A stretch of 64,000 nt of DNA from an uncultured Roseibium sp. (GTDB lineage Bacteria > Pseudomonadota > Alphaproteobacteria > Rhizobiales > Stappiaceae). Below are positions 1-64,000 of the stretch, piece by piece. The position numbers and the translations under genes are program-made. The stretch's first letter is position 1. Each line of letters starts with the position of its first letter. Below the pieces are notes generated by a model. That model did no database searches. It was given only the letters and a program-made list of their open reading frames with translations, and had not been told where the DNA came from. The DNA lies in contig NZ_CANLVF010000008.1 in assembly GCF_947494555.1 (NCBI RefSeq), forward strand, positions 110,537 through 174,536, given 5' to 3'.

Positions 1-867
1 GACAATCGCCCAGGCACCGGCAAAGACGTCGCCGCCATGAGACATTGTCATCTCGTGGCGCTCAATGGCTTCCATGGCGCGTTTCGACCAGTTCAAACCA
101 GCAAAGAGGACATCGCTCCCGGCCGTCAGCCCGCGTTCTGTCACGGCCTTGCGAGCCCCGAAGGCGATCGCGTCTGTTGCACCCCAGATCGCATCGACCT
201 GCGTACGCGTCAAAACGTCTTTGGTTCTTGCAAAAGCGGTCTCTTCGTTCCAGTCCACAGGAATTGCGTGCAGGAGCTCAACGTCGGGATTTTCGGCGAC
301 AGCACGCTGCATGCCTGTTTCGCGCAGAAGCCCAGATGGCGTCGACGTGTCCCCCGTTAGAGCAAGCAGTCGGATTTTCTCCGCGCCGGCGCGCATGCCC
401 CTCCTCTTGTTGATGAGAGAAAGCGCCATTTCGTAACCGGCATTTTCATTATCCGGCGCGATTGACGCAATAACCCGGCGCAGATCAATTCCGCGCGCCT
501 CGAGGAGCGACCGCTGCGTTCGTGTGAGCGTGTTCAGCAGGAACAGAACCTTGCTTGACGTACCATCGAGCAGATGAAGCAGTCTGGCGGCCGACTGATA
601 TTCATTCACCAGGATGAAGTAGTCGGGAAGGTCCCCTTCCTCCAGGCGCTGCTTCAGCACCATTTCCATGCCGTAGGGCTGTCTGTCAGCGTTCAGGATT
701 TCGAGATCAATATTCAGATCGTCTGCGGCTGCGGTCATTGTTCGGGAGACTTCACCCCAAAAACCGTCACTGCCGCCTGGGTTGATGAAGCTTACCCGAA
801 AGTCTGCAGCTTGGACTGCCCCGGCAAAAAGCAGAATCACCACAAACAGAAAAGACCTTGGGATCAT
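1..867 (-). CDS. Sugar-type periplasmic binding protein, 3' end beyond the window
   Basis: This gene is absent from the ORF track because it is open at the left window edge. I read it by translating the minus strand from the ATG at 867, which has AGG about 8 bases upstream; an in-frame TGA lies further upstream, so the start is firm. The 289 visible residues begin with a signal peptide (MIPRSFLFVVILLFAGAVQA) followed by a type I periplasmic-binding fold of the RbsB/LacI class, with FINPGGSDGFWGE near the N-terminus and WGATDAIAFGARKAV in the second lobe. It probably binds a sugar in the periplasm for an ABC importer or a sensor. No transporter partner is visible; it faces the periplasmic protein at 1152. 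Confidence 0.8.
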   Translation of the reverse strand, partial: MIPRSFLFVVILLFAGAVQAADFRVSFINPGGSDGFWGEVSRTMTAAADDLNIDLEILNADRQPYGMEMVLKQRLEEGDLPDYFILVNEYQSAARLLHLLDGTSSKVLFLLNTLTRTQRSLLEARGIDLRRVIASIAPDNENAGYEMALSLINKRRGMRAGAEKIRLLALTGDTSTPSGLLRETGMQRAVAENPDVELLHAIPVDWNEETAFARTKDVLTRTQVDAIWGATDAIAFGARKAVTERGLTAGSDVLFAGLNWSKRAMEAIERHEMTMSHGGDVFAGAWAIV

Positions 868-1151
868 AACTTGCCTATTTCGCCACACGAACTTCACGCT
901 TCGCAGCATCAGCGACGCTTTCCAGGACGGGCGCCGAGGAGCCTGATTAGGGCTCCATAGCTCCGAGCGTTCAAGTACCGACAGTAACATATGCACACAT
1001 ATCAATGACTTACCCAAGGGCACTTTCGGTGGAGAAGTGAGAACTCAAGCACTTGCAAGGTGCTCGATCAGCACCTTGATTTTGTTCATCTGCGAAAACT
1101 GAAGTATGATCGAGCCAACGAAAATCCCCGAATTCAAAACGGCGGAAGATC

Positions 1152-2060
1152 ATGTGCAATTTTGGCCGACTGGGACTGGCGATATTCTGTTGTGTATTTT
1201 TCCTGTCATTCGATGCGAGAGCTTTCACGCAACTTGATGAAATAGTCACATTGAAGCCGCGGGGAGAAGCGGACAATCGATATCGCTATGTCGAGGAACT
1301 GCTGCGCAAGGTGCTGCAGAAAGCTGATATCCATGCGTCGGTCACACAAGCTGCATCGGACTATTCAAGAGATCGCCTGCTGCAAGAGCTAATTATCGGC
1401 GAGAATATTCAGGTCATCGCGGAAGCGCCGAAACCGGGTTGGGAAGAAAAACTCATCCCAATTCGCATTCCGCTGCGCAAGGGAATTCAGGGGTTCCGGC
1501 TTTTGCTGATCAACAGACAGGATCAGAAAGCGCTGGCCAAAGTCGAAAACCTGGATGACCTCATGGCGTTTCCAACCGGCTCCGGTTCCCAATGGTCCAC
1601 GCGTGTTGTGATGGAAAGTGCAGGGTTCGAGGTCATTACTAGCGAGGATTACGAAACGCTTTTCAGGATGCTTCAGCTTCGGCGCTTTGTGACATTTGGA
1701 CGTGGTGTCAACGAGGCATTTGAAGAGCAGGCGAGTTTTTCAGGACAAAACCCGGACCTGATCGTTGAGGAAACACTGTGCATCTACATTCCGCTTCCGA
1801 CCTATTTTTTTGTAAGCCCCGCATATCCCGAACTGGCCGAAAAGATCGAAGCCGGTCTCATAGAAATGATTGAAGACGGCTCTTTCGACGAACATTTCCG
1901 CGCTTTTCATGAAGACGATCTCAAGCGCGCCAATCTGGGTTCCAGAAAGATATTTACGCTCACAAACCCTAATCTCAGCGAACACACGCCATTTGAGCAA
2001 TCCGACTATTGGTTCGATCCTGCTTCCGTTGGTGCAGTCATGAGCGAAGACGGCAGCTGA
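1152..2060 (+). CDS. Periplasmic protein, probably type II binding-protein fold
   Basis: A 302-residue protein with a short hydrophobic leader (LAIFCCVFFLSFDARA) that reads as a signal peptide. The body resembles an extracellular solute-binding protein of the SBP_bac_3 kind: strand-rich segments such as IPLRKGIQGFRLLLINRQ, then a helix-rich C-terminal lobe with PAYPELAEKIEAGLIEMIED. I do not recognise a specific family and no membrane permease is adjacent. It diverges from the sugar-binding protein at 1-867 and is followed after 116 bases by the transglutaminase unit on the same strand. It could be the periplasmic ligand-sensing partner of an unlinked system. The function is unassigned. Confidence 0.65.
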   Translation: MCNFGRLGLAIFCCVFFLSFDARAFTQLDEIVTLKPRGEADNRYRYVEELLRKVLQKADIHASVTQAASDYSRDRLLQELIIGENIQVIAEAPKPGWEEKLIPIRIPLRKGIQGFRLLLINRQDQKALAKVENLDDLMAFPTGSGSQWSTRVVMESAGFEVITSEDYETLFRMLQLRRFVTFGRGVNEAFEEQASFSGQNPDLIVEETLCIYIPLPTYFFVSPAYPELAEKIEAGLIEMIEDGSFDEHFRAFHEDDLKRANLGSRKIFTLTNPNLSEHTPFEQSDYWFDPASVGAVMSEDGS

Positions 2061-2176
2061 AACAAATCCTTCACAAGTCATCTGCCCGGCCTCACGAAGA
2101 AACACGTGGTGCGGTGCGTCAAAGTGTGAAAATCTAGCCCCTGTTTTCTGAACCTTAAGCTGATCAGGGTCACCGA

Positions 2177-5100
2177 ATGTCCATACGCGCAAGCATTTAT
2201 CACCTGACCCATTACCGTTATGACAGACCGGTCACGCTCAGTCCGCAAATCATCCGGCTTCGTCCGGCGCCTCACAGCAGAACGCGTGTGCTGTCACATT
2301 CGCTGAAGGTCTCGCCCGGCGGACATTTCGTCAATCATCAGCAAGACCCTTATGGCAACTGGCTGGCGCGTTTCGTCTTTCCCGAACCGGTGCGTGAATT
2401 CAAGATCGAAGTGGATCTTGTCGCCGACATGAGCGTCTATAACCCGTTTGATTTCTTCATCGAGGAAACGGCAGAGGAGTGGCCGTTCGACTATCCGGAA
2501 GAACTGCGGGCGGACCTCGAGATCTACCGGCGCACCGAAACACCGGGGCCGCACCTTGCCGCATTCCTGGACGCCGTTCCGAGGGAAAAGGAGCGGACAA
2601 TTGACTTTATCGTTGCCTTGAACAGCCGCGTCTCGAACGAAGTCGGCTACGTCATTCGCATGGAACCGGGTGTTCAAACGCCCGAAGAAACCTTTGAACG
2701 GGGCACGGGCAGTTGCCGCGATTCGAGCTGGCTGCTGGTTCAGGCCCTTCGGCATCTCGGCTTTGCCGCGCGATTTGTCTCCGGTTACCTCATTCAGTTG
2801 AAGCCTGACCTGGAAGCACTGGACGGACCATCGGGAACCGATCACGATTTCACTGACCTTCACGCATGGGCCGAAGTCTATCTTCCGGGCGCGGGATGGA
2901 TCGGCCTCGACCCGACCTCAGGTCTCCTGACCGGCGAAAGCCACATCCCTCTGGCAGCAACCCCTCATTACACGAACGCGGCGCCGATCGTCGGCTTGGC
3001 GAGTGAGGCTGAGGTTGATTTTTCATTCGACATGCGGGTTTCAAGGATCGCGGAGCATCCGCGCATTACCAAGCCCTTTTCAGAAGAATCCTGGACGGCC
3101 CTGAACACTCTCGGCGACGACGTCGATCGCATCCTCGCGCAGGAAGACGTCCGGCTGACCATGGGCGGCGAACCCACCTTCGTTTCCATTGACGATTTTG
3201 AATCTGACGAATGGAACACGGATGCTGTCGGCCCGACGAAACGTGATCTGGCGGACAAGCTCATCCGCCGCCTCAAGCACCGTTTTGCGCCCGGCGGTTT
3301 TCTTCATTACGGCCAGGGCAAGTGGTATCCGGGCGAAACGTTGCCCCGCTGGACCTTTTCACTCTACTGGCGGCGGGACGAAAAACCGATCTGGCAGGAT
3401 ACGAACCTGATCGCCGAGGAAGGCACCGAGACCGGTGCAAACGCCGAGCAGGCCCAATCGCTGATGCGGCAAATAGCAACGCTTCTCGAGCTGGACCCGG
3501 AATATGTCGTGCCCGCCTATGAAGACCCCGCTGTCTGGATGGTCAAGGAGAGAAATCTCCCGGAAAATGTCACACCGGACAATTCCAAGCTTGAGGATGC
3601 CGAAGCACGGCACCGCATCGCACGGGTGTTCGACCGTGGACTTACAAATCCAGCCGGTTACATTTTGCCCGTTCAGCGCTGGCAGTCGAAGTCAACCGAA
3701 AGACGCTGGCGAACGGAACGCTGGAAGCTGCGCCGGGATGCGCTCTTTCTTGTCCCGGGCGACAGTCCGGCCGGCTATCGACTGCCGCTGGAGTCGCTTC
3801 CCTATGTAAGCCCCGCGCAGTATCCCTATACGAACATTGCCGATCCCTCGGTACCGCGTGATCCATTGCCGGAGTTCACCGTCGAACCGCGTACTGCGCC
3901 ACAACAGAACATTGCGCGTTTCACAGCAAACGAACCGCAACAGGAGCGTCAGGAACAAGTTGCCCCGGACGGTGAATTGGGAGATGCGACGGTCAGGACC
4001 GCGCTTTCGGTCGAGCCGCGCGATGGCCGCCTGTGTATCTTCATGCCGCCGGTTGAACGGCTTGAGGACTATCTGGAACTGATTGCCACGGCCGAGGCGG
4101 CCGCCGCCGAATTGGAGCTGCCTGTCCATATAGAAGGATATCCGCCTCCGACCGACCCACGTATGAACGTGATCCGCGTGGCGCCGGATCCCGGTGTCAT
4201 AGAAGTCAACATTCATCCTGCCACCAGTTGGAAGGAGTGTGTCGCAATCACCGAAAACGTCTATGAGGAAGCGCGGCAAACCCGTCTGGGGGCCGACAAG
4301 TTCATGATTGACGGCAAGCACACAGGCACTGGAGGCGGCAATCACGTGGTGGTTGGCGGAGGGACGCCGCTGGACAGTCCCTTCCTCAGGCGTCCCGATC
4401 TTCTGCGCAGCCTCATCCTGCATTGGCAACGGCACCCGAGCCTCTCCTATCTTTTTTCGGGATTGTTCATCGGCCCAACCTCGCAGGCACCCAGGGTGGA
4501 CGAAGCCAGACATGACGGGCTCTATGAACTTGAGGTCGCGCTGTCTCAGATCCACCGGCCAAACGAGGGGCCGGCCCCGTTTCCGTGGCTTGTAGACAGG
4601 CTGTTGCGAAACATTCTCGTCGACGTAACGGGAAATACCCATCGCGCCGAAATCTGCATCGACAAGCTTTATTCGCCGGATGGTCCTACGGGCCGCCTCG
4701 GGCTGGTTGAATTCAGGGGTTTCGAGATGCCGCCGGACCCGCGGATGAGTCTTGCCCAGCAATTGCTGTTGCGAGCTCTGATCGCCCGGCTTTGGCAACA
4801 TCCCCTATCAGGCAATCTGACGCGCTGGGGCACCACCCTTCATGATCGGTACATGCTGCCGCACCATATCTGGGTTGATTTCATGGAAGTGCTTCAGGAT
4901 CTGCGGCACCACGGTTTTGCCATGCGTCCCGAGTGGTTTGAGGCACAATCCGAATTCAGGTTTCCGTTCTGCGGCGAGATCGAGGTTGACGGCGTCCATC
5001 TGGAACTGCGCCAGGCGCTCGAACCCTGGCATGTTCTCGGCGAGACCGGAGCGATCGGCGGAACCGCACGCTATACCGACAGCTCAACGGAGCGCCTTCA

Positions 5101-5509
5101 GGTGAAACTGACGACCGCGGATCCTGAGCGTTACAGTGTCACCTGCAATCGCCGGCTGCTTCCATTGCAGAAAACCGACACGAGCGGCGTTGCTGTTGCA
5201 GGCGTCCGATACAAGGCCTGGCAGCCTGCGATGGCACTTCATCCCGTTCACCCGGTAGACGCTCCACTCACCTTCGATATCTTCGACCGCTGGAGTGGCC
5301 GCGCACTCGGTGGCTGCGTTTATCACGTGGCCCATCCGGGCGGCCGCAGCTACGAGACGTTTCCCGTCAATGGCAACGAGGCGGAAGCCCGGCGGCTATC
5401 GCGTTTCGAATCGCACGGTCACACACCAGGTCTTTACGTCCCTCAAGCGGAGCAACCGCACCCGGAATTTCCGCTGACCTTGGACCTCAGGCGTCCTGCC
5501 GGTGTATAA
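2177..5509 (+). CDS. Large transglutaminase-like protein with C-terminal DUF2126 domain
   Basis: The 1110-residue product begins with a bacterial transglutaminase-like N-terminal beta domain. A papain-like transglutaminase core follows, with the full catalytic triad visible: Cys about 180 in GSCRDSS, His about 229 in DLHAWAEV and Asp about 245 in GLDPTSG. From about residue 310 to the end runs a DUF2126 region, recognisable by [12 protein letters not shown] near residue 329. Proteins of this architecture occur beside circularly permuted ATP-grasp/alpha-E proteins and are predicted, not shown, to act in synthesis or cleavage of peptide-like amide bonds. No signal peptide is seen. It heads a co-directional three-gene unit, with 42 bases to the next gene. 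The ATG at 2177 has AGGG upstream. Confidence 0.88.
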
Positions 5510-5551
5510 GGCCTTCAACGCGTTGAAGAAGCCGGACTGGGAATGATGTGA

Positions 5552-7957
5552 ATGAGCTTGGATGAAACAGCAAAGAGCGGCGACCTGGAATACGACTTGT
5601 TGAAGTCGTACCATCCTTTTCCGGGCGTTTCCGACGAACTGCTTGATCCCAGCGGCACTGTCCGGCCGGTCTGGAGACCGTTCCTTGATCACCTGTCCTC
5701 TTTGTCCGCTGAAGACATCGGCGACCGGTTCGCGCGCGGTAATCAGTATCTCAACGACGCGGGCGTTTACTTTCGCCAGTACGGGCAAGATGGTGCGCTG
5801 GAGCGTGAATGGCCGCTGAGCCATATTCCGGTGATTATCGGCGAGAGCGACTGGCAAACGATTGCCGAAGGGCTGGTTCAGCGCGCAGAACTTCTCGAAA
5901 AGGTTGTGGGCGATCTTTATGGCGAAAACCGGCTCGTCACCAATGGATATCTGCCCGCGAGCCTGATAGCCGAAAGTCCCGAATGGCAGCGGCCGCTTGT
6001 CGGCATCACGCCGCGTTCAGGGCATTTCCTCCATTTCCTGGCGTTTGAAATCGGCCGCGGACCGGACGGCACCTGGTGGGTATTGTCCGACAGGGCGCAA
6101 GCACCCTCAGGAGCCGGTTTTGCGCTTGAAAACCGCGTCGCGACAGGCCGTGTCTTCAACGAGTATTTTGCCAAGGCAAATGTGCACCGTCTTGCCGGGT
6201 TCTTCCGCAGGTTTCGGGATCAGGTTCTGGACTTGCGCGGCGAGCAGGACAGCCGCGTCTCGATCCTGACACCTGGCCCGTTGAACGATACCTACTTCGA
6301 ACACGCCTACATCGCACGTTATCTCGGCTTCATGCTGCTCGAAGGCGAGGATCTGACGGTTGAGAACGGTCATCTGATGGTGCGCACCGTTGCCGGATTG
6401 AAACCGATCAGCGTTCTTTGGCGCCGTCTCGATTCTGCATGGACCGATCCCGTCGAATTGAACGAAGAATCGCATATCGGGACACCCGGCATAGTTCAGG
6501 CTGTGCGTGAAGGTAACGTGACGATGGTCAACGCACTCGGTACGGGCATTCTAGAAACCCGTGCCCTGCTCGCCTTCCTGCCACGCATTTGCGAACAACT
6601 TTTGGGAACACGGCTGAAGCTGCCCAACGTCGCGACGTGGTGGTGCGGTGAGGAATCCACCCGGTCCTATGTCAAAGAGCATGCGGCAGCCATGATGTTC
6701 AGTCCCGCGCTGTCGACCGCACTGCCTTTCACGTCCGGGCAAACCGACTTTATCGGAAAGGATTCAGACAGGTTTCACAAGGGCATCCTGGAGAACTGGA
6801 TCGATACGGAAAAAGGTGGCCTCGTCGCCCAGGAAGCGGTCACGCTCTCCACCACGCCGGCTTACCATGACGGTTTGCTCGTCCCGCGCCCGATGAGCCT
6901 GCGCGTCTTCCTGGCGCGCACCCACGCAGGCTGGGAAGTCATGTCTGGCGGATTTGCCCGGATCGGCAAGGCGGAAAGCGCAAGCGCGATTGCAATGCAG
7001 GCAGGTGGATCGGCTGCCGATGTCTGGATCGTCGGCAAGCGCAAGCTGGCGATGGACACCCTGCTTCACCAAAGCGAATCGCCCTTCTTCAAATCGCAGT
7101 CAGGGGCACTTCCCTCACGGGCTGCGGACAATCTCTTCTGGCTCGGAAGATATGTCGAGCGGGCCGAAGGAGCAGTCCGCTTGCTGCGGGCCTATCATGC
7201 ACGCTTGCTCGAAACCGCAGATCCGGAAGCGCCGCTGATCGCGCGTACAGCCGACTATCTTGAAGACATCGGGGTCGCTCCCGAGACGCCGATCCCGGAC
7301 GGTCTGTGCGCCATGCTGCAGTCTGCCGTGAACAGTGCCGGCAAGGTTCGGGACCGTTTTTCCGTCGACGGCTGGCTTGCGCTCAACGACCTCGCCCAGA
7401 CTGCCAACGGTGCGCGCCAGGTCATGAAGGACAACGCGGATGTGCCGCGGGCCATGAGCCTGTTGCTGCGCAAGATCACCGGGTTTTCGGGACTGGTCCA
7501 CGAAAACATGTACCGCTTCACCGGCTGGCGTTTCCTGAGCATTGGACGCGCGCTGGAACGCGCGAACAGAATGGCCGATCTGCTGTCCGGTTTCACCGGG
7601 CCGGATGCTCCGGAAGGTGCCCTGGAATTGCTGCTCGAGGTCGGGGACAGCGCAATGTCCATGAGCAGGCGCTATGCCGTCTCCCTTTCGCATGCGACGG
7701 TTCTCGACCTGCTTGCGATGGACCCGAAGAACCCGCGTTCGGTCATGCATCAGCTTACCGACATGAAAGACCATATCAGTGTGCTTCCCGGCGCTTCGGA
7801 AAACGGGTACCTGTCAGATCTTGCCCGCGCGGTCCTGCAGGTCCACACGAGCCTTGCCGTTGCCACACCCGAAACCCTGACACCGGAATCACTCGGCGAA
7901 TTGAGGGACCAGATCGCGTTCCTCTCGGTCGAGCTTTCCGATACATACATCCGATAG
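5552..7957 (+). CDS. Circularly permuted ATP-grasp protein fused to an alpha-E (DUF403) domain
   Basis: The 801-residue protein combines two families that are often separate genes. Residues of about 70-480 match the circularly permuted type 2 ATP-grasp family (DUF404/DUF407; for example YLNDAGVYFRQYG, then SVLWRRLDSAWTDPVELNEE). From about residue 515 the alpha-helical alpha-E/DUF403 domain begins with LPSRAADNLFWLGRYVERAE. ATP-grasp enzymes form amide bonds through acyl-phosphates, so it is expected to ligate an amine or amino acid to a peptide or small acid; the substrate is unknown. It lies between two transglutaminase genes with gaps of about 40 bases, which supports a single transcript. 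Cytoplasmic, with no leader or membrane segment. Confidence 0.88.
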   Translation: MSLDETAKSGDLEYDLLKSYHPFPGVSDELLDPSGTVRPVWRPFLDHLSSLSAEDIGDRFARGNQYLNDAGVYFRQYGQDGALEREWPLSHIPVIIGESDWQTIAEGLVQRAELLEKVVGDLYGENRLVTNGYLPASLIAESPEWQRPLVGITPRSGHFLHFLAFEIGRGPDGTWWVLSDRAQAPSGAGFALENRVATGRVFNEYFAKANVHRLAGFFRRFRDQVLDLRGEQDSRVSILTPGPLNDTYFEHAYIARYLGFMLLEGEDLTVENGHLMVRTVAGLKPISVLWRRLDSAWTDPVELNEESHIGTPGIVQAVREGNVTMVNALGTGILETRALLAFLPRICEQLLGTRLKLPNVATWWCGEESTRSYVKEHAAAMMFSPALSTALPFTSGQTDFIGKDSDRFHKGILENWIDTEKGGLVAQEAVTLSTTPAYHDGLLVPRPMSLRVFLARTHAGWEVMSGGFARIGKAESASAIAMQAGGSAADVWIVGKRKLAMDTLLHQSESPFFKSQSGALPSRAADNLFWLGRYVERAEGAVRLLRAYHARLLETADPEAPLIARTADYLEDIGVAPETPIPDGLCAMLQSAVNSAGKVRDRFSVDGWLALNDLAQTANGARQVMKDNADVPRAMSLLLRKITGFSGLVHENMYRFTGWRFLSIGRALERANRMADLLSGFTGPDAPEGALELLLEVGDSAMSMSRRYAVSLSHATVLDLLAMDPKNPRSVMHQLTDMKDHISVLPGASENGYLSDLARAVLQVHTSLAVATPETLTPESLGELRDQIAFLSVELSDTYIR

Positions 7958-7994
7958 CCCGGGTTCCACCGGGCTGACAGTCTGCGAGTTCGCC

Positions 7995-8870
7995 GTGCTT
8001 TATGATGTGAGCCTGGAAATCACTTACGACTATGCGAGTTCCGCGTATTCGGGGCGTCACGCGTTGCGGCTGTTGCCTGCAACAATACCCGGTGAACAAA
8101 GGCTTCTGTCTTCAAGTATCCGGCTTTCACCGGGCCCGACGGAACGACGCGACCGGAAAGACTTTTTTGAAAATGCGGTCACGGACGTCATATATCGCAG
8201 GGCCCACAGCGAATTGACTTTCAGACTGGCCGCCAGGATCGACCGGACCGCAACGCCGGAGGAACTGGACATTTCACCGCCACTTCCGGTTTTGGCCCGG
8301 GAATTGGCAAACGTCCAGTCGCTTGAGCCGGACGAACCGGTTCATTTTCTGACGGCCTCTCCAAGGTTGCCGCTGGATCCCGCCTTCGCCGTCTATGCCC
8401 AGGAGCACGTCAATTCGGGAAGTACCGCGCTTTCGGCGGTCGAAACGATTGGAAAGGCGCTGCACGAAGACCTGGAATTTGATGCCGACGCCACGTCCGT
8501 CGATACGCCCGCGCTTGAGGCCTTCGAGCGCCGTCATGGTGTGTGCCAGGACTTTTCGCACATCATGATTGCCTGCTTGCGCAGTATTGGTATTCCGGCA
8601 GGCTACGTCAGCGGTTTCCTGCGCACGATCCCGCCCGAGGGACAACCGCGTCTTGAAGGCGCCGATGCCATGCATGCCTGGGTGCGTGCCTGGTGCGGAA
8701 TTGAAGTTGGCTGGGTCGAATACGACCCGACCAACGCCCTTCGGGTCGGCCAGGATCATATTGTGGTCGCCAGGGGCCGGGACTACGGTGATGCGGCGCC
8801 CGTGAAAGGCGTGTTGCACACGGCGGGTACACAGACCACCGGTCACAAGGTGGATGTGATTCCAAGATAA
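7995..8870 (+). CDS. Transglutaminase-like protein, third gene of the ATP-grasp unit
   Basis: A 291-residue protein starting at a GTG (VLYDVSLEITYDY). It has a bacterial transglutaminase-like N-terminal domain (about 1-150) and a transglutaminase core with the triad Cys in HGVCQDFSH, His in DAMHAWVRAW and Asp in EYDPTNALR. The short form typically accompanies the DUF2126-containing long form and the ATP-grasp/alpha-E protein, and that trio is complete here. It probably acts as a protease or amidase on the product of the neighbouring ligase, or the reverse; this is inference. The gap from the previous gene is only 37 bases. A repeat element follows immediately downstream. Confidence 0.87.
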   Translation: MLYDVSLEITYDYASSAYSGRHALRLLPATIPGEQRLLSSSIRLSPGPTERRDRKDFFENAVTDVIYRRAHSELTFRLAARIDRTATPEELDISPPLPVLARELANVQSLEPDEPVHFLTASPRLPLDPAFAVYAQEHVNSGSTALSAVETIGKALHEDLEFDADATSVDTPALEAFERRHGVCQDFSHIMIACLRSIGIPAGYVSGFLRTIPPEGQPRLEGADAMHAWVRAWCGIEVGWVEYDPTNALRVGQDHIVVARGRDYGDAAPVKGVLHTAGTQTTGHKVDVIPR

Positions 8871-8917
8871 GATCGGTCAGCGGATCGCCTAACCAGGTTC
8901 CGTAAATTTGTCCCGAA

Positions 8918-9039
8918 TTGTCATCCCGGCTTGCCGTGCAAACGGCAAGACAGGGATCCAGCACCCCGTCGGGTCGAAGACAAAAATACAAAAGGTTACC
9001 GGTTTCCGGCATTCCGCTGCGCTTCAGCCGGAATGACAA
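8918..9039. repeat. Short intergenic element with terminal inverted repeats (family A, copy 1)
   Basis: About 122 bases bounded by TTGTCATCCCGGC and GCCGGAATGACAA, 13-base terminal inverted repeats with one mismatch. It sits between convergent genes. A second member of similar length lies at 55456-55585. No ORF or transposase is present, so it looks like a non-autonomous, MITE-like or REP-like element. Confidence 0.6.
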
Positions 9040-9108
9040 GTCTATCGATAGGAGATCGCCTCACAAGGTCTGTTGCGAGGCAGACAGGACAGCAATCGTT
9101 GAGTCCCG

Positions 9109-10167
9109 TCAGCGTATGGCCTGATCCTCTCCGTCGAAGAAATGCATGCGCATTTCATCGAACTTCAGGCCAATTCTAGCGCCTTCCTCGATAGTCTCGC
9201 TGCCGCTTATCCTGACAAGGATGGTTTCCAGGCCGTCCAGAGCAACGTAGAGGAAAATGTCGGCTCCGAGATATTCGGCGACCTCAACGGTTCCACTGCA
9301 ATGGCCTTCCCCTTCGGCAACGATCGTCATGTGCTCGGGGCGAATGCCGAGCTTGACCGGCTTCTGTGAAAGACCGGCGTGCGGATAATGACCCCCACCA
9401 TGACCCTGGAGCGAGAACTGATCGCCGGAGACGGAACATGGCAGCACATTCATTTTCGGTGACCCGATAAACTGTGCAACGAAAAGGTTGTCCGGCCGCT
9501 CGTAAAGTTCGCGCGGCGAACCGACCTGTTCGATCCGGCCAGCCTGCAGAACCACGATCTTGTCCGCCAGCGTCATCGCTTCGACCTGATCGTGCGTGAC
9601 GTAGATCATCGTGGTCCCGAGGCTCTTATGGAGGCGCGCGACCTCAAAGCGCATTTCGACCCTGAGCGCGGCATCGAGATTGGAAAGCGGTTCGTCAAAC
9701 AGGAAGGCGCTCGGTTCGCGCACGATGGCGCGGCCGATGGCAACGCGCTGTCTTTGTCCACCCGACAACGCCTTTGGCCTGCGGTCAAGATAATCGTCGA
9801 GCTTGAGCACTTCGGCGGCTGCGTTGACCTTGCTTTCGATTTCAGGTTTCGGGATGCCCGCCGTTTTCAGGCCGAAGCCGACATTTTCCCTGACCGACAT
9901 ATGCGGATAAAGGGCGTAGGACTGAAACACCATCGACAGACCGCGCCCTGATGGCGGCAAAGCCGTGACGTCCTTGCTGTCGATCTCGATTGATCCCCGG
10001 CTGGTCTCTTCCAGACCTGAAATCAGCCGCAGCAACGTCGACTTTCCACAACCGGAAGGACCAACAAAAATGACGAACTCACCGTCCTGAATATCCAGGT
10101 CTATGCCCTTGATGACCTGAAGATCGCCGAACCATTTTTCGACCTTGTTGAGCTGAATCGCGCCCAT
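9109..10167 (-). CDS. Carbohydrate ABC importer ATPase (UgpC/MalK type)
   Basis: The 352-residue nucleotide-binding subunit has Walker [10 protein letters not shown], the signature [15 protein letters not shown] and Walker [12 protein letters not shown], plus the C-terminal OB-like regulatory domain (from about 235, [14 protein letters not shown]) typical of the MalK/UgpC group. It energises uptake through the two permeases at 11517-14050 and is the last gene of the LacI-headed operon. Twenty bases separate it from the upstream glycoside hydrolase gene. A paralogue serving the galactoside importer lies at 42845-43906. Confidence 0.93.
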
Positions 10168-10187
10168 GTCTGAAGTCCTCCGGCTTG

Positions 10188-11477
10188 TTAAGCTGCTTGT
10201 TCAACGTGTGTTGGAGATGCCCAGGTCAACCAGATGGCTGCCGTCCACGAAAATGTGCCTCCTCCGGCACCTGCCGCTGTTTCCGGGCTGAAATACTCGG
10301 CAAAGCCGCTCGCTTCGACGAGGCTTGCCGTGTCATTCCTGAGCCGTTCCGCGCGCGCGCTGTCGCCGACTTCGGCGAAACCCCTGGCGATCATGTAGTT
10401 CACCATGGCCCAAACCGGACCGCGCCAGTACCTGAGCGGTTCGTAGCTGGTATGTTCGGGATCGTAGGACGGCATCAGATAGCGAACCTTTTCGGCGATC
10501 CTGTCAAAGTGCCCCTGGAGCGATTCCAGCGTTTCCTGGTCGGCAATGCCGGCATAAGGAGCAAGGAAAGACATGCTTGAAATCCCGTCCGTGTGTTTGC
10601 CGGATCTCCGGTCCAGCGCAACATGGGCTTTCAAGCCATCATGCCAAAGGGATTTCACACCGGTTTCCATCCGGTTTATCCATCCCTTGATTTCATCCGC
10701 TTCCGCGTCCTTGCCCAGTTTCTCGGCCAACGTCAGAAGGTCGCGGGACGCCCGCAGGAAAATAAACGTGACCCCCGGATCGGCGACAAAGAAGGGACAG
10801 GTTCTTGCAACTTCGGCCGGGTCCCAACCGACATTCCGGCAGGCGGCCATGATGCTCAGATACCTGTCGTAGTCTTCCTTGTGCGGCCGCATCGCCGGAT
10901 CGACATGTGAAGTATCCTTACGCTCATAGGGTCCGATGTCCTTCACGACAACGGCACGCAGAGCGTCGTCCCAATCCGGCAGGTTATCCCGGCCAGATTC
11001 CCAGGGATGGATGACGGACATGGCACCCTTTGCCTCCGGATCCCGGTAGGCGAGGAACCACCGGTGCCAGTTCATCAGGCTGGGAAAGAGGGCAGCGGCG
11101 CGGCCGAGTGCCTTCCCGCTGGTGTCGCTGTCAACAAGATCGCTGATAACCGTGGCGGCAACCGGTGGCTGTGAATGGCCCGAGCTCGGGATGGGACCGC
11201 CATCTGTTCCCCAAACTGAAGGACCGGGAAAGTAGCTCGGATCATCCTTTCGAAAGAGAATGTGAGGAACCATCCCGTCCCGCCATTGACCTTCGAAGAG
11301 CATTTCGATTTCCCGCCACGCCCGATCCTGATCGAAGGTCGCGAAACCAAGAGCCACGAACACCGAATCCCAGTTCCACTGATAGGGATAAAGCCCCTTG
11401 GTCGGTACCGTGTACCCACCCTGATCATTTTCGATCAGGATGGATTTTGCTGTTTGATCTAAGTCTGCGCTTGACAC
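10188..11477 (-). CDS. GH63/MGH1-like glycoside hydrolase
   Basis: A 429-residue cytoplasmic (alpha/alpha)6-barrel enzyme. [15 protein letters not shown] near residue 30, [17 protein letters not shown] in the middle and [18 protein letters not shown] near the C-terminus are characteristic of the GH63 mannosylglycerate/glucosylglycerate hydrolase-like (MGH1) group; the Asp of ESGRDN and the Glu of FAEYFSPE are the expected acid and base. The start is a GTG at 11477 with AAGGAG 6 bases upstream. Its place inside an ABC operon means it probably hydrolyses the imported glycoside. A mannosyl- or glucosylglycerate substrate is my inference, helped by the glycerate kinase at 19255. Trehalase-like or other alpha-glycosidase activity is the alternative. 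Confidence 0.8.
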
Positions 11478-11516
11478 AGATTTCTCCTTGGCCAGTGCGG
11501 CCGTTTCAAATTCGAT

Positions 11517-12749
11517 CTAACCCTTCACGCTGCCGGCCGTCAGGCCCTGCACGAGGAAGCGTTCGAACCAGAGGAAAATGACGAGGACGGGCACGGTCGC
11601 AATCACCGCGCCCGCCATGAGATGCTGACGAGGCACCTCGGAGGAATTCAGGGACACGACACCGCGCGACAGGGTGAAGATGTCCGGATTGTCGAGGAAC
11701 ATGAAAGCGAACAGGAATTCATTCCATGCGATCATGAACACATAGAGCGAGACGGACGCGAGCGCCGGCAGCGACAAGGGCAGTGTTATCTTCAGGATAA
11801 CGCCAATCCGCGTGAGGCCGTCCATCAGGCCGGCTTCTTCCAGCTCGGAGGGAATTCCGCGGAAGTACCCCTGCAGCATGTAAAGCGCGACCGGAATCGT
11901 CGTGGCTGGATAGACGATCAGAAGCCCGGTGAGCGTGTTGCGCAAACCGAGCTGCGAGAACACGGCATAAAGCGGGATCACCAGCACGATCGCCGGGACC
12001 ATGTAGATCAACAGGACCGAGCGCGACAGGAAAGCCTGTCCGGGAAAGCGCAACCTTGAAACCGCGTAAGCACCGGGAACGGAAAACAGCAGCGTCAACA
12101 ACACGGTCGAAACGGACACATAGGCAGAGACGAGCAGATACCGGCCGAAGTTGAACTGGGTAAACAGTTCGACATAGGAACGCAGCAGACCGTCCAGCCC
12201 TTGCGAAAAGTCGATGGACAGATCCAGAGGGTTTGCAAGAAGCGTCTGCTGGCTTTTCAGCGACGTCATCACCATCACGTAAAACGGCAGTGCCACGATG
12301 ATCGTGAAGACGACGAACCCGACGCCCTTGGCGATGCGGATATAGATGACTTCGCGTTCGTAGCGGCTCATCGCGCCCAGGCTCGCGCCTGACAGGCAAA
12401 CGCTTGTCGCCCAGGTGGCCCCCAGAACGAATACGATCAGCGCCAGGATCTGCCAGACCGGGACGGTGCTCAGCGGCAGCGTAAAGGGCGCCGCGAAAGA
12501 TCCGACCATCAGGATCACGAACAGTGTGATGGCGGCAATCACCCAGGCCTGCAACCCTCCGCTTGAAACTGCCGATTGCCGCCAGACGAACACCAGCGCG
12601 CTCACCAGGCCTGCAATGCCGGCGGCCGTTGCCTGCGGCAGCGCGACTTCGCCGGTTATCAGCGTCAGGGTGACGGCGATGACGACAATTCCTGTTACGC
12701 CCCAGATTAGGCCCGTGATGGCGGCAAGAATGATGCTCCCCGGTCTCAT
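11517..12749 (-). CDS. Sugar ABC permease, MalG type, with extra N-terminal membrane segments
   Basis: The C-terminal 270 residues or so are an ordinary MalG-type permease with the cytoplasmic EAA loop (EEAGLMDGLTRIGVILKITL), in the inner membrane. The protein is 410 residues, against about 275-300 usual, because about 130 residues precede the core and contain about four hydrophobic segments (for example GLIWGVTGIVVIAVTLTLIT and VWQILALIVFVLGATWATSV). Its start overlaps the stop of the partner permease by 4 bases (ATGA), so the two are translationally coupled. The role of the extra helices is unknown. Confidence 0.9.
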   Translation of the reverse strand: MRPGSIILAAITGLIWGVTGIVVIAVTLTLITGEVALPQATAAGIAGLVSALVFVWRQSAVSSGGLQAWVIAAITLFVILMVGSFAAPFTLPLSTVPVWQILALIVFVLGATWATSVCLSGASLGAMSRYEREVIYIRIAKGVGFVVFTIIVALPFYVMVMTSLKSQQTLLANPLDLSIDFSQGLDGLLRSYVELFTQFNFGRYLLVSAYVSVSTVLLTLLFSVPGAYAVSRLRFPGQAFLSRSVLLIYMVPAIVLVIPLYAVFSQLGLRNTLTGLLIVYPATTIPVALYMLQGYFRGIPSELEEAGLMDGLTRIGVILKITLPLSLPALASVSLYVFMIAWNEFLFAFMFLDNPDIFTLSRGVVSLNSSEVPRQHLMAGAVIATVPVLVIFLWFERFLVQGLTAGSVKG

Positions 12750-14050
12750 AGCCCTTCCTCCTTCGGTGAGAAGCGGATGAACAGGGTCGCAAATGTCACC
12801 AGAACCACGAAGACCACGACCGCCACCGCGGCACCGGCTCCAAGGTTGGAGAGCGCAAAGCCCTGTTCATAGACATCGACGGTGAGCGTCCTGGTTCCGG
12901 CATTGCCGCCAGTGAGCAGGAAGATGTCGTCGAACTTGTTGAACGTCCAGATGAACCTCAGCAGGAACAGCACGGACAGGATGCCCATCAGCTGCGGCAG
13001 CGACAGGTACCAGAACTGCTGCAACGGCGTTGCTCCGTCCATCTCGGCAGCTTCATACATATCCGTGTTGATCGACTGCATGCGCGCCAGAATGAACAGG
13101 AAGGACAGGGGGAAATACCGCCACGCCTCGAACGCAATCACCGTCGTCAGCGCCAGGGGGAACTCCATCTGGATGCCGAAAAGCGAGTACTCGATCGCCC
13201 GTTGCCCGAAGAAATTGATCGGGTCGCTCACCACACCCATTTTGGTCAGAAGCGCATTCACCGTGCCGGAAAACGGATCGAAAAGCACTACCCAGGTGAA
13301 CGCCACGGCAATCACCGGGGAGACATAGGGAAACAGGAAAAGCCCCCTGACAAATCCCCTGCCCTTGAAAGCCGTGTTGAGCAGCTGCGCTGCAAAAAGG
13401 CCCAGGACCAGCGCACCGCCTGTTCCGAAGATCGTGTAATAGAAGGTTACGCGCAGGACCGACCAGAATTCGTCCGCGCTGAAGATCCTTCGGAAATTCT
13501 CGAGCGAGAAATCGAAACTGGTCAGGATATTGTCGGCATCGCCAGATATGACCGGTTTGCTCGCACGCTCGGGACGGTTCGCGGCCAGGAATGCGTCGGT
13601 CACAGTCCCTTCGATCTTGAGGCGTTCCCGCCAGCCGGGTTCGACAGTCCCGATTGTACAGGTCATCGCGCTGCCATTGAGCGCGCACACATCGGGCACA
13701 GCGGTCACGTTAAAGCCGGCAGGAATGGCGTCCGTGAGCACGACATCGCGGACTTCCGCCTCTTGCGAGGAATTTCGAAGACGATATTCGATCTCCGCAC
13801 TATCTCCCGCAGCTGCGGGACGGCCGCGCACGCGCTCGTTGACGAGGACAGTGGGCGGTCGCAGATCAGCCAGCTGAACCGGTTTCACACTGATCCAGAA
13901 GTTGGCAAGTAGCGGCCCGGCGACAATCATCAAAATGATGGCGAATGTGGGCGCCAGCATGAGATAGGCCAGCCACATCTCGCGGCGCTGCATGGGTCCG
14001 ACACCTTTTGGCGGCCCCAGGGACTCCGAGTTTTGGTTCTGTGCGCTCAT
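12746..14050 (-). CDS. Sugar ABC permease, MalF type, with inserted DUF11-like domain
   Basis: I chose the ATG at 14050 (MSAQNQNSES); the track uses a GTG 11 codons earlier with no better ribosome site. The 434-residue inner-membrane permease has its first helix at LAYLMLAPTFAIILMIVAGP and the EAA loop at EAAEMDGATPLQQFWYLSLP. Between helices 1 and 2, where relatives have only 20-30 residues, about 120 residues are inserted. They read as an extracytoplasmic beta-sandwich of DUF11 style (SAEIEYRLRNSSQEAEVRDV, then VVLTDAIPAGFNV), with two Cys in VCALNGSAMTCTIG that could form a disulfide. It could contact the binding protein. Confidence 0.9.
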   Translation of the reverse strand: MSAQNQNSESLGPPKGVGPMQRREMWLAYLMLAPTFAIILMIVAGPLLANFWISVKPVQLADLRPPTVLVNERVRGRPAAAGDSAEIEYRLRNSSQEAEVRDVVLTDAIPAGFNVTAVPDVCALNGSAMTCTIGTVEPGWRERLKIEGTVTDAFLAANRPERASKPVISGDADNILTSFDFSLENFRRIFSADEFWSVLRVTFYYTIFGTGGALVLGLFAAQLLNTAFKGRGFVRGLFLFPYVSPVIAVAFTWVVLFDPFSGTVNALLTKMGVVSDPINFFGQRAIEYSLFGIQMEFPLALTTVIAFEAWRYFPLSFLFILARMQSINTDMYEAAEMDGATPLQQFWYLSLPQLMGILSVLFLLRFIWTFNKFDDIFLLTGGNAGTRTLTVDVYEQGFALSNLGAGAAVAVVVFVVLVTFATLFIRFSPKEEGL

Positions 14051-14122
14051 GGTTCCAGCTCTGCTTTTCTGCCCGTTCGCCACCTGAAATTCTGGCGGCG
14101 TTAGGACAAACCGTCCCTGACC

Positions 14123-14143
14123 TCCCGCGCAGCATGCGCGGGA
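14123..14143 (-). promoter_or_regulatory. Intercistronic hairpin after the binding-protein gene
   Basis: TCCCGCGCA-GCA-TGCGCGGGA forms a perfect 9-bp stem in the 199-base gap between the binding-protein gene and the MalF-type permease gene. No T-run follows on the transcribed strand, so it is more likely an mRNA-stabilising or attenuating structure than a full terminator. Confidence 0.55.
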
Positions 14144-14249
14144 AGAAGCACTTGGTGGAGACCGGGCACCTATAGGTTTTGCGCCCGATCCGGATGTTCA
14201 TGGTGGGTGATGTTCCGCCGTTTGGCCGGAGGAACCACGTGCAGTTTTG

Positions 14250-15599
14250 TTATTGAACCTTGGCGAGTTCTTCGTTGAGTTTGGCAACGGTTGCCGCGGC
14301 GTCGCGCTCATCGTCGATGAACTCACGGACATAGCGGTTGATCACCTGGCTGTTGATGATCTTCGATGCAAGCGAAAGCTGACCTTCCGTGACGCCCCAG
14401 CGGCTGGCGGTATCGAGACCGGCAACGATGGTCTTGATCGTCTCGGGATCATAGAGTTCCGTCAACGGAGCCTTGCGGTCCACACCGACCGGCAGTTGGG
14501 CCCAGCCATCCACAAAGGCCGTCGCATTGTCGGCATTGCCGCGGCGGATCGGGAACTTTCCTTCAGGCGCGATCGACAGAGTGGACATGTAGCCGTCATC
14601 CATCGAGAACTCGATAAACTGCATCGCAGATTCGGTGTCGGCGTCGTTCGTAATGCCGAAATAACGCACGTCGCCCCAGGCCGCACCGTCCGGATTGGAC
14701 GGACCGCTCAGTGTCGTCACGACACCGGTTTTGGATGCCAGTTCCTTCGATGTCGGATCGTCGGTAATGGTCGGCGGAGCGCTATCGCGCAGTCCGGCAA
14801 GTTCATCCAGGATAAACGGAGACCAGATGATCATTGCAGCCTTGCCGGCAAAATAAAGTTCGCGCGACTGCTTCCAGAAAAGGTCGCCGGGAGGCGAAGC
14901 CTTGGCGATTGCCTTGTAGAACTCCAGGGCTTCAATCGTTTTCTTCTCGTCAAGAGCCTTGAAGCCGTCGCCGTCAACCGGGGTCACGCCGTTGGCCAGC
15001 AGCACATGCTCGAGCACCTGGCTCATGAAGTTTTCGTCGATTTTCGTTGCTGCGACGAATGCGAACATTTCCGGCGGATTGTGCAGCTTTTCAACCGCGG
15101 CCAGAATGTTCTCGTAGCTGTCTGGTGCCGCAAGACCGTTCGCTTCGAAGAGGTCTTTGCGGTAAACGACCATCTGCGTCCAGCCATCAACCGGAACGGA
15201 GGCGATACCGCCGTCGACAGCCGCCATTGCGACAGCGCCCGGCGCGAAAGTATCCTTGCCGAGATTATCAACGACTTCGGTCGCCGCTTCCGTATCCAGA
15301 ATACCGGCTTCTGCCCAGGGCAGCGCATATTGAAGCGTGTGATAGATCACGTCCGGCAGGTCACCGGCCGCAAAAGCCGCGGTTGCCCGCGTTCCGAGAT
15401 CGGATTCAGAAACCGGAATGACCTCGACTTCGATACCGGTCTTGTCCTTGAAGGCTGCTGCCATTTCTTCCTGTTTGGCAAGACGCTCAGGCTGCTCTTC
15501 TGTCGTCCAGAAACGCAGCGTGTCCGCCTGTGCCGTCGTCAGGCCAAGTGCGAGCACGCCCGCAATGGTCGAGGCCAGGAATTTACTCCTCCCAAACAT
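14250..15599 (-). CDS. Sugar ABC transporter substrate-binding protein (family 1)
   Basis: The 449-residue protein has a cleavable leader (FLASTIAGVLALGLTTAQA, then DTLRFWTTEEQPE) and the cluster B extracellular solute-binding fold seen in MalE/UgpB relatives (ATAAFAAGDLPDVIYH near residue 90). It captures the sugar or glycoside in the periplasm and hands it to the permeases encoded just downstream. Its ATG lies 1 base beyond the lacI stop, with GGGAG inside the end of lacI as ribosome site, so regulator and binding protein are co-transcribed. A hairpin separates it from the permease genes. Confidence 0.92.
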   Translation of the reverse strand: MFGRSKFLASTIAGVLALGLTTAQADTLRFWTTEEQPERLAKQEEMAAAFKDKTGIEVEVIPVSESDLGTRATAAFAAGDLPDVIYHTLQYALPWAEAGILDTEAATEVVDNLGKDTFAPGAVAMAAVDGGIASVPVDGWTQMVVYRKDLFEANGLAAPDSYENILAAVEKLHNPPEMFAFVAATKIDENFMSQVLEHVLLANGVTPVDGDGFKALDEKKTIEALEFYKAIAKASPPGDLFWKQSRELYFAGKAAMIIWSPFILDELAGLRDSAPPTITDDPTSKELASKTGVVTTLSGPSNPDGAAWGDVRYFGITNDADTESAMQFIEFSMDDGYMSTLSIAPEGKFPIRRGNADNATAFVDGWAQLPVGVDRKAPLTELYDPETIKTIVAGLDTASRWGVTEGQLSLASKIINSQVINRYVREFIDDERDAAATVAKLNEELAKVQ

Positions 15600-15600
15600 T

Positions 15601-16707
15601 TCATTCTCCCTTACTGCCAGAAGGTGGCTGTTGGTTCAGCCGGTCACGGAGCACATTTGCCAGCGCATCCGATGTCATGGACGGAGCGCCATCGGAGGCG
15701 CGCCGGATAAGTCTTGCTTTTGCAAGAGCCTGCAGCGTTTGCGGCTCTTTGCCGTCAAGAAGGTCGATCAGCATGCGGGCAACGCGCCCGCCGGCTTCCT
15801 GAGCGCTCTGCGAATACGTCGTCAGCGGCGGATCAAGATATTCGCCCACCGGCAAGCCATCGTAGCCGATCACGGTAACGTCCGATCCGGCTTTCAAGCC
15901 GAGTTTACGGCAGAACTGGACGACGCCGATTGCCAGCGCATCCGTGGCGCAGAGCATTGCGGTTGGCGGAGCAGCTTGCGACAGCAGCGCCTCCGCGCCC
16001 GCGAGACCGCCCTCTTCGCTGATAGTCTGGATTGTCTCAAGATCCGGGTCATGGCGCACGCCAAGCGCCTCGAGACCTTGACGGTAACCTTCCCGGCGCT
16101 GACGGGCAAAGTTCAGGTCGAGCGATCCGCCGACAAAGCCGATCCGCTCGTGACCAAGGCTGTAAAGATGGCGGACACCGTCGGCAAATGTCGCCTCGTT
16201 GTCGATGTCGAACCAGGCATAACCGGAGGGATCCCCAGTCCGCCCGTGGGCGACAAACGGGAAATTCAGCTCGTTCAGATACGCGATCCGCGGATCGTCG
16301 ACTTCTGTTCGTGTAACAATGAAACCGTCCACCTTGCGCCGGGCGATCAGACGCTTAAGCGTTTGAATCACGTGGTCGCGCGAGTGTGCGGTTGTCACAA
16401 GGAGATCAAGTCCGAGCTCATCCAGTGCGCGCGCGATGCCGTCGATGAATTCGGCCAGAAACGGATCGGCTCCGTTTCCGTGTCCGACTGGAATGATGAT
16501 ACCGAGCGTGTCCTGCCGTCCCCGTTTCAGGTTCCGCGCTGTCGCGGATGGTTGATATCCAAGGTCCTGAACGGCTTTGAGGATACGTTTACGGGTACTG
16601 TCGGAAATGTCGGTATAATTGTTGAGGACGCGCGAAACCGTTCCCTTGGCTACGCCGACATGGCGGGCCACGTCGTCAATGGTGACGGAACCACGGAGTC
16701 GCGACAT
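15601..16707 (-). CDS. LacI-family transcriptional regulator of the glycoside ABC operon
   Basis: The start is set at the ATG at 16707, preceded by GGGAGGAAAG; the ORF track adds 48 unlikely residues upstream. The 368-residue protein has the LacI DNA-binding domain at its very N-terminus (VTIDDVARHVGVAKGTVSRV, then LGYQPSATARNLKRG hinge) and a periplasmic-binding-like effector domain (LGIIIPVGHGNGADPFLAEF). It is the first gene of the operon running to 9109, so it probably represses its own operon until an imported sugar or hydrolysis product is bound. Two AAAnCGGTTT-type operator candidates lie about 80-125 bases upstream. Confidence 0.93.
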   Translation of the reverse strand: MSRLRGSVTIDDVARHVGVAKGTVSRVLNNYTDISDSTRKRILKAVQDLGYQPSATARNLKRGRQDTLGIIIPVGHGNGADPFLAEFIDGIARALDELGLDLLVTTAHSRDHVIQTLKRLIARRKVDGFIVTRTEVDDPRIAYLNELNFPFVAHGRTGDPSGYAWFDIDNEATFADGVRHLYSLGHERIGFVGGSLDLNFARQRREGYRQGLEALGVRHDPDLETIQTISEEGGLAGAEALLSQAAPPTAMLCATDALAIGVVQFCRKLGLKAGSDVTVIGYDGLPVGEYLDPPLTTYSQSAQEAGGRVARMLIDLLDGKEPQTLQALAKARLIRRASDGAPSMTSDALANVLRDRLNQQPPSGSKGE

Positions 16708-16787
16708 CTTTCCTCCCGAAGGGCGCTTCACCCCTTGATTTCTCGGCGACCGGGATACACCTGGCGCCGATTTATTAGGCAAAAGTG

Positions 16788-16807
16788 TTCCAAAACCGGT
16801 TTCGGAA
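16788..16807. promoter_or_regulatory. LacI-type operator candidate 1
   Basis: TTCCAAAACCGGTTTCGGAA is a 20-base palindrome with one mismatched pair and the central CG step typical of LacI-family operators. It lies 81 bases upstream of the lacI start. Confidence 0.65.
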
Positions 16808-16810
16808 GTC

Positions 16811-16830
16811 AACAAAATCGGTTTCGGAAA
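16811..16830. promoter_or_regulatory. LacI-type operator candidate 2
   Basis: AACAAAATCGGTTTCGGAAA shares the AAAAnCGGTTTCGGAA core with the first site, 22 bases away (about two helical turns). This suggests cooperative binding by the LacI protein encoded at 15601-16707. Confidence 0.55.
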
Positions 16831-17116
16831 CGCAAAAAGAATTTTCTGCACTGCGGGAACATGCTGGTGTTAAAGCAAAACACTGCTCTCAATGGTTTCG
16901 GTAAATCAAGAACACGTCGCGAGCCAAACCTGCAATAACATACGATTAGAAGCTCGACCGGGATCCATAGTCAGCCCGGTTTGGCAGCGCGAAGACCCGC
17001 ATCCGGTATCTGCATTCGAGCAGAAAGGTACCGAACTCAATGATTACGGGGGCACCGCTCTTCGCCATGCTTCAGCCAGGACCACCTTCCATCGTCAAGA
17101 TGGGTACCTAATAGGC

Positions 17117-17527
17117 TCAGAACGGCACCGAGGACACGAGGATGATGTTTGCGTAAGGGGTCACTTCACCCGTACGTATGATCGCACGTGCGCGCTGCGA
17201 GCGGTGTTTGAAGTCATCGTGAGACACACGGACTGGCTCGATCGGCTTGCCGGTTTCCGCTGCCCAGTGTGCCAGCTTGACTTCGATGCGCGTGACCAAC
17301 TCGGGAGCAGCTTCCTCAGCGAACACGGCCTGTTCGACAACAAGTTCCCAGGTCAGGGCTTCGAAGACATCGAAAAATCCGGGTATACCCGGCGACACGG
17401 CAAGATCGATAACACCGACGCCCGGAGGCACCGGGAGACCGGCATCTGCGATCACAATTTCATCCAGATGACCGAGGGAAGCCACCAGCTTGCTGAGATG
17501 ACGGTTCAGGAGCGGCGTGCGTTTCAT
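17117..17527 (-). CDS. rbsD: D-ribose pyranase RbsD
   Basis: The track joins this gene to a long spurious N-terminus; the real start is the ATG at 17527 with GAGGAAGC upstream. The 136-residue product shows the RbsD pattern LGHLDEIVIADAGLPVPPG, with the catalytic His and the Asp that RbsD uses to interconvert pyranose and furanose forms of ribose (and related sugars), and the conserved Tyr-Ala-Asn (TPYANIIL) near the C-terminus. It is cytoplasmic. No ribose transporter or ribokinase is adjacent, so it may serve a sugar released or imported by the neighbouring LacI operon. Confidence 0.9.
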   Translation of the reverse strand: MKRTPLLNRHLSKLVASLGHLDEIVIADAGLPVPPGVGVIDLAVSPGIPGFFDVFEALTWELVVEQAVFAEEAAPELVTRIEVKLAHWAAETGKPIEPVRVSHDDFKHRSQRARAIIRTGEVTPYANIILVSSVPF

Positions 17528-17622
17528 GAAGCTTCCTCGATGTTCAGGCACGTAACTCACGATATTCGAACACGGACATGTGCAGATTGTCTTAAGCCCG
17601 CATTGCCACCGGTGACAACATG

Positions 17623-17994
17623 CTAGTCCTCTGGCAGATCGCCTTCGGGCGGTTGCCACAGCTCGACGGCATTGCCTTCTGGATCCAGAAAGCGGAAGAA
17701 GCGGCCGTATTCCTCGTCGTCGTAGCCGAGTTCCGTCACTCCGTCGCCGCGCAAGCTCGCCATAAGAGCGTCGATATCGGTGACCCGGAAGTTGATCATG
17801 AAGCGATTGTCGGCGGGTCCAAAATAAGATGTGTCCGCCTTGAAGGCAGCCACGACGGACGGGCCCGCGTTCTGATGCAGCCACGTGCCCAGATTGATGT
17901 CGAAGTGCTTCTTGTAGAACGCGGCCTGCCGCTCCGGGTCAGTGCTTTTGAAAAAGACGCCGCCGATACCATCGACTTTCGCTGAATCATTCAT
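17623..17994 (-). CDS. VOC (glyoxalase/bleomycin resistance) family protein
   Basis: A 123-residue single-domain protein with paired beta-alpha-beta-beta-beta modules: GIGGVFFKSTDPERQAAFYK at the start and FRFLDPEGNAVELWQP at the end. The C-terminal Glu of AVELWQP is the usual metal ligand. The substrate cannot be inferred from sequence; VOC proteins include lyases, isomerases and dioxygenases. It lies 95 bases upstream of rbsD and 20 bases downstream of the CofD-like gene, all on the same strand. Confidence 0.85.
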   Translation of the reverse strand: MNDSAKVDGIGGVFFKSTDPERQAAFYKKHFDINLGTWLHQNAGPSVVAAFKADTSYFGPADNRFMINFRVTDIDALMASLRGDGVTELGYDDEEYGRFFRFLDPEGNAVELWQPPEGDLPED

Positions 17995-18014
17995 CTACCG
18001 CCCTCCGACTGTCT

Positions 18015-19196
18015 TCACACCAACGAGACCAACGCTTCACAAAGCGCCACCGGGTCGTAATACGGCGAAGACGTCTTGCTCACCAAATCGAGTTTCAGCA
18101 CCGTAATCCCACGCGCGCTGATTTCAGCAGTCTGCGCGTCCGGTACGCTCTTGTCGACAATGACGAAATTGAGCAGCTCCTCGGTCCGACAGCCACTACC
18201 GGCATCGCGATGCAGATAGGTCAGCAAGGTGTGGACTTTGTCCGCGAGAGACATGTCGCCGGTTTCAGGATCGTTACCTAGACTTGGCACATAGACTTTG
18301 GGAACCGTGCGTTCCGCGATCGCCTGTCCGACCCCCTCCGGCAGCAGGTTGGCCATCAGGCTCGTATAGAAACTGCCGGGCGCATAGCAGATCAGATCGG
18401 CGGAATGCATCAGCGTCCGGTTGCGTTCCGGGAATACAGATTGTGCCGGGTCCTTGCGGTTCAGACCGTGATTGAGGAAAAAATCCTTGATCGGCGACGT
18501 CAGTGCCGGGTGCTCTTTGCCGGTCAGCAAATGCTGACCGATGATCTCGTCACCATTGGCAAGTTCGGCACCCAGATGCAGGTTGTCATCGGTCACCGCA
18601 CGAACCGTGCCCTGCACACCGACCAGCTTGGACACCAGGAAGATAATCGGCTCAATCTGCTGGTTCTGGTTGATGTAACCACCCGCAAGAATGAGGTTGC
18701 CGATGCTTGCGCCGCGCAGGTCGAACGTCTTCGGGCAGGCAGACCGGAACATGCCGAGCTGGTTCTGGATGAGTGTGCGCATGGGTTGCTCGATGGCACC
18801 GACCAGCAGATGCGTGCCGGCGATCATCGCGCCGAGTTCATTGTGCAAATCCTCCAGCATCGCAGACTTTGCAAAACGGTGCGTGAAAAGCCGGAAGACA
18901 TCCGGATGCCCGAGCACCGTCTCGTCGGCAAGCGCCATGAGACGGCTTCTCAGATCTCCGATTGCCGGCATGTCGAATGCGACACGAAGCCCTTGCGAGC
19001 TGCCGCCGGAATCAAATGGCGTCACGAGGTGAATGGAGTTGTGCGTATATCGCTTCAGAATTTGCGACACGCCATTCAGCGCCGATCCTCCGCTGAAAAA
19101 GAGGAGGCGCGGGCCGAGCTTCGGATTGGACAGAAACCGTTCGATCCTGAACGGGTCCGGCATGCGCACCGCACGCGTGATGGTGACTTCGGACAT
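18015..19196 (-). CDS. CofD-like protein, resembling the 'GAK system' CofD branch
   Basis: A 393-residue cytoplasmic protein with the CofD/YvcK-type nucleotide-binding start (LLFFSGGSALNGVSQIL) and the following THNSIHLVTPFDSGGSS and LRSRLMALAD segments, then GASIGNLILAGGYI and DLICYAPGSFYTSLMANLLP. CofD itself transfers a phospholactate-type group onto deazaflavin FO. This branch, which I recall being annotated as the 'GAK system' CofD-like family, occurs outside F420 producers and its reaction is unknown to me. No F420 genes are nearby. A glycerate 2-kinase gene lies 58 bases upstream on the same strand, so a phosphoglycerate-type substrate can be imagined but is unproven. Confidence 0.75.
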   Translation of the reverse strand: MSEVTITRAVRMPDPFRIERFLSNPKLGPRLLFFSGGSALNGVSQILKRYTHNSIHLVTPFDSGGSSQGLRVAFDMPAIGDLRSRLMALADETVLGHPDVFRLFTHRFAKSAMLEDLHNELGAMIAGTHLLVGAIEQPMRTLIQNQLGMFRSACPKTFDLRGASIGNLILAGGYINQNQQIEPIIFLVSKLVGVQGTVRAVTDDNLHLGAELANGDEIIGQHLLTGKEHPALTSPIKDFFLNHGLNRKDPAQSVFPERNRTLMHSADLICYAPGSFYTSLMANLLPEGVGQAIAERTVPKVYVPSLGNDPETGDMSLADKVHTLLTYLHRDAGSGCRTEELLNFVIVDKSVPDAQTAEISARGITVLKLDLVSKTSSPYYDPVALCEALVSLV

Positions 19197-19254
19197 TCCA
19201 ACCCCTGTTCAAATCGCCTTTCGGCAAATCCGAATTCGCTGCCGGATCAGGTCG

Positions 19255-20511
19255 CTATTCAATCCATATGGCACGGAAATCATTCACATTTGTCAATGTC
19301 GGTCCTGTGACGACCTGATCGCCGATCTTTTCAAAGAAACTGTGCGCATCGTTTTCGCTCAGCGCTGCCGACGCCGAAACGCCCTGCTCTTCGGCCTTGA
19401 AGAGCGTATCGGGTCCAATGACGGCACCGGCAACCTCTGCGGCTCCGTCGACACCGTCGGTATCGCATGCAAGCGCGTGGATGCCCTGCGCCCGCTCAAG
19501 CGCAAGCGCCAATGCGAGTGCATATTCCGCATTCGGTCCACCAACCCCGTTGCCGTTGCGCGTCACGGTCAATTCGCCGCCCGAAAGCAACAGGAGCGGT
19601 TGGCCTTCCGCGCCGCGCGTTCTCTGGCGCTCAAGGGCGAGACGCGCATGCGCTTGTGCGACCTCTCGGGCCTCCCCCTCCAGGGCATCCCCCAGAATTT
19701 CAACGTCGCATCCGAGACCTTCGGCCTGTTCTCGCGCTGCTTCAAGCGATTGGGAAGGGGCAGCAAAGATCGTGTTGGTCACACGCGAGAGCTTCAAATC
19801 GTCGGGCGGGAGGACCCCGGTGGGCCCCGCCAGAACGGCTTTGACCGTATCCGGCACCTCAAGGCCCCACTTGCCCAGGATCGCCGCGGCGTCATCATTA
19901 GAGCTTCGGTCGCCGACCGTTGGCCCGGACCCGATCTCGGCCGGACCATCCCCCGGAACGTCGGATAGCAGCAATGCCAGCGTGCGGGCCGGATAGGCAG
20001 CTGCGGCGAGCTGTCCGCCTTTCACCTCACTAAGGTGCTTTCGCACCGTGTTCATCTGACCGATGGGAGCGCCCGAACTCAAAAGCTTCTGATTAACCAG
20101 CTGCTTTTCCGAAAGCGAAATGTCGCCTGCCGGCGATGTAAGCAACGCCGAAGCGCCTCCGGAGATGAGCGCCAGGACAAAGTCATCTTCGCCAAGACCC
20201 TCAAGAAGCGACAGCAGGCGGCGTGTGGCATTGAGACCTGCCTCGTCGGGTACGGGATGGGCTGCTTCAACAATCTCGATCCCCTGACAGGGACGCCCGT
20301 AGCCGTAGCGCGTGATGACCAGCCCCTCACAGGGTCCCCAGACGGCTTCGACAGCTTCGGCCATGCGCGCTGAGGCCTTGCCCGCTCCAATCACGACGAC
20401 CCGGCCGTCCGGCATTTCCGGCAGAAAAGCAGAGAGGCTTTTCATCGGATCGGCAACTTCCACCGCCCGCTGAAACAGGTCTCGCAGGGCCTCGGCAGGC
20501 TGATTGCTCAT
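19255..20511 (-). CDS. Glycerate 2-kinase (GckA/TtuD, MOFRL family)
   Basis: The start is set at the ATG at 20511 (MSNQPAEALRDLFQ) with AAAGG upstream, 21 codons inside the track ORF. The 418-residue protein has the N-terminal DUF4147 domain (GRVVVIGAGKASARMAEA, then LISGGASALLTSP) and the C-terminal MOFRL domain (LLLSGGELTVTRNGNGVGG, ACDTDGVDGAAEVAG). It phosphorylates D-glycerate to 2-phosphoglycerate in serine-cycle-like, tartrate, glyoxylate or glycerate-ester catabolism. It may form a unit with the CofD-like gene downstream. If the GH63-like hydrolase at 10188 releases glycerate, this enzyme would route it to glycolysis; that link is inference. Confidence 0.9.
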   Translation of the reverse strand: MSNQPAEALRDLFQRAVEVADPMKSLSAFLPEMPDGRVVVIGAGKASARMAEAVEAVWGPCEGLVITRYGYGRPCQGIEIVEAAHPVPDEAGLNATRRLLSLLEGLGEDDFVLALISGGASALLTSPAGDISLSEKQLVNQKLLSSGAPIGQMNTVRKHLSEVKGGQLAAAAYPARTLALLLSDVPGDGPAEIGSGPTVGDRSSNDDAAAILGKWGLEVPDTVKAVLAGPTGVLPPDDLKLSRVTNTIFAAPSQSLEAAREQAEGLGCDVEILGDALEGEAREVAQAHARLALERQRTRGAEGQPLLLLSGGELTVTRNGNGVGGPNAEYALALALALERAQGIHALACDTDGVDGAAEVAGAVIGPDTLFKAEEQGVSASAALSENDAHSFFEKIGDQVVTGPTLTNVNDFRAIWIE

Positions 20512-20713
20512 GGGGGAACACCTTTCATCTCGAACAGGTCGGCAGTTTGAGCGCTGTTTTGAGACATTTTTCAAGGCGCGATTTAGCCAGATTCGTCTTC
20601 ATACTATCTAAAAGCCAGTTTCATGTGCATTTTCGCACCGTGGAATTTCCCGTTTTACAATTGCCAAACTGCCTCCGCGACCTCACGTAAATGGAGAAAG
20701 AAAGGACAAACCA

Positions 20714-21103
20714 ATGCCAGACACCTCAATGCCCGCACTTAATGAGGCGATTAGAAATCCGGACAATCCGGCTCATATGATGGTGATCAAGAACGTGCCG
20801 CGCCGCATACGTGTTTATGCCGGCGATGTCTTGCTGGCGGACAGCACCTCCGCGCAGAGGGTCATTGAGTTCGGCAAGTCGGTGTATGATCCCGTGGTCT
20901 ACATTCCTGAGGCAGACCTTGTTGCAATTTTCGAGACCGTAGAAAGGTCGACACACTGCCCGATCAAGGGTGACGCCAGTTACATCGCGCTGGAGGGCAC
21001 CGAAATCGGCTGGGTGTATCGCGACCCGATTTCCATAACCGATCAATTGAAGGAATGTTACGCATTCTGGCCGGCGAAAACCCGTCTGGTGGAAGGCGAG
21101 TAG
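20714..21103 (+). CDS. DUF427 domain protein
   Basis: The 129-residue protein starts at an ATG with GAAAGGA upstream. It contains one DUF427 domain of beta-rich character: RIRVYAGDVLLADSTSAQRV, then VVYIPEADL and THCPIKGDASYI, ending AFWPAKTRLVEG. The family is widespread and small and has no firmly established function. It is divergent from the glycerate kinase gene and convergent with the SRPBCC gene, so it appears to be a single-gene unit. Confidence 0.85.
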   Translation: MPDTSMPALNEAIRNPDNPAHMMVIKNVPRRIRVYAGDVLLADSTSAQRVIEFGKSVYDPVVYIPEADLVAIFETVERSTHCPIKGDASYIALEGTEIGWVYRDPISITDQLKECYAFWPAKTRLVEGE

Positions 21104-21132
21104 GTCTGCCAGATCGCTCTACAAAACCCGTT

Positions 21133-21573
21133 CTAAACGGCCTGTCCGTTCTCTGTGACAGGTCCTAGGCATTCCAATATATGAGTCCAACCTCCCTTAT
21201 GATTGTCGCGGCTTTCCTCAGACGGAAACTTAACATGCGTGAGCGTAAGCTGCGTGCCACCGTCAACTTCCTCAAAATCAAGAGTAACGATGCTGTCCGG
21301 CTCTGAGAACGGGCTTTCCCAGGTGAATGCAAGACGCGAGTGGCGGGAGATTTCCTTATACGTTCCTGCATGGGGTATTTGCTGATCCCCTGCCTGCATG
21401 ACGATTTCGAAGCGGCCCCCGACAGTTGGATCAGCGGTCGCTTTTGGAACGGTCATGCCTGGTCCCGGTGTCATGAACTTTGAGAGCGTTTCAGGATCAA
21501 GCCAGGCTTCGAAGACACGTTCCGCCGGTGCAGCAAAAACACGCGAAACAACAACACTCAGATCATTCATCAT
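21133..21573 (-). CDS. SRPBCC/AHSA1 family protein
   Basis: A START-like hydrophobic-pocket protein of about 146 residues: VVVSRVFAAPAERVFEAWLD at the N-terminus and GGWTHILECLG at the C-terminus. I start it at the ATG at 21573 (an adjacent ATG at 21570 is equally likely) behind CGGAG; the track's TTG is less likely. It overlaps the end of the upstream ArsR-family gene. ArsR-SRPBCC pairs are common: the regulator represses both genes, and the SRPBCC partner may bind a lipid or other hydrophobic ligand. No enzymatic activity can be read from it. Confidence 0.87.
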   Translation of the reverse strand: MMNDLSVVVSRVFAAPAERVFEAWLDPETLSKFMTPGPGMTVPKATADPTVGGRFEIVMQAGDQQIPHAGTYKEISRHSRLAFTWESPFSEPDSIVTLDFEEVDGGTQLTLTHVKFPSEESRDNHKGGWTHILECLGPVTENGQAV

Positions 21574-21910
21574 CCGGCTCCGTTTCAAGTAACTCGTCCA
21601 GCGCGTCGAGGCGTTGCGCCCAGATGGATCTGAGGTCCTGGAACCAGCGATCGATCTCTCGGACCGGCCCCATGTCCGGTTCGATCAGGTGCTCGCGCCA
21701 TTCGGTTCGTCTGCGCACAAGGCCGGCTGCTTCCAGAACCTTGATATGCTTCGACACGGCGTTGAGGCTGACGTCGAAGTGCCTTGCGAGATCTGTGACC
21801 CTTGTCGGACCATGCTGGACAAGGAGTGTCAGCAGTTCCCGACGGCGCGGATCGCTCATCGCCTTCAAAATGGCGGTGAGTTTCTGGTCATCAGGCACTC
21901 GTTCAACCAT
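21563..21910 (-). CDS. ArsR-family winged-helix repressor
   Basis: The 115-residue regulator has a compact HTH: LKAMSDPRRRELLTLLVQHG, then LARHFDVSLNAVSKHIKVLE. There are no Cys-rich metal sites, so it belongs to the non-metal ArsR group usually paired with SRPBCC proteins. Its ATG lies within one copy of a palindrome (TCAACCAnTTAGTTGA), and a second copy lies 40 bases upstream. This is strong sequence support for autorepression of the arsR-SRPBCC unit. The 3' end overlaps the SRPBCC start by about 11 bases. Confidence 0.9.
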   Translation of the reverse strand: MVERVPDDQKLTAILKAMSDPRRRELLTLLVQHGPTRVTDLARHFDVSLNAVSKHIKVLEAAGLVRRRTEWREHLIEPDMGPVREIDRWFQDLRSIWAQRLDALDELLETEPDDE

Positions 21911-21919
21911 TTAGTTGAA
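21902..21919. promoter_or_regulatory. ArsR operator candidate overlapping the arsR start codon
   Basis: TTCAACCATTTAGTTGAA has arms TTCAAC/GTTGAA. The arsR start codon (21908-21910) lies inside it, so bound repressor would block RNA polymerase clearance. Confidence 0.6.
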
Positions 21920-21941
21920 TTACTCCAGTTCAAAACATTAG

Positions 21942-21957
21942 TCAACCAATTAGTTGA
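21942..21957. promoter_or_regulatory. ArsR operator candidate, upstream copy
   Basis: TCAACCAATTAGTTGA is a near-perfect 16-base palindrome matching the copy at the arsR start, with centres about 39 bases apart. It lies in the 60-base gap before the MaoC gene stop. Confidence 0.6.
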
Positions 21958-21970
21958 ACGAATGAACCGA

Positions 21971-22363
21971 TCAAGACCCCGGTGGCTGCATCGTGAGCTG
22001 CTCCACGTCCTCGACATAGACAAGCGCCCTGCCTTGGCAGATGCGGATTCCACTGGCGGTTTCGCAGATGGTTTCAAGGTCGACCAGGTGCTTGTCGGGC
22101 CTCAAACGCGTTACGGTGACGGATGCCGTCAGTTCTTCTTCCACAGGGGCCGGAGCCAGAAAATCGAGGCTTTGCTTGAGATAGTTCGTACCAGGGCCGG
22201 GAAGCCTGACCCCGAGCAAATACGAAAAGAGACCTCCGACAAGCGGCCCCGGCACGCTTGCAGGCACAGCGGCATGATCAGCAGACAAGGCGGCGAAGGC
22301 ACGCATGTCCTCGCTGGTAAAGGTTCTCCGGAGTAGAGCTTGCTGCCCAAGACTGAAAATCAT
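21971..22363 (-). CDS. MaoC-like hot-dog protein with degenerate hydratase motif
   Basis: The ATG at 22363 overlaps the stop of the upstream MaoC gene (ATGA), so the two are translationally coupled; the longer track start is not needed. The 130-residue hot-dog-fold protein resembles a MaoC/R-hydratase half (VPGPLVGGLFSYLLGVRLPG, then LKQSLDFLAPAPVEEELTAS). The region that should carry D-x4-NPxH is reduced to LSADHAAVPAS, so the catalytic Asp-His pair seems lost. It may be the non-catalytic half of a heterodimer with the 22360-22749 product. Last gene of the TetR-controlled acyl-CoA operon. Confidence 0.75.
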   Translation of the reverse strand: MIFSLGQQALLRRTFTSEDMRAFAALSADHAAVPASVPGPLVGGLFSYLLGVRLPGPGTNYLKQSLDFLAPAPVEEELTASVTVTRLRPDKHLVDLETICETASGIRICQGRALVYVEDVEQLTMQPPGS

Positions 22364-22749
22364 GCCGCACCTTTGAATGTGCATGCCCCTGAAAGGGTGA
22401 CCACACCATCGGCGCTTCGGCGTATTTCGATCTCGACCTGATCGGGCATGTCGGGATTCTCCAAAAAGGAAATCGTCAATTCTTCGTCTGCATAGGACGG
22501 ATTGGGAAACATCAGCGTTTGCAGTTCGTGGTCGCGCTCCGGGTAAAGTGCCTGCAAATGTCCGTAAACCCGCGTGTAGAGAAGCATTCCATGCGACACG
22601 GTTCTTCCGAACCGGGTACGGGCGGAAAAATCCGGATCGACATGTATCGGATTGTCATCGCCCGAAAGCCTGGCGAATGCATCGAAGTCAGCCTGTCTCG
22701 GCGTCCAGGTAAAGGTGGTACAAGACGGCTTTTCGGCGGAATGGCTCAT
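22360..22749 (-). CDS. MaoC-family (R)-enoyl-CoA hydratase-like protein
   Basis: A 129-residue hot-dog protein with an intact hydratase 2 motif: LSGDDNPIHVDPDFSARTRF followed by VSHGML. The Asp and His act as acid/base for hydration of trans-2-enoyl-CoA. It lies 3 bases downstream of the acyl-CoA ligase gene and is coupled to the second MaoC gene, suggesting a two-subunit hydratase that hydrates the CoA thioester produced by the ligase. The exact acyl substrate is unknown. Confidence 0.87.
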   Translation of the reverse strand: MSHSAEKPSCTTFTWTPRQADFDAFARLSGDDNPIHVDPDFSARTRFGRTVSHGMLLYTRVYGHLQALYPERDHELQTLMFPNPSYADEELTISFLENPDMPDQVEIEIRRSADGVVTLSGACTFKGAA

Positions 22750-22752
22750 GGC

Positions 22753-24294
22753 TTACGCATCCTCCGCAACCGGTTGCGACGAAAAACTGTCTTTGAGAAT
22801 GTTCTTGCGCACTTTGCCTGCAGCGGTTCGGGGCAGATCCTCTACCACTTCGAAGCGTTTGGGGATCTTGTAGGGCGCCAGATGCCGCCTGCACCAGGCG
22901 GGCAGGTCTGCCGTATCAAGCTTCGCACCTGGCCTCAGGATCAGGTAACCGGCACCGACCTCGCCCCATTTTTCGTCGGGCACACCGATAACCACGGCTT
23001 CCAGAATGGCCGGATGGCTGACCAGAACCTTTTCGACCTCGGCTGGATAGACATTTTCACCACCGGAAATGTACATGTCCTTGATCCGGTCAACGATGAA
23101 GTAGTAGCCGTCCTCGTCCCGCCGCGCGACATCGCCGGACTTCAGCCACCCATCCTCTGTGAAAGCAGCTCCCGTTGCATCCGGGTTGTCCATGTAGCCG
23201 GGCGTGATGTTCGGCCCCCTGAACTGGACCTCCCCTTCGCCGGGGCCTTCGACCACTTCGCCGTCCGCATCGACAAGCCTTACATCGGTCAGAATTTGTG
23301 CCTTGCCCACCGAGCCGATCTTCCGGTCCGCATGGTCCCTGTCCATCAGAAATACCGTCGGTCCCGTTTCGGTCATGCCCATACCGTTGCAGATGGTCAC
23401 GCCGCGTTTTCGGAAGTCGGTTAGGAGGTGCTTTGGAACAGGTGCGCCGCCGCATCCCAGCGAACGAACCCTGGAAAAGTCCGCTTTGCGGATCTTGGAA
23501 GAAAGCGCCATTGCCTGGTAAATCGCCGGCACGCCGAAAAATGCGGTGACATCGCCTGCGTCAATCAAATCAAGCACATGATCTGGATCGAAACTGCGCA
23601 AAACGGTGGACGCTCCACCATTTAGGAAAATCGGCAATGTCGGCAGATTAATACCGGCCGTGTGAAAGAGGGGCAGGAAATTGACGCCCTTTTCTCCGAC
23701 ACTCAGCCCGGTCGCCTGGCAATAGTTCGTCATGTTGGCATAGGCCATCCCGGCAGTCTGAATGACGGCCTTTGGCAACCCGGTGGTTCCTGACGTAAAC
23801 AAGAGATACCACGGTGCATTTGCCTTGATGCGGCCGCAGCCGATGGCCGCCGGACTTGATTGCGCAAGCAGCGGACCAAGCGCGCTGTCTCCGTTCGGTG
23901 CAGCGCCGATGGGTAACACCTCGACATCGCATTCCCGCGCAAGCTCAGCCGCGGTTTCCGCACTCTCTTCGTCGGCAAAAAGCAATTGCGCGGCCGACGC
24001 TGCAAGTATGGGCTTCAATTCGGCAACAGGCTGACGCCAGTTGAGCGGAATGAGCAAGATCCCGGTCTTTTGCGCGGCAAACAAAAGCACGAAAAAGTCG
24101 GGATGATTGCGGCAAAGAACCCCAACACGGTCGCCTTTCTTGAGCCCGCGGCCAAGAAGCAGGTTTCCAAGGCGGCTTGCCCGGCTGTTCACCTCACAGA
24201 ACGTATAGGCCAATCCGCTTTCGTGGTCAGTGAAGGCCAGTCTCTCGGGCGTTAGTTCCGCCCGCTTTGCCGCCATGTCGGTCAAAAACTCCAT
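22753..24294 (-). CDS. Acyl-CoA ligase (AMP-forming, ANL superfamily)
   Basis: The start is set at the ATG at 24294 (MEFLTDMAAKRAEL) behind GGGAGGACAC. The 513-residue enzyme carries the P-loop YLLFTSGTTGLPKAVIQTAG, the adenylate motif GMGMTETGP, the hinge FIVDRIKDMYISGGENVYPA and the C-terminal catalytic Lys in RTAAGKVRKNIL. It activates a carboxylic acid to its CoA thioester in the cytoplasm at the cost of ATP to AMP. The operon with a PaaG-like crotonase and MaoC hydratases, plus an operator shared with the HAAT importer at 36.7-42.4 kb, suggests an imported aromatic, cyclic or branched acid. Specificity cannot be read from the sequence. Confidence 0.92.
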   Translation of the reverse strand: MEFLTDMAAKRAELTPERLAFTDHESGLAYTFCEVNSRASRLGNLLLGRGLKKGDRVGVLCRNHPDFFVLLFAAQKTGILLIPLNWRQPVAELKPILAASAAQLLFADEESAETAAELARECDVEVLPIGAAPNGDSALGPLLAQSSPAAIGCGRIKANAPWYLLFTSGTTGLPKAVIQTAGMAYANMTNYCQATGLSVGEKGVNFLPLFHTAGINLPTLPIFLNGGASTVLRSFDPDHVLDLIDAGDVTAFFGVPAIYQAMALSSKIRKADFSRVRSLGCGGAPVPKHLLTDFRKRGVTICNGMGMTETGPTVFLMDRDHADRKIGSVGKAQILTDVRLVDADGEVVEGPGEGEVQFRGPNITPGYMDNPDATGAAFTEDGWLKSGDVARRDEDGYYFIVDRIKDMYISGGENVYPAEVEKVLVSHPAILEAVVIGVPDEKWGEVGAGYLILRPGAKLDTADLPAWCRRHLAPYKIPKRFEVVEDLPRTAAGKVRKNILKDSFSSQPVAEDA

Positions 24295-24343
24295 GTGTCC
24301 TCCCAACACCTGGTGTTCAAATTGGGTTCCCGTTTCAGGCGCT

Positions 24344-25120
24344 CTAGCTGGTAAAAGCCTTCAGGCCGGCAATGGTTTCGGGCCGGGCAACGAGTTCGAG
24401 AAACTGTTCTTTTTCGTTTCCAAGACGCTTGCGCACCGCTTCAAGACGCAGTTCATCCCAAACGTTCCGCCGGGTTGCCAGATGGCTTTGCAGGTGCTGA
24501 GAACCGAGGACCGCAATCCAATCTCCAACGTCAGCCTCAAGCCGGGCCGGTTTGCAAACCCGCGACACCAGTCCAAGAGCCAGGGCTTCGTCAGCAAAAA
24601 CCCTTTCGTTCAGATACTGGACCTGAAGCGATCTGGCCGCTCCAATGCGATCGCTCAAGAGCGCGGTCCAGCCGCCATCGGGTCCGAAGCCTACTTCCGA
24701 GTAGTAGGGTTGGATGAAGGCGTCTTCGGACATGGCAACCATATCGGCCGCAAAAATCAGTCCGGCGGATCCACCGGTGACCGGCCCGTTGACGGCTGCC
24801 AAAACAGGCGCTGGGAACGTCAGAAGATCAAGGATCGCTTCGTGGAGGAGACCGACGAGACGATCCGAATAGGCCAGAAGCTCCTGGTGACGACAACCGT
24901 GTTCCAGAAATCCCAGCAAGTCTCCGCCCGTTGAAAAGCTGGTGCCCTTGGCGCAGATAACGAGAGCTACAGGCTTTGCTTGCGCTGCCGCCAAGATTGC
25001 GGCCCTCAGGTCAAGAAGCAGATCGGGAACCAGCGCATTATGGCGATGAGGACGGTTCATCCGAACCCAGACAGCACCGTCCCGCTCTTCCGTTTCGACA
25101 AATCCAGGTGCCGGTTTCAC
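24344..25120 (-). CDS. Crotonase-family enoyl-CoA hydratase/isomerase, PaaG-like
   Basis: A 258-residue crotonase-fold enzyme. The first oxyanion-hole segment is KGTSFSTGGDLLGF and the second is VNGPVTGGSAGLIFAADMVA. The first Glu of classical hydratases is replaced in GGSAGL, while EVGFGPDGGWTALL retains the Asp position used by isomerase-type members such as PaaG, so isomerisation or hydrolysis of a CoA thioester is as likely as hydration. Its start overlaps the tetR stop by 4 bases (ATGA), making it the first enzyme of the TetR operon. Confidence 0.87.
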   Translation of the reverse strand: MKPAPGFVETEERDGAVWVRMNRPHRHNALVPDLLLDLRAAILAAAQAKPVALVICAKGTSFSTGGDLLGFLEHGCRHQELLAYSDRLVGLLHEAILDLLTFPAPVLAAVNGPVTGGSAGLIFAADMVAMSEDAFIQPYYSEVGFGPDGGWTALLSDRIGAARSLQVQYLNERVFADEALALGLVSRVCKPARLEADVGDWIAVLGSQHLQSHLATRRNVWDELRLEAVRKRLGNEKEQFLELVARPETIAGLKAFTS

Positions 25121-25743
25121 GGCTTGATACCATTTGCGATCAGGTCGTAGGCGCTTTCGACAAGCTCGGATATTGGCGTTTTGGTCTCAAAGACGACCAA
25201 CTGCTCGCCAAGCGCGCGCGCAATTCCCATCAGGGCCCATGCGCGGGTGTCCGGGTCGCCTGCCGATATCTGTCCGGAGGCGGCCGCATCAACGAGACCC
25301 GGGCGGTAGCCGTCGGCAAACGCCTCATAGTATTCGCGGTAAGCCCGCGGATCGACAAAGAGCGCCTCCTGAACGATCCGGTAAAGGTCAGGGTGCGCCT
25401 GCACGAACTCCAGAAACGCTCTCAGGCCTTCCTTTTCGGCCGAAAGCCTGTCCTCTATGTCCTGTGTCGCCTCGGAAATCGTGTGACGAACCAGGCGCCC
25501 CATTTCCAGAACAAGCTCGGAAAAAACCTCTTCCTTGGTCTTGAAATAGATGTAAAACGTGCCTTGGGCGACACCGGCCTCGCTGGTTATGTGGCCGATG
25601 GAGGCATCATTGTAACCCCGGGCGCCGATTACACGTTCCGCGGCTGAAAGAATCGCCTTTCTCGTCGCCTCGCCCCTGGCGGTTTTCGGCTGATTGAAAG
25701 GCGTCTTGAGCGGCACATCCAAGGTGCTGGCCGGTCTGTTCAC
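25117..25743 (-). CDS. TetR-family regulator of the acyl-CoA operon
   Basis: I place the start at the GTG at 25743 (VNRPASTLDVP), 7 bases after GGAG. The track's ATG at 25770 lies inside the operator palindrome and has no ribosome site. The 208-residue protein has the TetR HTH (AAERVIGARGYNDASIGHIT, then GVAQGTFYIYFKTKEEVFSE) and a helical ligand-binding domain. It is the first gene of the operon and is probably autoregulated through the perfect palindrome just upstream. The same motif precedes the HAAT transporter operon at 42.5 kb. The inducer is probably an acyl-CoA made by the ligase, as for many catabolic TetR proteins (inference). Confidence 0.92.
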   Translation of the reverse strand: MNRPASTLDVPLKTPFNQPKTARGEATRKAILSAAERVIGARGYNDASIGHITSEAGVAQGTFYIYFKTKEEVFSELVLEMGRLVRHTISEATQDIEDRLSAEKEGLRAFLEFVQAHPDLYRIVQEALFVDPRAYREYYEAFADGYRPGLVDAAASGQISAGDPDTRAWALMGIARALGEQLVVFETKTPISELVESAYDLIANGIKP

Positions 25744-25764
25744 GTCGACACTCCAAAAACTATG

Positions 25765-25788
25765 AAACATGAATCAGTATTCATGTTT
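25765..25788. promoter_or_regulatory. TetR operator, perfect palindrome
   Basis: AAACATGAAT-CAGT-ATTCATGTTT has perfect 10-base arms, immediately upstream of the tetR GTG start. A 21-of-24 match occurs at 42530-42553. Confidence 0.8.
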
Positions 25789-25925
25789 GTCGATTGAAAG
25801 CAATAGACTTATATAAGCGGTTGAAAATCAAAGAGATTGTGACCCAATTTGGAAGAACCGGGTTTTTAGAGAAGCAATCTTGCAGGTTGCGACAGCTCTA
25901 TGACTTTTGGACGCATCACGTGTGT

Positions 25926-25939
25926 TTGACCTTGATCAA
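25926..25939 (+). promoter_or_regulatory. FNR/FixK-type box upstream of hemA
   Basis: TTGACCTTGATCAA matches the consensus TTGAT-N4-ATCAA with one difference. It lies 161 bases upstream of the hemA ATG. Oxygen control of hemA through FnrL is known in Rhodobacter; control here is inferred. Confidence 0.7.
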
Positions 25940-26100
25940 GGCGAGTTGTCTATTTATGCAGTTTTGAATAACTTAAAGGTACCTGATAATTACCTTCAGA
26001 AGGTTGGGACCTGAAGCACACCGCCGCGGCGCGATAAGTCGGCGGGAGATTGACGAGAGGCGCTGGTCGGAAGAAACCAGCGATAAAGAGGACCGGTATC

Positions 26101-27318
26101 ATGGACGTGAACGCGTATCTTGAAGAGCGCTTGGGCAAACTTCATGACAATGGCAACTACCGTGTCTTCGCTGATCTTGAGCGTCAATCAGGAAATTTCC
26201 CCCGGGCAACGCGCTATCGCGAAGACGGCTCACAGCAGGACGTCACCGTCTGGTGCTCCAACGACTATCTTGGCATGGGCCAGCACGAAAAGGTCGTTGG
26301 CGCGATGCAGGACGTTATCGCCAAATGCGGCGCGGGCGCCGGTGGAACACGTAATATTTCCGGTACCAACCACTATCACGTCCTCCTGGAACGCGAATTG
26401 GCCGATCTGCATGCCAAGGAAGCGGCTCTGATCTTCACATCCGGTTATGTCTCCAACTGGGCCGCACTGGGCACGCTGGCGTCCCAGGTGCCGGGCATGA
26501 TCGTTTACTCTGACAGCCTCAATCATGCGTCCATGATCGAGGGCATCCGTCACGCCCGCTGCGAGAAGCGGATCTTCAAGCACAATGATTATAAGGATCT
26601 CGAGCGGCAGATGGCCGCCGACGATCCGGACGCACCGAAAATGGTCGCCTTCGAGAGCGTTTACTCCATGGACGGAGACATCGCCCCGATCAAGGAGATC
26701 TGCGACGTCGCGGACAAGTTCGGCGCTCTGACATATCTCGATGAAGTGCACGCCGTTGGCATGTATGGCGCACGCGGTGGCGGTGTTGCCGAACGCGAAG
26801 GCCTGATGGACCGGCTGACAATCATCGAAGGCACGCTTGGCAAGGCGTTCGGTGTCATGGGCGGTTACATCACCGGCAGCAAGACAGTCGTGGATTTCAT
26901 CCGGTCCTTTGCGTCCGGCTTTATCTTCACCACGGCACTGCCCCCGGCACTTGCTGCAGGCGCAACCGAGTCCATCAAGCACCTGAAGAAAAGCCCTTTC
27001 GAGCGCAAGGCACATAAGGACCGGGTCGCTCAGGTTCGCGCAGCGCTGGACAAGCGCGGCATTCCGCACATGGAAAACCCGAGCCATATCGTACCGGTCA
27101 TGGTCGGCGACGCGAAGAAGTGCAAGTGGATCTCCGACATCCTGCTTGAAACCTATGGCATCTACGTTCAGCCGATCAATTACCCGACGGTGCCGGTCGG
27201 CACGGAACGCCTGCGTTTCACGCCGACACCTCTTCATACGGCGGCCGACATCGAGCATCTTGCTGATTCAATCAACGATCTCTGGTCGCAATGCGCGCTT
27301 GCCCGCGCCGTGGCCTGA
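26101..27318 (+). CDS. hemA: 5-aminolevulinate synthase
   Basis: The start is set at the ATG at 26101 ([14 protein letters not shown]), with AGAGGA about 10 bases upstream. At 405 residues it matches the usual alphaproteobacterial HemA length. This PLP enzyme condenses glycine and succinyl-CoA to 5-aminolevulinate, the first step of tetrapyrrole synthesis by the C4 (Shemin) route. Visible signatures are [58 protein letters not shown] and the PLP-binding Lys in [15 protein letters not shown]. It is a single-gene unit with its own terminator, and an FNR-type box upstream suggests oxygen-dependent control. Confidence 0.98.
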
Positions 27319-27352
27319 TCCGTTCCTTCTCCTCCCGGAAGGTAGACCCTCC

Positions 27353-27379
27353 ACCCGCCCTTAACGGGCGGGTTTTTTT
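27353..27379 (+). terminator. Rho-independent terminator of hemA
   Basis: ACCCGCCC-TTAAC-GGGCGGGT followed by a run of seven T, 35 bases after the hemA stop. Confidence 0.92.
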
Positions 27380-27686
27380 GTGCCTGTTTTTAAGTTCGCA
27401 TCGCGTCCGCCATATCAACCTCGTGCAAACAGGCGACACCACCCGTCCCGGCATTTTTGCATCGGCTTAATTCCTGTTTGCAGCACGCAAAGGCGATAAG
27501 CTGGCTGGCCATGCTTGTCACAAGAATTCGGGTCACCACATCCAAAAGACTAGAGCGCTATTGAATGACACGCAGCCGATTGATGGAACCAATTCAGCTC
27601 GTATCCAAGGCGCGGAGCACAGCGCGATATGGTTTATCGTGCAAACTCCGCAACGCAGGAGATGGGTTGAATTGGTCCACCGAAGG

Positions 27687-27782
27687 CCCGATTTTCGGGT
27701 CCGCTGGACTTCGTTGCGCTCTGCTCGTGGTCACCCGAACCACCGCGCAGAGCGCGTCTCGCCAGCAAACACGAAAATCGGG
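27687..27782. repeat. Nested three-tier inverted repeat
   Basis: Three pairs of arms nest in order: CCCGATTTTCG (27687) with CGAAAATCGGG (27772); GCGCTCTGC (27716) with GCAGAGCGC (27747); GTGGT (27727) with ACCAC (27739). The flanks between tiers are of similar length on both sides (18 and 16 bases). It could form a long imperfect hairpin in RNA or a cruciform in DNA. No T-run and no ORF are associated. Confidence 0.7.
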
Positions 27783-27817
27783 ACAAGAGGCTCCGTATCA
27801 TTCAAAAGGGCTCTGAT

Positions 27818-28024
27818 ATGCGCACCAATCTAATTAAGCTTGAATCGATTGCCGGTGGCCAGGTTTGGGTCAACCCTGCATTCATTGCTTCCATTGAGGA
27901 CTATCAGAAATACGCCACGATAAGGATGGCCGCACCGGAGCACGAAGGCAGCGGTGTTGCTTACAGCGTCAACGAAAAAGCGCACGCGATCGTCGCAGCG
28001 ATTGAAGCTGCGGAACATGACTAA
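27818..28024 (+). CDS. Small hypothetical protein, 68 aa
   Basis: It starts at an ATG with AAGGG 8-9 bases upstream. The product (IAGGQVWVNPAFIASIEDYQ, then VAYSVNEKAHAIVAAIEA) has a small alpha/beta pattern. The layout VNP-x-I-x-x-IE and a late V-x-E helix is loosely like FlbD-type small proteins, but too weak to assign. No leader or membrane segment. It stands alone between the nested repeat and the DUF1194 gene. Confidence 0.6.
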   Translation: MRTNLIKLESIAGGQVWVNPAFIASIEDYQKYATIRMAAPEHEGSGVAYSVNEKAHAIVAAIEAAEHD

Positions 28025-28200
28025 GGTTGCGTCGATCTAGACTTGATCTGCATCTTCATTGCGCGAATTCCTTGATTGAAAATCCAAACAGTTCATGATG
28101 GCGAACAACTGTCGCTCTTACTTGTTTTGTCGCGCGACACTGCCTTTTCCCGTGACTGCCCTAACTTTCAATGAAGTGTCAGTCGAGCGGAGCAAAATTG

Positions 28201-28938
28201 ATGAGAATTGCCTTTGTAGCTGTATTCACCTGGTTCCTGTTGCTGGCATCCCCCTCTCTCGCCGAAGAACTCGACCTTGAACTCGTCCTCCTCGCCGACG
28301 CGACCGGATCGATCGACGATGCTGAAATCCGGTTTCAGCGGGCCGGGTATGCCGAGGCGATCACGGATCCGTCAGTCCTGAGCGCGATTGCAAGCAACGC
28401 CTACGGCAAGATCGTCGTGACCTATGTCGAGTGGGCGGACATGTTTTCCCAGGACGTGGTGGTCGACTGGACGGTGATCGACGGCAAGGCCTCTGCCGAG
28501 GAGTTTGCCGGCAAACTGATGGAAACGCCACGACTGGCCTACGGACGTAATGCCATCGGCGCCGCGCTTTTGAAAGGCAAGGAACTCATCGATAAAAATG
28601 CTTACACCGGCCTGCGCCGCGTGATTGATCTGTCGGCGGACAGCGCCAACAACTGGAACGGCCCTCCGATCCGCGAGGCGCGCGACACCGTGGTTTCCGC
28701 CGGTATTGTCATCAACGGCCTTGCAGTCTTATGCAGACACTGTTCCGGTCGTCCGGTCTCCTATGATCTGGAGCAAAGATTTTACGACGAGATCATCGGC
28801 GGCCCGGCGGCTTTCGTTGTCACTGCGGACAGCGCCGAAACCTTCGCAGAAGCCGTACGCAAAAAGCTTATTCTGGAGATCGCAGCACAGCCGGAAGACG
28901 CGGAAAAGATTCTGACACGGCTCGCCCAGGCCGAGTAA
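28201..28938 (+). CDS. DUF1194 (von Willebrand factor A-like) exported protein
   Basis: The start is the ATG at 28201 with GGAG 9 bases upstream, 10 codons inside the track ORF. The 245-residue protein has a signal peptide (IAFVAVFTWFLLLASPSLA) followed by a DUF1194 domain with vWA character: LELVLLADATGSIDDAEIRF carries an acidic D-x-T-x-S-like metal site variant, then LRRVIDLSADSANNWNGPPI. Two Cys in LAVLCRHCSG form a CxxC. Proteins of this family are periplasmic and their function is not known. It is single, co-directional with the antiporter gene 162 bases downstream. Confidence 0.85.
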   Translation: MRIAFVAVFTWFLLLASPSLAEELDLELVLLADATGSIDDAEIRFQRAGYAEAITDPSVLSAIASNAYGKIVVTYVEWADMFSQDVVVDWTVIDGKASAEEFAGKLMETPRLAYGRNAIGAALLKGKELIDKNAYTGLRRVIDLSADSANNWNGPPIREARDTVVSAGIVINGLAVLCRHCSGRPVSYDLEQRFYDEIIGGPAAFVVTADSAETFAEAVRKKLILEIAAQPEDAEKILTRLAQAE

Positions 28939-29100
28939 CGGGATCCGACAAGGTTTATCCAACGATAAAACCGGCACTGATCACAATTTTAACCTCGGGT
29001 CACTTCACGATTGCCACACAGGACTGTCATCTGCTTATGATTTGAATCAGGGAGCTGCCGCCTGCACTTATTCGCCGTGGGCTTCGGGAGAGAGAACGTA

Positions 29101-30348
29101 ATGGCCACCGGTCTTTTGATGCTGGCGATGTTTACGGTCTGCTACACGTTGCTGGCGAAGACGCTGTCAAATGGCATTCTGACCGCTCCAATCCTGTTTA
29201 TAGGCTTCGGCTACCTGATGTCGCAGACCGGGCTGATGCCTTTTGCCGAAGCAGAGCACCTTCTGCATATCGTTGCCGAGCTTGCGCTGATCATCCTCTT
29301 GTTTCTGGACGCCGCGCAGATCAACCTGAAGGCCCTGCGCGAGCGGCACCAGTGGCCGCTCAGGATGTTGCTTATCGGCTTGCCGCTCGCCGTCCTGATC
29401 GGCACCGCCGCCGCAGCGCCTTTCCTGACGACATACCCGCTCATTGTCGCAGCGCTGGTCGCGGCACTGCTCGCACCGACCGATGCCGCGCTCGGCCAGG
29501 CCGTCGTGACCAACAAAGCCGTCCCCGAACGTGTTCGTCGCGCGCTCACGCTGGAGAGCGGCCTTAACGATGGCCTTGCGCTTCCGGTCATCCTGCTCTT
29601 CGCCAGTTTAACCGCTGAAATGATGCACCAGGATACCACCAATTGGGTCCTGTTCGGCGCCAAACAGCTGATCTTCGGACCGCTGGTCGGCGGCATCATG
29701 GGATTTGTCGGCGGTTACCTTTTCCTCGCCGCCAAGCGCCGCAAGATGACATCGGTTACGATCGAGGGCATCGGTGCCATCGCAATGGCAGGAGCTGCCT
29801 ATCTCGCCGCCGGCATGGTGGATGGCAATGGCTTTATCTCCGCGTTCGTTGCCGGTCTGTGTTTTGGCAACGTTATCAAGGGCCAGTGCGCGTTCATCTA
29901 CGAGTTCACTGAAAACGAGGGACAAATGCTCGCATGGGGCGCCTTCTTTCTCATCGGGCTGGCGCTTTTGCCTGAGGCGATTGCGCATCTCGACGCCGGC
30001 ATGCTGACGATCATCCTCGTCAGCTTGTTCATCGTGAGGCCCCTTGCCGTCTGGCTGTCGCTTGCGGGAACAGATGCAGCGCCGCTCACGAAACTCTTTT
30101 TCGGCTGGTTCGGGCCACGCGGGCTCGCCACCGCATTGTTTGCACTTCTGGTCGTCGATCAAATCGATCACGAGATCGGCGCATATCTGTTGAACCTTGC
30201 CGTCAACGCCGTCTGGATCAGCGCCGTCCTGCACGGTGTCACCGCAGTGCCTTTAGCGAAGTGGTATGGTGCCCGTATGTCCGACAATGAAGGAGCCGCC
30301 GAAATGGCCGCCGTCCCGCCCATGCGGCCGGACAGCCCGGCCGAGTGA
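29101..30348 (+). CDS. Cation:proton antiporter (CPA1/NhaP-like)
   Basis: The start is the ATG at 29101 behind GGGAGAGAG. The 415-residue inner-membrane protein has about 12 hydrophobic segments and the CPA1 core motif ALLAPTDAALGQAVV, with the cation-binding Asp, and LTLESGLNDGLALPVI, with the conserved N-D pair; FGWFGPRGLATALFAL is the conserved late helix. It probably exchanges Na+ or K+ for H+. The C-terminal tail is short (about 30 residues, acidic and Pro-rich), with no RCK domain. Confidence 0.9.
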   Translation: MATGLLMLAMFTVCYTLLAKTLSNGILTAPILFIGFGYLMSQTGLMPFAEAEHLLHIVAELALIILLFLDAAQINLKALRERHQWPLRMLLIGLPLAVLIGTAAAAPFLTTYPLIVAALVAALLAPTDAALGQAVVTNKAVPERVRRALTLESGLNDGLALPVILLFASLTAEMMHQDTTNWVLFGAKQLIFGPLVGGIMGFVGGYLFLAAKRRKMTSVTIEGIGAIAMAGAAYLAAGMVDGNGFISAFVAGLCFGNVIKGQCAFIYEFTENEGQMLAWGAFFLIGLALLPEAIAHLDAGMLTIILVSLFIVRPLAVWLSLAGTDAAPLTKLFFGWFGPRGLATALFALLVVDQIDHEIGAYLLNLAVNAVWISAVLHGVTAVPLAKWYGARMSDNEGAAEMAAVPPMRPDSPAE

Positions 30349-30424
30349 CAGTCAGCCCGTCACGCCATCAGGAATTCAGCCAAGATTTTGCATAAAGATG
30401 CGAAATCACTAGCCGGGGGAAGAA

Positions 30425-32035
30425 ATGAAAAAACACGTTGTAGCCACCTTGAGCGCCCTGCCGGACCGCGATCCGCAATATGCGCTTGTCGCCGATGTCG
30501 ACTTGGTGGTCGTCCGGTTCGATGACGACATCTCGGTCTTTTACGGCAGATGCCTGCACCGCGGCGCTTTGATGTCCGACGGCTACGTAGATGGCGACAA
30601 TCTGATCTGCGGCGTTCATTATTGGGACTACCGCGTCGACAGCGGCGTTTCGGAATATAACAATTCCGAGGCCCTGCCCAAGTTCACCAGCTGGGTTGAA
30701 GGGGACGAGGTCTGCGTCGACGAGGACGAGATTGCCGCCTGGGGGAAGGAAAACCCCCAGCCGTTTCAGCGCGAGCAGTATCTGGGTCTTTACGCCGACA
30801 CAAGCCACGGCACCGAGGAAGAGCCCTATAACGGACTGATCCAGCAATATGCGCGCGATGGCCTCACCAAGACAGGTCACCACGGCCGGGTCGATGCGAT
30901 GGGCGTGCCGCGCACGCAGTTGCCCGACTGGGACGACATCCAGATCCTGACCGCACAATTGCAGCGCTTTCCGCTTCTCGATGACGATCCCGTCGGCACC
31001 GACGTCGTCATCGGACCCAACGCGCAAAAGCCCCTCCGCCTCAAGATCCCGCTTTTTGTCTCCGACATGAGTTTCGGTGCCTTGTCCGAACCCGCAAAAG
31101 TGTCCCTCGCCCGTGGTGCGGAATTAGCGGGCACTGGCATCTGTTCCGGGGAAGGCGGTATGCTTCCGGAAGAGCAGGAAGCCAATTCCCGCTATTTCTA
31201 TGAGCTCGCTTCGGCCCGCTTCGGCTTCGACTGGGCAAAGCTCGACCGGGTTCAGGCGTTCCATTTCAAGGGCGGTCAGGGTGCCAAAACGGGCACCGGA
31301 GGACACCTGCCCGGCGCCAAGGTGAAAGGCAAGATCGCCGAAGTGAGGGGCCTCGAGGAAGGCACCGACGCCATTTCACCACCGCGTTTTCCGGACTGGA
31401 CGGATTGCGCACAGGTCAAGGAATTCGCTGATGAGGTGCGTACGCGGACCGGCGGCATTCCGATAGGCTACAAGCTGTCGGCGCAGCATATCGAGAAGGA
31501 TATCGACGCAGCGCTTGAGGTCGGCGTCGACTACATCATCCTTGACGGGCGCGGCGGTGGCACCGGCGCTGCACCGATCATTTTCCGCGACAACATCTCC
31601 GTCCCGACGATCCCGGCCCTCGCCCGCGCGCGGCGTCATCTGGACAAATCCGGCAGGCCCGACGTCAGCCTGGTGATCACAGGGGGCCTGCGCAAACCCG
31701 CCGACTTCGTGAAAGCTATGGCACTCGGTGCAGATGCCATCGCCGTTTCCAATGCGGCCATGCAGGCCATTGGCTGCATCGCCATGCGCGCCTGTCACAC
31801 CAACAACTGTCCCGTCGGCATTGCCACGCAGAAACCGCATCTCGTCAGCCGCCTTCAGATCGAAAAATCCGCGCGGCAGCTGACCAATTTCTTTGAGGCC
31901 TCCGTCGAGCTGATGCAGGTGATGGCGCGGGCCTGCGGATACGCGCACCTGAACGAATTCAACCCGGACGATCTGACAACCTGGAAGCGGGAAATGTCCG
32001 ACCTGTCCGGCATCGCCTATGGCGGTGTCGCCTAA
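30425..32035 (+). CDS. Rieske domain fused to glutamate-synthase FMN domain
   Basis: A 536-residue fusion. Residues 1-105 form a Rieske [2Fe-2S] domain (CLHRG and CGVHYWDY, the C-x-H / C-x2-H ligand pairs). Residues of about 160-530 form the FMN-binding barrel of glutamate synthase (FVSDMSFGALSEPAKVSLAR, FHFKGGQGAKTGTGGHLPG, YIILDGRGGGTGAAP). GCIAMRACHTNNCPVG keeps the C-x5-C-x4-C ligands of the [3Fe-4S] cluster. The N-terminal glutaminase domain of GltB is absent, so ammonia would not come from glutamine here; the true substrate may be another amine or 2-oxo acid. First gene of the redox operon; ATG with GGGGGAAG upstream. Confidence 0.9.
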   Translation: MKKHVVATLSALPDRDPQYALVADVDLVVVRFDDDISVFYGRCLHRGALMSDGYVDGDNLICGVHYWDYRVDSGVSEYNNSEALPKFTSWVEGDEVCVDEDEIAAWGKENPQPFQREQYLGLYADTSHGTEEEPYNGLIQQYARDGLTKTGHHGRVDAMGVPRTQLPDWDDIQILTAQLQRFPLLDDDPVGTDVVIGPNAQKPLRLKIPLFVSDMSFGALSEPAKVSLARGAELAGTGICSGEGGMLPEEQEANSRYFYELASARFGFDWAKLDRVQAFHFKGGQGAKTGTGGHLPGAKVKGKIAEVRGLEEGTDAISPPRFPDWTDCAQVKEFADEVRTRTGGIPIGYKLSAQHIEKDIDAALEVGVDYIILDGRGGGTGAAPIIFRDNISVPTIPALARARRHLDKSGRPDVSLVITGGLRKPADFVKAMALGADAIAVSNAAMQAIGCIAMRACHTNNCPVGIATQKPHLVSRLQIEKSARQLTNFFEASVELMQVMARACGYAHLNEFNPDDLTTWKREMSDLSGIAYGGVA

Positions 32036-32062
32036 TCCGGTCAGGATATTTTGAGGGAGACC

Positions 32063-34042
32063 ATGATGAACACTCAATCGCTTGACTGGATCAGGATCGG
32101 TCATACCGACGATTTGCCGGAAGGCCGCGTCAAGACCGTAACCGCCCGCACGACATCCATCTGCCTGTCTCACTTCGATGGGCAGTGGGCCGCCATGGAA
32201 AATCACTGCCCGCATCAGCGTGGTCCGCTTGGCGAGGGTTCCATCGAGAAGGGAACGGACGGAAAGTGCTGGATACGCTGTCCGTGGCACGGTTGGGATT
32301 TCGATCCGCTTACCGGCAAGCCCCCGGGCGGACACGAAGACAGCGGTCAGCAGGTCTACCCGCTCAAGATTGAGAACAATGAGATCTTCGTCGGGCTCGA
32401 AGCCGAACCGGAGCACGAGCGCACCGCAACCGACGTCATGGCCGAGACCATGGTCAACTGGGGCGTAAAGCGCGTCTTCGGCATGGTCGGCCACTCCAAT
32501 CTCGGCCTTGCCGATGCAATCCGGCTGCAGGTCAACAAAGGTAATCTGGGCTTCGTCGGCATCCGCCATGAAGGTGCCGCGGCGTTTGCGGCCTCCGCCT
32601 ACGGCAAGCTGACGGGCAAGCCCGCCGGTTGTCTGACCATTGCCGGCCCGGGTGCGACCAATCTTCTGACCGGCCTTTGGGACGCCAAGGTCGATCGCGC
32701 ACCAGTCCTGGCCCTCACCGGTCAGGTTCAGACCCAGGTGTTTGGCCCGGGTGCGTTTCAGGACATTGATCTGAAATCGGCCTTTGATGCGGTGTCCAGA
32801 TTCTCCCAGCCCGTCCTGAGCACCTCCAACCATGCCGAACTCATGTCGCTCGCACTCAAGACAGCCATTGTCGAACGGGATGTCGCCAATCTGATTTTCC
32901 CGGACGATGTCCAGACGATCCCGAGCGAAAAACCGGCTGGCCGTCCGGAAGGGCGCCTCGGCGGAACGGAGATCTCGCCCTCGCCGGACGATCTCGCCAA
33001 GGCGGCCGAGATGATCAACGGCGCGAAACGCCCAACGATCGTGCTCGGCTACGGCGCCAAGGATGTACGCGACAAGGTCATCGCGCTGGCCGAAAAGATC
33101 GGCGCGCCGGTGATGACCACCTTCAAGGGCAAGGGACTGATCCCGGACACGCACCCGCTTGCAGCAGGCGTGCTCGGCCGGTCCGGGACGCCCATCGCCA
33201 GTTGGTTCATGAACGAGGCGGACCTCATCATTTCGCTCGGTTCTTCCTTTGCCAACCACACCGGGATCGCGCCCTACAAGCCGATCATCCAGGTGGATTT
33301 CGAGCGCATGCAGCTCGGCAAGTTCCATCCGGTGACGCTTCCGGTCTGGGGTGAAATCGGCACATTCTGCAATGCTGTATCAGGCTCCGTCTCGCAAGCC
33401 GACGATGCTGCAGACCAAAGGGCAGAACTTGTCGAACGATGGGCCATCTGGCGCGAGGAAAAGGAAACGCGGCTGTCGGAAAATCACGGCGGCGGCATTC
33501 ATTCCGCGGCGGTGTTCAAGGCACTGACGGAACTTTGCCCGGACGATGCCATCATCCCCGTCGATGTCGGCAACAACACCTACTCATTCGGCCGCTATTT
33601 CGAACCGCGTGGTCAGAGGATCCTGATGTCCGGCTATCTCGGCTCCATCGGATTCAGTCTGCCGGCCGCGCTCGGAGCCTGGTGCGCAACACAGGACTTC
33701 GAGGAATACAGGGGTCGCAAAGTCATCTCGATTTCTGGCGACGGCGGCTTCGGTCAATACGCGATGGAATTCACCACCGCCGTCAAATACGGCATGAACA
33801 TCACGCATATTCTTCTCAACAACTCCGAACTTGGAAAGATCTCCAAGGAACAGCGGTCCGGAGAATGGCCGGTCTGGGAGACCAATCTCACCAACCCGTC
33901 CTTCGCCGCCTTCGCCCGTCTTTGCGGCGGCCATGGCCACCGTGTCACGGAGGCATCCGAACTTTCCGATGCCATCGCCAATGCGATCGCCCATGACGGA
34001 CCCTCGCTTGTGGAAATAGTAACCGACGCGGATCTGGTGTGA
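32063..34042 (+). CDS. Rieske domain fused to thiamine-diphosphate enzyme
   Basis: About 659 residues from the ATG at 32063 (32066 equally possible) behind GAGGGAG. Residues of about 8-110 are a Rieske domain (CPHQRGPLGEGS and CPWHGWDF). The remainder is a full three-domain ThDP enzyme of the acetolactate synthase/pyruvate oxidase superfamily: the cofactor-activating Glu in IRHEGAAAFAASAYG, then AGPGATNLLTGLWDAK, and the Mg/ThDP motif GDGGFGQYAMEF ending in LLNN. I know no characterised enzyme with this fusion. It may oxidise a 2-oxo acid and pass electrons directly to its own Rieske cluster (inference). It lies 27 bases after the Rieske-FMN gene. Confidence 0.9.
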   Translation: MMNTQSLDWIRIGHTDDLPEGRVKTVTARTTSICLSHFDGQWAAMENHCPHQRGPLGEGSIEKGTDGKCWIRCPWHGWDFDPLTGKPPGGHEDSGQQVYPLKIENNEIFVGLEAEPEHERTATDVMAETMVNWGVKRVFGMVGHSNLGLADAIRLQVNKGNLGFVGIRHEGAAAFAASAYGKLTGKPAGCLTIAGPGATNLLTGLWDAKVDRAPVLALTGQVQTQVFGPGAFQDIDLKSAFDAVSRFSQPVLSTSNHAELMSLALKTAIVERDVANLIFPDDVQTIPSEKPAGRPEGRLGGTEISPSPDDLAKAAEMINGAKRPTIVLGYGAKDVRDKVIALAEKIGAPVMTTFKGKGLIPDTHPLAAGVLGRSGTPIASWFMNEADLIISLGSSFANHTGIAPYKPIIQVDFERMQLGKFHPVTLPVWGEIGTFCNAVSGSVSQADDAADQRAELVERWAIWREEKETRLSENHGGGIHSAAVFKALTELCPDDAIIPVDVGNNTYSFGRYFEPRGQRILMSGYLGSIGFSLPAALGAWCATQDFEEYRGRKVISISGDGGFGQYAMEFTTAVKYGMNITHILLNNSELGKISKEQRSGEWPVWETNLTNPSFAAFARLCGGHGHRVTEASELSDAIANAIAHDGPSLVEIVTDADLV

Positions 34043-34063
34043 TTGGGCTTCGCTCAAACCGCG

Positions 34064-34172
34064 GCCTCATCCTGAGGAGGACCGGAAGGTCCGTCTCGAA
34101 GGATCGGACAAAAGGTCTGTATCAGTTGGCCCATCCTTCGAGACAGCGCTTTGCGCTTCCTCAGGATGAGGC
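34064..34172. repeat. Intergenic element with perfect 15-base terminal inverted repeats
   Basis: GCCTCATCCTGAGGA at 34064 is the exact reverse complement of TCCTCAGGATGAGGC at 34158. Inside lie GTCTCGAAGGAT (34092) and ATCCTTCGAGAC (34133), a perfect 12-base inner pair. A half-copy (CGTCTCGAAGGAT with GAGGAGGACC) sits at 61725-61769. Insertion lies within the redox operon, between its second and third genes. Confidence 0.7.
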
Positions 34173-34246
34173 TAATTTTAACTCCCAGGTGCGAAAACAA
34201 CCGCTCCAGCCGGGACGACAAGTCGACAGAATGTGGGGAATTAAGA

Positions 34247-34468
34247 TTGCAAAGTGCAGCATTACTTCTTGAGCTTGGCCGCTGGTACCTGATGGCCGGC
34301 GGCGTCGTGGCGGCCGCATTTCTTGTCTTTGGCATCGATCGGGTGGAACCGTCCGCGCGCGGTTCCTACGCGTTTCGGCCCCTTCTGATACCGGGCATCT
34401 GCCTGATCTGGCCGCTGGTGCTGTATCGCTGGTTCACCCTGGAAAAACATGGAGAAGACGCTCGGTGA
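34247..34468 (+). CDS. Small two-helix membrane protein of the redox operon
   Basis: The track ORF runs back through the repeat element; the best start is the TTG at 34247 with GGGG 8 bases upstream, giving 73 residues. Two hydrophobic segments are evident, WYLMAGGVVAAAFLVFGI and LLIPGICLIWPLVLYRWF, separated by a short basic/acidic loop. Its 3' end overlaps the next small gene by 4 bases (GTGA), and the operon continues, so it is probably a genuine accessory membrane subunit. No family is recognised. Confidence 0.65.
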   Translation: MQSAALLLELGRWYLMAGGVVAAAFLVFGIDRVEPSARGSYAFRPLLIPGICLIWPLVLYRWFTLEKHGEDAR

Positions 34469-34638
34469 AACGCGCTCATCGCACAGCTCACGCCCGGATC
34501 TGGACGATCCTCGGTATCTTGCTGCCTCTGGCATTCTTCACGGTCTTGACCCTTCGGCAGACACCTCCGGCGGACCGACCCGCCATTCTCGTTGAAGCGC
34601 CAGCAGGCGATCCAAACGGCGCGGAGGCATCTCAATGA
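34465..34638 (+). CDS. Very small single-helix membrane protein (57 aa), not in ORF track
   Basis: This GTG-started gene is too short for the supplied track. Translation gives a basic N-terminus (VKRAHRTAHAR), one transmembrane segment (IWTILGILLPLAFFTVLTL) and a Pro/Ala-rich tail (TPPADRPAILVEAPAGD). It overlaps the preceding gene by 4 bases and its stop overlaps the next ATG by 4 bases (ATGA). This double coupling strongly suggests it is expressed. It is probably a small subunit of the membrane redox complex; no family recognised. Confidence 0.7.
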   Translation: MKRAHRTAHARIWTILGILLPLAFFTVLTLRQTPPADRPAILVEAPAGDPNGAEASQ

Positions 34639-35702
34639 GTGTGCAATACACACCGGTCATCTGGAACCGGAACAAGATCTTCTACGACGCCGTGCTGCTG
34701 ATTGCGGTCGCGCTTTACCTCTATATCTACATCCGTGTCGCACCCGGCTACGAGGATGTCACCAAGCCGATTGACGGTGCAATCCTGCGCATGAGGGCGT
34801 TCGGCAGCTGTGCCTTTCTGATGCTGACGGTGATCTTGTGCATCGGACCGCTCGCACGCCTCGACCGGCGGTTCCTGCCACTCCTCTACAATCGCCGGCA
34901 TTTCGGCGTGATGACGGCGGGCATCGCAGCTGTCCACGCCAACTATGTCCTGACCTGGTACTACAATTTCTCACCGACCGACAAATATGTCGCTCTTCTG
35001 TCTTCAAACACCAACTATGGGCAGGTCCTCGGATTTCCCTTTGAAACCTTGGGGATCGCGGCGCTTCTGATCCTGTTTGTACTCGCTGCGACCAGCCACG
35101 ACTTCTGGCTTAGCTTTCTGGGCGCGCCGATCTGGAAAGCGCTGCATATGTTCATTTATGCTGCCTACGCATGCGTTGTCCTGCATGTAGCGCTCGGCGC
35201 GCTTCAGGGCGCGGGAGATCCGATCTTTACCAGCGTCGTTGCGGCGAGCGTTGTCCTTGTATCGGGACTTCACTTTGCCACCGGCCGCATGGAAGCCCGG
35301 CGGGACCGGGGCGAAGAGACGGCCAAGGCATCGCTTCAGGAGAAAGGCTGGCTGGTCGCAGGAGAGTTGGATGAGATCGACGATGACTGCGCCAAGGTCG
35401 TAACTTTGTCGGACGACGAACGGGTTGCCATTTTCAAGTACGACGGCAAGCTGTCGGCGATCACCAATGCCTGTGCGCACCAGAACGGCCCGCTCGGAGA
35501 AGGCAAGGTGCTCTGGGGCTGCATTACCTGCCCCTGGCACGGTTATCAGTACAATCTCAGCGACGGCCGCGCACCGGCACCGTTCACCGAAAAGATCTCG
35601 ACCTACAAACTGAAATTGATCGGATCGACAATCCTGCTTGATCCGAATGCGCTGCCACCCGGCACCCATGTGGACCCAGTCGAAATCGGAGAAGCGGCAT
35701 GA
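34635..35702 (+). CDS. Ferric-reductase-like heme membrane domain fused to a Rieske domain
   Basis: A 355-residue fusion. The first 230 residues or so are a polytopic membrane domain of the ferric reductase/MsrQ type. His pairs in RRHFGVMTAGIAAVHANYV and LHMFIYAAYACVVLHVALG are suited to bind b-heme. After a charged linker (MEARRDRGEETAKASLQ), residues of about 235-345 form a cytoplasmic Rieske domain (CAHQNGPLGEG, then CPWHGYQYNL). It probably accepts electrons from, or donates them to, the soluble Rieske fusions encoded upstream and links them to the quinone pool or an outside acceptor (inference). Coupled to its neighbours by 4-base overlaps on both sides. Confidence 0.88.
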   Translation: MSVQYTPVIWNRNKIFYDAVLLIAVALYLYIYIRVAPGYEDVTKPIDGAILRMRAFGSCAFLMLTVILCIGPLARLDRRFLPLLYNRRHFGVMTAGIAAVHANYVLTWYYNFSPTDKYVALLSSNTNYGQVLGFPFETLGIAALLILFVLAATSHDFWLSFLGAPIWKALHMFIYAAYACVVLHVALGALQGAGDPIFTSVVAASVVLVSGLHFATGRMEARRDRGEETAKASLQEKGWLVAGELDEIDDDCAKVVTLSDDERVAIFKYDGKLSAITNACAHQNGPLGEGKVLWGCITCPWHGYQYNLSDGRAPAPFTEKISTYKLKLIGSTILLDPNALPPGTHVDPVEIGEAA

Positions 35703-36460
35703 GCTGGAGACAGACGAAAGACGCCCCCTTCTACGTCGGCTACCTGAATGCGGTGCCGAAGCAGCTGGTCATGTTCCTCGTTGTCTTCTCTGTCTGTTTT
35801 GCAGGCGGCCTTGGAATCGCGGCACTCGCGCTTTCGTCAACGCAGAACGATCCGGGCAACGGTGGTTTCCAATGGGGCAACCGGTTTGAGAATGTCGGTG
35901 TCCTCGAACTGCGTCCCTATCCCGTTCTTCGGGTGCCGGCGGACGGCGAAACCCCTGCGCGAACCTATATGCTTGCCGGCCAGGGAAAACGCGGAGCATT
36001 CAGTCAGGCGGAAAAAAACCAGGACGGTCCCGTAACCTTGCGCGGCGTTCCAGTCAATCGCGGGGATCTCACCATGATCCAGGTCGGGCGGGTTGAGGCC
36101 GTCGAAGGAAATGCTCCCGACTTTACACCCGCAGGACCTGTGCCGCTCGGCCGCTGGAAACTGACCGGAGAAATCTGTGACGGCAAGTGTTACGCCGGGG
36201 CCATGCGCCCGGGCCGCGGCCTTGCCCACAAGGCCTGCGCAGATCTCTGCCTGACAGGTGGCATACCGCCGGTCTTCGTCTCGTCTGGCCCGGTTGAAAA
36301 CCGCAATTTCTTTTTGATGGCCGATCAGGACGGGAACCTGATCGGTGACGAAATCAAACCATTGCTGGCGCTTTACGTTGAACTGGAGGGCGACGTCGAA
36401 CGCCTCGATGATCTGATGGTCTTCAAGGTAGACCTTGCAAAGGCGAGGATCCTGAAATGA
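35699..36460 (+). CDS. Membrane-anchored protein with conserved Cys/His motif
   Basis: A 253-residue protein with one N-terminal transmembrane segment (QLVMFLVVFSVCFAGGLGIA) and an otherwise soluble, probably periplasmic domain. A striking motif near residues 160-190, EICDGKCYAGAMRPGRGLAH followed by KACADLCLTGGIPP, has four Cys and one His in metal- or disulfide-type spacing. I have seen similar stretches in uncharacterised proteins linked to Rieske genes but know no function. It overlaps the heme-Rieske gene and the final small membrane gene by 4 bases each, marking it as an integral part of the operon. Confidence 0.75.
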   Translation: MSWRQTKDAPFYVGYLNAVPKQLVMFLVVFSVCFAGGLGIAALALSSTQNDPGNGGFQWGNRFENVGVLELRPYPVLRVPADGETPARTYMLAGQGKRGAFSQAEKNQDGPVTLRGVPVNRGDLTMIQVGRVEAVEGNAPDFTPAGPVPLGRWKLTGEICDGKCYAGAMRPGRGLAHKACADLCLTGGIPPVFVSSGPVENRNFFLMADQDGNLIGDEIKPLLALYVELEGDVERLDDLMVFKVDLAKARILK

Positions 36461-36711
36461 GCGAAGACAAATCATCAGAGCCTGGTGCGATAACCATCGT
36501 CATCTCGCTGATCCTGACGACAGCCCTTACGGCTGTTGCCTATTACGCCTGGACATACGCCAATATTGGTGCGCGCCAATGGGATGTAACCAAGAACAGC
36601 CTGACAACGGACCTCCGCTTTTTCGTCGGGCTGCTGGCGGTCTTTGTTGTCCTGACATTCCTCGACAAGATCATCGAGTTCGTGAAATCGAAGATTGGCG
36701 ACGGGCACTGA
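36457..36711 (+). CDS. Small two-helix membrane protein closing the redox operon
   Basis: An 84-residue protein starting by ATGA overlap with the previous gene. Two hydrophobic segments (ITIVISLILTTALTAVAYYA and FFVGLLAVFVVLTFLDKII) flank a loop with WDVTKNSLTTDLR; the C-terminus is basic. It is likely a structural subunit of the Rieske/heme membrane complex. No family is recognised. It ends 6 bases before the convergent alpha/beta hydrolase gene. Confidence 0.75.
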   Translation: MSEDKSSEPGAITIVISLILTTALTAVAYYAWTYANIGARQWDVTKNSLTTDLRFFVGLLAVFVVLTFLDKIIEFVKSKIGDGH

Positions 36712-36717
36712 AGCACC

Positions 36718-37515
36718 TTAGCGCTCGTCAATCAGGTCCATCAGCAGGTCGTTGAAACGGACAGGTTCTTCCATATGCGGTGCGTGGCCGGAGCTTTCGA
36801 AGAGGTGCAGCTGAAAGTCCGGCACATTCTTTTCATGCCAGCGATGGACGCCTTGACCGTACAGTTGGCTCCTGCGCCCCGCGACCAGGTGAAACGGTAA
36901 GGGGAAATCCTGCAAAAGCGGACGGAAGTCCTGGGCTGTCAGCGAGGCCCACATCGGTTTCAAAAGTGCCGGATCGGCCTTGGCGATCTCTGCGCCAACT
37001 TTTTCCTTCCGTTCCTGCCCAACGGGCAATCCGTGCGCGAAGAGCCGGCTCGCGATCCGCCCCGGCAGCTTCGGCCAGTCCGGAACAATGGCATCAAGAA
37101 ACACCTGGTTGAGCTCCGAATTGAGCCCGTTCAGCGTGCCGTTTTGCCAGGTGGACGTGTTCAGCACTTTCGGTGTCATGTCGATTGCAACGAAGGAAGA
37201 AAGCCTGTCCGGACCGAAACGCTCGATCATCGAATAAGCAACGAGGGCTCCCATGGACCAGCCGCAGACAACGGCGCCTGTGATATCTCGCCTAACCAGT
37301 TCGGCATGGACTGCATCAGCAGCCGCTTCGATCGTCAATGGCAGATGGTTGCCGGTGTGCCCGTGACCTGGAAGATCCGGAACAAGACAGCGGGCATGCG
37401 CCATGAGGCCGTCAATCTGGCTTTGAAAGAACTGGCCCGTACACGACCAGCCGTGAATGAGCACCAGGGGGCGTCCTGCTCCGACGTCGCGAATGTAAAG
37501 TCCCTTGTTGCTCAA
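36718..37515 (-). CDS. Alpha/beta hydrolase, last gene of the HAAT importer operon
   Basis: The 868-residue ORF in the track is an artefact; the gene starts at the TTG at 37515 (LSNKGLYIRDVGAG), which overlaps the permease stop by 4 bases (TTGA) with GGGGCG upstream. The 265-residue protein shows the oxyanion HGWSC, the nucleophile elbow GWSMG, and the catalytic His in SSGHAPHMEEP. It probably hydrolyses an ester, lactone or ring-fission product, or a CoA thioester, derived from the imported acid. BioH-like and enol-lactonase-like proteins share this fold, so specificity is open. Confidence 0.88.
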   Translation of the reverse strand: MSNKGLYIRDVGAGRPLVLIHGWSCTGQFFQSQIDGLMAHARCLVPDLPGHGHTGNHLPLTIEAAADAVHAELVRRDITGAVVCGWSMGALVAYSMIERFGPDRLSSFVAIDMTPKVLNTSTWQNGTLNGLNSELNQVFLDAIVPDWPKLPGRIASRLFAHGLPVGQERKEKVGAEIAKADPALLKPMWASLTAQDFRPLLQDFPLPFHLVAGRRSQLYGQGVHRWHEKNVPDFQLHLFESSGHAPHMEEPVRFNDLLMDLIDER

Positions 37516-38573
37516 GCACGCCCCGCCCGCAGTCTTCCGACGATCCCGCTCGGAAAGAAATAAACCGAGAGAACAAATAGCACGCCGAGCCAAAGCAGCC
37601 ATCGTTCCGGTGCAACGAGTGTGGAAACCAGCGGTACGGCGCTTGTCGCCTCCGCGGCAACGCCCATCAGGTTCTGCAAATAGGTCTGCGCCAGGATGAA
37701 CAGGGTCGCTCCGAGAACGGCTCCATAGAGCGTGCCCATGCCCCCAATGACGACCATCAGCAGAATGTCGATCATGATCTCCATCGACAGGGTTGTGGCC
37801 GGGCCTGTGTAGCGTAGCCAGATCGCCAGCAATGACCCGGCAAACGCCGCCATGACAGCGGAAAGGACCGTTGCGGTGGTGCGATACCAGACCACCTTGT
37901 ACCCGATCGCTTCTGCCCGGAACGCATTGTCCCGAACGGCCTTGAGCGTCCGCCCGAATGGCGAATTGACGATCCGCAACATGACCAGAAACAGCATCAG
38001 TGAGGCAAAAAACACGAGGTAGTAGGCCAGAAGCTTTCCGTTTATCCGGACGCCGAAGACTTTTTCCTGAACGAGCTTGAAGGCCGGTGTCAGCTCGCGC
38101 GGGATCTTGTAGTTGAGCCCGTCCTCGCCGCCTGTCAGCCAGGACATCTGCGAAACGAAAACCGCGAACGCGCTTGCAACGGCCAGCGTCACCATGGCGA
38201 AGAAGATCGCCTTGACGCGCAGCGAGAAAAGACCGATTGCAAGGGCAAAGACGGCCGCAACAAGCGCGCCGGCGAGCGTGCCCCAGACGAGCGACCCGTA
38301 GCTCGGACCGGACGTGCTGAGCGCAAGTGCGGTGCCATAAGCACCAATGCCGAAGAACATGGTATGCGCAAAGGAGACGATCCCCGAATAACCGAGCAAG
38401 AGATCGTAACTCGCCACCAGGACGATGAAGATGCAGATCCGCGCTGCCGTCTCGAGCGACTTTGTCCCCGGGAACAGGAACGGTGCAAAAGCGAGCGAAA
38501 TCAGGACCGCTACGAGCAGCAAAGTCAGAAGACCGCTGCGCGGTGTGTCGCCGGAAAGAAGTCTGGTGAGCAT
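37512..38573 (-). CDS. HAAT-family ABC permease (LivM type)
   Basis: A 353-residue polytopic membrane protein of the branched-chain amino acid permease class: SYDLLLGYSGIVSFAHTMFFG near residue 60 and VIGGMGTLYGAVLGATLFIL late in the protein are LivM hallmarks. With the LivH-type partner it forms the membrane channel. It starts 9 bases after the LivH-type stop and overlaps the hydrolase start. Members of this group also import urea, aromatic acids and dicarboxylates, so amino acids should not be assumed. Confidence 0.92.
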   Translation of the reverse strand: MLTRLLSGDTPRSGLLTLLLVAVLISLAFAPFLFPGTKSLETAARICIFIVLVASYDLLLGYSGIVSFAHTMFFGIGAYGTALALSTSGPSYGSLVWGTLAGALVAAVFALAIGLFSLRVKAIFFAMVTLAVASAFAVFVSQMSWLTGGEDGLNYKIPRELTPAFKLVQEKVFGVRINGKLLAYYLVFFASLMLFLVMLRIVNSPFGRTLKAVRDNAFRAEAIGYKVVWYRTTATVLSAVMAAFAGSLLAIWLRYTGPATTLSMEIMIDILLMVVIGGMGTLYGAVLGATLFILAQTYLQNLMGVAAEATSAVPLVSTLVAPERWLLWLGVLFVLSVYFFPSGIVGRLRAGRA

Positions 38574-38582
38574 GCCTGTCCC

Positions 38583-39611
38583 TCACTTCGCCTTGACGAC
38601 GGGATAAAGACCCTGGGGCCGCCACATCAGGATCACGACCATAAGCGCGATGGTCGAGATCAGCGCCACTTTGGGCGCGAGAAAGGCCGTGTAGTTGGCG
38701 AGCAGGCCGACAAGCAGAGCGCCTATGAAACAACCTTCGACGGAGCCTAGTCCGCCGATGATCACCACGATGAAGACCAGCACCATGATCTCCGATCCCA
38801 TATGCGCCGTGATCGTCTCCTGGTAGAGCCCCCACATCACGCCGCCGAGACCGGCAAGCGCCGAGCCGGTCATGAAGACGATCAGGAACAACCTGCGGAT
38901 CCTGTAACCGAGCGCCTCGACCATCTCGCCGTTCTCGACCCCGGCCCTGACAAGCAGGCCGACCTTTGTGTTCTTCAGAACGTGCCGCATCGCAAGAAAG
39001 AGAGCGAGGCCGATGGCGACCGCCACGAGCCTGTATTTCTCGATGGCCGCCTCTCCGAATACCACCGATCCCTGTAACGCCTCCGGGCGCGAGATATGCA
39101 GTTCGTCCGGCCCCCACACCACGTAAATCATCTGCTGGGCAACGATCAGGCCGCCCATGGTGACGAGGATCTGTTTCAGATGCTCGCCATAGACCGGCAT
39201 TACGATGACGCGTTCGAAGGCGTACCCGAGCAATCCGGTCACCACCATGGCCGCGAGGATGGCGATTAGAACCGCGGCAAGGTTGAGCATGACGCTCGGC
39301 GAGGCGGTCCAGCCGGCAAGCCACGCCAGCACCGTGAATCCGACGAAGGCCCCGACTGCGACAAAGGCCCCATGGCCGAAATTGATGACATCCATGAGCC
39401 CGAACACCACGGTCAGCCCGGACGCCATGATGAAAATCATCATGCCCATCGCCAGGCCCGCCACCGTCAGGGTCAGCCAGCTCGCCGGGTTTCCAATGGC
39501 AACAAGTCCCAGCAATGCAAGCACGGGTACCAGCAGCACCGGCAGTTTCTGCAACACCTGTTCCCGGAAAGGGACTTTCTCGATGCGCGGCTTGATTGCG
39601 GTATCGCTCAT
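38583..39611 (-). CDS. HAAT-family ABC permease (LivH type)
   Basis: A 342-residue membrane protein. After a 50-residue N-terminal extension including one hydrophobic segment (LPVLLVPVLALLGLVAIG), the LivH core appears: LTVVFGLMDVINFGHGAFVAVG, then VRAGVENGEMVEALGYR and VFIVVIIGGLGSVEG. It pairs with the LivM-type permease. Its start overlaps the upstream LivF-type ATPase stop by 4 bases (ATGA). Confidence 0.92.
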   Translation of the reverse strand: MSDTAIKPRIEKVPFREQVLQKLPVLLVPVLALLGLVAIGNPASWLTLTVAGLAMGMMIFIMASGLTVVFGLMDVINFGHGAFVAVGAFVGFTVLAWLAGWTASPSVMLNLAAVLIAILAAMVVTGLLGYAFERVIVMPVYGEHLKQILVTMGGLIVAQQMIYVVWGPDELHISRPEALQGSVVFGEAAIEKYRLVAVAIGLALFLAMRHVLKNTKVGLLVRAGVENGEMVEALGYRIRRLFLIVFMTGSALAGLGGVMWGLYQETITAHMGSEIMVLVFIVVIIGGLGSVEGCFIGALLVGLLANYTAFLAPKVALISTIALMVVILMWRPQGLYPVVKAK

Positions 39612-40333
39612 TGATGCGCCTCCAGGCTCAACCCCATCAGTCTCTCCTGCAAACTCTCGTCCTCCACCAGTTCGCTCATCTGTCCGGAGTGAATGATGCG
39701 GCCGTCATCCATGACGGCGACGGTGTCTCCGATGGCGGACGCCATTGCGAAATTCTGTTCAACGAGCAGGATGGTGGTGTCCGTCTGCTTCAGCTCGCGC
39801 AGGGCTTCGGTCATCGCGTTGATGATTGCCGGCGCGAGTCCCTTGGTCGGTTCGTCAATCAGGATCAGCCGGCGCGGTTCGATGATCGCCCGGGCAACGG
39901 AGAGCATCTGTTTCTGACCACCGGAAAGCGTTCCGGCGGATGCCTCCCAGAAAGTGCCTATCGGGGGAAACAGGTCCTTGATCCAGCCGAGACGTTTGCC
40001 GTCCATGGGGCCGCCTGAGGCCGCGAGCGCCATGTTCTCGGCAACGGTCAGATCGGTAAAGATTCCCATGTCTTCGGGCACATAGGCAACGCCGCGCCGG
40101 GAAATCTCGGGCGTATCGAGTTGTGTGATCAGGTGATCATCGAAGCGGATTTCACCCTGGTTGGCGGTCCACAGCCCCATGATGGTCCTGAGCGTCGTGG
40201 TCTTGCCCGCGCCGTTGCGTCCCAGAAGAACGGTCACACCGCCTTCCGGCACGACGAGATCCACGCCCTGAAGAATGTGGTAAGGACCGATAAGCGTGTG
40301 CACGCCGGCAAGTGAAAGCAGGGTGTCGGACAT
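39608..40333 (-). CDS. HAAT-family ABC ATPase (LivF type)
   Basis: A 241-residue ATPase with Walker A GRNGAGKTT, signature LSGGQKQMLSVARAI, Walker B LILIDEPTKGLAP and the switch His in ILLVEQNF context. LivF-type length and the sequence GVAYVPEDMGIFTDLTV support the call. It shares one base with the upstream LivG-type stop (TGATG). It drives uptake together with the LivG-type subunit. Confidence 0.93.
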   Translation of the reverse strand: MSDTLLSLAGVHTLIGPYHILQGVDLVVPEGGVTVLLGRNGAGKTTTLRTIMGLWTANQGEIRFDDHLITQLDTPEISRRGVAYVPEDMGIFTDLTVAENMALAASGGPMDGKRLGWIKDLFPPIGTFWEASAGTLSGGQKQMLSVARAIIEPRRLILIDEPTKGLAPAIINAMTEALRELKQTDTTILLVEQNFAMASAIGDTVAVMDDGRIIHSGQMSELVEDESLQERLMGLSLEAHQ

Positions 40334-41103
40334 CAGGCCGCCTCCGGAGCCTTGCCGAGATACGCCTCCTGCACGACGGGCAGCGCAATCACTTCGGCGG
40401 GATCACCATCTGCAACAAGTTCGCCGTTATGCAGCACAACGATGCGATCAGCCAGGGACCGAATCACGTCCATCTTGTGCTCAACCAGCAGGATGGTCCG
40501 GTCCATGTCCGCCTTCAGTTTCCGGATAAGCTCCAGAATGACCGGCACTTCGTCGACGCTCATGCCAGCTGTCGGTTCGTCGAACATCAGCACCTGGGGC
40601 CCAAGAGCAATCAGCAGCGCGACTTCAAGCTTGCGCTGGTCGCCATGGGGGAGCGCCGAAACGATCTGGTCGGCCTGATCGATCAACCGGACTTCCGCCA
40701 GAACGTGATCGGCGCGTTCCAGAAGCTCGATATGGCTTTCCGCGATCGAAAACAGATCGAACCCTTTACGCGCCTTGGACTGCGCGACAAGACGGACGTT
40801 TTCGCGCACGCTCAGGGTGGGAAACAGATTGGTCAGCTGGAAGGCGCGCCCGATGCCGCGATCCGTCCGCTCGGGAACTGACAGTCTGGTGATGTTTTCG
40901 CCATTCAGCGTCACGACGCCGTCTGATGCCTTGAGCTGCCCCGAAATGAGATTGAAATAGGTTGTCTTTCCTGCGCCGTTCGGTCCGACAATGGCGGTCA
41001 GTGTTCCCCGGTCGAACCTGCATGAGACGCGGTCAACCGCAACATGACCGCCGAAGCGGATGGTCAGGTCACGAGTTTCGAGAATAGGTTTTTCTGTCGC
41101 CAC
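40333..41103 (-). CDS. HAAT-family ABC ATPase (LivG type)
   Basis: I prefer the GTG at 41103 (VATEKPILETRDL) preceded by AGGA, because the track start is a TTG next to a hairpin; this gives 256 residues, the normal LivG length. Walker A is GPNGAGKTT, the long LivG-type insertion follows (TDRGIGRAFQLTNLFPTLSV), and Walker B is VLMFDEPTAGMS. The signature region reads ALPHGDQRKLEVALL, a normal LivG-style variant of LSGGQ. It lies 130 bases downstream of the binding-protein gene, across a strong hairpin. Confidence 0.9.
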   Translation of the reverse strand: MATEKPILETRDLTIRFGGHVAVDRVSCRFDRGTLTAIVGPNGAGKTTYFNLISGQLKASDGVVTLNGENITRLSVPERTDRGIGRAFQLTNLFPTLSVRENVRLVAQSKARKGFDLFSIAESHIELLERADHVLAEVRLIDQADQIVSALPHGDQRKLEVALLIALGPQVLMFDEPTAGMSVDEVPVILELIRKLKADMDRTILLVEHKMDVIRSLADRIVVLHNGELVADGDPAEVIALPVVQEAYLGKAPEAA

Positions 41104-41145
41104 GGGAATGCATCCTGTGATTTCGAATACGTCTGCCGGCAAGGC

Positions 41146-41173
41146 CCCGGCCGGTCGAATTTCTCCGGCCGGG
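41146..41173 (-). promoter_or_regulatory. Intercistronic hairpin after the HAAT binding-protein gene
   Basis: CCCGGCCGG-N10-CCGGCCGGG gives a perfect 9-bp GC stem between the binding-protein stop and the LivG-type start. There is no T-run, so it is likely a stabiliser or attenuator of downstream expression. Confidence 0.6.
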
Positions 41174-41233
41174 CAACTTTACAGGATTTCGGGAACTGGC
41201 GCGTGGTCGATGGGGTGAAACGCGCCGGTCTCC

Positions 41234-42433
41234 CTACTGATTGCGGATCGGTATATCCATATCCTCGATCTTCAGTTCACGGACCAGTTCCGGAATGCCC
41301 CACTCGACATCGGGATCGACCCGGATCTTGAAGTGATACATGGGCTGCAGTGCCTGATGATCTTCCGCGCGGAACACCATCTTGCCCTTTGGCGTTTCGA
41401 ATTCCATGCCTTCCATCGCGCCGATCAGATCTTCCGTTTCCGTTGAACCTGCCTTGCGGATCGCCTCGACAATTGCAATCCCTGCGGACATGCCGCCTGC
41501 GGTGAAGAAATCTGGTGGCGCATCGAAACGCTTCTGGTGCTCGGTTACGAGCCAGTCGTTCACCGGGTTTTTCGGGATCTCATAATAGTAATAGGTCGCG
41601 CCTTCCATTCCAGGCAATGCCTTGTAGGCCTTCATCGCCGCCAGGATATTGCCGCCCGTCGCAATCTCGACGCCGAACCTTTCCGGCTCCATTGCCTGGA
41701 TCTTGCTGATCGGATTGCCGCCGCCAGCCCAGATCACGAACAGGAACTTGCGGCCTGGTTCGTCTTTCAGGGCATCGAAAATGCGCTGCGCGTTCGCGGT
41801 GAAGTCCTTGGTGTCGGTGGGGGCGTATTCTTCGAAGACAAGGTTGGCACCGGTGCCCGCCAGCGCTTCCTTGAACGCGGCGACACCGTCCCGGCCGAAC
41901 GCGTAGTCCTGCGCGAGCGTTGCAATCGAAACGCCTTCCTGGCCAAGCGCGACCGCATTCGCGATCGCGTCTTGCGATGAATTGCGTGAGGTCCGGAAGA
42001 CGTAACGGTTCCAATTGTTGCCTGTTATTGAATCGGCAACGGCTGGTTCAACGATCAGCAGCTTTTCATATTCTTCGGCGACCGGCAGCATCGCGAGTGC
42101 AACACCGGAAGAAACTGGCCCGACCGCAATATCGACCTCGTCATCGCCATAGGCTTCGGCAAGGGCCGCCTTGCCGATATCCGGCTTCAGTTGCGTGTCC
42201 TTCTCGATCACCACGATCTTGCGGCCGTCGATCTCCATCGAGCCGTCGGTGGCGTATTCAAGCCCCATCATCAGGCCGGTGTGGGACTGTTTTGCATAGG
42301 CTTCGAACGGTCCGGTTTTTCCGTAGACGTGAGCTATCTTGATATCTTCCGCCAGGGCGGCAGGCACGCTCACGGCGAAAAGGCTCAGGCCGGCCACAAT
42401 CGGACTTGCCCAGCGGTGAAGGCGTATGGTCAT
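41234..42433 (-). CDS. HAAT-family ABC substrate-binding protein
   Basis: The 399-residue protein has a signal peptide (IVAGLSLFAVSVPAALA, then EDIKIAHVYGKTGPFEAYAK) and the type I Peripla_BP_6 fold (VDIAVGPVSSGVALAMLPVA, IATLAQDYAFGRDGVAAFKE). The ATG at 42433 follows GGGAGG. It heads the operon of importer genes plus hydrolase. Its promoter carries the TetR-type palindrome shared with the acyl-CoA ligase operon, so it probably binds the organic acid that the ligase activates (inference). Confidence 0.92.
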   Translation of the reverse strand: MTIRLHRWASPIVAGLSLFAVSVPAALAEDIKIAHVYGKTGPFEAYAKQSHTGLMMGLEYATDGSMEIDGRKIVVIEKDTQLKPDIGKAALAEAYGDDEVDIAVGPVSSGVALAMLPVAEEYEKLLIVEPAVADSITGNNWNRYVFRTSRNSSQDAIANAVALGQEGVSIATLAQDYAFGRDGVAAFKEALAGTGANLVFEEYAPTDTKDFTANAQRIFDALKDEPGRKFLFVIWAGGGNPISKIQAMEPERFGVEIATGGNILAAMKAYKALPGMEGATYYYYEIPKNPVNDWLVTEHQKRFDAPPDFFTAGGMSAGIAIVEAIRKAGSTETEDLIGAMEGMEFETPKGKMVFRAEDHQALQPMYHFKIRVDPDVEWGIPELVRELKIEDMDIPIRNQ

Positions 42434-42529
42434 CGTTTTCCTCCCGATAGGCGCAGGAACCAGACAGGCTGCGTTCTGCTCTCACATCACGCAAAACTCC
42501 ATCTTTCCGCCCAACGCCATGCATATATG

Positions 42530-42553
42530 AAACCTGAATCAGTATTCATGTCA
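42530..42553. promoter_or_regulatory. Second copy of the TetR-type operator
   Basis: AAACCTGAATCAGTATTCATGTCA matches the perfect palindrome at 25765-25788 at 21 of 24 positions, including the identical core TGAATCAGTATTCATGT. It lies 97 bases upstream of the HAAT binding-protein start. Confidence 0.75.
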
Positions 42554-42686
42554 AGACAAGACGACGACAGCTCGGCGCAACAGGCCTCGCAAGACACCCC
42601 CTGTTAGACCGGACAACGCTCTTCAGGCTGGCCGAAATTTCAAATCTTGAATTGTTGAGTTTGCGATGGCCGCGTTACGAAGAAAG

Positions 42687-42707
42687 TGAGCGGATAAACC
42701 GCTCACG
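42687..42707. other. Isolated hairpin
   Basis: GTGAGCGG-ATAAA-CCGCTCAC, a perfect 8-bp stem. On the minus strand it is followed by TTTCTT, so it may be a weak terminator for the ABC ATPase unit. Confidence 0.4.
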
Positions 42708-42810
42708 ATATTCGGCACCCGGGATCAGATACTGTTGAATTAGCTTGGCAAATCCGGTGTGGAAAATGCGGCTTCCAACAGAAAAGGCTGCGCCCACAGA
42801 CAGGGAAGGA

Positions 42811-42833
42811 GGTCGCCGCTGAGCACGGCGACC
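42811..42833 (-). terminator. Hairpin directly after the galactoside ABC ATPase gene
   Basis: GGTCGCCG-N7-CGGCGACC is a perfect 8-bp stem starting 12 bases past the stop. It lacks a clear T-run, so termination is likely but unproven. Confidence 0.45.
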
Positions 42834-42844
42834 GCCCAAGCAGA

Positions 42845-43906
42845 TTACCGCAACCGCGCTTCGGTCTCTGCGTCAAAGAAGTAAGCGGACGACGGATCGA
42901 AAGCGATTTCAACGTTGCCTTCCCTCACCGGAGCCTCTTCTCCTTTCGTCTCCACGATGACTTTCTCACCGCTCGGACAGATCAGATAAGAGTAGGCAAC
43001 GCCGCCGAGCTGTTCGCACAGGTCGACGGTCGCACCCTCGGAACTCGCGGAAATCTTCAGATGCTGCGGGCGCAATCCGACCAGAACCTTTGTTCCGGCA
43101 CCCGGAAGCGCAACATTCGTCGGCACGGTTATTCCACCAAATGCGGGAATGGTGACACCACTTTCGGCGGCAACACCTTCAACAAAGTTCATGCTCGGCG
43201 AGCCGATGAAACCCGCAACGAAGCGGTTGTCTGGATCAGAATAAAGCTTCATCGGCGACCCGACCTGTTCGATCTTGCCTGCACGCAGCACGACAATCTT
43301 GTCGGCAAGCGTCATGGCTTCGACCTGGTCGTGCGTCACGTAGATCATCGTAGCGCCGATATCCTTGTGCAGCCGCGCGATTTCGACACGCATGTCGACA
43401 CGCAGTTCCGCATCGAGGTTGGACAGCGGTTCGTCAAAGAGGAAAACTTCCGGTCCGCGAACGATTGCCCGGCCGATGGCAACACGCTGGCGCTGACCGC
43501 CCGAAAGAGCTTTCGGCTTGCGTTTCAAGTAGGGATCCAGCTTAAGGATACGGCTTGCTTCGGAAACCTTTGCGTTGATCTCCTCCTTGGGGTGGCCGTT
43601 CATCTTGAGACCGAAGCCCATATTCTCTTCAACCGACATGTGCGGATAAAGCGCGTAGGTCTGGAACACCATCGCCACGCCGCGCTCGGACGGATCCAAT
43701 CTCGTCACATCGCGACCGCCTATCTGGATCTGTCCGGTGGTTGTTTCCTCTAGTCCGGCAATCATGCGCAAGAGTGTGGACTTTCCACAGCCGGACGGGC
43801 CGACAAAAACGCAGAATTCACCATGGTCGATCTGAAGATCCACGCCGTGGATGACTTGCAGGTCGGCATATTTTTTGACTGCTTTGGTCAGCGTGACGCC
43901 AGACAT
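42845..43906 (-). CDS. Carbohydrate ABC importer ATPase for the galactoside locus
   Basis: A 353-residue UgpC/MalK-type ATPase: Walker [10 protein letters not shown], signature [15 protein letters not shown], Walker [12 protein letters not shown] and the C-terminal regulatory domain (VLVGLRPQHLKISAS). It lies 25 bases downstream of the iclR-family gene on the same strand and divergent from the rest of the transporter. It probably energises the permeases at 46177-47944. It is closely similar to the paralogue at 9109-10167 but has its own locus. Confidence 0.92.
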   Translation of the reverse strand: MSGVTLTKAVKKYADLQVIHGVDLQIDHGEFCVFVGPSGCGKSTLLRMIAGLEETTTGQIQIGGRDVTRLDPSERGVAMVFQTYALYPHMSVEENMGFGLKMNGHPKEEINAKVSEASRILKLDPYLKRKPKALSGGQRQRVAIGRAIVRGPEVFLFDEPLSNLDAELRVDMRVEIARLHKDIGATMIYVTHDQVEAMTLADKIVVLRAGKIEQVGSPMKLYSDPDNRFVAGFIGSPSMNFVEGVAAESGVTIPAFGGITVPTNVALPGAGTKVLVGLRPQHLKISASSEGATVDLCEQLGGVAYSYLICPSGEKVIVETKGEEAPVREGNVEIAFDPSSAYFFDAETEARLR

Positions 43907-43931
43907 TTAATCTCTTCTCCCTAGATGTGAT

Positions 43932-44711
43932 TCAGGCGGGGAACTGCCAGTCTTCAACGGCTGCAGCAATTTCCGAAGCGGTTTTCATAAGCACAGGACG
44001 CACTTCTGAAAGCTCTTCCAGACCCTTTCGTGTTGTCGATGTGGTGACGGAGAGCGCCCCGATGGGACGCCCTTTTGAGGACAGGACAGGTGCGGCAATA
44101 CAGATAATGCCGGGTTCATGCTCCTCCCGGTCGTATGCAACCCCTTTGTTTTTGATGTCCTCCAGATCGGCCCTGAGCGCGGCTTCGCTGCTCAACGTCG
44201 AAGGTGTGTAAGCATAGAACGACTGTTTCTTGATCGCTTCCGCAAGCTCGTCCGGCTCCAGGAACGCCAGCAACGCCTTTCCGACCCCGGTACAGTATCC
44301 GGGTCCGATCTTGCCGGCCTGCGAATACATGTCGATGGGATTGATGGCATTGCGCTTGTCGACATAAAGCACCTGCCCTCCGTCCAGTTGCGCCAGGTGG
44401 ACGGTCTCTCCGACGGCTTCGGACAGTTTGCGCACGAAAGGACGCGCGATAGGAGCGATGGAACTCTGGCGCCAGGCGGCGTGAGCAAGCCGGACAAGCC
44501 GGATTCCGAGCGAATAGGTTTGCTGGCCTTCGTCATAGGCAAGCATACCCTGACTCACCAGTGTCTGAAGCAACCGGTAGAGCGTCGCCTTGGGATGCAC
44601 ACTCTCGGATAGCAACTCGCTAAAGCGGACCGGACGTCCGACGGCAGCGACTTTATCGAGCACATCGAGCGCCTTGCCGACAGTTCCGTCGCCAGTGGCC
44701 TGCTTGTTCAT
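43932..44711 (-). CDS. IclR-family regulator of galactoside utilisation
   Basis: The 259-residue regulator has an N-terminal winged helix (KALDVLDKVAAVGRPVRFSE, then HPKATLYRLLQTLVSQGMLA) and the C-terminal IclR effector domain (GKALLAFLEPDELAE, GVAYDREEHEPGIICIAAPV). It is divergent from the binding-protein gene of the galactoside operon across 119 bases and co-transcribed with the ABC ATPase, so it probably controls both directions in response to galactose or a breakdown product. A candidate operator is listed at 44798. Confidence 0.92.
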   Translation of the reverse strand: MNKQATGDGTVGKALDVLDKVAAVGRPVRFSELLSESVHPKATLYRLLQTLVSQGMLAYDEGQQTYSLGIRLVRLAHAAWRQSSIAPIARPFVRKLSEAVGETVHLAQLDGGQVLYVDKRNAINPIDMYSQAGKIGPGYCTGVGKALLAFLEPDELAEAIKKQSFYAYTPSTLSSEAALRADLEDIKNKGVAYDREEHEPGIICIAAPVLSSKGRPIGALSVTTSTTRKGLEELSEVRPVLMKTASEIAAAVEDWQFPA

Positions 44712-44797
44712 GATTTCCTCCGTCGGCCCGTTTCTTTTTCGCCGGGCCTGTTGACAACTTAACCTGATCAGCTCAAAGTATCAATATACAAAACTAA

Positions 44798-44814
44798 GTT
44801 TCAAATAATGGAAC
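44798..44814. promoter_or_regulatory. Candidate IclR operator
   Basis: GTTTCAAATAATGGAAC, an imperfect palindrome (GTTTC/GGAAC arms) 16 bases before the binding-protein ATG in the divergent promoter. The spacing fits IclR-type sites, but this is a single copy. Confidence 0.35.
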
Positions 44815-44830
44815 CAAAAGGGAGGACACC

Positions 44831-46090
44831 ATGCGTTCCATGTTGAAGACGTCCGCTGCTGCTTTCGCCATTCTGGCAGGCACAATGGGCGCTGTTTCTG
44901 CTGACGGCCTGACAGGCGATCTCAAGATTTTCCTAGACACGTCGAACCCGGCACCGCGGGCCACGATGGAAAACATGATTTCGCAGTTCCAGGAGAAAAA
45001 CCCGGACCTGAACATCGAGACCACCGTGATCGATCGTGAGGCCTACAAGACCCAGATCCGTAACTTCCTCACCGCGAATGCGCCCGATGTCGCGACCTGG
45101 TACGCTGCCAACCGCATGCGTCCCTATGTTGAAGCAGGCCTTTTTGAAGACGTCTCGGATTTGTGGGCAGAGCCTGCAATCGCCGACAATCTGGCATCGA
45201 CCAAAGGCGCGATGACCATCGACGGCAAGCAATGGGGCGTTCCCTACACGTATTACCAGTGGGGCGTTTACTACCGCAAAGACATCTTCGACGAACTCGG
45301 CCTCAGCGAGCCGACGACCTGGGAAGAAGAAAAAGCCAACTGCCAGAAGATCATCGATGCCGGCAAGAAGTGCTACACGATCGGCACCAAGTTCCTCTGG
45401 ACCGCAGGCGGCTGGTTCGACTACCTGAACATGCGCACCAACGGCTTCGACTTCCACATGGACTTGCTGACCGGCGAGGCTTCGTGGCAGTCCGACGAAG
45501 TTCGCAAGACATTCGCCAACTGGCGCGAGCTCATCGACATGGGCGCGTTCATCGACAACCACCAGACCTACAGCTGGCAGGAAGCCCTGCCCTTCATGGT
45601 TAAGGGTGATGCCGCTGCATACCTGATGGGAAATTTCGCCGTAGCGCCGCTGCGCGACGCCGGCCTGAGCGACGACCAGATCGACTTCTACCAGTTCGTG
45701 GAAATCACGCCTGGTATCGAGAAGGCCGAAGACGCGCCGACCGACACATTCCACATTCCTTCCAATGCGCAGAACAAGGAAGCGGCACGCGAGTTCCTGC
45801 GGTTCGTTGTTTCTCCGGACGTACAGACCCAGATCAACAACGGCAAGAACCTTGGTCAGCTTCCGGTTAACGCCAACTCCTCGGTCGACGACGACAAGTT
45901 CCTCGTCCAGGGCTTCGAGATGCTCTCGAGCAACTCTCCAGGTGGCGTTGCCCAGTTCTTTGACCGTGACGCGCCGGCTGAAATGGCGAAAGTTGCCATG
46001 GAAGGCCTGCAGGAATTCATGGTCAAGCCGGATAACCTTGACAAGATCCTGGCCCGCCTGGATCGCGCTCGCGAGCGCATCTACAAGTAA
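44831..46090 (+). CDS. Galactoside ABC transporter substrate-binding protein
   Basis: The 419-residue protein has a signal peptide (SAAAFAILAGTMGAVSA) and the family 1 extracellular solute-binding fold (MENMISQFQEKNPDLNIETT, VPYTYYQWGVYYRKDIFDEL). It is translated from an ATG behind GGGAGGA. First gene of the nine-gene plus-strand operon with alpha- and beta-galactosidases; it presumably captures alpha- or beta-galactosides such as melibiose, raffinose or lactose (inference from context). Two hairpins follow it before the permeases. Confidence 0.92.
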   Translation: MRSMLKTSAAAFAILAGTMGAVSADGLTGDLKIFLDTSNPAPRATMENMISQFQEKNPDLNIETTVIDREAYKTQIRNFLTANAPDVATWYAANRMRPYVEAGLFEDVSDLWAEPAIADNLASTKGAMTIDGKQWGVPYTYYQWGVYYRKDIFDELGLSEPTTWEEEKANCQKIIDAGKKCYTIGTKFLWTAGGWFDYLNMRTNGFDFHMDLLTGEASWQSDEVRKTFANWRELIDMGAFIDNHQTYSWQEALPFMVKGDAAAYLMGNFAVAPLRDAGLSDDQIDFYQFVEITPGIEKAEDAPTDTFHIPSNAQNKEAAREFLRFVVSPDVQTQINNGKNLGQLPVNANSSVDDDKFLVQGFEMLSSNSPGGVAQFFDRDAPAEMAKVAMEGLQEFMVKPDNLDKILARLDRARERIYK

Positions 46091-46137
46091 GTTCCGCACA
46101 TAGCGGAACAGGACAGGGTGCGTCCCGCACCCTGTCC
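46091..46137 (+). promoter_or_regulatory. Tandem hairpins after the galactoside binding-protein gene
   Basis: GTTCCGC-ACATA-GCGGAAC (7-bp stem) starts at the base after the stop codon. It is followed by GGACAGGGTGC-GTCCC-GCACCCTGTCC (11-bp perfect stem). No T-run follows. This arrangement typically raises binding-protein mRNA over permease mRNA. Confidence 0.65.
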
Positions 46138-46176
46138 CCTTACAAGGTCCCAGTAGCCAATTCTGGAGAGGCAAAC

Positions 46177-47094
46177 ATGGCCCAGGCGTCCGTTGCCCAA
46201 GACCACCAGAGCTCGTGGTGGCACCGAAACCAGCAACAAATCACTCCGTGGCTGTTCCTGGCTCCAGGTATTCTCTTCTTTCTGTTTTATGTGATCTTCC
46301 CGATCTTCCAGTCGTTCAACCTGTCTCTTTATGAATGGGACGGTCTCGGCCAGGCAGAATATGTCGGGCTCTACAACTACGAAGAACTCTATTGGGACGA
46401 AGCCTTTTACACGTCGTTGAAAAACAACGTCATCTGGCTGCTTCTCTATCTGCTTGCCATTCCCGCCGGGCTTTTCATCGCCCTCTTCCTGAACCAGACG
46501 GTGACAGGTATCCGGCTCTATAAATCGCTGTTTTTCTTCCCGTTTGTGATTTCGCAGGTTGTCGTCGGTCTCGTGTTCACCTGGTTTTACGACCCGACTT
46601 TCGGCATCCTCAATGTGGTTCTTGGCGCGGTCGGCATTCCACCGATGAATGTGCTTGGCGACGAGAACTGGGTTACCGTCGGGATTATCGTTGCCGGTCT
46701 GTGGCCGCAAACCGCCTACTGCATGATCCTTTATCTGACAGGCCTCAACGCCGTTGATCCCGAACAGATCGAAGCCGGTCGTCTGGACGGCGCCAAGGGC
46801 TGGAAGATGCTGTGGTACATCATCGTTCCGCAGTTGCGCCCGGCAACCTTCATCGCCTTCGTTGTCACCATCATCGGTGCATTGCGGTCCTTCGACCTGA
46901 TCTCCGTCATGACCAATGGCGGTCCGTTCGGTGCCAGCCGCGTCCTCAGCTTCTACATGTTCGAGGTCGCCCTGTCCGAATACGGGTTCCGCATGGGCTA
47001 CGGTGCTGCAATTGCGGTCGTACTGTTCCTGATCATGCTGGCCTTCATCGCCTACTTCCTGCGGTCGATGTACAAAGAAGAAAAGGCGCGCTGA
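46177..47094 (+). CDS. Galactoside ABC permease, MalF type
   Basis: A 305-residue inner-membrane protein of six helices: PWLFLAPGILFFLFYVIFPI is the first, and EAGRLDGAKGWKMLWYIIVP is the EAA loop that docks to the ATPase. It has ordinary length, unlike the MalF-type permease at 12746. The ATG follows GGAGAGGC. It is separated by one base from the second permease gene. Confidence 0.93.
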   Translation: MAQASVAQDHQSSWWHRNQQQITPWLFLAPGILFFLFYVIFPIFQSFNLSLYEWDGLGQAEYVGLYNYEELYWDEAFYTSLKNNVIWLLLYLLAIPAGLFIALFLNQTVTGIRLYKSLFFFPFVISQVVVGLVFTWFYDPTFGILNVVLGAVGIPPMNVLGDENWVTVGIIVAGLWPQTAYCMILYLTGLNAVDPEQIEAGRLDGAKGWKMLWYIIVPQLRPATFIAFVVTIIGALRSFDLISVMTNGGPFGASRVLSFYMFEVALSEYGFRMGYGAAIAVVLFLIMLAFIAYFLRSMYKEEKAR

Positions 47095-47095
47095 G

Positions 47096-47944
47096 ATGTT
47101 TCCGACACCGATCGAACGCACACCGCGCTCATGGCAAGTGACCTATCAGTCGTTCCTGCCGCTGGCGCTGATCCTCTGGCTGCTGCCCCTCATCGCCGTT
47201 GCCATTTTCTCGGTCAAGCCCGAATCCGACTTCGCCAACGCGAACTATTGGGGCTGGCCGTCGGAATTCAAGGGGTTTGCCAACTACTGGCTGGTGTTTA
47301 CCGCATCCGACATGCCGCAATACATGCTGAACTCGTTCAAGATCACGATCCCGACCGTGATCGGTGCCGTGGCGCTCTCCTGCATGACCGGATTTGCGCT
47401 CGGCATCTACAAGTTCAAGGCAAACATCTGGATCTTCTTCATGTTTGTCGCCGGCAATTTCGTTCCGTTCCAGATCCTGATGGTCCCCGTTCGTGACCTC
47501 ACGCTTCAGCTGGGTCTCTACAACACCATAACGGGTCTGGTTCTGTTCCACGTTGCCTTCCAGACCGGGTTCTGCACCCTGTTCATGCGAAACTTCATCC
47601 GCGCCCTCCCCTTCGAGTTGATCGAGGCGGCGCGCGTAGAAGGTATCTCGGAATGGCGGATTTTCTGGTTCGTGGTGCTTCCGCTGATGAAGCCTGCTAT
47701 TGCCGCGCTCTCTGTTCTGATGTTCACCTTTATCTGGAACGACTATTTCTGGGCAATTGTTCTGACGCAGGGCGTGGAAAGCCAGCCGGTCACGGCAGGG
47801 ATCACCTCGTTCAATGCGCAATATCGCGCCGCGTATCATCTGATGAGTGCCGGTTCGATCGTTGCAGCGCTTCCGCCGGTGGCCATGTTCTTCTTGATGC
47901 AGCGGCACTTTATCGCCGGCCTGACACTCGGGGCTGTTAAATGA
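47096..47944 (+). CDS. Galactoside ABC permease, MalG type
   Basis: The 282-residue partner permease: LALILWLLPLIAVAIFSVKP as first helix and EAARVEGISEWRIFWFVVLP as EAA loop. It forms the heterodimeric channel with the 46177 product. It is followed by a small hairpin (GGCCTG-TAT-CAGGCC) and then the alpha-galactosidase gene 54 bases on. Confidence 0.93.
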   Translation: MFPTPIERTPRSWQVTYQSFLPLALILWLLPLIAVAIFSVKPESDFANANYWGWPSEFKGFANYWLVFTASDMPQYMLNSFKITIPTVIGAVALSCMTGFALGIYKFKANIWIFFMFVAGNFVPFQILMVPVRDLTLQLGLYNTITGLVLFHVAFQTGFCTLFMRNFIRALPFELIEAARVEGISEWRIFWFVVLPLMKPAIAALSVLMFTFIWNDYFWAIVLTQGVESQPVTAGITSFNAQYRAAYHLMSAGSIVAALPPVAMFFLMQRHFIAGLTLGAVK

Positions 47945-47998
47945 TCGGCCTGTATCAGGCCGGTCTGAATACAAAAAAGAGTGTGTGGAGTTAAGGGA

Positions 47999-50077
47999 AT
48001 GCAGGCTAGGACCTGGCATCTCGGCGATGATTATCAAAGCCTGGTGCTCGCCAGCTTGGGGGACTGCCTTCCCGAAGCGGTTTATTGGGGGCCTGCGCTT
48101 CCGGAACAGCAATCGTATCAGTCGCTTGCAGCCGCTGCAGTAACAGATGTCACGGGCGGCATGGTGGACCGGAATGCGCCCATCAGCCTGAACCCGGAAG
48201 CATCCCAGACCTTTCCCGGTCAGTCGGGACTGACCGGTCGGGACGCCGACGGCCAGCCGCTCACACCACGGTTTCGCTTTTCGAGCGAAACGGTGTCTGA
48301 GCACGGCCTGACGCTTGTTTATGCCGACACCGACCTCGATCTGAGCCTTGTCCTCGAACTGTCGATAGATCCGGAAACGTCGCTCTTGCAGATGCAAACC
48401 CATCTGGAAAGCGCACACAAGATTACGGTTGACTGGCTCGCAGCCCCGGTGCTCCCCGTTCCCGCCCATATGGGGGAAATGATCGAGTATTCCGGCCGCT
48501 GGTGCGCGGAGTTCCTGACGCGCAGACTTCCCTTTGCACCGGGAGCAAGAGTGCGGGACAACCGGACCGGCCGCACCGATCATGCGCACTTCCCCGCCCT
48601 GATTGTTTGTTCGAGCCAAACGAGCAATACGTCAGGAGAAGCCTACGCGTATCACTACGGATGGTCCGGCGGTCACAGGATGGTCGCAGAGGAACTGGCC
48701 GACGGACGGCGCCAGGTCCAGTTCGGTCATGCATCCGCAAGCATGAAAAAGAACCATGCATTCCGGACGGCACCACTCTTCGCCACTTATTCCGGCACCG
48801 GTTTCAACGGCGCCGCGGTGCGTTTCCAAAGATACGTCAGGAACCAGCTGGTTTCCGGTGCGAAAATGCCGCGCCCGGTCCATTATAATTGCTGGGAAGC
48901 CGTATATTTCGATCACAAGCTTGACGAACTGAAGTCAATTGCCTCCAGGGCGGCGGACCTGGGGGCCGAGCGTTTTGTGCTGGACGATGGATGGTTCGGC
49001 CAAAGGGACGATGACACATCCTCCCTTGGTGACTGGGTCGTCGACAAGCGGAAATACCCCGACGGGCTTAAACCGCTCATCGACCACGTCAAATCGCTCG
49101 GACTCGAATTCGGCATCTGGTTCGAACCAGAGATGATCAACGAAAACAGCGACCTGTTCCGGGCGCATCCTGATTGGGTTCTGGGATCGGCCGATCAGCC
49201 GAAGGGTCGGCAGCAACTTGTCCTCGATATGTCGCGCGAGGACGTACATGACTATCTGTTCAATTGCATCGCCAAGGTGCTTTCGGAAAATGATATCGGC
49301 TACATCAAATGGGACCACAATCGCGTTTTGCCCGTAGTCGATGCGGCTCAAACCGAAGGGCTCTACACCCTCATCGATCGCCTGCGCGCGGACTTTCCAC
49401 ATGTCGAGATCGAAAGCTGCGCTTCTGGCGGCGGCAGGGTCGATTTCGGAATTTTGAAGCGGACGCACAGGGTCTGGCTCTCGGACAGCAACGACGCCCT
49501 CGAACGGCAGCGCATTCAGCATGACGCGTCCCTGTTTCTTCCCGCAAGCGTGACAGGATCGCATGTCGGCCCGCGTGTCAGCCACACATCGGGCCGCACG
49601 ATAAACGGCAAGTTTCGTGCCTGGACGGCAGCTCAACGGCATATGGGTTTCGAAATGGACCCTCGGGAATTGTCTGATGAGGAAGCAGACATCCTGAAAT
49701 CGGTCACCAGCTGGTGGAAGGCAAACAGGGACTGGATGGCAACGGCCGACATTTTGCGCCTGGACAGCGCAGATCCGGCATTGTTCGCAGAGCAGCAACT
49801 GGCAGAGGACGGCGGCCGTTTTGTTGTCTTTGCAGCACTCGTGCGTCCTTCGAACCAGATTTTGCAATACCCGTTGCGGCTGACCGGCCTCGACAAAAAC
49901 GCACTCTATAGGATCACGCTGATCAATCGTGCCGAGGCGCCGGGCCTGTCCCGCGGGTCTCCGCTCCTGAAGAAAAATGACCTAGAGGCAAGCGGGCAGT
50001 ATCTCATGTCGCATGGTCTCATTTTGCCCTGGCGCTTCCCGGAAACGATCTGGGTTCTGGAAGCAAAACGGCTCTGA
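47999..50077 (+). CDS. Alpha-galactosidase, glycoside hydrolase family 36
   Basis: The start is the ATG at 47999 with GGAG 8 bases upstream, 6 codons inside the track ORF. The 692-residue cytoplasmic enzyme has an N-terminal beta-sandwich and a GH36 barrel: FVLDDGWFGQRDDD, GIWFEPEMINENSDLFRAHP, the nucleophile Asp in YIKWDHNR, SCASGGGRVDFGIL and the acid/base Asp in WLSDSNDALERQ. It releases galactose from alpha-1,6-galactosides (melibiose, raffinose) imported by the upstream ABC system. There is no signal peptide, consistent with intracellular hydrolysis. Confidence 0.95.
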   Translation: MQARTWHLGDDYQSLVLASLGDCLPEAVYWGPALPEQQSYQSLAAAAVTDVTGGMVDRNAPISLNPEASQTFPGQSGLTGRDADGQPLTPRFRFSSETVSEHGLTLVYADTDLDLSLVLELSIDPETSLLQMQTHLESAHKITVDWLAAPVLPVPAHMGEMIEYSGRWCAEFLTRRLPFAPGARVRDNRTGRTDHAHFPALIVCSSQTSNTSGEAYAYHYGWSGGHRMVAEELADGRRQVQFGHASASMKKNHAFRTAPLFATYSGTGFNGAAVRFQRYVRNQLVSGAKMPRPVHYNCWEAVYFDHKLDELKSIASRAADLGAERFVLDDGWFGQRDDDTSSLGDWVVDKRKYPDGLKPLIDHVKSLGLEFGIWFEPEMINENSDLFRAHPDWVLGSADQPKGRQQLVLDMSREDVHDYLFNCIAKVLSENDIGYIKWDHNRVLPVVDAAQTEGLYTLIDRLRADFPHVEIESCASGGGRVDFGILKRTHRVWLSDSNDALERQRIQHDASLFLPASVTGSHVGPRVSHTSGRTINGKFRAWTAAQRHMGFEMDPRELSDEEADILKSVTSWWKANRDWMATADILRLDSADPALFAEQQLAEDGGRFVVFAALVRPSNQILQYPLRLTGLDKNALYRITLINRAEAPGLSRGSPLLKKNDLEASGQYLMSHGLILPWRFPETIWVLEAKRL

Positions 50078-50140
50078 ACAGACAAGAATTTGCCGGCACA
50101 GTGTTTTGAGGTGCCGTGGCAAAACAGAAGGGAGCGTCAT

Positions 50141-50905
50141 ATGCACGCAAACTATCCTGACCTGAAAGGCCAGTCGGTCTTCATTACCGGCGGCGGTTCC
50201 GGCATCGGCGCGGAACTCACAAGCGGATTTTTGGCCCAGGGTGCAAAGGTTGCCTTCGTCCAACGTTCGGATGCGACAGAATTTTGCGATGAGATGGAGC
50301 GCCTGCACGGCAACCGACCGCTGTTTCTGCCTTGCGATATCTCCAATATTGGCCAGCTTAAAGGCGCAATCGACAAGGCTGCCGAAGCGCACGACGCTAT
50401 TACGGTGCTTGTCAACAACGCCGCCAACGACAAACGCCACGCAACGGAAGAAGTGGATGAGGAATTCTGGGATTGGTCCCAGGCCATTAATCTGAAGGCC
50501 TATTTCTTTGCATGTCAGCATGTAGTTGCGGGAATGCGCGCGGCCGGAGGCGGATCGATCGTCAATTTCACGTCGATTTCGTATATGATGGGCAATGCAG
50601 GCTATGCCTCATACACGACTGCCAATTCCGGGATTAACGGAATGACGCGGAGCCTTGCCCGCGAGTTTGGTCCGGAAAACATCCGGGTCAATGCCATCGC
50701 ACCCGGCTGGGTGCTGACACAAAAACAAAAAGACATGTGGGTGACGCCGGAAGCACTCGCGGCGCATATTGACCGCCAGTGCCTGAAGTTTGAATTAGCG
50801 CCTGAAGACATGGTCGATCCCGTCCTGTTCCTGGCATCGAAGACCAGCAGGGGCATGACAGGGCAAGCGATCGTCGTCGACGGTGGAGTAGTGGTGACGG
50901 GATGA
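50141..50905 (+). CDS. SDR-family dehydrogenase, probable D-galactose 1-dehydrogenase
   Basis: The start is the ATG at 50141 behind GGGAG. The 254-residue Rossmann protein has the cofactor motif TGGGSGIG, NNAAND and the C-terminal GQAIVVDGGVVVTG. In this operon it is expected to oxidise galactose to galactonolactone. The usual active-site Y-x-x-x-K reads Y158-TTA-N162: the codon is AAT, so the catalytic lysine is replaced by asparagine, while Tyr158 and the preceding Ser are kept. Either the enzyme uses another residue or its activity is altered. Its stop overlaps the dgoK start by 4 bases. Confidence 0.85.
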   Translation: MHANYPDLKGQSVFITGGGSGIGAELTSGFLAQGAKVAFVQRSDATEFCDEMERLHGNRPLFLPCDISNIGQLKGAIDKAAEAHDAITVLVNNAANDKRHATEEVDEEFWDWSQAINLKAYFFACQHVVAGMRAAGGGSIVNFTSISYMMGNAGYASYTTANSGINGMTRSLAREFGPENIRVNAIAPGWVLTQKQKDMWVTPEALAAHIDRQCLKFELAPEDMVDPVLFLASKTSRGMTGQAIVVDGGVVVTG

Positions 50906-51822
50906 GCCTTCAGGCAAAAGCGGACTGGATCGCGGTGGATTGGGGCACAACCAATCTGCGCGCCTGGGCGCTTGATTCTCAAGACAATATCATCGCCCAT
51001 CGCAGCTCAAGCAAAGGGATGAGCAGTCTTGAAAAAGACGAGTTCGAACCGACCCTGCTTGAACTGATTGGTGACCTCATTCGTCCCGCCGGCAAAACTG
51101 CCGTCGTGATCTGCGGCATGGCCGGGTCCCGTCAGGGCTGGGCGGAGGCCCCCTATAAAACAACCCCCTGCGCACCGCCTGCCCTCAAAGACGCAACCAC
51201 AGTCCGTTCTTTGGATGAGCGCCTCGACGTGCGCATTCTGCCCGGCATCAAGCAACCTGATCCGGCCGATGTCATGCGCGGCGAGGAAACCCAGATTGCC
51301 GGTTTTCTGTCGGAAAACGCCGGGTTCTCGGGAACCCTTTGTTTGCCGGGAACACACTCGAAATGGGTCAGGCTCCAGGACGGTATCGTAGAGCATTTCA
51401 GGACCTGCATGACGGGGGAAATGTTCGCACTCCTTTCCGCGCGCTCCGTCCTGCAACACAGCCTCTCGCCGAAGGAAATGGATCAAACCGCGTTTGACGA
51501 GGCTGTTGAGCAGGTTGCCGGTCGCCCACAGTCGATCGCTACAAGCCTCTTCGGTATCCGCGCTGGTGGTCTTGTTGCCGGCTTGTCACCGCAATCGGCC
51601 AGGGGGCGTCTTTCGGGTCTGTTGATTGGCGCTGAACTCGCCGCGGTGAGAGATGAGTTTGATCTTTCAGCCGTCATCCTGCTGGGGAGCGACCAGATTG
51701 CCACGGCATACCAGAGGGCGCTTGCCCGCCTCGGACACAAGTCCGAAGTGATCAACGCTGAGGCCACCACGCTGAATGGCCTTGCGCTTGCCTATTCTTC
51801 CTATTCAAAGGTTTCCTCATGA
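50902..51822 (+). CDS. dgoK: 2-dehydro-3-deoxygalactonokinase
   Basis: The 306-residue DgoK-family kinase begins with the phosphate-binding DWGTTNLRAWALD and continues with VICGMAGSRQGWAEAPY and LCLPGTHSKWVRLQDG, the family hallmark. It phosphorylates 2-keto-3-deoxygalactonate at C6 with ATP in the De Ley-Doudoroff pathway. It is coupled by 4-base overlaps to the dehydrogenase gene before it and the aldolase gene after it. Confidence 0.95.
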   Translation: MSLQAKADWIAVDWGTTNLRAWALDSQDNIIAHRSSSKGMSSLEKDEFEPTLLELIGDLIRPAGKTAVVICGMAGSRQGWAEAPYKTTPCAPPALKDATTVRSLDERLDVRILPGIKQPDPADVMRGEETQIAGFLSENAGFSGTLCLPGTHSKWVRLQDGIVEHFRTCMTGEMFALLSARSVLQHSLSPKEMDQTAFDEAVEQVAGRPQSIATSLFGIRAGGLVAGLSPQSARGRLSGLLIGAELAAVRDEFDLSAVILLGSDQIATAYQRALARLGHKSEVINAEATTLNGLALAYSSYSKVSS

Positions 51823-52433
51823 GCCGGAATCTTATCGCAATCCTGCGGGGCTTGACCCCACCTGAGGCATTGCCTATCGCTGAATGCCTGATCGACGCTG
51901 GCATCACCCGCATCGAAGTTCCGTTGAACTCTCCGGATCCCTTCAAGAGCATCGAATCCATGGTCAAAGCGTATTCTGACCGTGCTGAGATTGGCGCTGG
52001 AACCGTTCTGACACCCGAACAGGTGCTTGAAGTCAAGTCGGCGGGCGGAACCTTGATTGTTTCGCCTGATTGCAATCCCGACGTAATTCTCGCCACGAAA
52101 GCGGAGGACATGTCCTCTTTTCCGGGGGTCATGACCCCGAGCGAGTGTTTTACGGCTCTGCGCTGTGGAGCGGACGGACTGAAATTCTTTCCTGCATCCC
52201 TGATCGGGCCCGACGGACTGAAAGCCATGCTCGCGGTTTTACCGAAGGAAACCCCGACCTATGCGGTCGGTGGCGCCGGTCCGGACAATTTCGGGGCCTG
52301 GTTTCAGGCAGGCGCGACAGGATTCGGGATCGGAACCGCCCTCTATAAACCGGGCCTCACCGTCGCGGACGTCAAGGAACGCGCCGCGCAGATTGTCAGC
52401 GCCTATGACACTGCCGTCTCAGCCAGCGGATAA
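51819..52433 (+). CDS. dgoA: 2-dehydro-3-deoxy-6-phosphogalactonate aldolase
   Basis: A 204-residue class I aldolase of the KDPG/KDPGal family: LIAILRGLTPPEALPIAEC, ITRIEVPLNSPDPFKSIE with the catalytic Glu, and the Schiff-base Lys in DGLKFFPASLIG. It cleaves KDPGal into pyruvate and glyceraldehyde 3-phosphate, completing galactose breakdown. ATGA overlap with dgoK; only 5 bases to the SMP-30 gene. Confidence 0.95.
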   Translation: MSRNLIAILRGLTPPEALPIAECLIDAGITRIEVPLNSPDPFKSIESMVKAYSDRAEIGAGTVLTPEQVLEVKSAGGTLIVSPDCNPDVILATKAEDMSSFPGVMTPSECFTALRCGADGLKFFPASLIGPDGLKAMLAVLPKETPTYAVGGAGPDNFGAWFQAGATGFGIGTALYKPGLTVADVKERAAQIVSAYDTAVSASG

Positions 52434-52438
52434 TAATA

Positions 52439-53278
52439 ATGACAAACATATTTGACGAGCGGCCCTGTACGCTCGGCGAGGGACCGCTTTGGCACCCGGA
52501 ACGCCAGCAGCTTTTCTGGTTCGACGTCCTGAACCGGCGTCTGTTGTCACGGGAAAATGGCACGACCAAATCCTGGGATTTTGACGAGTATGTTTCGGCC
52601 GCTGGCTGGGTCAGCAAGTCGGAGTTGATGATCGCGAGCGCGAGCCAGCTCTTTCTGTTCAACCTTGACACCGAAGCCAGAATGAAACTGTGCACACTGG
52701 AAGCGGATGATCCTGTTACCAGATCGAATGACGGCCGCGCTGACCCCAAGGGCGGGTTCTGGATCGGCACGATGGGGATCAATGCCGAACAAGGCAAAGG
52801 CGCGATTTACCGCTACTACCGTGGCGAACTGCGACGGCTTTACTCCGGCATCACGATCACCAACGCGATCTGCTTTTCGCCCGATGGGCAAAAAGCCTAC
52901 TTCGCCGATACGGCAACCCAGACAATTCAACAAGTTGTCCTCGACGACAACGGATGGCCTACGGCAACACCCACGCTCTTCACCGACCTTTCGAAGGAAG
53001 GACACAATCCCGACGGCGCCGTTGTCGACAGCGAAGGTTACCTCTGGAACGCACAATGGGGTGCCAACCGTGTCGCGCGATATACGCCGAACGGCAGCTT
53101 TGTTGAGGAAGTTTCGTTCCGCGCGCGGCAGATCTCCTGTCCGGCATTCGGAGGTGCAGACCTTCAAACCCTGTTCGCAACCTCGGCCGCAGTGGGTCTG
53201 AACGGCGACTGGGAAGGCAAAACCTATTTCGCCCAGGTGTCTGCACGCGGGCAAGCGGAGCACCGCGTCATTCTTTGA
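52439..53278 (+). CDS. SMP-30/gluconolactonase-family lactonase
   Basis: A 279-residue six-bladed propeller: CTLGEGPLWHPERQQLFWFD with the metal-binding Glu, SNDGRADPKGGFWIGTMG and ICFSPDGQKAYFADT. The Asn and Asp metal ligands of the family are present. In this operon it should open galactono-1,4/1,5-lactone made by the dehydrogenase. It starts at an ATG 5 bases after the aldolase stop. Confidence 0.92.
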   Translation: MTNIFDERPCTLGEGPLWHPERQQLFWFDVLNRRLLSRENGTTKSWDFDEYVSAAGWVSKSELMIASASQLFLFNLDTEARMKLCTLEADDPVTRSNDGRADPKGGFWIGTMGINAEQGKGAIYRYYRGELRRLYSGITITNAICFSPDGQKAYFADTATQTIQQVVLDDNGWPTATPTLFTDLSKEGHNPDGAVVDSEGYLWNAQWGANRVARYTPNGSFVEEVSFRARQISCPAFGGADLQTLFATSAAVGLNGDWEGKTYFAQVSARGQAEHRVIL

Positions 53279-53330
53279 CCAAAAACAGGAATACTCTGGC
53301 CGCCGATCGCCCTTGAACCAGGTCACCTGC

Positions 53331-53400
53331 GGTTGTCATCGCTGCGAAGGCAGGGATCCGGTACAATTCCGCAAAGACCAACCTGACTTCAGGACGAGTG
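53331..53400. repeat. Possible degraded family A repeat
   Basis: GGTTGTCATCGCTGCGAAGGCAGGGATCC resembles the left half of the TTGTCATTCC element, but no matching right terminus is clear. It lies in the gap before the GH42 gene. Confidence 0.3.
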
Positions 53401-53460
53401 GCCGCCCGGCCCTGGCGCGCTGTCGCCGACCGGGACAACAAATTTGATGAGAGAAGCCAG

Positions 53461-55362
53461 ATGAAGCGCACGCTAGGGACCTGCTACTATCCAGAGCACT
53501 GGCCGGAAGAGATGTGGGAAGCCGACGCCCGCCGCATGGCGGAAACAGGCCTGACCTGGGTACGGATCGGCGAATTTGCGTGGTCGCGGCTGGAGCCTTC
53601 TCCCGGTGACCTTCAGTTTGACTGGATGGACCGGTCCATCGGAATTTTGGGTGCGGCGGGATTGAAGGTCGTTCTCGGCACACCGACGGCAACGCCCCCC
53701 AGATGGCTTGTCGACAAACATCCCGACATGATCGCGCTGGATGCAAACGGAAATCCAAGAGGTTTCGGCTCTCGTCGCCATTACTGCTTTTCGCATCAGG
53801 GATACCGGGAAGAAAGCGACCGGATCGTCCGGCTGTTTGCCGAACGTTATGGCTACAACCCCTATGTTGCCGCATGGCAGACCGACAACGAATACGGCTG
53901 CCACGACACGACGCATTCCTATACGCCTGCCGCGCTCAACGCGTTCAGGTCGTGGCTCAAGGACCGTTACGGAGCCATCGACGCCCTCAATCGTGCCTGG
54001 GGCAACGTCTTCTGGTCGATGGAATATGGTTCATTCGGCGAAATCGGACTGCCCAATCTGACCGTGACCGAACCAAACCCGTCTCATGTGCTGGCATTCC
54101 GCCGCTTTTCTTCAGATCAGGTCGCAAGTTTCAATCGGCGCCAGGTGGAAATCATCCGCGAATATTCCAAAGCACCGACCAGCCACAATTTCATGGGCCG
54201 GATCACGGAATTCGACCATTTCAAGGTTGGTGACGATCTTGATATCGCGACCTGGGACAGTTACCCGCTCGGGTTCCTGGAAGACAGGGTCGGAGCGGAT
54301 GAACAGCATCAGCGGACCTACGCCCGTCAGGGCGATCCGGATTTCCAGGCGTTGCATCACGACCTTTACCGGGCAGTCGGCAGGGGACGCTGGTGGGTCA
54401 TGGAGCAGCAGCCGGGGCCGGTCAACTGGGCGCCGTATAATCCCGCCCCAATGCCCGGGATGATGCGCCTGTGGGCCTGGGAAGCCTATGCACATGGTGC
54501 CGAAGCCGTCTGTTATTTCCGCTGGCGCCAGGCCCCCTTTGCCCAGGAACAGATGCATGCCGGCATGCTTCGCCCCGACAATGCGGACGCACCTGCACTG
54601 ACTGAAGCCAGGCAGGTTGCAGATGAGCTACGCGATGCCCCGGATGTCTCGATCAAACAGGCACCGGTTGCGCTGATCTATGACTACGATGCCGATTTCG
54701 CCTGGGCCACCCAGCCGCATGGTGCAGGTCTCAACTACTTCCAGATCGTGTTCGACGTCTACAAGGCGCTCAGAAAACTCGGACTGTCCATCGATATCCT
54801 CCGGGCCGACACACGCGACTTCTCGGGTTACAAGCTCGTGCTTGCCCCCGGCATGATCTACATGCCCCAGGACTTGAAGCGCGCGCTCGCAGAAACTGAA
54901 GCCCATGTCGTGATCGGGCCACGGACCGCGGCGCGCAACGCCGATATGGTCATCCCGGTTCCACTGCCTCCCGATATGCCCAACGTCGATGTCACCGTCG
55001 CGCGGGTTGAAAGCGTTCGACCCGATATGCCGATGCCGTTGAAGGGCGGCGGATGCTTTGTCGGCTATCGCGAGGAGCTCGAAGGTTCTGCCGAAGTTGT
55101 CATGACACTCGAAGATGGTCAGATCGCCGTCATGCGGTCTGAAAACATGACCTATGTTGGCGGTGCCTGCGACGAGACAGCTTGGATGCACCTTCTTTCC
55201 GGGCTTTGTCAGCAGACCGGACTTGAGACGATCGCGCTCGAGGGCGGCGTTCGCTGCCGGGAAACAGCCAGCCAGAGGATCTGGGTCAATTACGGTTCGG
55301 AACCTGCCGAAACGCCGGTCGGTCGGATCGAGGCGGCCGGTGTTCTTTTCGAAAATCTCTAG
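53461..55362 (+). CDS. Beta-galactosidase, glycoside hydrolase family 42
   Basis: The start is the ATG at 53461 (MKRTLGTCYYPEHWPEE); the track adds 21 residues read from intergenic sequence. The 633-residue enzyme has the GH42 barrel with the acid/base Glu in AWQTDNEYGCHDT, the nucleophile Glu in WWVMEQQPGPVNW, and the trimerisation and C-terminal domains after about residue 390. It hydrolyses beta-galactosides such as lactose or galacto-oligosaccharides in the cytoplasm. It is last in the galactoside operon after a 182-base gap, so it may also have its own promoter. Confidence 0.95.
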   Translation: MKRTLGTCYYPEHWPEEMWEADARRMAETGLTWVRIGEFAWSRLEPSPGDLQFDWMDRSIGILGAAGLKVVLGTPTATPPRWLVDKHPDMIALDANGNPRGFGSRRHYCFSHQGYREESDRIVRLFAERYGYNPYVAAWQTDNEYGCHDTTHSYTPAALNAFRSWLKDRYGAIDALNRAWGNVFWSMEYGSFGEIGLPNLTVTEPNPSHVLAFRRFSSDQVASFNRRQVEIIREYSKAPTSHNFMGRITEFDHFKVGDDLDIATWDSYPLGFLEDRVGADEQHQRTYARQGDPDFQALHHDLYRAVGRGRWWVMEQQPGPVNWAPYNPAPMPGMMRLWAWEAYAHGAEAVCYFRWRQAPFAQEQMHAGMLRPDNADAPALTEARQVADELRDAPDVSIKQAPVALIYDYDADFAWATQPHGAGLNYFQIVFDVYKALRKLGLSIDILRADTRDFSGYKLVLAPGMIYMPQDLKRALAETEAHVVIGPRTAARNADMVIPVPLPPDMPNVDVTVARVESVRPDMPMPLKGGGCFVGYREELEGSAEVVMTLEDGQIAVMRSENMTYVGGACDETAWMHLLSGLCQQTGLETIALEGGVRCRETASQRIWVNYGSEPAETPVGRIEAAGVLFENL

Positions 55363-55455
55363 AAGGTCTTTCCGCCGAACGGTATGGGTTCCTTTGGCAG
55401 TCCATCATTACCGGATTTGTTTCACGACTTTGCGGGTGATCCTCTGGTCCTCTGC

Positions 55456-55585
55456 TTGTCATTCCGGCCGAAGCGCAGCGGAAGGCCGGAAACCAGTAAA
55501 CCCTTGTCTGTCCGTCTTTTCTCAACCGGCCAGATGGAATTCTGGATCCCGGTCTTGCCGGTTACGCAGCAAACCGGGATGACAA
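55456..55585. repeat. Short intergenic element with terminal inverted repeats (family A, copy 2)
   Basis: About 130 bases from TTGTCATTCCGGC to CCGGGATGACAA. The GCGCAGCGGAA segment matches copy 1 (8918-9039) in opposite orientation. The internal sequence differs, with conserved GGATCC near the centre. Confidence 0.6.
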
Positions 55586-55651
55586 TTGGGAAGCAGAAAC
55601 GAACAGGAGACTTTGCATTGGGGCTTGCAGTTTTTGCCCTCAATGTTCGCC

Positions 55652-55773
55652 TCATTTCGCGCCGCTCTTGGTCGGCTGCCGGATAATCGTCTTAAAAGAC
55701 TCAACACCCTTTAGGCCGGACACCAGATGCCGCCGGTTGAAGATAACGGCGCGGATGGCTCAATGCAGAACGT
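55652..55773 (-). pseudogene. Remnant of a second FrnE/DsbA-like gene
   Basis: Minus-strand translation gives IRAVIFNRRHLVSGLKGVES followed by FKTIIRQ, near-identical in pattern to the C-terminus of the intact neighbour (VPAVIFNRRHLVTGAQGVDA then YESIIRQ). About 40 codons remain, ending in PTKSGAK and a TGA. An in-frame TGA and apparent loss of several codons lie just upstream of the conserved part, and nothing further N-terminal is recognisable. This is a decayed tandem duplicate or the trace of an ancient recombination. Confidence 0.75.
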
Positions 55774-55794
55774 TGACGATCAAAGTCATTCAGT

Positions 55795-55899
55795 TCGTCA
55801 TCCCGGGCGCAGCGAAGCGAAGACCCGGGAACGGGGAGCCATAGAGGGTCTCTTGGCTCACCGGTCCCGGCTCGCGCTTACGCTTGGCCTGGATGACGA
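55795..55899. repeat. Inverted-repeat element (family D)
   Basis: Bounded by TCGTCATCC and GGATGACGA, perfect 9-base terminal inverted repeats about 105 bases apart, with the internal CGGG-rich arms typical of alphaproteobacterial intergenic repeats. No ORF of note. Confidence 0.5.
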
Positions 55900-55964
55900 C
55901 GGAGAATTGGATATCTGGTAGTGAGTAACACGCAGATCTGCAGTTCAAACCGTCATTCCTGACC

Positions 55965-56633
55965 TCAGGCGGCCTCACCCGCCAGCAATTGCCGGATGAT
56001 CGATTCATAAGCGTCGACGCCCTGTGCACCCGTTACCAGATGCCGCCGGTTGAAGATCACGGCCGGAACACCTTGGATCCCGTTCTGTGTCCAGAACGTT
56101 TCTTCCTGCCTCACCTGATCCGCATAACGGCCGTCTTCCAGGACACTCAATGCGACTGCTCTGTCGAGACCGACGTTATGTGCGACATCAGCCAGAACAT
56201 GATCATCGTTGAGATCCCGTCGATCCCGGAAATAGGCGGTGAACAAAGCCATTTTGAGAACGTGTTCCTTGCCCTCGCTCGCGGCCCAGTGCAACAGTTG
56301 ATGTGCCTTGAATGTATTCACCATCTGCATGTCTTCGGTGAACTTGAACTCAAAGCCCAGTCCGCTTCCAATCTCCGTCAGGCGCTTGCGCGCATCTTCG
56401 GATTGCTCTTTTGTCGACCCGTATTTGCGCATGATGTGATCGCGCAGGTTTTCGCCTTCGGCCGGCATATCCGGATTGAGTTCGAAAGGGTGCCATTTTA
56501 CGCTTGCGGAGGCCTGTGTCCGCTGTATGGCCTGTTCCAGCTGCTTGAAACCGACAATACACCAGGGACAGACAACATCGGAGACGATATCGATCTGAAG
56601 AACCTCGTCCATATCAAGATCTGATAAATCAGC
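55965..56633 (-). CDS. DsbA-family oxidoreductase, FrnE-like
   Basis: I set the start at the GTG at 56633 (VADLSDLDMDEV), with AAGGAG 9 bases upstream, overlapping the antiporter stop; the ATG at 56612 is the alternative. The 222-residue thioredoxin-fold protein has the active-site motif CPWCIVG near residue 24 and the cis-Pro region QGVPAVIFNRRHLVTGAQG. FrnE relatives act as cytoplasmic disulfide isomerases or glutathione-dependent enzymes. Placement after a KefB-type antiporter and KefF-like gene suggests a role in thiol or electrophile stress. A decayed copy of its 3' end lies downstream. Confidence 0.88.
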   Translation of the reverse strand, partial: ADLSDLDMDEVLQIDIVSDVVCPWCIVGFKQLEQAIQRTQASASVKWHPFELNPDMPAEGENLRDHIMRKYGSTKEQSEDARKRLTEIGSGLGFEFKFTEDMQMVNTFKAHQLLHWAASEGKEHVLKMALFTAYFRDRRDLNDDHVLADVAHNVGLDRAVALSVLEDGRYADQVRQEETFWTQNGIQGVPAVIFNRRHLVTGAQGVDAYESIIRQLLAGEAA

Positions 56634-58566
56634 CACGGGTTTCTTCTCCTTCGGTTTCCAGTCCCAGGGTCGCATCGCTTTTCGGGGGTGGGTTCCATCC
56701 ACGCTCCGTGCGGTCATGACGCTCTTCACCGCGATCAACCCTCATGATGTCGAACAGCGTTTCGGCATGGGCGCGCATCGCGTCAATGTAGGATTTGTCG
56801 ACGCCGCCGTCGTTGTAATTCTCACGCAGATCGTCAAGCATCGCGAAGTCGTGATTGCGAAACTCCTTGGTTTTCGTTCTGGCCCGGAACGGATGCCCGC
56901 CAAGCTCGACAAGTGCCTGCCGTCCGAGGGCCAGCGCACCTTCGAACACTTCCCGCTCCGCGATATGGGCCCCGACGTTTTCCAGCTCGTAGACATGGTG
57001 GCGATCTCGCGCCCTGGCGAGAATTTTCACCTTCGGATAGGTTTTGGCAACGTGCTCGACCACAAGCGTCTGCTTGTCACGGTCATCGATCGCCGCAATG
57101 AAGAGATCCGCATCGCCGACCCCTGCCGTGTGCAGCAGATCGGGCCGTGTGGCATCACCATAAAACGTTTTGATGCCGACCTTGCTGAGGTTCTCAACTG
57201 TCTGCGGATCGTGATCCAGGATGACGACGTCATAGCCGCTGGTCAGCAGCAGCCGTGAAATGATCTGACCGAAACGGCCCATGCCCACGATCACGACGCG
57301 GCCCTTGCTGTCGATCACATCCGCCTCCCGGTCGGACTTCACCGAGGCCCGCGGAGCGATCACCTTTTCATAGAGTATGAACAGCGCTGGTGTGAGCAGC
57401 ATCGATATGGCGACGACAAGCGTCATGGTTCGAAGCAGGCTTTGATCAAGCGCGCCGGAACTGCTTGCAAACCCGAAGAGCACAAACGCGAATTCGCCGG
57501 CCTGGGCAAGCCCGAGCGCAAATAGCCAGCGATCAGGACCGTCCAGGCGGAACAGCGTGCCAAGCCCGAACAGCAAGGCGAACTTGACGGCCATCAGACC
57601 AAGAGCCAGTCCGAAGATGGTGATAGGTGCGCCAAACAGAAGATTGAAATCGATCCCGGCCCCGACGGTCAGGAAAAACAGTCCGAGCAGCAGCCCTTTG
57701 AAGGGCTCGATATCGCTTTCCAGTTCATGCCGGTAATCGCTGTCGGAAAGGACAACGCCCGCAAGGAAGGTTCCAAGCGCAGGGGACAGCCCGACAAAGT
57801 CCATCAGAAGCGCGATCCCGATTACGAGCAGGAGTGCGGTCGCCGTGAAGATTTCGCGCAAATGCGCTTCAGCGATGAACCGGAAGATGGGCCTGAGCAA
57901 ATGCCGGCCTGCAATGATGATCGCGATAATCACGGCGAAGATCACGAGTGCCTGGGCCCATCCGGGCAAGGCAGCGAGGGCTTCACCGCCATGCGCGCCA
58001 CCGCCCTCATGTCCTCCGTTGCCGTCAGAATGCGCTGCGCCGCTACCGGATACGTGACCGACTGCCAGAAGCGGCAAGACGGCGAGCATCGGGATCACCG
58101 CTATATCCTGCGTCAGCAACACTGAAAAGGAACTCTGCCCGCCTTGTGTCTTCAGCCAACCTTTTTCATTGAGGGTCTGCAGAACGATTGCCGTTGACGA
58201 CAGGGCGAGGATCATTCCAAGCGCAAGCGCACCCTGCCACGCAAGGCCAAACGCAAGCCCGATCCCCGCAAAGACGGCTGTGGTACCGACAACCTGCAGC
58301 CCGCCAAGTCCGATCAGCTGTTTGCGCATCTTCCACAAGACAGCGGGTTGCAGTTCCAGACCGACCAGAAACAGCATCATCACCACACCGAACTCGGCGA
58401 AATGCTGCACTTCGGTTGTCTCCGACCCGACAATCCCGAGGACGGGACCAATGACCACACCGGCGATCAGATATCCAAGCACCGAACCAAGGCCGAGCCT
58501 GTTTGCGATCGGCACGGCGATGACGGCTGCGCACAAATAAACGAATGCGTCGCTAAGGAGCTCCAT
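56629..58566 (-). CDS. KefB/KefC-type monovalent cation:proton antiporter (CPA2)
   Basis: The 645-residue protein has about 12 membrane helices (LGYLIAGVVIGPVLGIVG; FSVLLTQDIAVIPMLAVLPL; ALGTFLAGVVLSDSDYRHEL), then a cytoplasmic RCK/TrkA-N domain (GRVVIVGMGRFGQIISRLLL; VVILDHDP). A His- and Gly-rich loop (SGSGAAHSDGNGGHEGGGAH) interrupts the membrane domain. KefB/KefC export K+ when triggered by glutathione adducts. It overlaps the KefF-like gene by one base and the FrnE-like gene by 5 bases, so the three form one operon for electrophile or oxidative stress. Confidence 0.92.
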   Translation of the reverse strand: MELLSDAFVYLCAAVIAVPIANRLGLGSVLGYLIAGVVIGPVLGIVGSETTEVQHFAEFGVVMMLFLVGLELQPAVLWKMRKQLIGLGGLQVVGTTAVFAGIGLAFGLAWQGALALGMILALSSTAIVLQTLNEKGWLKTQGGQSSFSVLLTQDIAVIPMLAVLPLLAVGHVSGSGAAHSDGNGGHEGGGAHGGEALAALPGWAQALVIFAVIIAIIIAGRHLLRPIFRFIAEAHLREIFTATALLLVIGIALLMDFVGLSPALGTFLAGVVLSDSDYRHELESDIEPFKGLLLGLFFLTVGAGIDFNLLFGAPITIFGLALGLMAVKFALLFGLGTLFRLDGPDRWLFALGLAQAGEFAFVLFGFASSSGALDQSLLRTMTLVVAISMLLTPALFILYEKVIAPRASVKSDREADVIDSKGRVVIVGMGRFGQIISRLLLTSGYDVVILDHDPQTVENLSKVGIKTFYGDATRPDLLHTAGVGDADLFIAAIDDRDKQTLVVEHVAKTYPKVKILARARDRHHVYELENVGAHIAEREVFEGALALGRQALVELGGHPFRARTKTKEFRNHDFAMLDDLRENYNDGGVDKSYIDAMRAHAETLFDIMRVDRGEERHDRTERGWNPPPKSDATLGLETEGEETRG

Positions 58567-59183
58567 CAGACCACCTCCCCTTTCAAAATGAAATCGTCGA
58601 GAACGTCGGTCAGAACGTCGGCCCGGGCCGCCTTTTCAAGATCCAGCCGGTCTGCAACGAGCGCTTTCAGGAGGTCGTCATAGGCATTGCGGTGCACATT
58701 GAGCCGCCCTTCTTCAACGGCCCGGCCGGCGCCGAACAGGCAAAACGGCGCAAGGTATTTCATCCGGCAGAGGTCGGCTGTTTTTTCGAACGGTGCGAGC
58801 AGGCTACGCAGGTCAGCATGGTTCATTCCCTGCTCCGAATAGGCGTCCGGCTTGGCACCGGTTGTCACCGCATTCAGGAATATCTTGTCGTCGAGCTCAT
58901 GCCCGTGCTGGCCGTAAGCGAACCCATATTCCAGAACCAGATCCTGCCACTCCTTCATGATCGAAGGAGCCGAGTACCAGTACAGCGGGTGCTGAAAGAT
59001 AATCACGTCATGCTCGACCAGCTGGGCCTGCTCTGCATCGACATCGATGTCGAAATCCGGATACCGCGCATAAAGATCGACAGCAGTAACGCCCTGTACG
59101 GCCTGCGCTGTTTCAAACATCGGATAGTTCACCTCAGACCTGTCCGGTCTCGGGTGCGCAAAAAGTACCAGTACCTTGGCCAA
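58566..59183 (-). CDS. KefF-like NAD(P)H-dependent quinone oxidoreductase
   Basis: A 205-residue flavodoxin-like protein: VLVLFAHPRPDRSEVN at the N-terminus, FQHPLYWYSAPSIMKEWQD and GYAFGQHGHEL follow, all characteristic of the KefF/MdaB/NQO group. In E. coli KefF is the cytoplasmic ancillary subunit of KefC and reduces quinones with NAD(P)H and FMN. Its stop shares a base with the antiporter start, supporting the same partnership here. Confidence 0.92.
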   Translation of the reverse strand: MAKVLVLFAHPRPDRSEVNYPMFETAQAVQGVTAVDLYARYPDFDIDVDAEQAQLVEHDVIIFQHPLYWYSAPSIMKEWQDLVLEYGFAYGQHGHELDDKIFLNAVTTGAKPDAYSEQGMNHADLRSLLAPFEKTADLCRMKYLAPFCLFGAGRAVEEGRLNVHRNAYDDLLKALVADRLDLEKAARADVLTDVLDDFILKGEVV

Positions 59184-59283
59184 GGAAACCCCCGCTCGTA
59201 CAAATGAAACAAGGCGGCCAGGCCGCCGGGTCCAACGTTTGTTAATGTTAAGGTTACAGGAGCCCGTGTCGCTCCAACAGATG

Positions 59284-60003
59284 TTATGTGCGCTTCACAT
59301 CACTGGAAAAACGCGCGGCATTTTCCTTCAGGAACTCGGACGCATCTGCCTGTCCCCAGAAGGCCGGTTGAGCCTTGGGTATCGTCAGCGCCTTTTGCAC
59401 CGCAGGGCGTGCGTCGATCCGCTCGAACCAGGCTTGCAGATGATCAAGACCGTCAACGGACACTTTGGCCCAGACATAGGCGCGTGCCCAGGGATAGGTC
59501 GCCATGTCAGCAATCGTATAGGTATCGCCGGCAAGCCAGTCGCGCCCTTCAAGTCTTGTGTCCAGCACTTCGAGCAGCCGCCGCGTTTCGTCCACATAAC
59601 GCTTGACGGAAAACGGCTCTTCATGTCCGTTCGGCGCGGCGATGCGCTGAAAATACATGGCCTGGCCCATCATCGGGCCTATCCCGCCCATCTGGAACAT
59701 GAGCCACTGAAGGGTTTCGGATCGTGCTTTCGGCTCGGCAGGTAAAAAGCAGTCATACCTTTCCGCGAGATACCAGAGGATCGCACCGCTCTCGAACACT
59801 GCAAAATCACCGTTGCTCCGGTCGACAATTGTCGGGATGCGGCCGTTCGGATTGAGCTTCAGGTAGTCCGGCGCCTTCTGCTCCTTCTTCGCAAAATCGA
59901 TGAAGGTCAGTTCATATGGTATTCCCGCTTCTTCCAGGAAAATCACCGGTTTGTAACCGTTCATCGTGGCGGCGGTATATAGGTGGATATCCGGCTTCGG
60001 CAT
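59284..60003 (-). CDS. Glutathione S-transferase (YfcG/Nu-like)
   Basis: A 239-residue two-domain GST: a thioredoxin-like N-terminal domain with [20 protein letters not shown], the cis-Pro region NGRIPTIVD and [13 protein letters not shown], and an all-helical C-terminal domain with the N-capping [11 protein letters not shown]. The Thr/Asn-containing N-terminal loop in place of Tyr or Ser is typical of YfcG/Ure2p-like disulfide-bond reductases. It is divergent from the HxlR gene, which may regulate it. Confidence 0.9.
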
Positions 60004-60137
60004 CTGTTGCTCCCTCCGTTACGACGTCTTTCGATTGCGCGCCGGATCGCCCCGACCGGTGAAGAAGATCAACTTCAGCGCACGGCTCTGCTTCATCCCC
60101 GGCATATGCTTGACCCGGCAAACAGATGAGGCATAAG

Positions 60138-60170
60138 GTAACGAAAATCAACCAGTATACTTTTTGTAAC
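60138..60170. promoter_or_regulatory. Candidate HxlR operator between the GST and hxlR-family genes
   Basis: The palindrome AGTATACT (60154-60161) is flanked by direct GTAAC repeats at 60138 and 60166. The arrangement resembles sites of HxlR/YodB regulators but no second copy was found. Confidence 0.4.
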
Positions 60171-60202
60171 CTGCTTGAACTTGTTTTGTTTGGAGCTTCA
60201 AG

Positions 60203-60574
60203 ATGGCCGGACGCCTGAAGACAATCGGAAAGAGGCGCGTTGTTTTGAGAGAATGCACTGCCCCCTGTCCGATCGAACGCGGCATGCGCATTCTCGGCGG
60301 CAAATGGACCGGTTCCATCCTCTGGCATTTGAAGGACGGCCCGGTCCGCTTCAACGATCTGACGAGAATGCTGGGTGGCGCCAGCAAGAAAATGATTGCA
60401 GAGCGGCTCAGGCAGCTTGAAGCACGCCGTCTCGTTTCCCGAACCGTTCTCAAGACCGCACCGGTCTCGGTCGAATATGAGATCACCGACTTCGGCAGGA
60501 CGGCGCTCGGCTTCCTGGACGAACTCAGGATCTGGAGCGAGTCCCTGCCGGAAGATCAGATGGCAGCGATCTGA
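60203..60574 (+). CDS. HxlR-family (MarR-like) redox regulator
   Basis: The 123-residue winged-helix protein has the family signature CPIERGMRILGGKWTGSILW, LKDGPVRFNDLTRMLGG and VEYEITDFGRTALGFLDEL. Two Cys near the N-terminus (ECTAPCPIE) are in the position used by redox-sensing HxlR proteins such as HypR/YodB. It is divergent from the glutathione transferase gene, a plausible target. The ATG has TTTGGAG upstream. The 3' end overlaps the convergent Gfo/Idh gene by 19 bases. Confidence 0.9.
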   Translation: MAGRLKTIGKRRVVLRECTAPCPIERGMRILGGKWTGSILWHLKDGPVRFNDLTRMLGGASKKMIAERLRQLEARRLVSRTVLKTAPVSVEYEITDFGRTALGFLDELRIWSESLPEDQMAAI

Positions 60575-61686
60575 ACCCGGGTTCCAGTCATACCACTTTC
60601 CGCAATCGCATGGATGACGGCTTCGAAATGCAGCGCTTCCTTGAAGGAGGGCAGCGCATCCCGGCCTTCCGAGATCGCACACAGGAATTCATGGGCTTCG
60701 ATGACCTTGAGGTCGTTGAAACCAAGTTGGTGACCTGCGGCCGGAACGAATTGTCCATAGGGTGGATGAGCAGGTCCGGTAAGAAGCGTCTTGAAGCCCT
60801 GCTCTGCCAGTGGACCACGATTTTGATAAAGTCGAAGCTCGTTCATCCGTTCCTGGTCGAACGTGATCATGCCTTCCGTTCCGTGCACTTCGAAGCCGAT
60901 GTAGCTTTTACGTCCCCAGGCGCTACGCGACGTGGAGATAACACCGTGGACACCGTTTTCGAAGGTGAGCAACGCGGAGGCAATATCCTCGTTTTCAACG
61001 TCCCGGCGCTCCAGCGCCCCCTCTCCCATTGGTCGTGTGGCGTGAACGGTCCTGGTTTCCGCAACAAGGCTTTCGATTGGCCCGACGAGGCCGGTTGCCA
61101 GTGATATCAGGTGACACCCAAGGTCGCCCAAGGTTCCAAGCCCCGCATCGGCCTTTGTCGCCCGCCAGGTCCAGGCAAGTTCAGGGTCGGCCTGGTAGTC
61201 TTCGTCGACCGCGCCGCGGAAATGCACGATCCGCCCGATGGCTCCCTCGGAAATGAGTTTCTGCGCATGCCGGAACGCGGGATTATGAAGGTAGTTGTAG
61301 CCGACGATCGTTTTGGCGCCCGTTTCCCTTGAAAGCGCCAGCATGGCGTTGGCATCTTCGAGCGTAAGTGCCATCGGCTTCTCAAGATGGACGTGTTTGC
61401 CGGCATAAAGCGCTGCTGTCGCCATGTCCTTGTGGACCTTGTTTGGCGTCGTGATGCAGACGATGTCGACTTTGGGATCAGCAACAAGATCCTTCCAGTC
61501 GTCCGTCCCCCTGGCAAAACCGAACTGATTTGCGAAGCTATTCGCCTTGTCGGCGGGCACATCGCACAGAACCTCAAGGCGGGTCTCCGGGACATTTCCG
61601 AATACAGCCTTTACCGAGCCATAGGCCAGCGCGTGGCACTTTCCCATGAAGCCAGTGCCGATCAATCCAATGCCCAGGCTGTCCAT
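60556..61686 (-). CDS. Gfo/Idh/MocA-family dehydrogenase
   Basis: The start is the ATG at 61686 (MDSLGIGLIGTGFMGK), two codons inside the track's GTG. The 376-residue protein has the Rossmann motif GLIGTGFMGKCHA, the family EKPMALTLEDA with its catalytic Lys, and the C-terminal alpha/beta domain (DLGCHLISLATGLVGPIESL with the conserved D-x3-H). It oxidises a sugar or cyclitol with NAD(P). Together with the second Gfo/Idh protein and the RpiR regulator it suggests a polyol or inositol-like pathway. The substrate is unknown. Confidence 0.9.
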   Translation of the reverse strand: MDSLGIGLIGTGFMGKCHALAYGSVKAVFGNVPETRLEVLCDVPADKANSFANQFGFARGTDDWKDLVADPKVDIVCITTPNKVHKDMATAALYAGKHVHLEKPMALTLEDANAMLALSRETGAKTIVGYNYLHNPAFRHAQKLISEGAIGRIVHFRGAVDEDYQADPELAWTWRATKADAGLGTLGDLGCHLISLATGLVGPIESLVAETRTVHATRPMGEGALERRDVENEDIASALLTFENGVHGVISTSRSAWGRKSYIGFEVHGTEGMITFDQERMNELRLYQNRGPLAEQGFKTLLTGPAHPPYGQFVPAAGHQLGFNDLKVIEAHEFLCAISEGRDALPSFKEALHFEAVIHAIAESGMTGTRVQIAAI

Positions 61687-61724
61687 TTCCACCGATCCTT
61701 CTTTGCGATCTGCCGGATCTACAC

Positions 61725-61769
61725 CTTCATCCCGAGGAGGACCTTCAGGTCCGTCTCGAAGGATGAAGC
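61725..61769. repeat. Half-copy of the 34-kb inverted-repeat element
   Basis: CTTCATCCCGAGGAGGACC...CGTCTCGAAGGATGAAG matches the left half of the element at 34064-34172 and ends in 8-base inverted repeats. It lies in the 98-base gap between the two Gfo/Idh genes. Confidence 0.6.
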
Positions 61770-61784
61770 CGAGTGTAAAAAACC

Positions 61785-62783
61785 TCAGATTTCATCCACG
61801 CCGACGGAACGGCGCTCGGCCACCGACTTCAGCGCCGCTTCAGCCAGGATCAGGGCCTTCAGCCCGTCTTCTCCAGTCGGATGCGGGGTCGTCCCGGTTT
61901 CAATCGCATGAACGAATGCGGCAATTTCCGCCGCATAGGCCTCGGTGTAACGCGTCATGAAGAAATCATGCAGTGGCGGCCGCACGAACCCATCTTCGGT
62001 CGCGACCTCAATAGCAACCGGACGCTGGTTCTCGGCAGCAACCGCGCCTTTGGAACCGTGAACCTCGATCCGCTGATCGTACCCGTAAGTGGCGCGGCGC
62101 GAATTGGAGATACTGCACTGCCTGCCGGATGCGGTCGTCAGCACGACGGTTGCACTGTCGTAGTCGCCGAGTTTGCCAATCTCCGGATCTACGAGCACCG
62201 ATGCCGTTGCATAGACAGTCGTGACCTCTTCGCCGAGGAGAAACCTTGCCATGTCGAAATCATGGACGGTCATGTCCCGAAAGATCCCGCCCGACGACTG
62301 AATATACGAAGGCGGCGGGGCCTCGGGATCGCGGGACGTGATCTGTACCATTTCGACAGACCCGACCTGTCCTTCGTCAATGGCGCCGCGCACGGCCTGA
62401 AAATGCGGGTCGAAACGCCGGTTGAACCCCAGCATCAGGACCGCCCCGCAGTCCTGAACCGTCTTGAGGCACGACTTAGTCCGCTCAAGAGACAGGTCGA
62501 TCGGCTTCTCACAGAACACGGCTTTGCCGGCTCGCGCAAACTGCTCGATAAGATCCGCGTGCGTGGTTGTCGGTGTGCAGATGATGACCGCGTTGACATC
62601 GTCGGATGCCGCGATGGCGTCGATCGTGCTGACCCTTGCTTCGCAGGTCTGCGCGAGCGCTTTGGCGGCGTCTTCGAAAGCGTCTGCGATCGCAACCAAT
62701 TTGGCACCGTCCGTCACTCCGACGGCTTTGGCATGAACCTTTCCGATACGTCCGGCCCCCAGGAGGGCGACATTCACGGCCAT
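61785..62783 (-). CDS. Gfo/Idh/MocA-family dehydrogenase, inositol 2-dehydrogenase-like
   Basis: The start is set at the ATG at 62783 (MAVNVALLGAGRIGKV) behind AAAGGAAAG, 18 codons inside the track ORF. The 332-residue enzyme has GAGRIGKVHAKAV, CEKPIDLSLERTKSC and RDMTVHDFDMARFLLGEEV with the conserved H-D pair, the pattern of IolG-type myo-inositol 2-dehydrogenases. It probably oxidises an inositol or related polyol to the 2-keto form with NAD. It is divergent from the RpiR regulator, which likely controls it. Confidence 0.87.
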   Translation of the reverse strand: MAVNVALLGAGRIGKVHAKAVGVTDGAKLVAIADAFEDAAKALAQTCEARVSTIDAIAASDDVNAVIICTPTTTHADLIEQFARAGKAVFCEKPIDLSLERTKSCLKTVQDCGAVLMLGFNRRFDPHFQAVRGAIDEGQVGSVEMVQITSRDPEAPPPSYIQSSGGIFRDMTVHDFDMARFLLGEEVTTVYATASVLVDPEIGKLGDYDSATVVLTTASGRQCSISNSRRATYGYDQRIEVHGSKGAVAAENQRPVAIEVATEDGFVRPPLHDFFMTRYTEAYAAEIAAFVHAIETGTTPHPTGEDGLKALILAEAALKSVAERRSVGVDEI

Positions 62784-62837
62784 GATCTTTCCTTTCGAAG
62801 CGACTGCGTTACACGGTGCGTGCTCGCAACTTGCCAA

Positions 62838-62874
62838 TTTAGAATAAAAATTCCAAAATCACTTTCCACGGAAT
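62838..62874. promoter_or_regulatory. Candidate RpiR operator in the divergent promoter
   Basis: TTTAGAATAAAAATTCCAAAA resembles the palindrome TGGAATTTTAATTCCA found upstream of the binding-protein gene at 63897, and a TTCC-AC-GGAA site follows at 62865. Both suit an RpiR-family regulator. Confidence 0.45.
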
Positions 62875-62900
62875 GTGTCAAGCAGGAAAAGAACAATACA

Positions 62901-63758
62901 ATGAATGATGCAAGTCAGGAAACGGTTGAAGCGCATGTGAGCAGCGACAATGCACCTGACACGATTGATGCCTTCTTTGCCCGCCTCGGCAACACAGCGG
63001 AAGATCTTCCAAAGCGCTTGAAGCAATTTGCGGATTTTATTGCAGCCAATCCCGACCGGGTCGCCGTTTCAACAGTTGCCGAGCTCGCCCAGGGTGCGGA
63101 TGTTCAGCCGTCGGCGGTGATGCGGTTCTGTCAGGAAATGGGGTTCACCGGTTTTTCCCAGATGCAGCGGTTGTTTCGCTCAAGTTTTTCGCAAAAATGG
63201 CCGGACTATTCGACACGTCTTGAAAAACTGCGCGAACACGGCACTGAATCGCCCTCGGCTCTGCTTGCGGAATTTGTCGAGGTCGGGCGCGCTTCCCTTG
63301 AAAACCTCATGGCGACGGTGGAACCGCGGGCACTTCAACAGGCCGTGGATGTGCTGGCACGCGCGGAAACGCTTCATCTCGTGGGGTTTCGGCGCGCGTT
63401 TCCGGTGACGTCCTATCTTGCCTATGCATTTGAGAAGATGGATGTGCCGGCAGTGCTGCATTCCGGGATCGCCAACATCAACATGGACCATCTCATCAAA
63501 CCAAATGACGCGGTTATTGCGGTAACCTTCGCTCCCTACACACAAATGACTCTCGACATCGCCGAAAAAGCCAGGGAAACCGGCGCCGATATCGTGGCGA
63601 TCACGGACGTGGTCACCAGTCCCCTTGCCCGTTTCAAGGCCATCCAGCTTCTGGTTTCCGAGTTGGATGTCGGCGCTTTCCGCGCCTTGTCTGCAAGTCT
63701 TTCTCTTGCAATAGCCTTGGCCGTTTCAGTCGGTGCGCAGCGGAACAAGACAAATTGA
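62901..63758 (+). CDS. RpiR/MurR-family regulator with SIS domain
   Basis: The track ORF begins 340 codons too early, antisense to the dehydrogenase gene; the real start is the ATG at 62901 (MNDASQETVEAH). The 285-residue protein has an N-terminal HTH_6 domain (VAVSTVAELAQGADVQPSAV, MGFTGFSQMQRLF) and a C-terminal SIS sugar-phosphate-sensing domain (LHLVGFRRAFPVTSYLAYAF, DAVIAVTFAPYTQ). It lies between a dehydrogenase and a sugar-binding protein gene, so it likely regulates both in response to a sugar or inositol derivative. Confidence 0.92.
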   Translation: MNDASQETVEAHVSSDNAPDTIDAFFARLGNTAEDLPKRLKQFADFIAANPDRVAVSTVAELAQGADVQPSAVMRFCQEMGFTGFSQMQRLFRSSFSQKWPDYSTRLEKLREHGTESPSALLAEFVEVGRASLENLMATVEPRALQQAVDVLARAETLHLVGFRRAFPVTSYLAYAFEKMDVPAVLHSGIANINMDHLIKPNDAVIAVTFAPYTQMTLDIAEKARETGADIVAITDVVTSPLARFKAIQLLVSELDVGAFRALSASLSLAIALAVSVGAQRNKTN

Positions 63759-63791
63759 TTTTGGAAAAAATCTGTTGCAATAAATCCAAAA

Positions 63792-63807
63792 TGGAATTTT
63801 AATTCCA
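63792..63807. promoter_or_regulatory. RpiR operator candidate before the binding-protein gene
   Basis: TGGAATTTTAATTCCA is a palindrome with 7-base arms, about 90 bases before the ATG at 63897. It shares AATTCCAAAA with the site at 62838. Confidence 0.55.
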
Positions 63808-63896
63808 AAAGTGGCTTGCGAAGGACTGCGCCACCATTGAATTCCGATAGCCGCCCGCAGGACCAACTGCCGCGGTGCTTGTTCTGGGAGGAACGA

Positions 63897-64000
63897 ATGA
63901 AGAGGACGTTATTTGCGATGGCTGCAGCTGCCATTGCGTTTACGGGTTTGTCTGGGCCAGTTTTGGCTGAAGGGGAACGTTTTGTTCTTGTGAGCCATGC
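63897..64000 (+). CDS. Sugar ABC transporter binding protein, 5' part only
   Basis: This gene is open at the right window edge and absent from the ORF track. Thirty-four codons are visible from the ATG at 63897 behind GGGAGGA. They encode a signal peptide (RTLFAMAAAAIAFTGLSGPVLA) and the first residues of a mature domain (EGERFVLVSHA). The VLVSHA start is familiar from RbsB-like binding proteins of inositol or sugar importers. Position after the RpiR gene and the operator palindrome fits a polyol importer. Confidence 0.75.
   Translation, partial: MKRTLFAMAAAAIAFTGLSGPVLAEGERFVLVSH

Follow-up and report, generated by a model that had tools for sequence, protein, structure and literature searches.

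The known electron acceptors of enzymes that oxidise 2-oxo acids are lipoamide/NAD, [4Fe-4S] ferredoxin, quinone and oxygen; pyruvate:ferredoxin oxidoreductase (PFOR) is a thiamine-diphosphate (ThDP) enzyme that delivers the electrons to Fe-S clusters. In the class of ThDP enzymes that includes pyruvate oxidase (POX) and PoxB, the active site sits at the dimer interface, and in other superfamily members the FAD site holds ADP or stays empty. To our knowledge, the function of bacterial CDGSH domains is largely unknown. PoxB has a C-terminal tail with a lipid-binding helix that activates the enzyme at the membrane, and residue F465 of PoxB (F479 of the L. plantarum enzyme, LpPOX) is said to enhance the transfer from ThDP to FAD (PMC7245740). 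Proteins in which a double CDGSH module is joined to the glutamate-synthase domain (GltS) are known as type 5 CISD (PMC3174974). Single domains, CDGSH-GltS and FRD-Rieske proteins are already known, whereas the fusion of a Rieske domain to a ThDP enzyme, and its three-part association with Rieske-GltS and the membrane protein FrdRsk, appear to be undescribed. A literature search, with most subscription journals outside its reach, found no paper on the Rieske-ThDP fusion.

The Rieske-ThDP gene and its family

We analysed a stretch of 64,000 nucleotides from an uncultured Roseibium sp. (the window), whose source genome comprised 7.0 Mb in the whole-genome search. The gene under study and its parts are located as follows.

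32063..34042, + strand: Rieske-ThDP fusion gene, 659 aa, a single ORF, kept at full length in other loci
32087..32392, + strand: Rieske [2Fe-2S] domain, residues 9-110, soluble dioxygenase-ferredoxin type (PF00355, 1.2e-16; nearest solved structure 2qpz)
32207..32290, + strand: cluster ligands C49-x-H51 ... C73-x2-H76, invariant in 96/96 sequences
32423..32776, + strand: ThDP PYR domain (TPP_enzyme_N by Pfam), with E170 at 32570-32572 and an invariant GHSNLG that includes H144
32993..33376, + strand: ThDP middle domain (TPP_enzyme_M by Pfam), predicted FAD site, with D412 and R373 invariant
33563..34018, + strand: ThDP PP domain (TPP_enzyme_C by Pfam), with GDG...NN, K592 and E596

The putative ATG start at 32063 has a ribosome-binding-site-like stretch, GAGGGAGA, ahead of it; the longer alternative would start at the TTG at 32051. 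The complete Rieske domain is joined through a short linker to an equally complete ThDP enzyme (residues 120-658). Pfam analysis of the 659-aa ORF gave matches above the cut-off for Rieske (1.2e-16, residues 9-88), TPP_enzyme_N (2.5e-31), TPP_enzyme_M (2.8e-35) and TPP_enzyme_C (1.4e-32). The activating Glu of the ThDP part is E170, in RHE, and the Mg/ThDP motif is G559-D560-G561...N586-N587. The AlphaFold2 monomer model of the fusion had a mean pLDDT of 82 and a pTM of 0.83.

In a scan of the collection, 515 stretches were found to encode some relative, and the best 80 of these 515 were taken. The aligned family set consisted of the window and 95 further loci (96 sequences), with identities from 96% down to 54%. 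C49, H51, C73, H76 and E170 were identical in all 96, and the spacing from the Rieske to the ThDP part (H76 to T121) was 46 residues in 93/96. Mean identity within the family was 80% for the Rieske part and 76% for the catalytic part. The preliminary description of this DNA had claimed a Rieske domain fused to a ThDP enzyme, with CPHQRG, CPWHGW, an activating Glu and GDG...NN as the telling motifs, and had suggested looking at the conservation of the ligands in homologues. Pfam, the single ORF and the other loci confirmed the fusion, the motifs are all present, and the comparison of homologues found the Cys and His ligands in every sequence. Identity fell from 54% to 36% with nothing in between, and the matches at 36% were ordinary ThDP enzymes, e.g. 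pyruvate oxidases, without a Rieske domain; because of this gap and the Rieske-less enzymes below it, the fusion defines the family.

The nearest named relatives of the window gene belong to Roseibium/Labrenzia (86-96% identity). The fusion was also present on plasmids of the haloarchaea Halorubrum, Halorarius, Salinirubellus and Haloferax (57-60% identity) and on a plasmid of Mycobacteroides abscessus (52% identity), these plasmid records being the whole source for its occurrence in Halobacteria and Actinomycetota. The family amounts to hundreds of matching genome stretches, and the RefSeq records of the plasmids from all five genera annotate the fusion as a single gene that is labelled only 'thiamine pyrophosphate-binding protein'. 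A chance motif or an assembly artefact was ruled out by the Pfam scores and by independent genomes with the identical fusion. Judged from these sequences, the Rieske-ThDP fusion is real, ancient and conserved.

The surroundings of the plasmid copies were also recorded. The haloarchaeal copies (five loci) are found amid mercury/arsenic, DsrE, pirin, DUF3179 and M20 hydrolase genes, and the Mycobacteroides abscessus copy adjoins DUF4331, TetR, flavodoxin-family and cation:proton antiporter genes.

Class of the catalytic part and type of the Rieske part

A sequence search of the PDB gave E. coli PoxB as the top match, with C. glutamicum pyruvate:quinone oxidoreductase (PQO) also among the top matches. 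The best match in the fold search was the C-terminally truncated E. coli PoxB (3eya, TM 0.87 by target), and the artificially tail-less C. glutamicum PQO (9ev6) was likewise among the best. In a quick tree of the ThDP part, in which some outgroup branches were long, all 28 family members formed one clade (SH-aLRT 100), which was sister to the POX/PoxB clade (SH-aLRT 99 for the joint clade) and stood apart from the AHAS-like paralogues. The best NCBIfam score was obtained with the PoxB/POX equivalog model, at 394 bits, and did not reach the cut-off of 742. As far as such comparisons can tell, the ThDP part of the fusion is a separate family within the pyruvate-oxidase/PoxB class. The acetolactate/acetohydroxyacid synthase class was rejected (TIGR00118, 283 bits against a cut-off of 538; the tree and the fold also speak against it), and the 'acetolactate-synthase-type' assignment made earlier did not stand. 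The suggestion that the enzyme would be a solution distinct from PFOR did: POR/PFOR families had no Pfam match in the fusion protein, and the fusion was conserved, with its ligands kept, in all 96 homologues aligned.

E596, at the position of Glu483 in LpPOX, is invariant, and so are two residues of the FAD region, D412 and R373. FAD would be the likelier immediate electron acceptor, with the Rieske cluster next, because the FAD-site residues around D412 and R373 are retained. At the position of PoxB F465/LpPOX F479 the family has an invariant Lys (K592), and the first electron step is therefore not transferable unchanged from POX. In the alignment the fusion lacked the PoxB-type C-terminal tail, and another electron outlet is therefore plausible. 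DMSP synthesis and sulfonate metabolism were considered as the source of the substrate and dropped, as there was no linked gene. At two CDGSH-type loci (see below), both from one family, an ilvD-like gene (dihydroxy-acid dehydratase, recognised by eye) lies immediately upstream of the ThDP gene, which may be a weak hint at a 2-oxo-acid substrate.

The Rieske domain of the window resembles the soluble ferredoxins of naphthalene and biphenyl dioxygenases, and the solved structure nearest to it is the naphthalene dioxygenase ferredoxin 2qpz. Its CPHQRG and CPWHGW motifs occur without the extra disulfide Cys of the high-potential bc1 Rieske proteins. By its family membership the domain is predicted to be a low-potential one-electron carrier. 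We read it as an electron carrier because it groups with the dioxygenase ferredoxins, which are dedicated one-electron carriers, and because its ligands are invariant.

Neighbouring genes and exchange of Fe-S modules

The neighbours of the Rieske-ThDP gene in the window are listed below.

29077..30348, + strand: CPA-type cation/proton antiporter (K+/H+-like), a conserved neighbour
30425..32035, + strand: Rieske-GltS, a Rieske domain and a glutamate-synthase FMN/[3Fe-4S] domain (Pfam), a conserved neighbour
34151..34468, + strand: orf105, a small hydrophobic protein travelling with FrdRsk (locus comparison)
34635..35702, + strand: FrdRsk, a ferric-reductase-like heme-b membrane domain with a C-terminal Rieske domain (Pfam, Ferric_reduct 4.2e-11, Rieske 1.5e-14)
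35699..36460, + strand: orf253, one TM helix and predicted extracytoplasmic OB-like domains, with C160, C164, H177, C180 and C184 conserved

Rieske-GltS ends 27 bp upstream of the Rieske-ThDP gene and keeps the [3Fe-4S] motif C-x5-C-x4-C. From its hydrophobic stretches and charged loops, FrdRsk is predicted to have six helices with both termini in the cytoplasm. The orf253 protein, whose gene accompanies FrdRsk in the loci seen, has the conserved motif GEICDGKC..G.M.PG.G..H.ACA.LC, which looks like a metal or Fe-S/heme site. No Pfam or other family was found for orf253, and its AlphaFold2 model gave only weak OB-fold matches in the PDB (best E 0.01).

Across the family loci, Rieske-GltS was the commonest neighbour, and FrdRsk and orf253 were near in about half. 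Rieske-GltS is near the Rieske-ThDP gene on the Halorarius plasmid, together with the antiporter, and on the Salinirubellus plasmid, and it is on the same plasmid in Halorubrum; on the Mycobacteroides plasmid an antiporter is near the gene. No FrdRsk gene turned up on the plasmids, haloarchaeal or mycobacterial, that carry the fusion. At six loci a pair of ECF sigma and zf-HC2 anti-sigma genes was seen upstream of the antiporter, in most cases pointing away from the genes for the antiporter, Rieske-GltS and Rieske-ThDP, and stress control of the cluster by this pair is possible. In fifteen loci without FrdRsk nearby, a DUF5996-like gene follows the ThDP gene after about 0-45 bp.

Co-occurrence was determined in an even sample of 289 genomes of the class, with Rieske-ThDP in 13/289, Rieske-GltS in 8/289 and FrdRsk in 15/289. 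Rieske-ThDP was carried by seven of the eight Rieske-GltS genomes. FrdRsk was present in 7/7 genomes with both Rieske-ThDP and Rieske-GltS versus 8/282 others (p 2e-10), and after collapse to family groups the association between Rieske-ThDP and Rieske-GltS had a p of 2e-6; shared ancestry inflates all of these p-values, the collapsed ones included. The three genes were on different contigs in two genomes and spread over about 65 kb in two others. FrdRsk was missing from all six Rieske-ThDP genomes without Rieske-GltS. It was present without Rieske-ThDP in eight genomes and was not found on the plasmids, and is therefore not a universal partner of the enzyme; since it occurs without any Rieske-ThDP gene, FrdRsk has other partners. 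Two further loci also had FrdRsk without a Rieske-ThDP gene, with orf253-like neighbours on Rhizobium plasmids.

In five of the six Rieske-ThDP genomes without Rieske-GltS, the ThDP enzyme had additional Fe-S modules at its N-terminus, and FrdRsk was absent from all five of these CDGSH-type genomes. The order was CDGSH-Fer4_19-CDGSH-Rieske-ThDP in L017-L020 (three by Pfam, L019 by motifs) and CDGSH-CDGSH-Rieske-ThDP in L016. The added N-terminal stretch measured about 90-225 residues, giving up to four Fe-S centres and ThDP in one chain. GltS proteins with a double CDGSH replacing the Rieske domain were found at six loci, including Vibrio plasmids; they are about 70% identical to the window Rieske-GltS and are the closest to it after the Rieske-bearing ones. 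Two unrelated catalytic domains, ThDP and GltS, thus have [2Fe-2S] modules from one small set at the same end. We see in this swapping the strongest argument for an electron-carrying role of the Rieske domain.

Candidate electron route, alternatives and known systems

The reading that we prefer, and to which we give an even chance, is that the fusion is a soluble FAD/ThDP 2-oxo-acid oxidoreductase of the POX class that passes electrons via its Rieske domain into a Rieske-based relay. We infer from the comparisons above that it binds FAD, uses a 2-oxo acid, moves electrons outwards in the order ThDP-FAD-Rieske and contacts FrdRsk. A 2-oxo acid would be decarboxylated on ThDP, and the two electrons of the enamine would most likely go to FAD and then, one by one, to the N-terminal low-potential Rieske cluster, fed by FAD semiquinone steps. 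A further one-electron carrier would receive them from the Rieske domain; in the window organism the most likely candidate is the cytoplasmic Rieske domain of FrdRsk, and FrdRsk may hand them on to the quinone pool or to orf253 as an extracytoplasmic partner. Rieske-GltS would plug into the same relay, and where FrdRsk is missing the electrons could leave through the CDGSH/Fer4_19 modules. The main doubt about the ThDP-FAD-Rieske route arises because the Phe of POX is an invariant Lys here, which leaves room both for direct transfer from ThDP to the cluster and for a regulatory role.

Such a regulatory role would make the Rieske domain a redox switch on a non-oxidative ThDP decarboxylase or carboligase, a sensor outside the catalytic path that is set by the Rieske/CDGSH pool or by oxidants. 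The change of the aromatic bridge residue of POX to an invariant Lys and the unusual invariant GHSNLG, with H144, in the PYR domain are in its favour, as is the pH-lability of CDGSH clusters (PMC3174974), and the ECF sigma/zinc anti-sigma genes upstream at several loci and the detoxification genes around the haloarchaeal copies would suit stress control. We nevertheless consider a switch unlikely, as a sensor needs no three kinds of carrier module, the enzyme groups with oxidases rather than carboligases in the tree, and the co-occurring heme-b Rieske membrane protein suggests electron flux. Direct reduction of the Rieske cluster by the ThDP enamine or radical, flavin-free and PFOR-like, was the proposal of the preliminary description. 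It would agree with the missing Phe bridge, with the short linker of constant length and with the addition of further one-electron modules at the same end, but the FAD-site residues are kept and the enzymes nearest to it in the tree and in fold are flavoenzymes, so that we regard it as rather improbable.

We give equally little credence to a scheme in which a single reaction has the ThDP enzyme at one end and Rieske-GltS at the other, with electrons from the 2-oxo acid going through the Rieske domains to a reductive amination of 2-oxoglutarate or a related acid by GltS, and with FrdRsk only balancing the pool. The 27 bp between the two genes in the window, the presence of Rieske-ThDP in 7/8 Rieske-GltS genomes of the class, the proximity of the pair on two haloarchaeal plasmids and its joint presence on a third, and the retained [3Fe-4S] motif of GltS would all fit. 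However, the Rieske domains of the two proteins have little in common, Rieske-GltS is missing from six genomes with the ThDP enzyme, and FrdRsk follows the pair too closely to be incidental. That the Rieske domain is a passenger fixing only the quaternary structure is scarcely credible and largely refuted, as nothing specific speaks for it, the four ligands are invariant in 96/96, and conservation is no lower in the Rieske part than in the catalytic part (80% vs 76%).

Returning to electron transfer from the fusion into a Rieske-based relay, there is a credible chance that the fusion is a member of a new kind of relay. In the wider form of this proposal, which we hold tentatively and at less than an even chance, unrelated enzymes with interchangeable low-potential [2Fe-2S] plugs would feed a common heme-b Rieske membrane protein from a cytoplasmic Rieske/CDGSH relay. 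It would be common to marine Alphaproteobacteria and, as regards the ThDP enzyme, GltS and the antiporter, to haloarchaea, and its ThDP member would be the first with a built-in Rieske acceptor and with as many as four Fe-S centres in a row (CDGSH-Fer4_19-CDGSH-Rieske-ThDP). If true, the built-in acceptor would be another electron outlet for 2-oxo-acid oxidation, instead of oxygen or the membrane quinone. The parallel Rieske/CDGSH swap in the ThDP enzyme and GltS would give bacterial CDGSH domains a testable role, as electron plugs for metabolic enzymes.

Compared with known systems, FrdRsk has the same architecture as the FRD-Rieske proteins of module M4 (PMC3591440), which the available part of that source gives as a domain architecture, with no ThDP or GltS partner named there. 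Type 5 CISD (PMC3174974), with small [2Fe-2S] modules ahead of the glutamate-synthase FMN domain, is the CDGSH counterpart of the window Rieske-GltS but includes no ThDP enzyme. PFOR differs from the fusion in its other ThDP architecture, its CoA dependence and its [4Fe-4S] clusters. The core fold and the catalytic Glu residues are common to the fusion and L. plantarum pyruvate oxidase (1pox), but the latter passes electrons to oxygen and has a C-terminal tail and Phe479 and no Fe-S domain. With PoxB and PQO (E. coli 3ey9/3eya, C. glutamicum 9ev3-9ev6) the fusion shares the three-domain ThDP core, the activating Glu, the FQ[DE] loop, the equivalent of LpPOX Glu483 and the predicted FAD site. 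In contrast to both, it is without the C-terminal lipid-binding tail and carries an N-terminal Rieske domain, in some members with CDGSH/Fer4_19 modules, and compared with PoxB it has an invariant Lys for F465 and a His for the Asp in the G-D-S motif.
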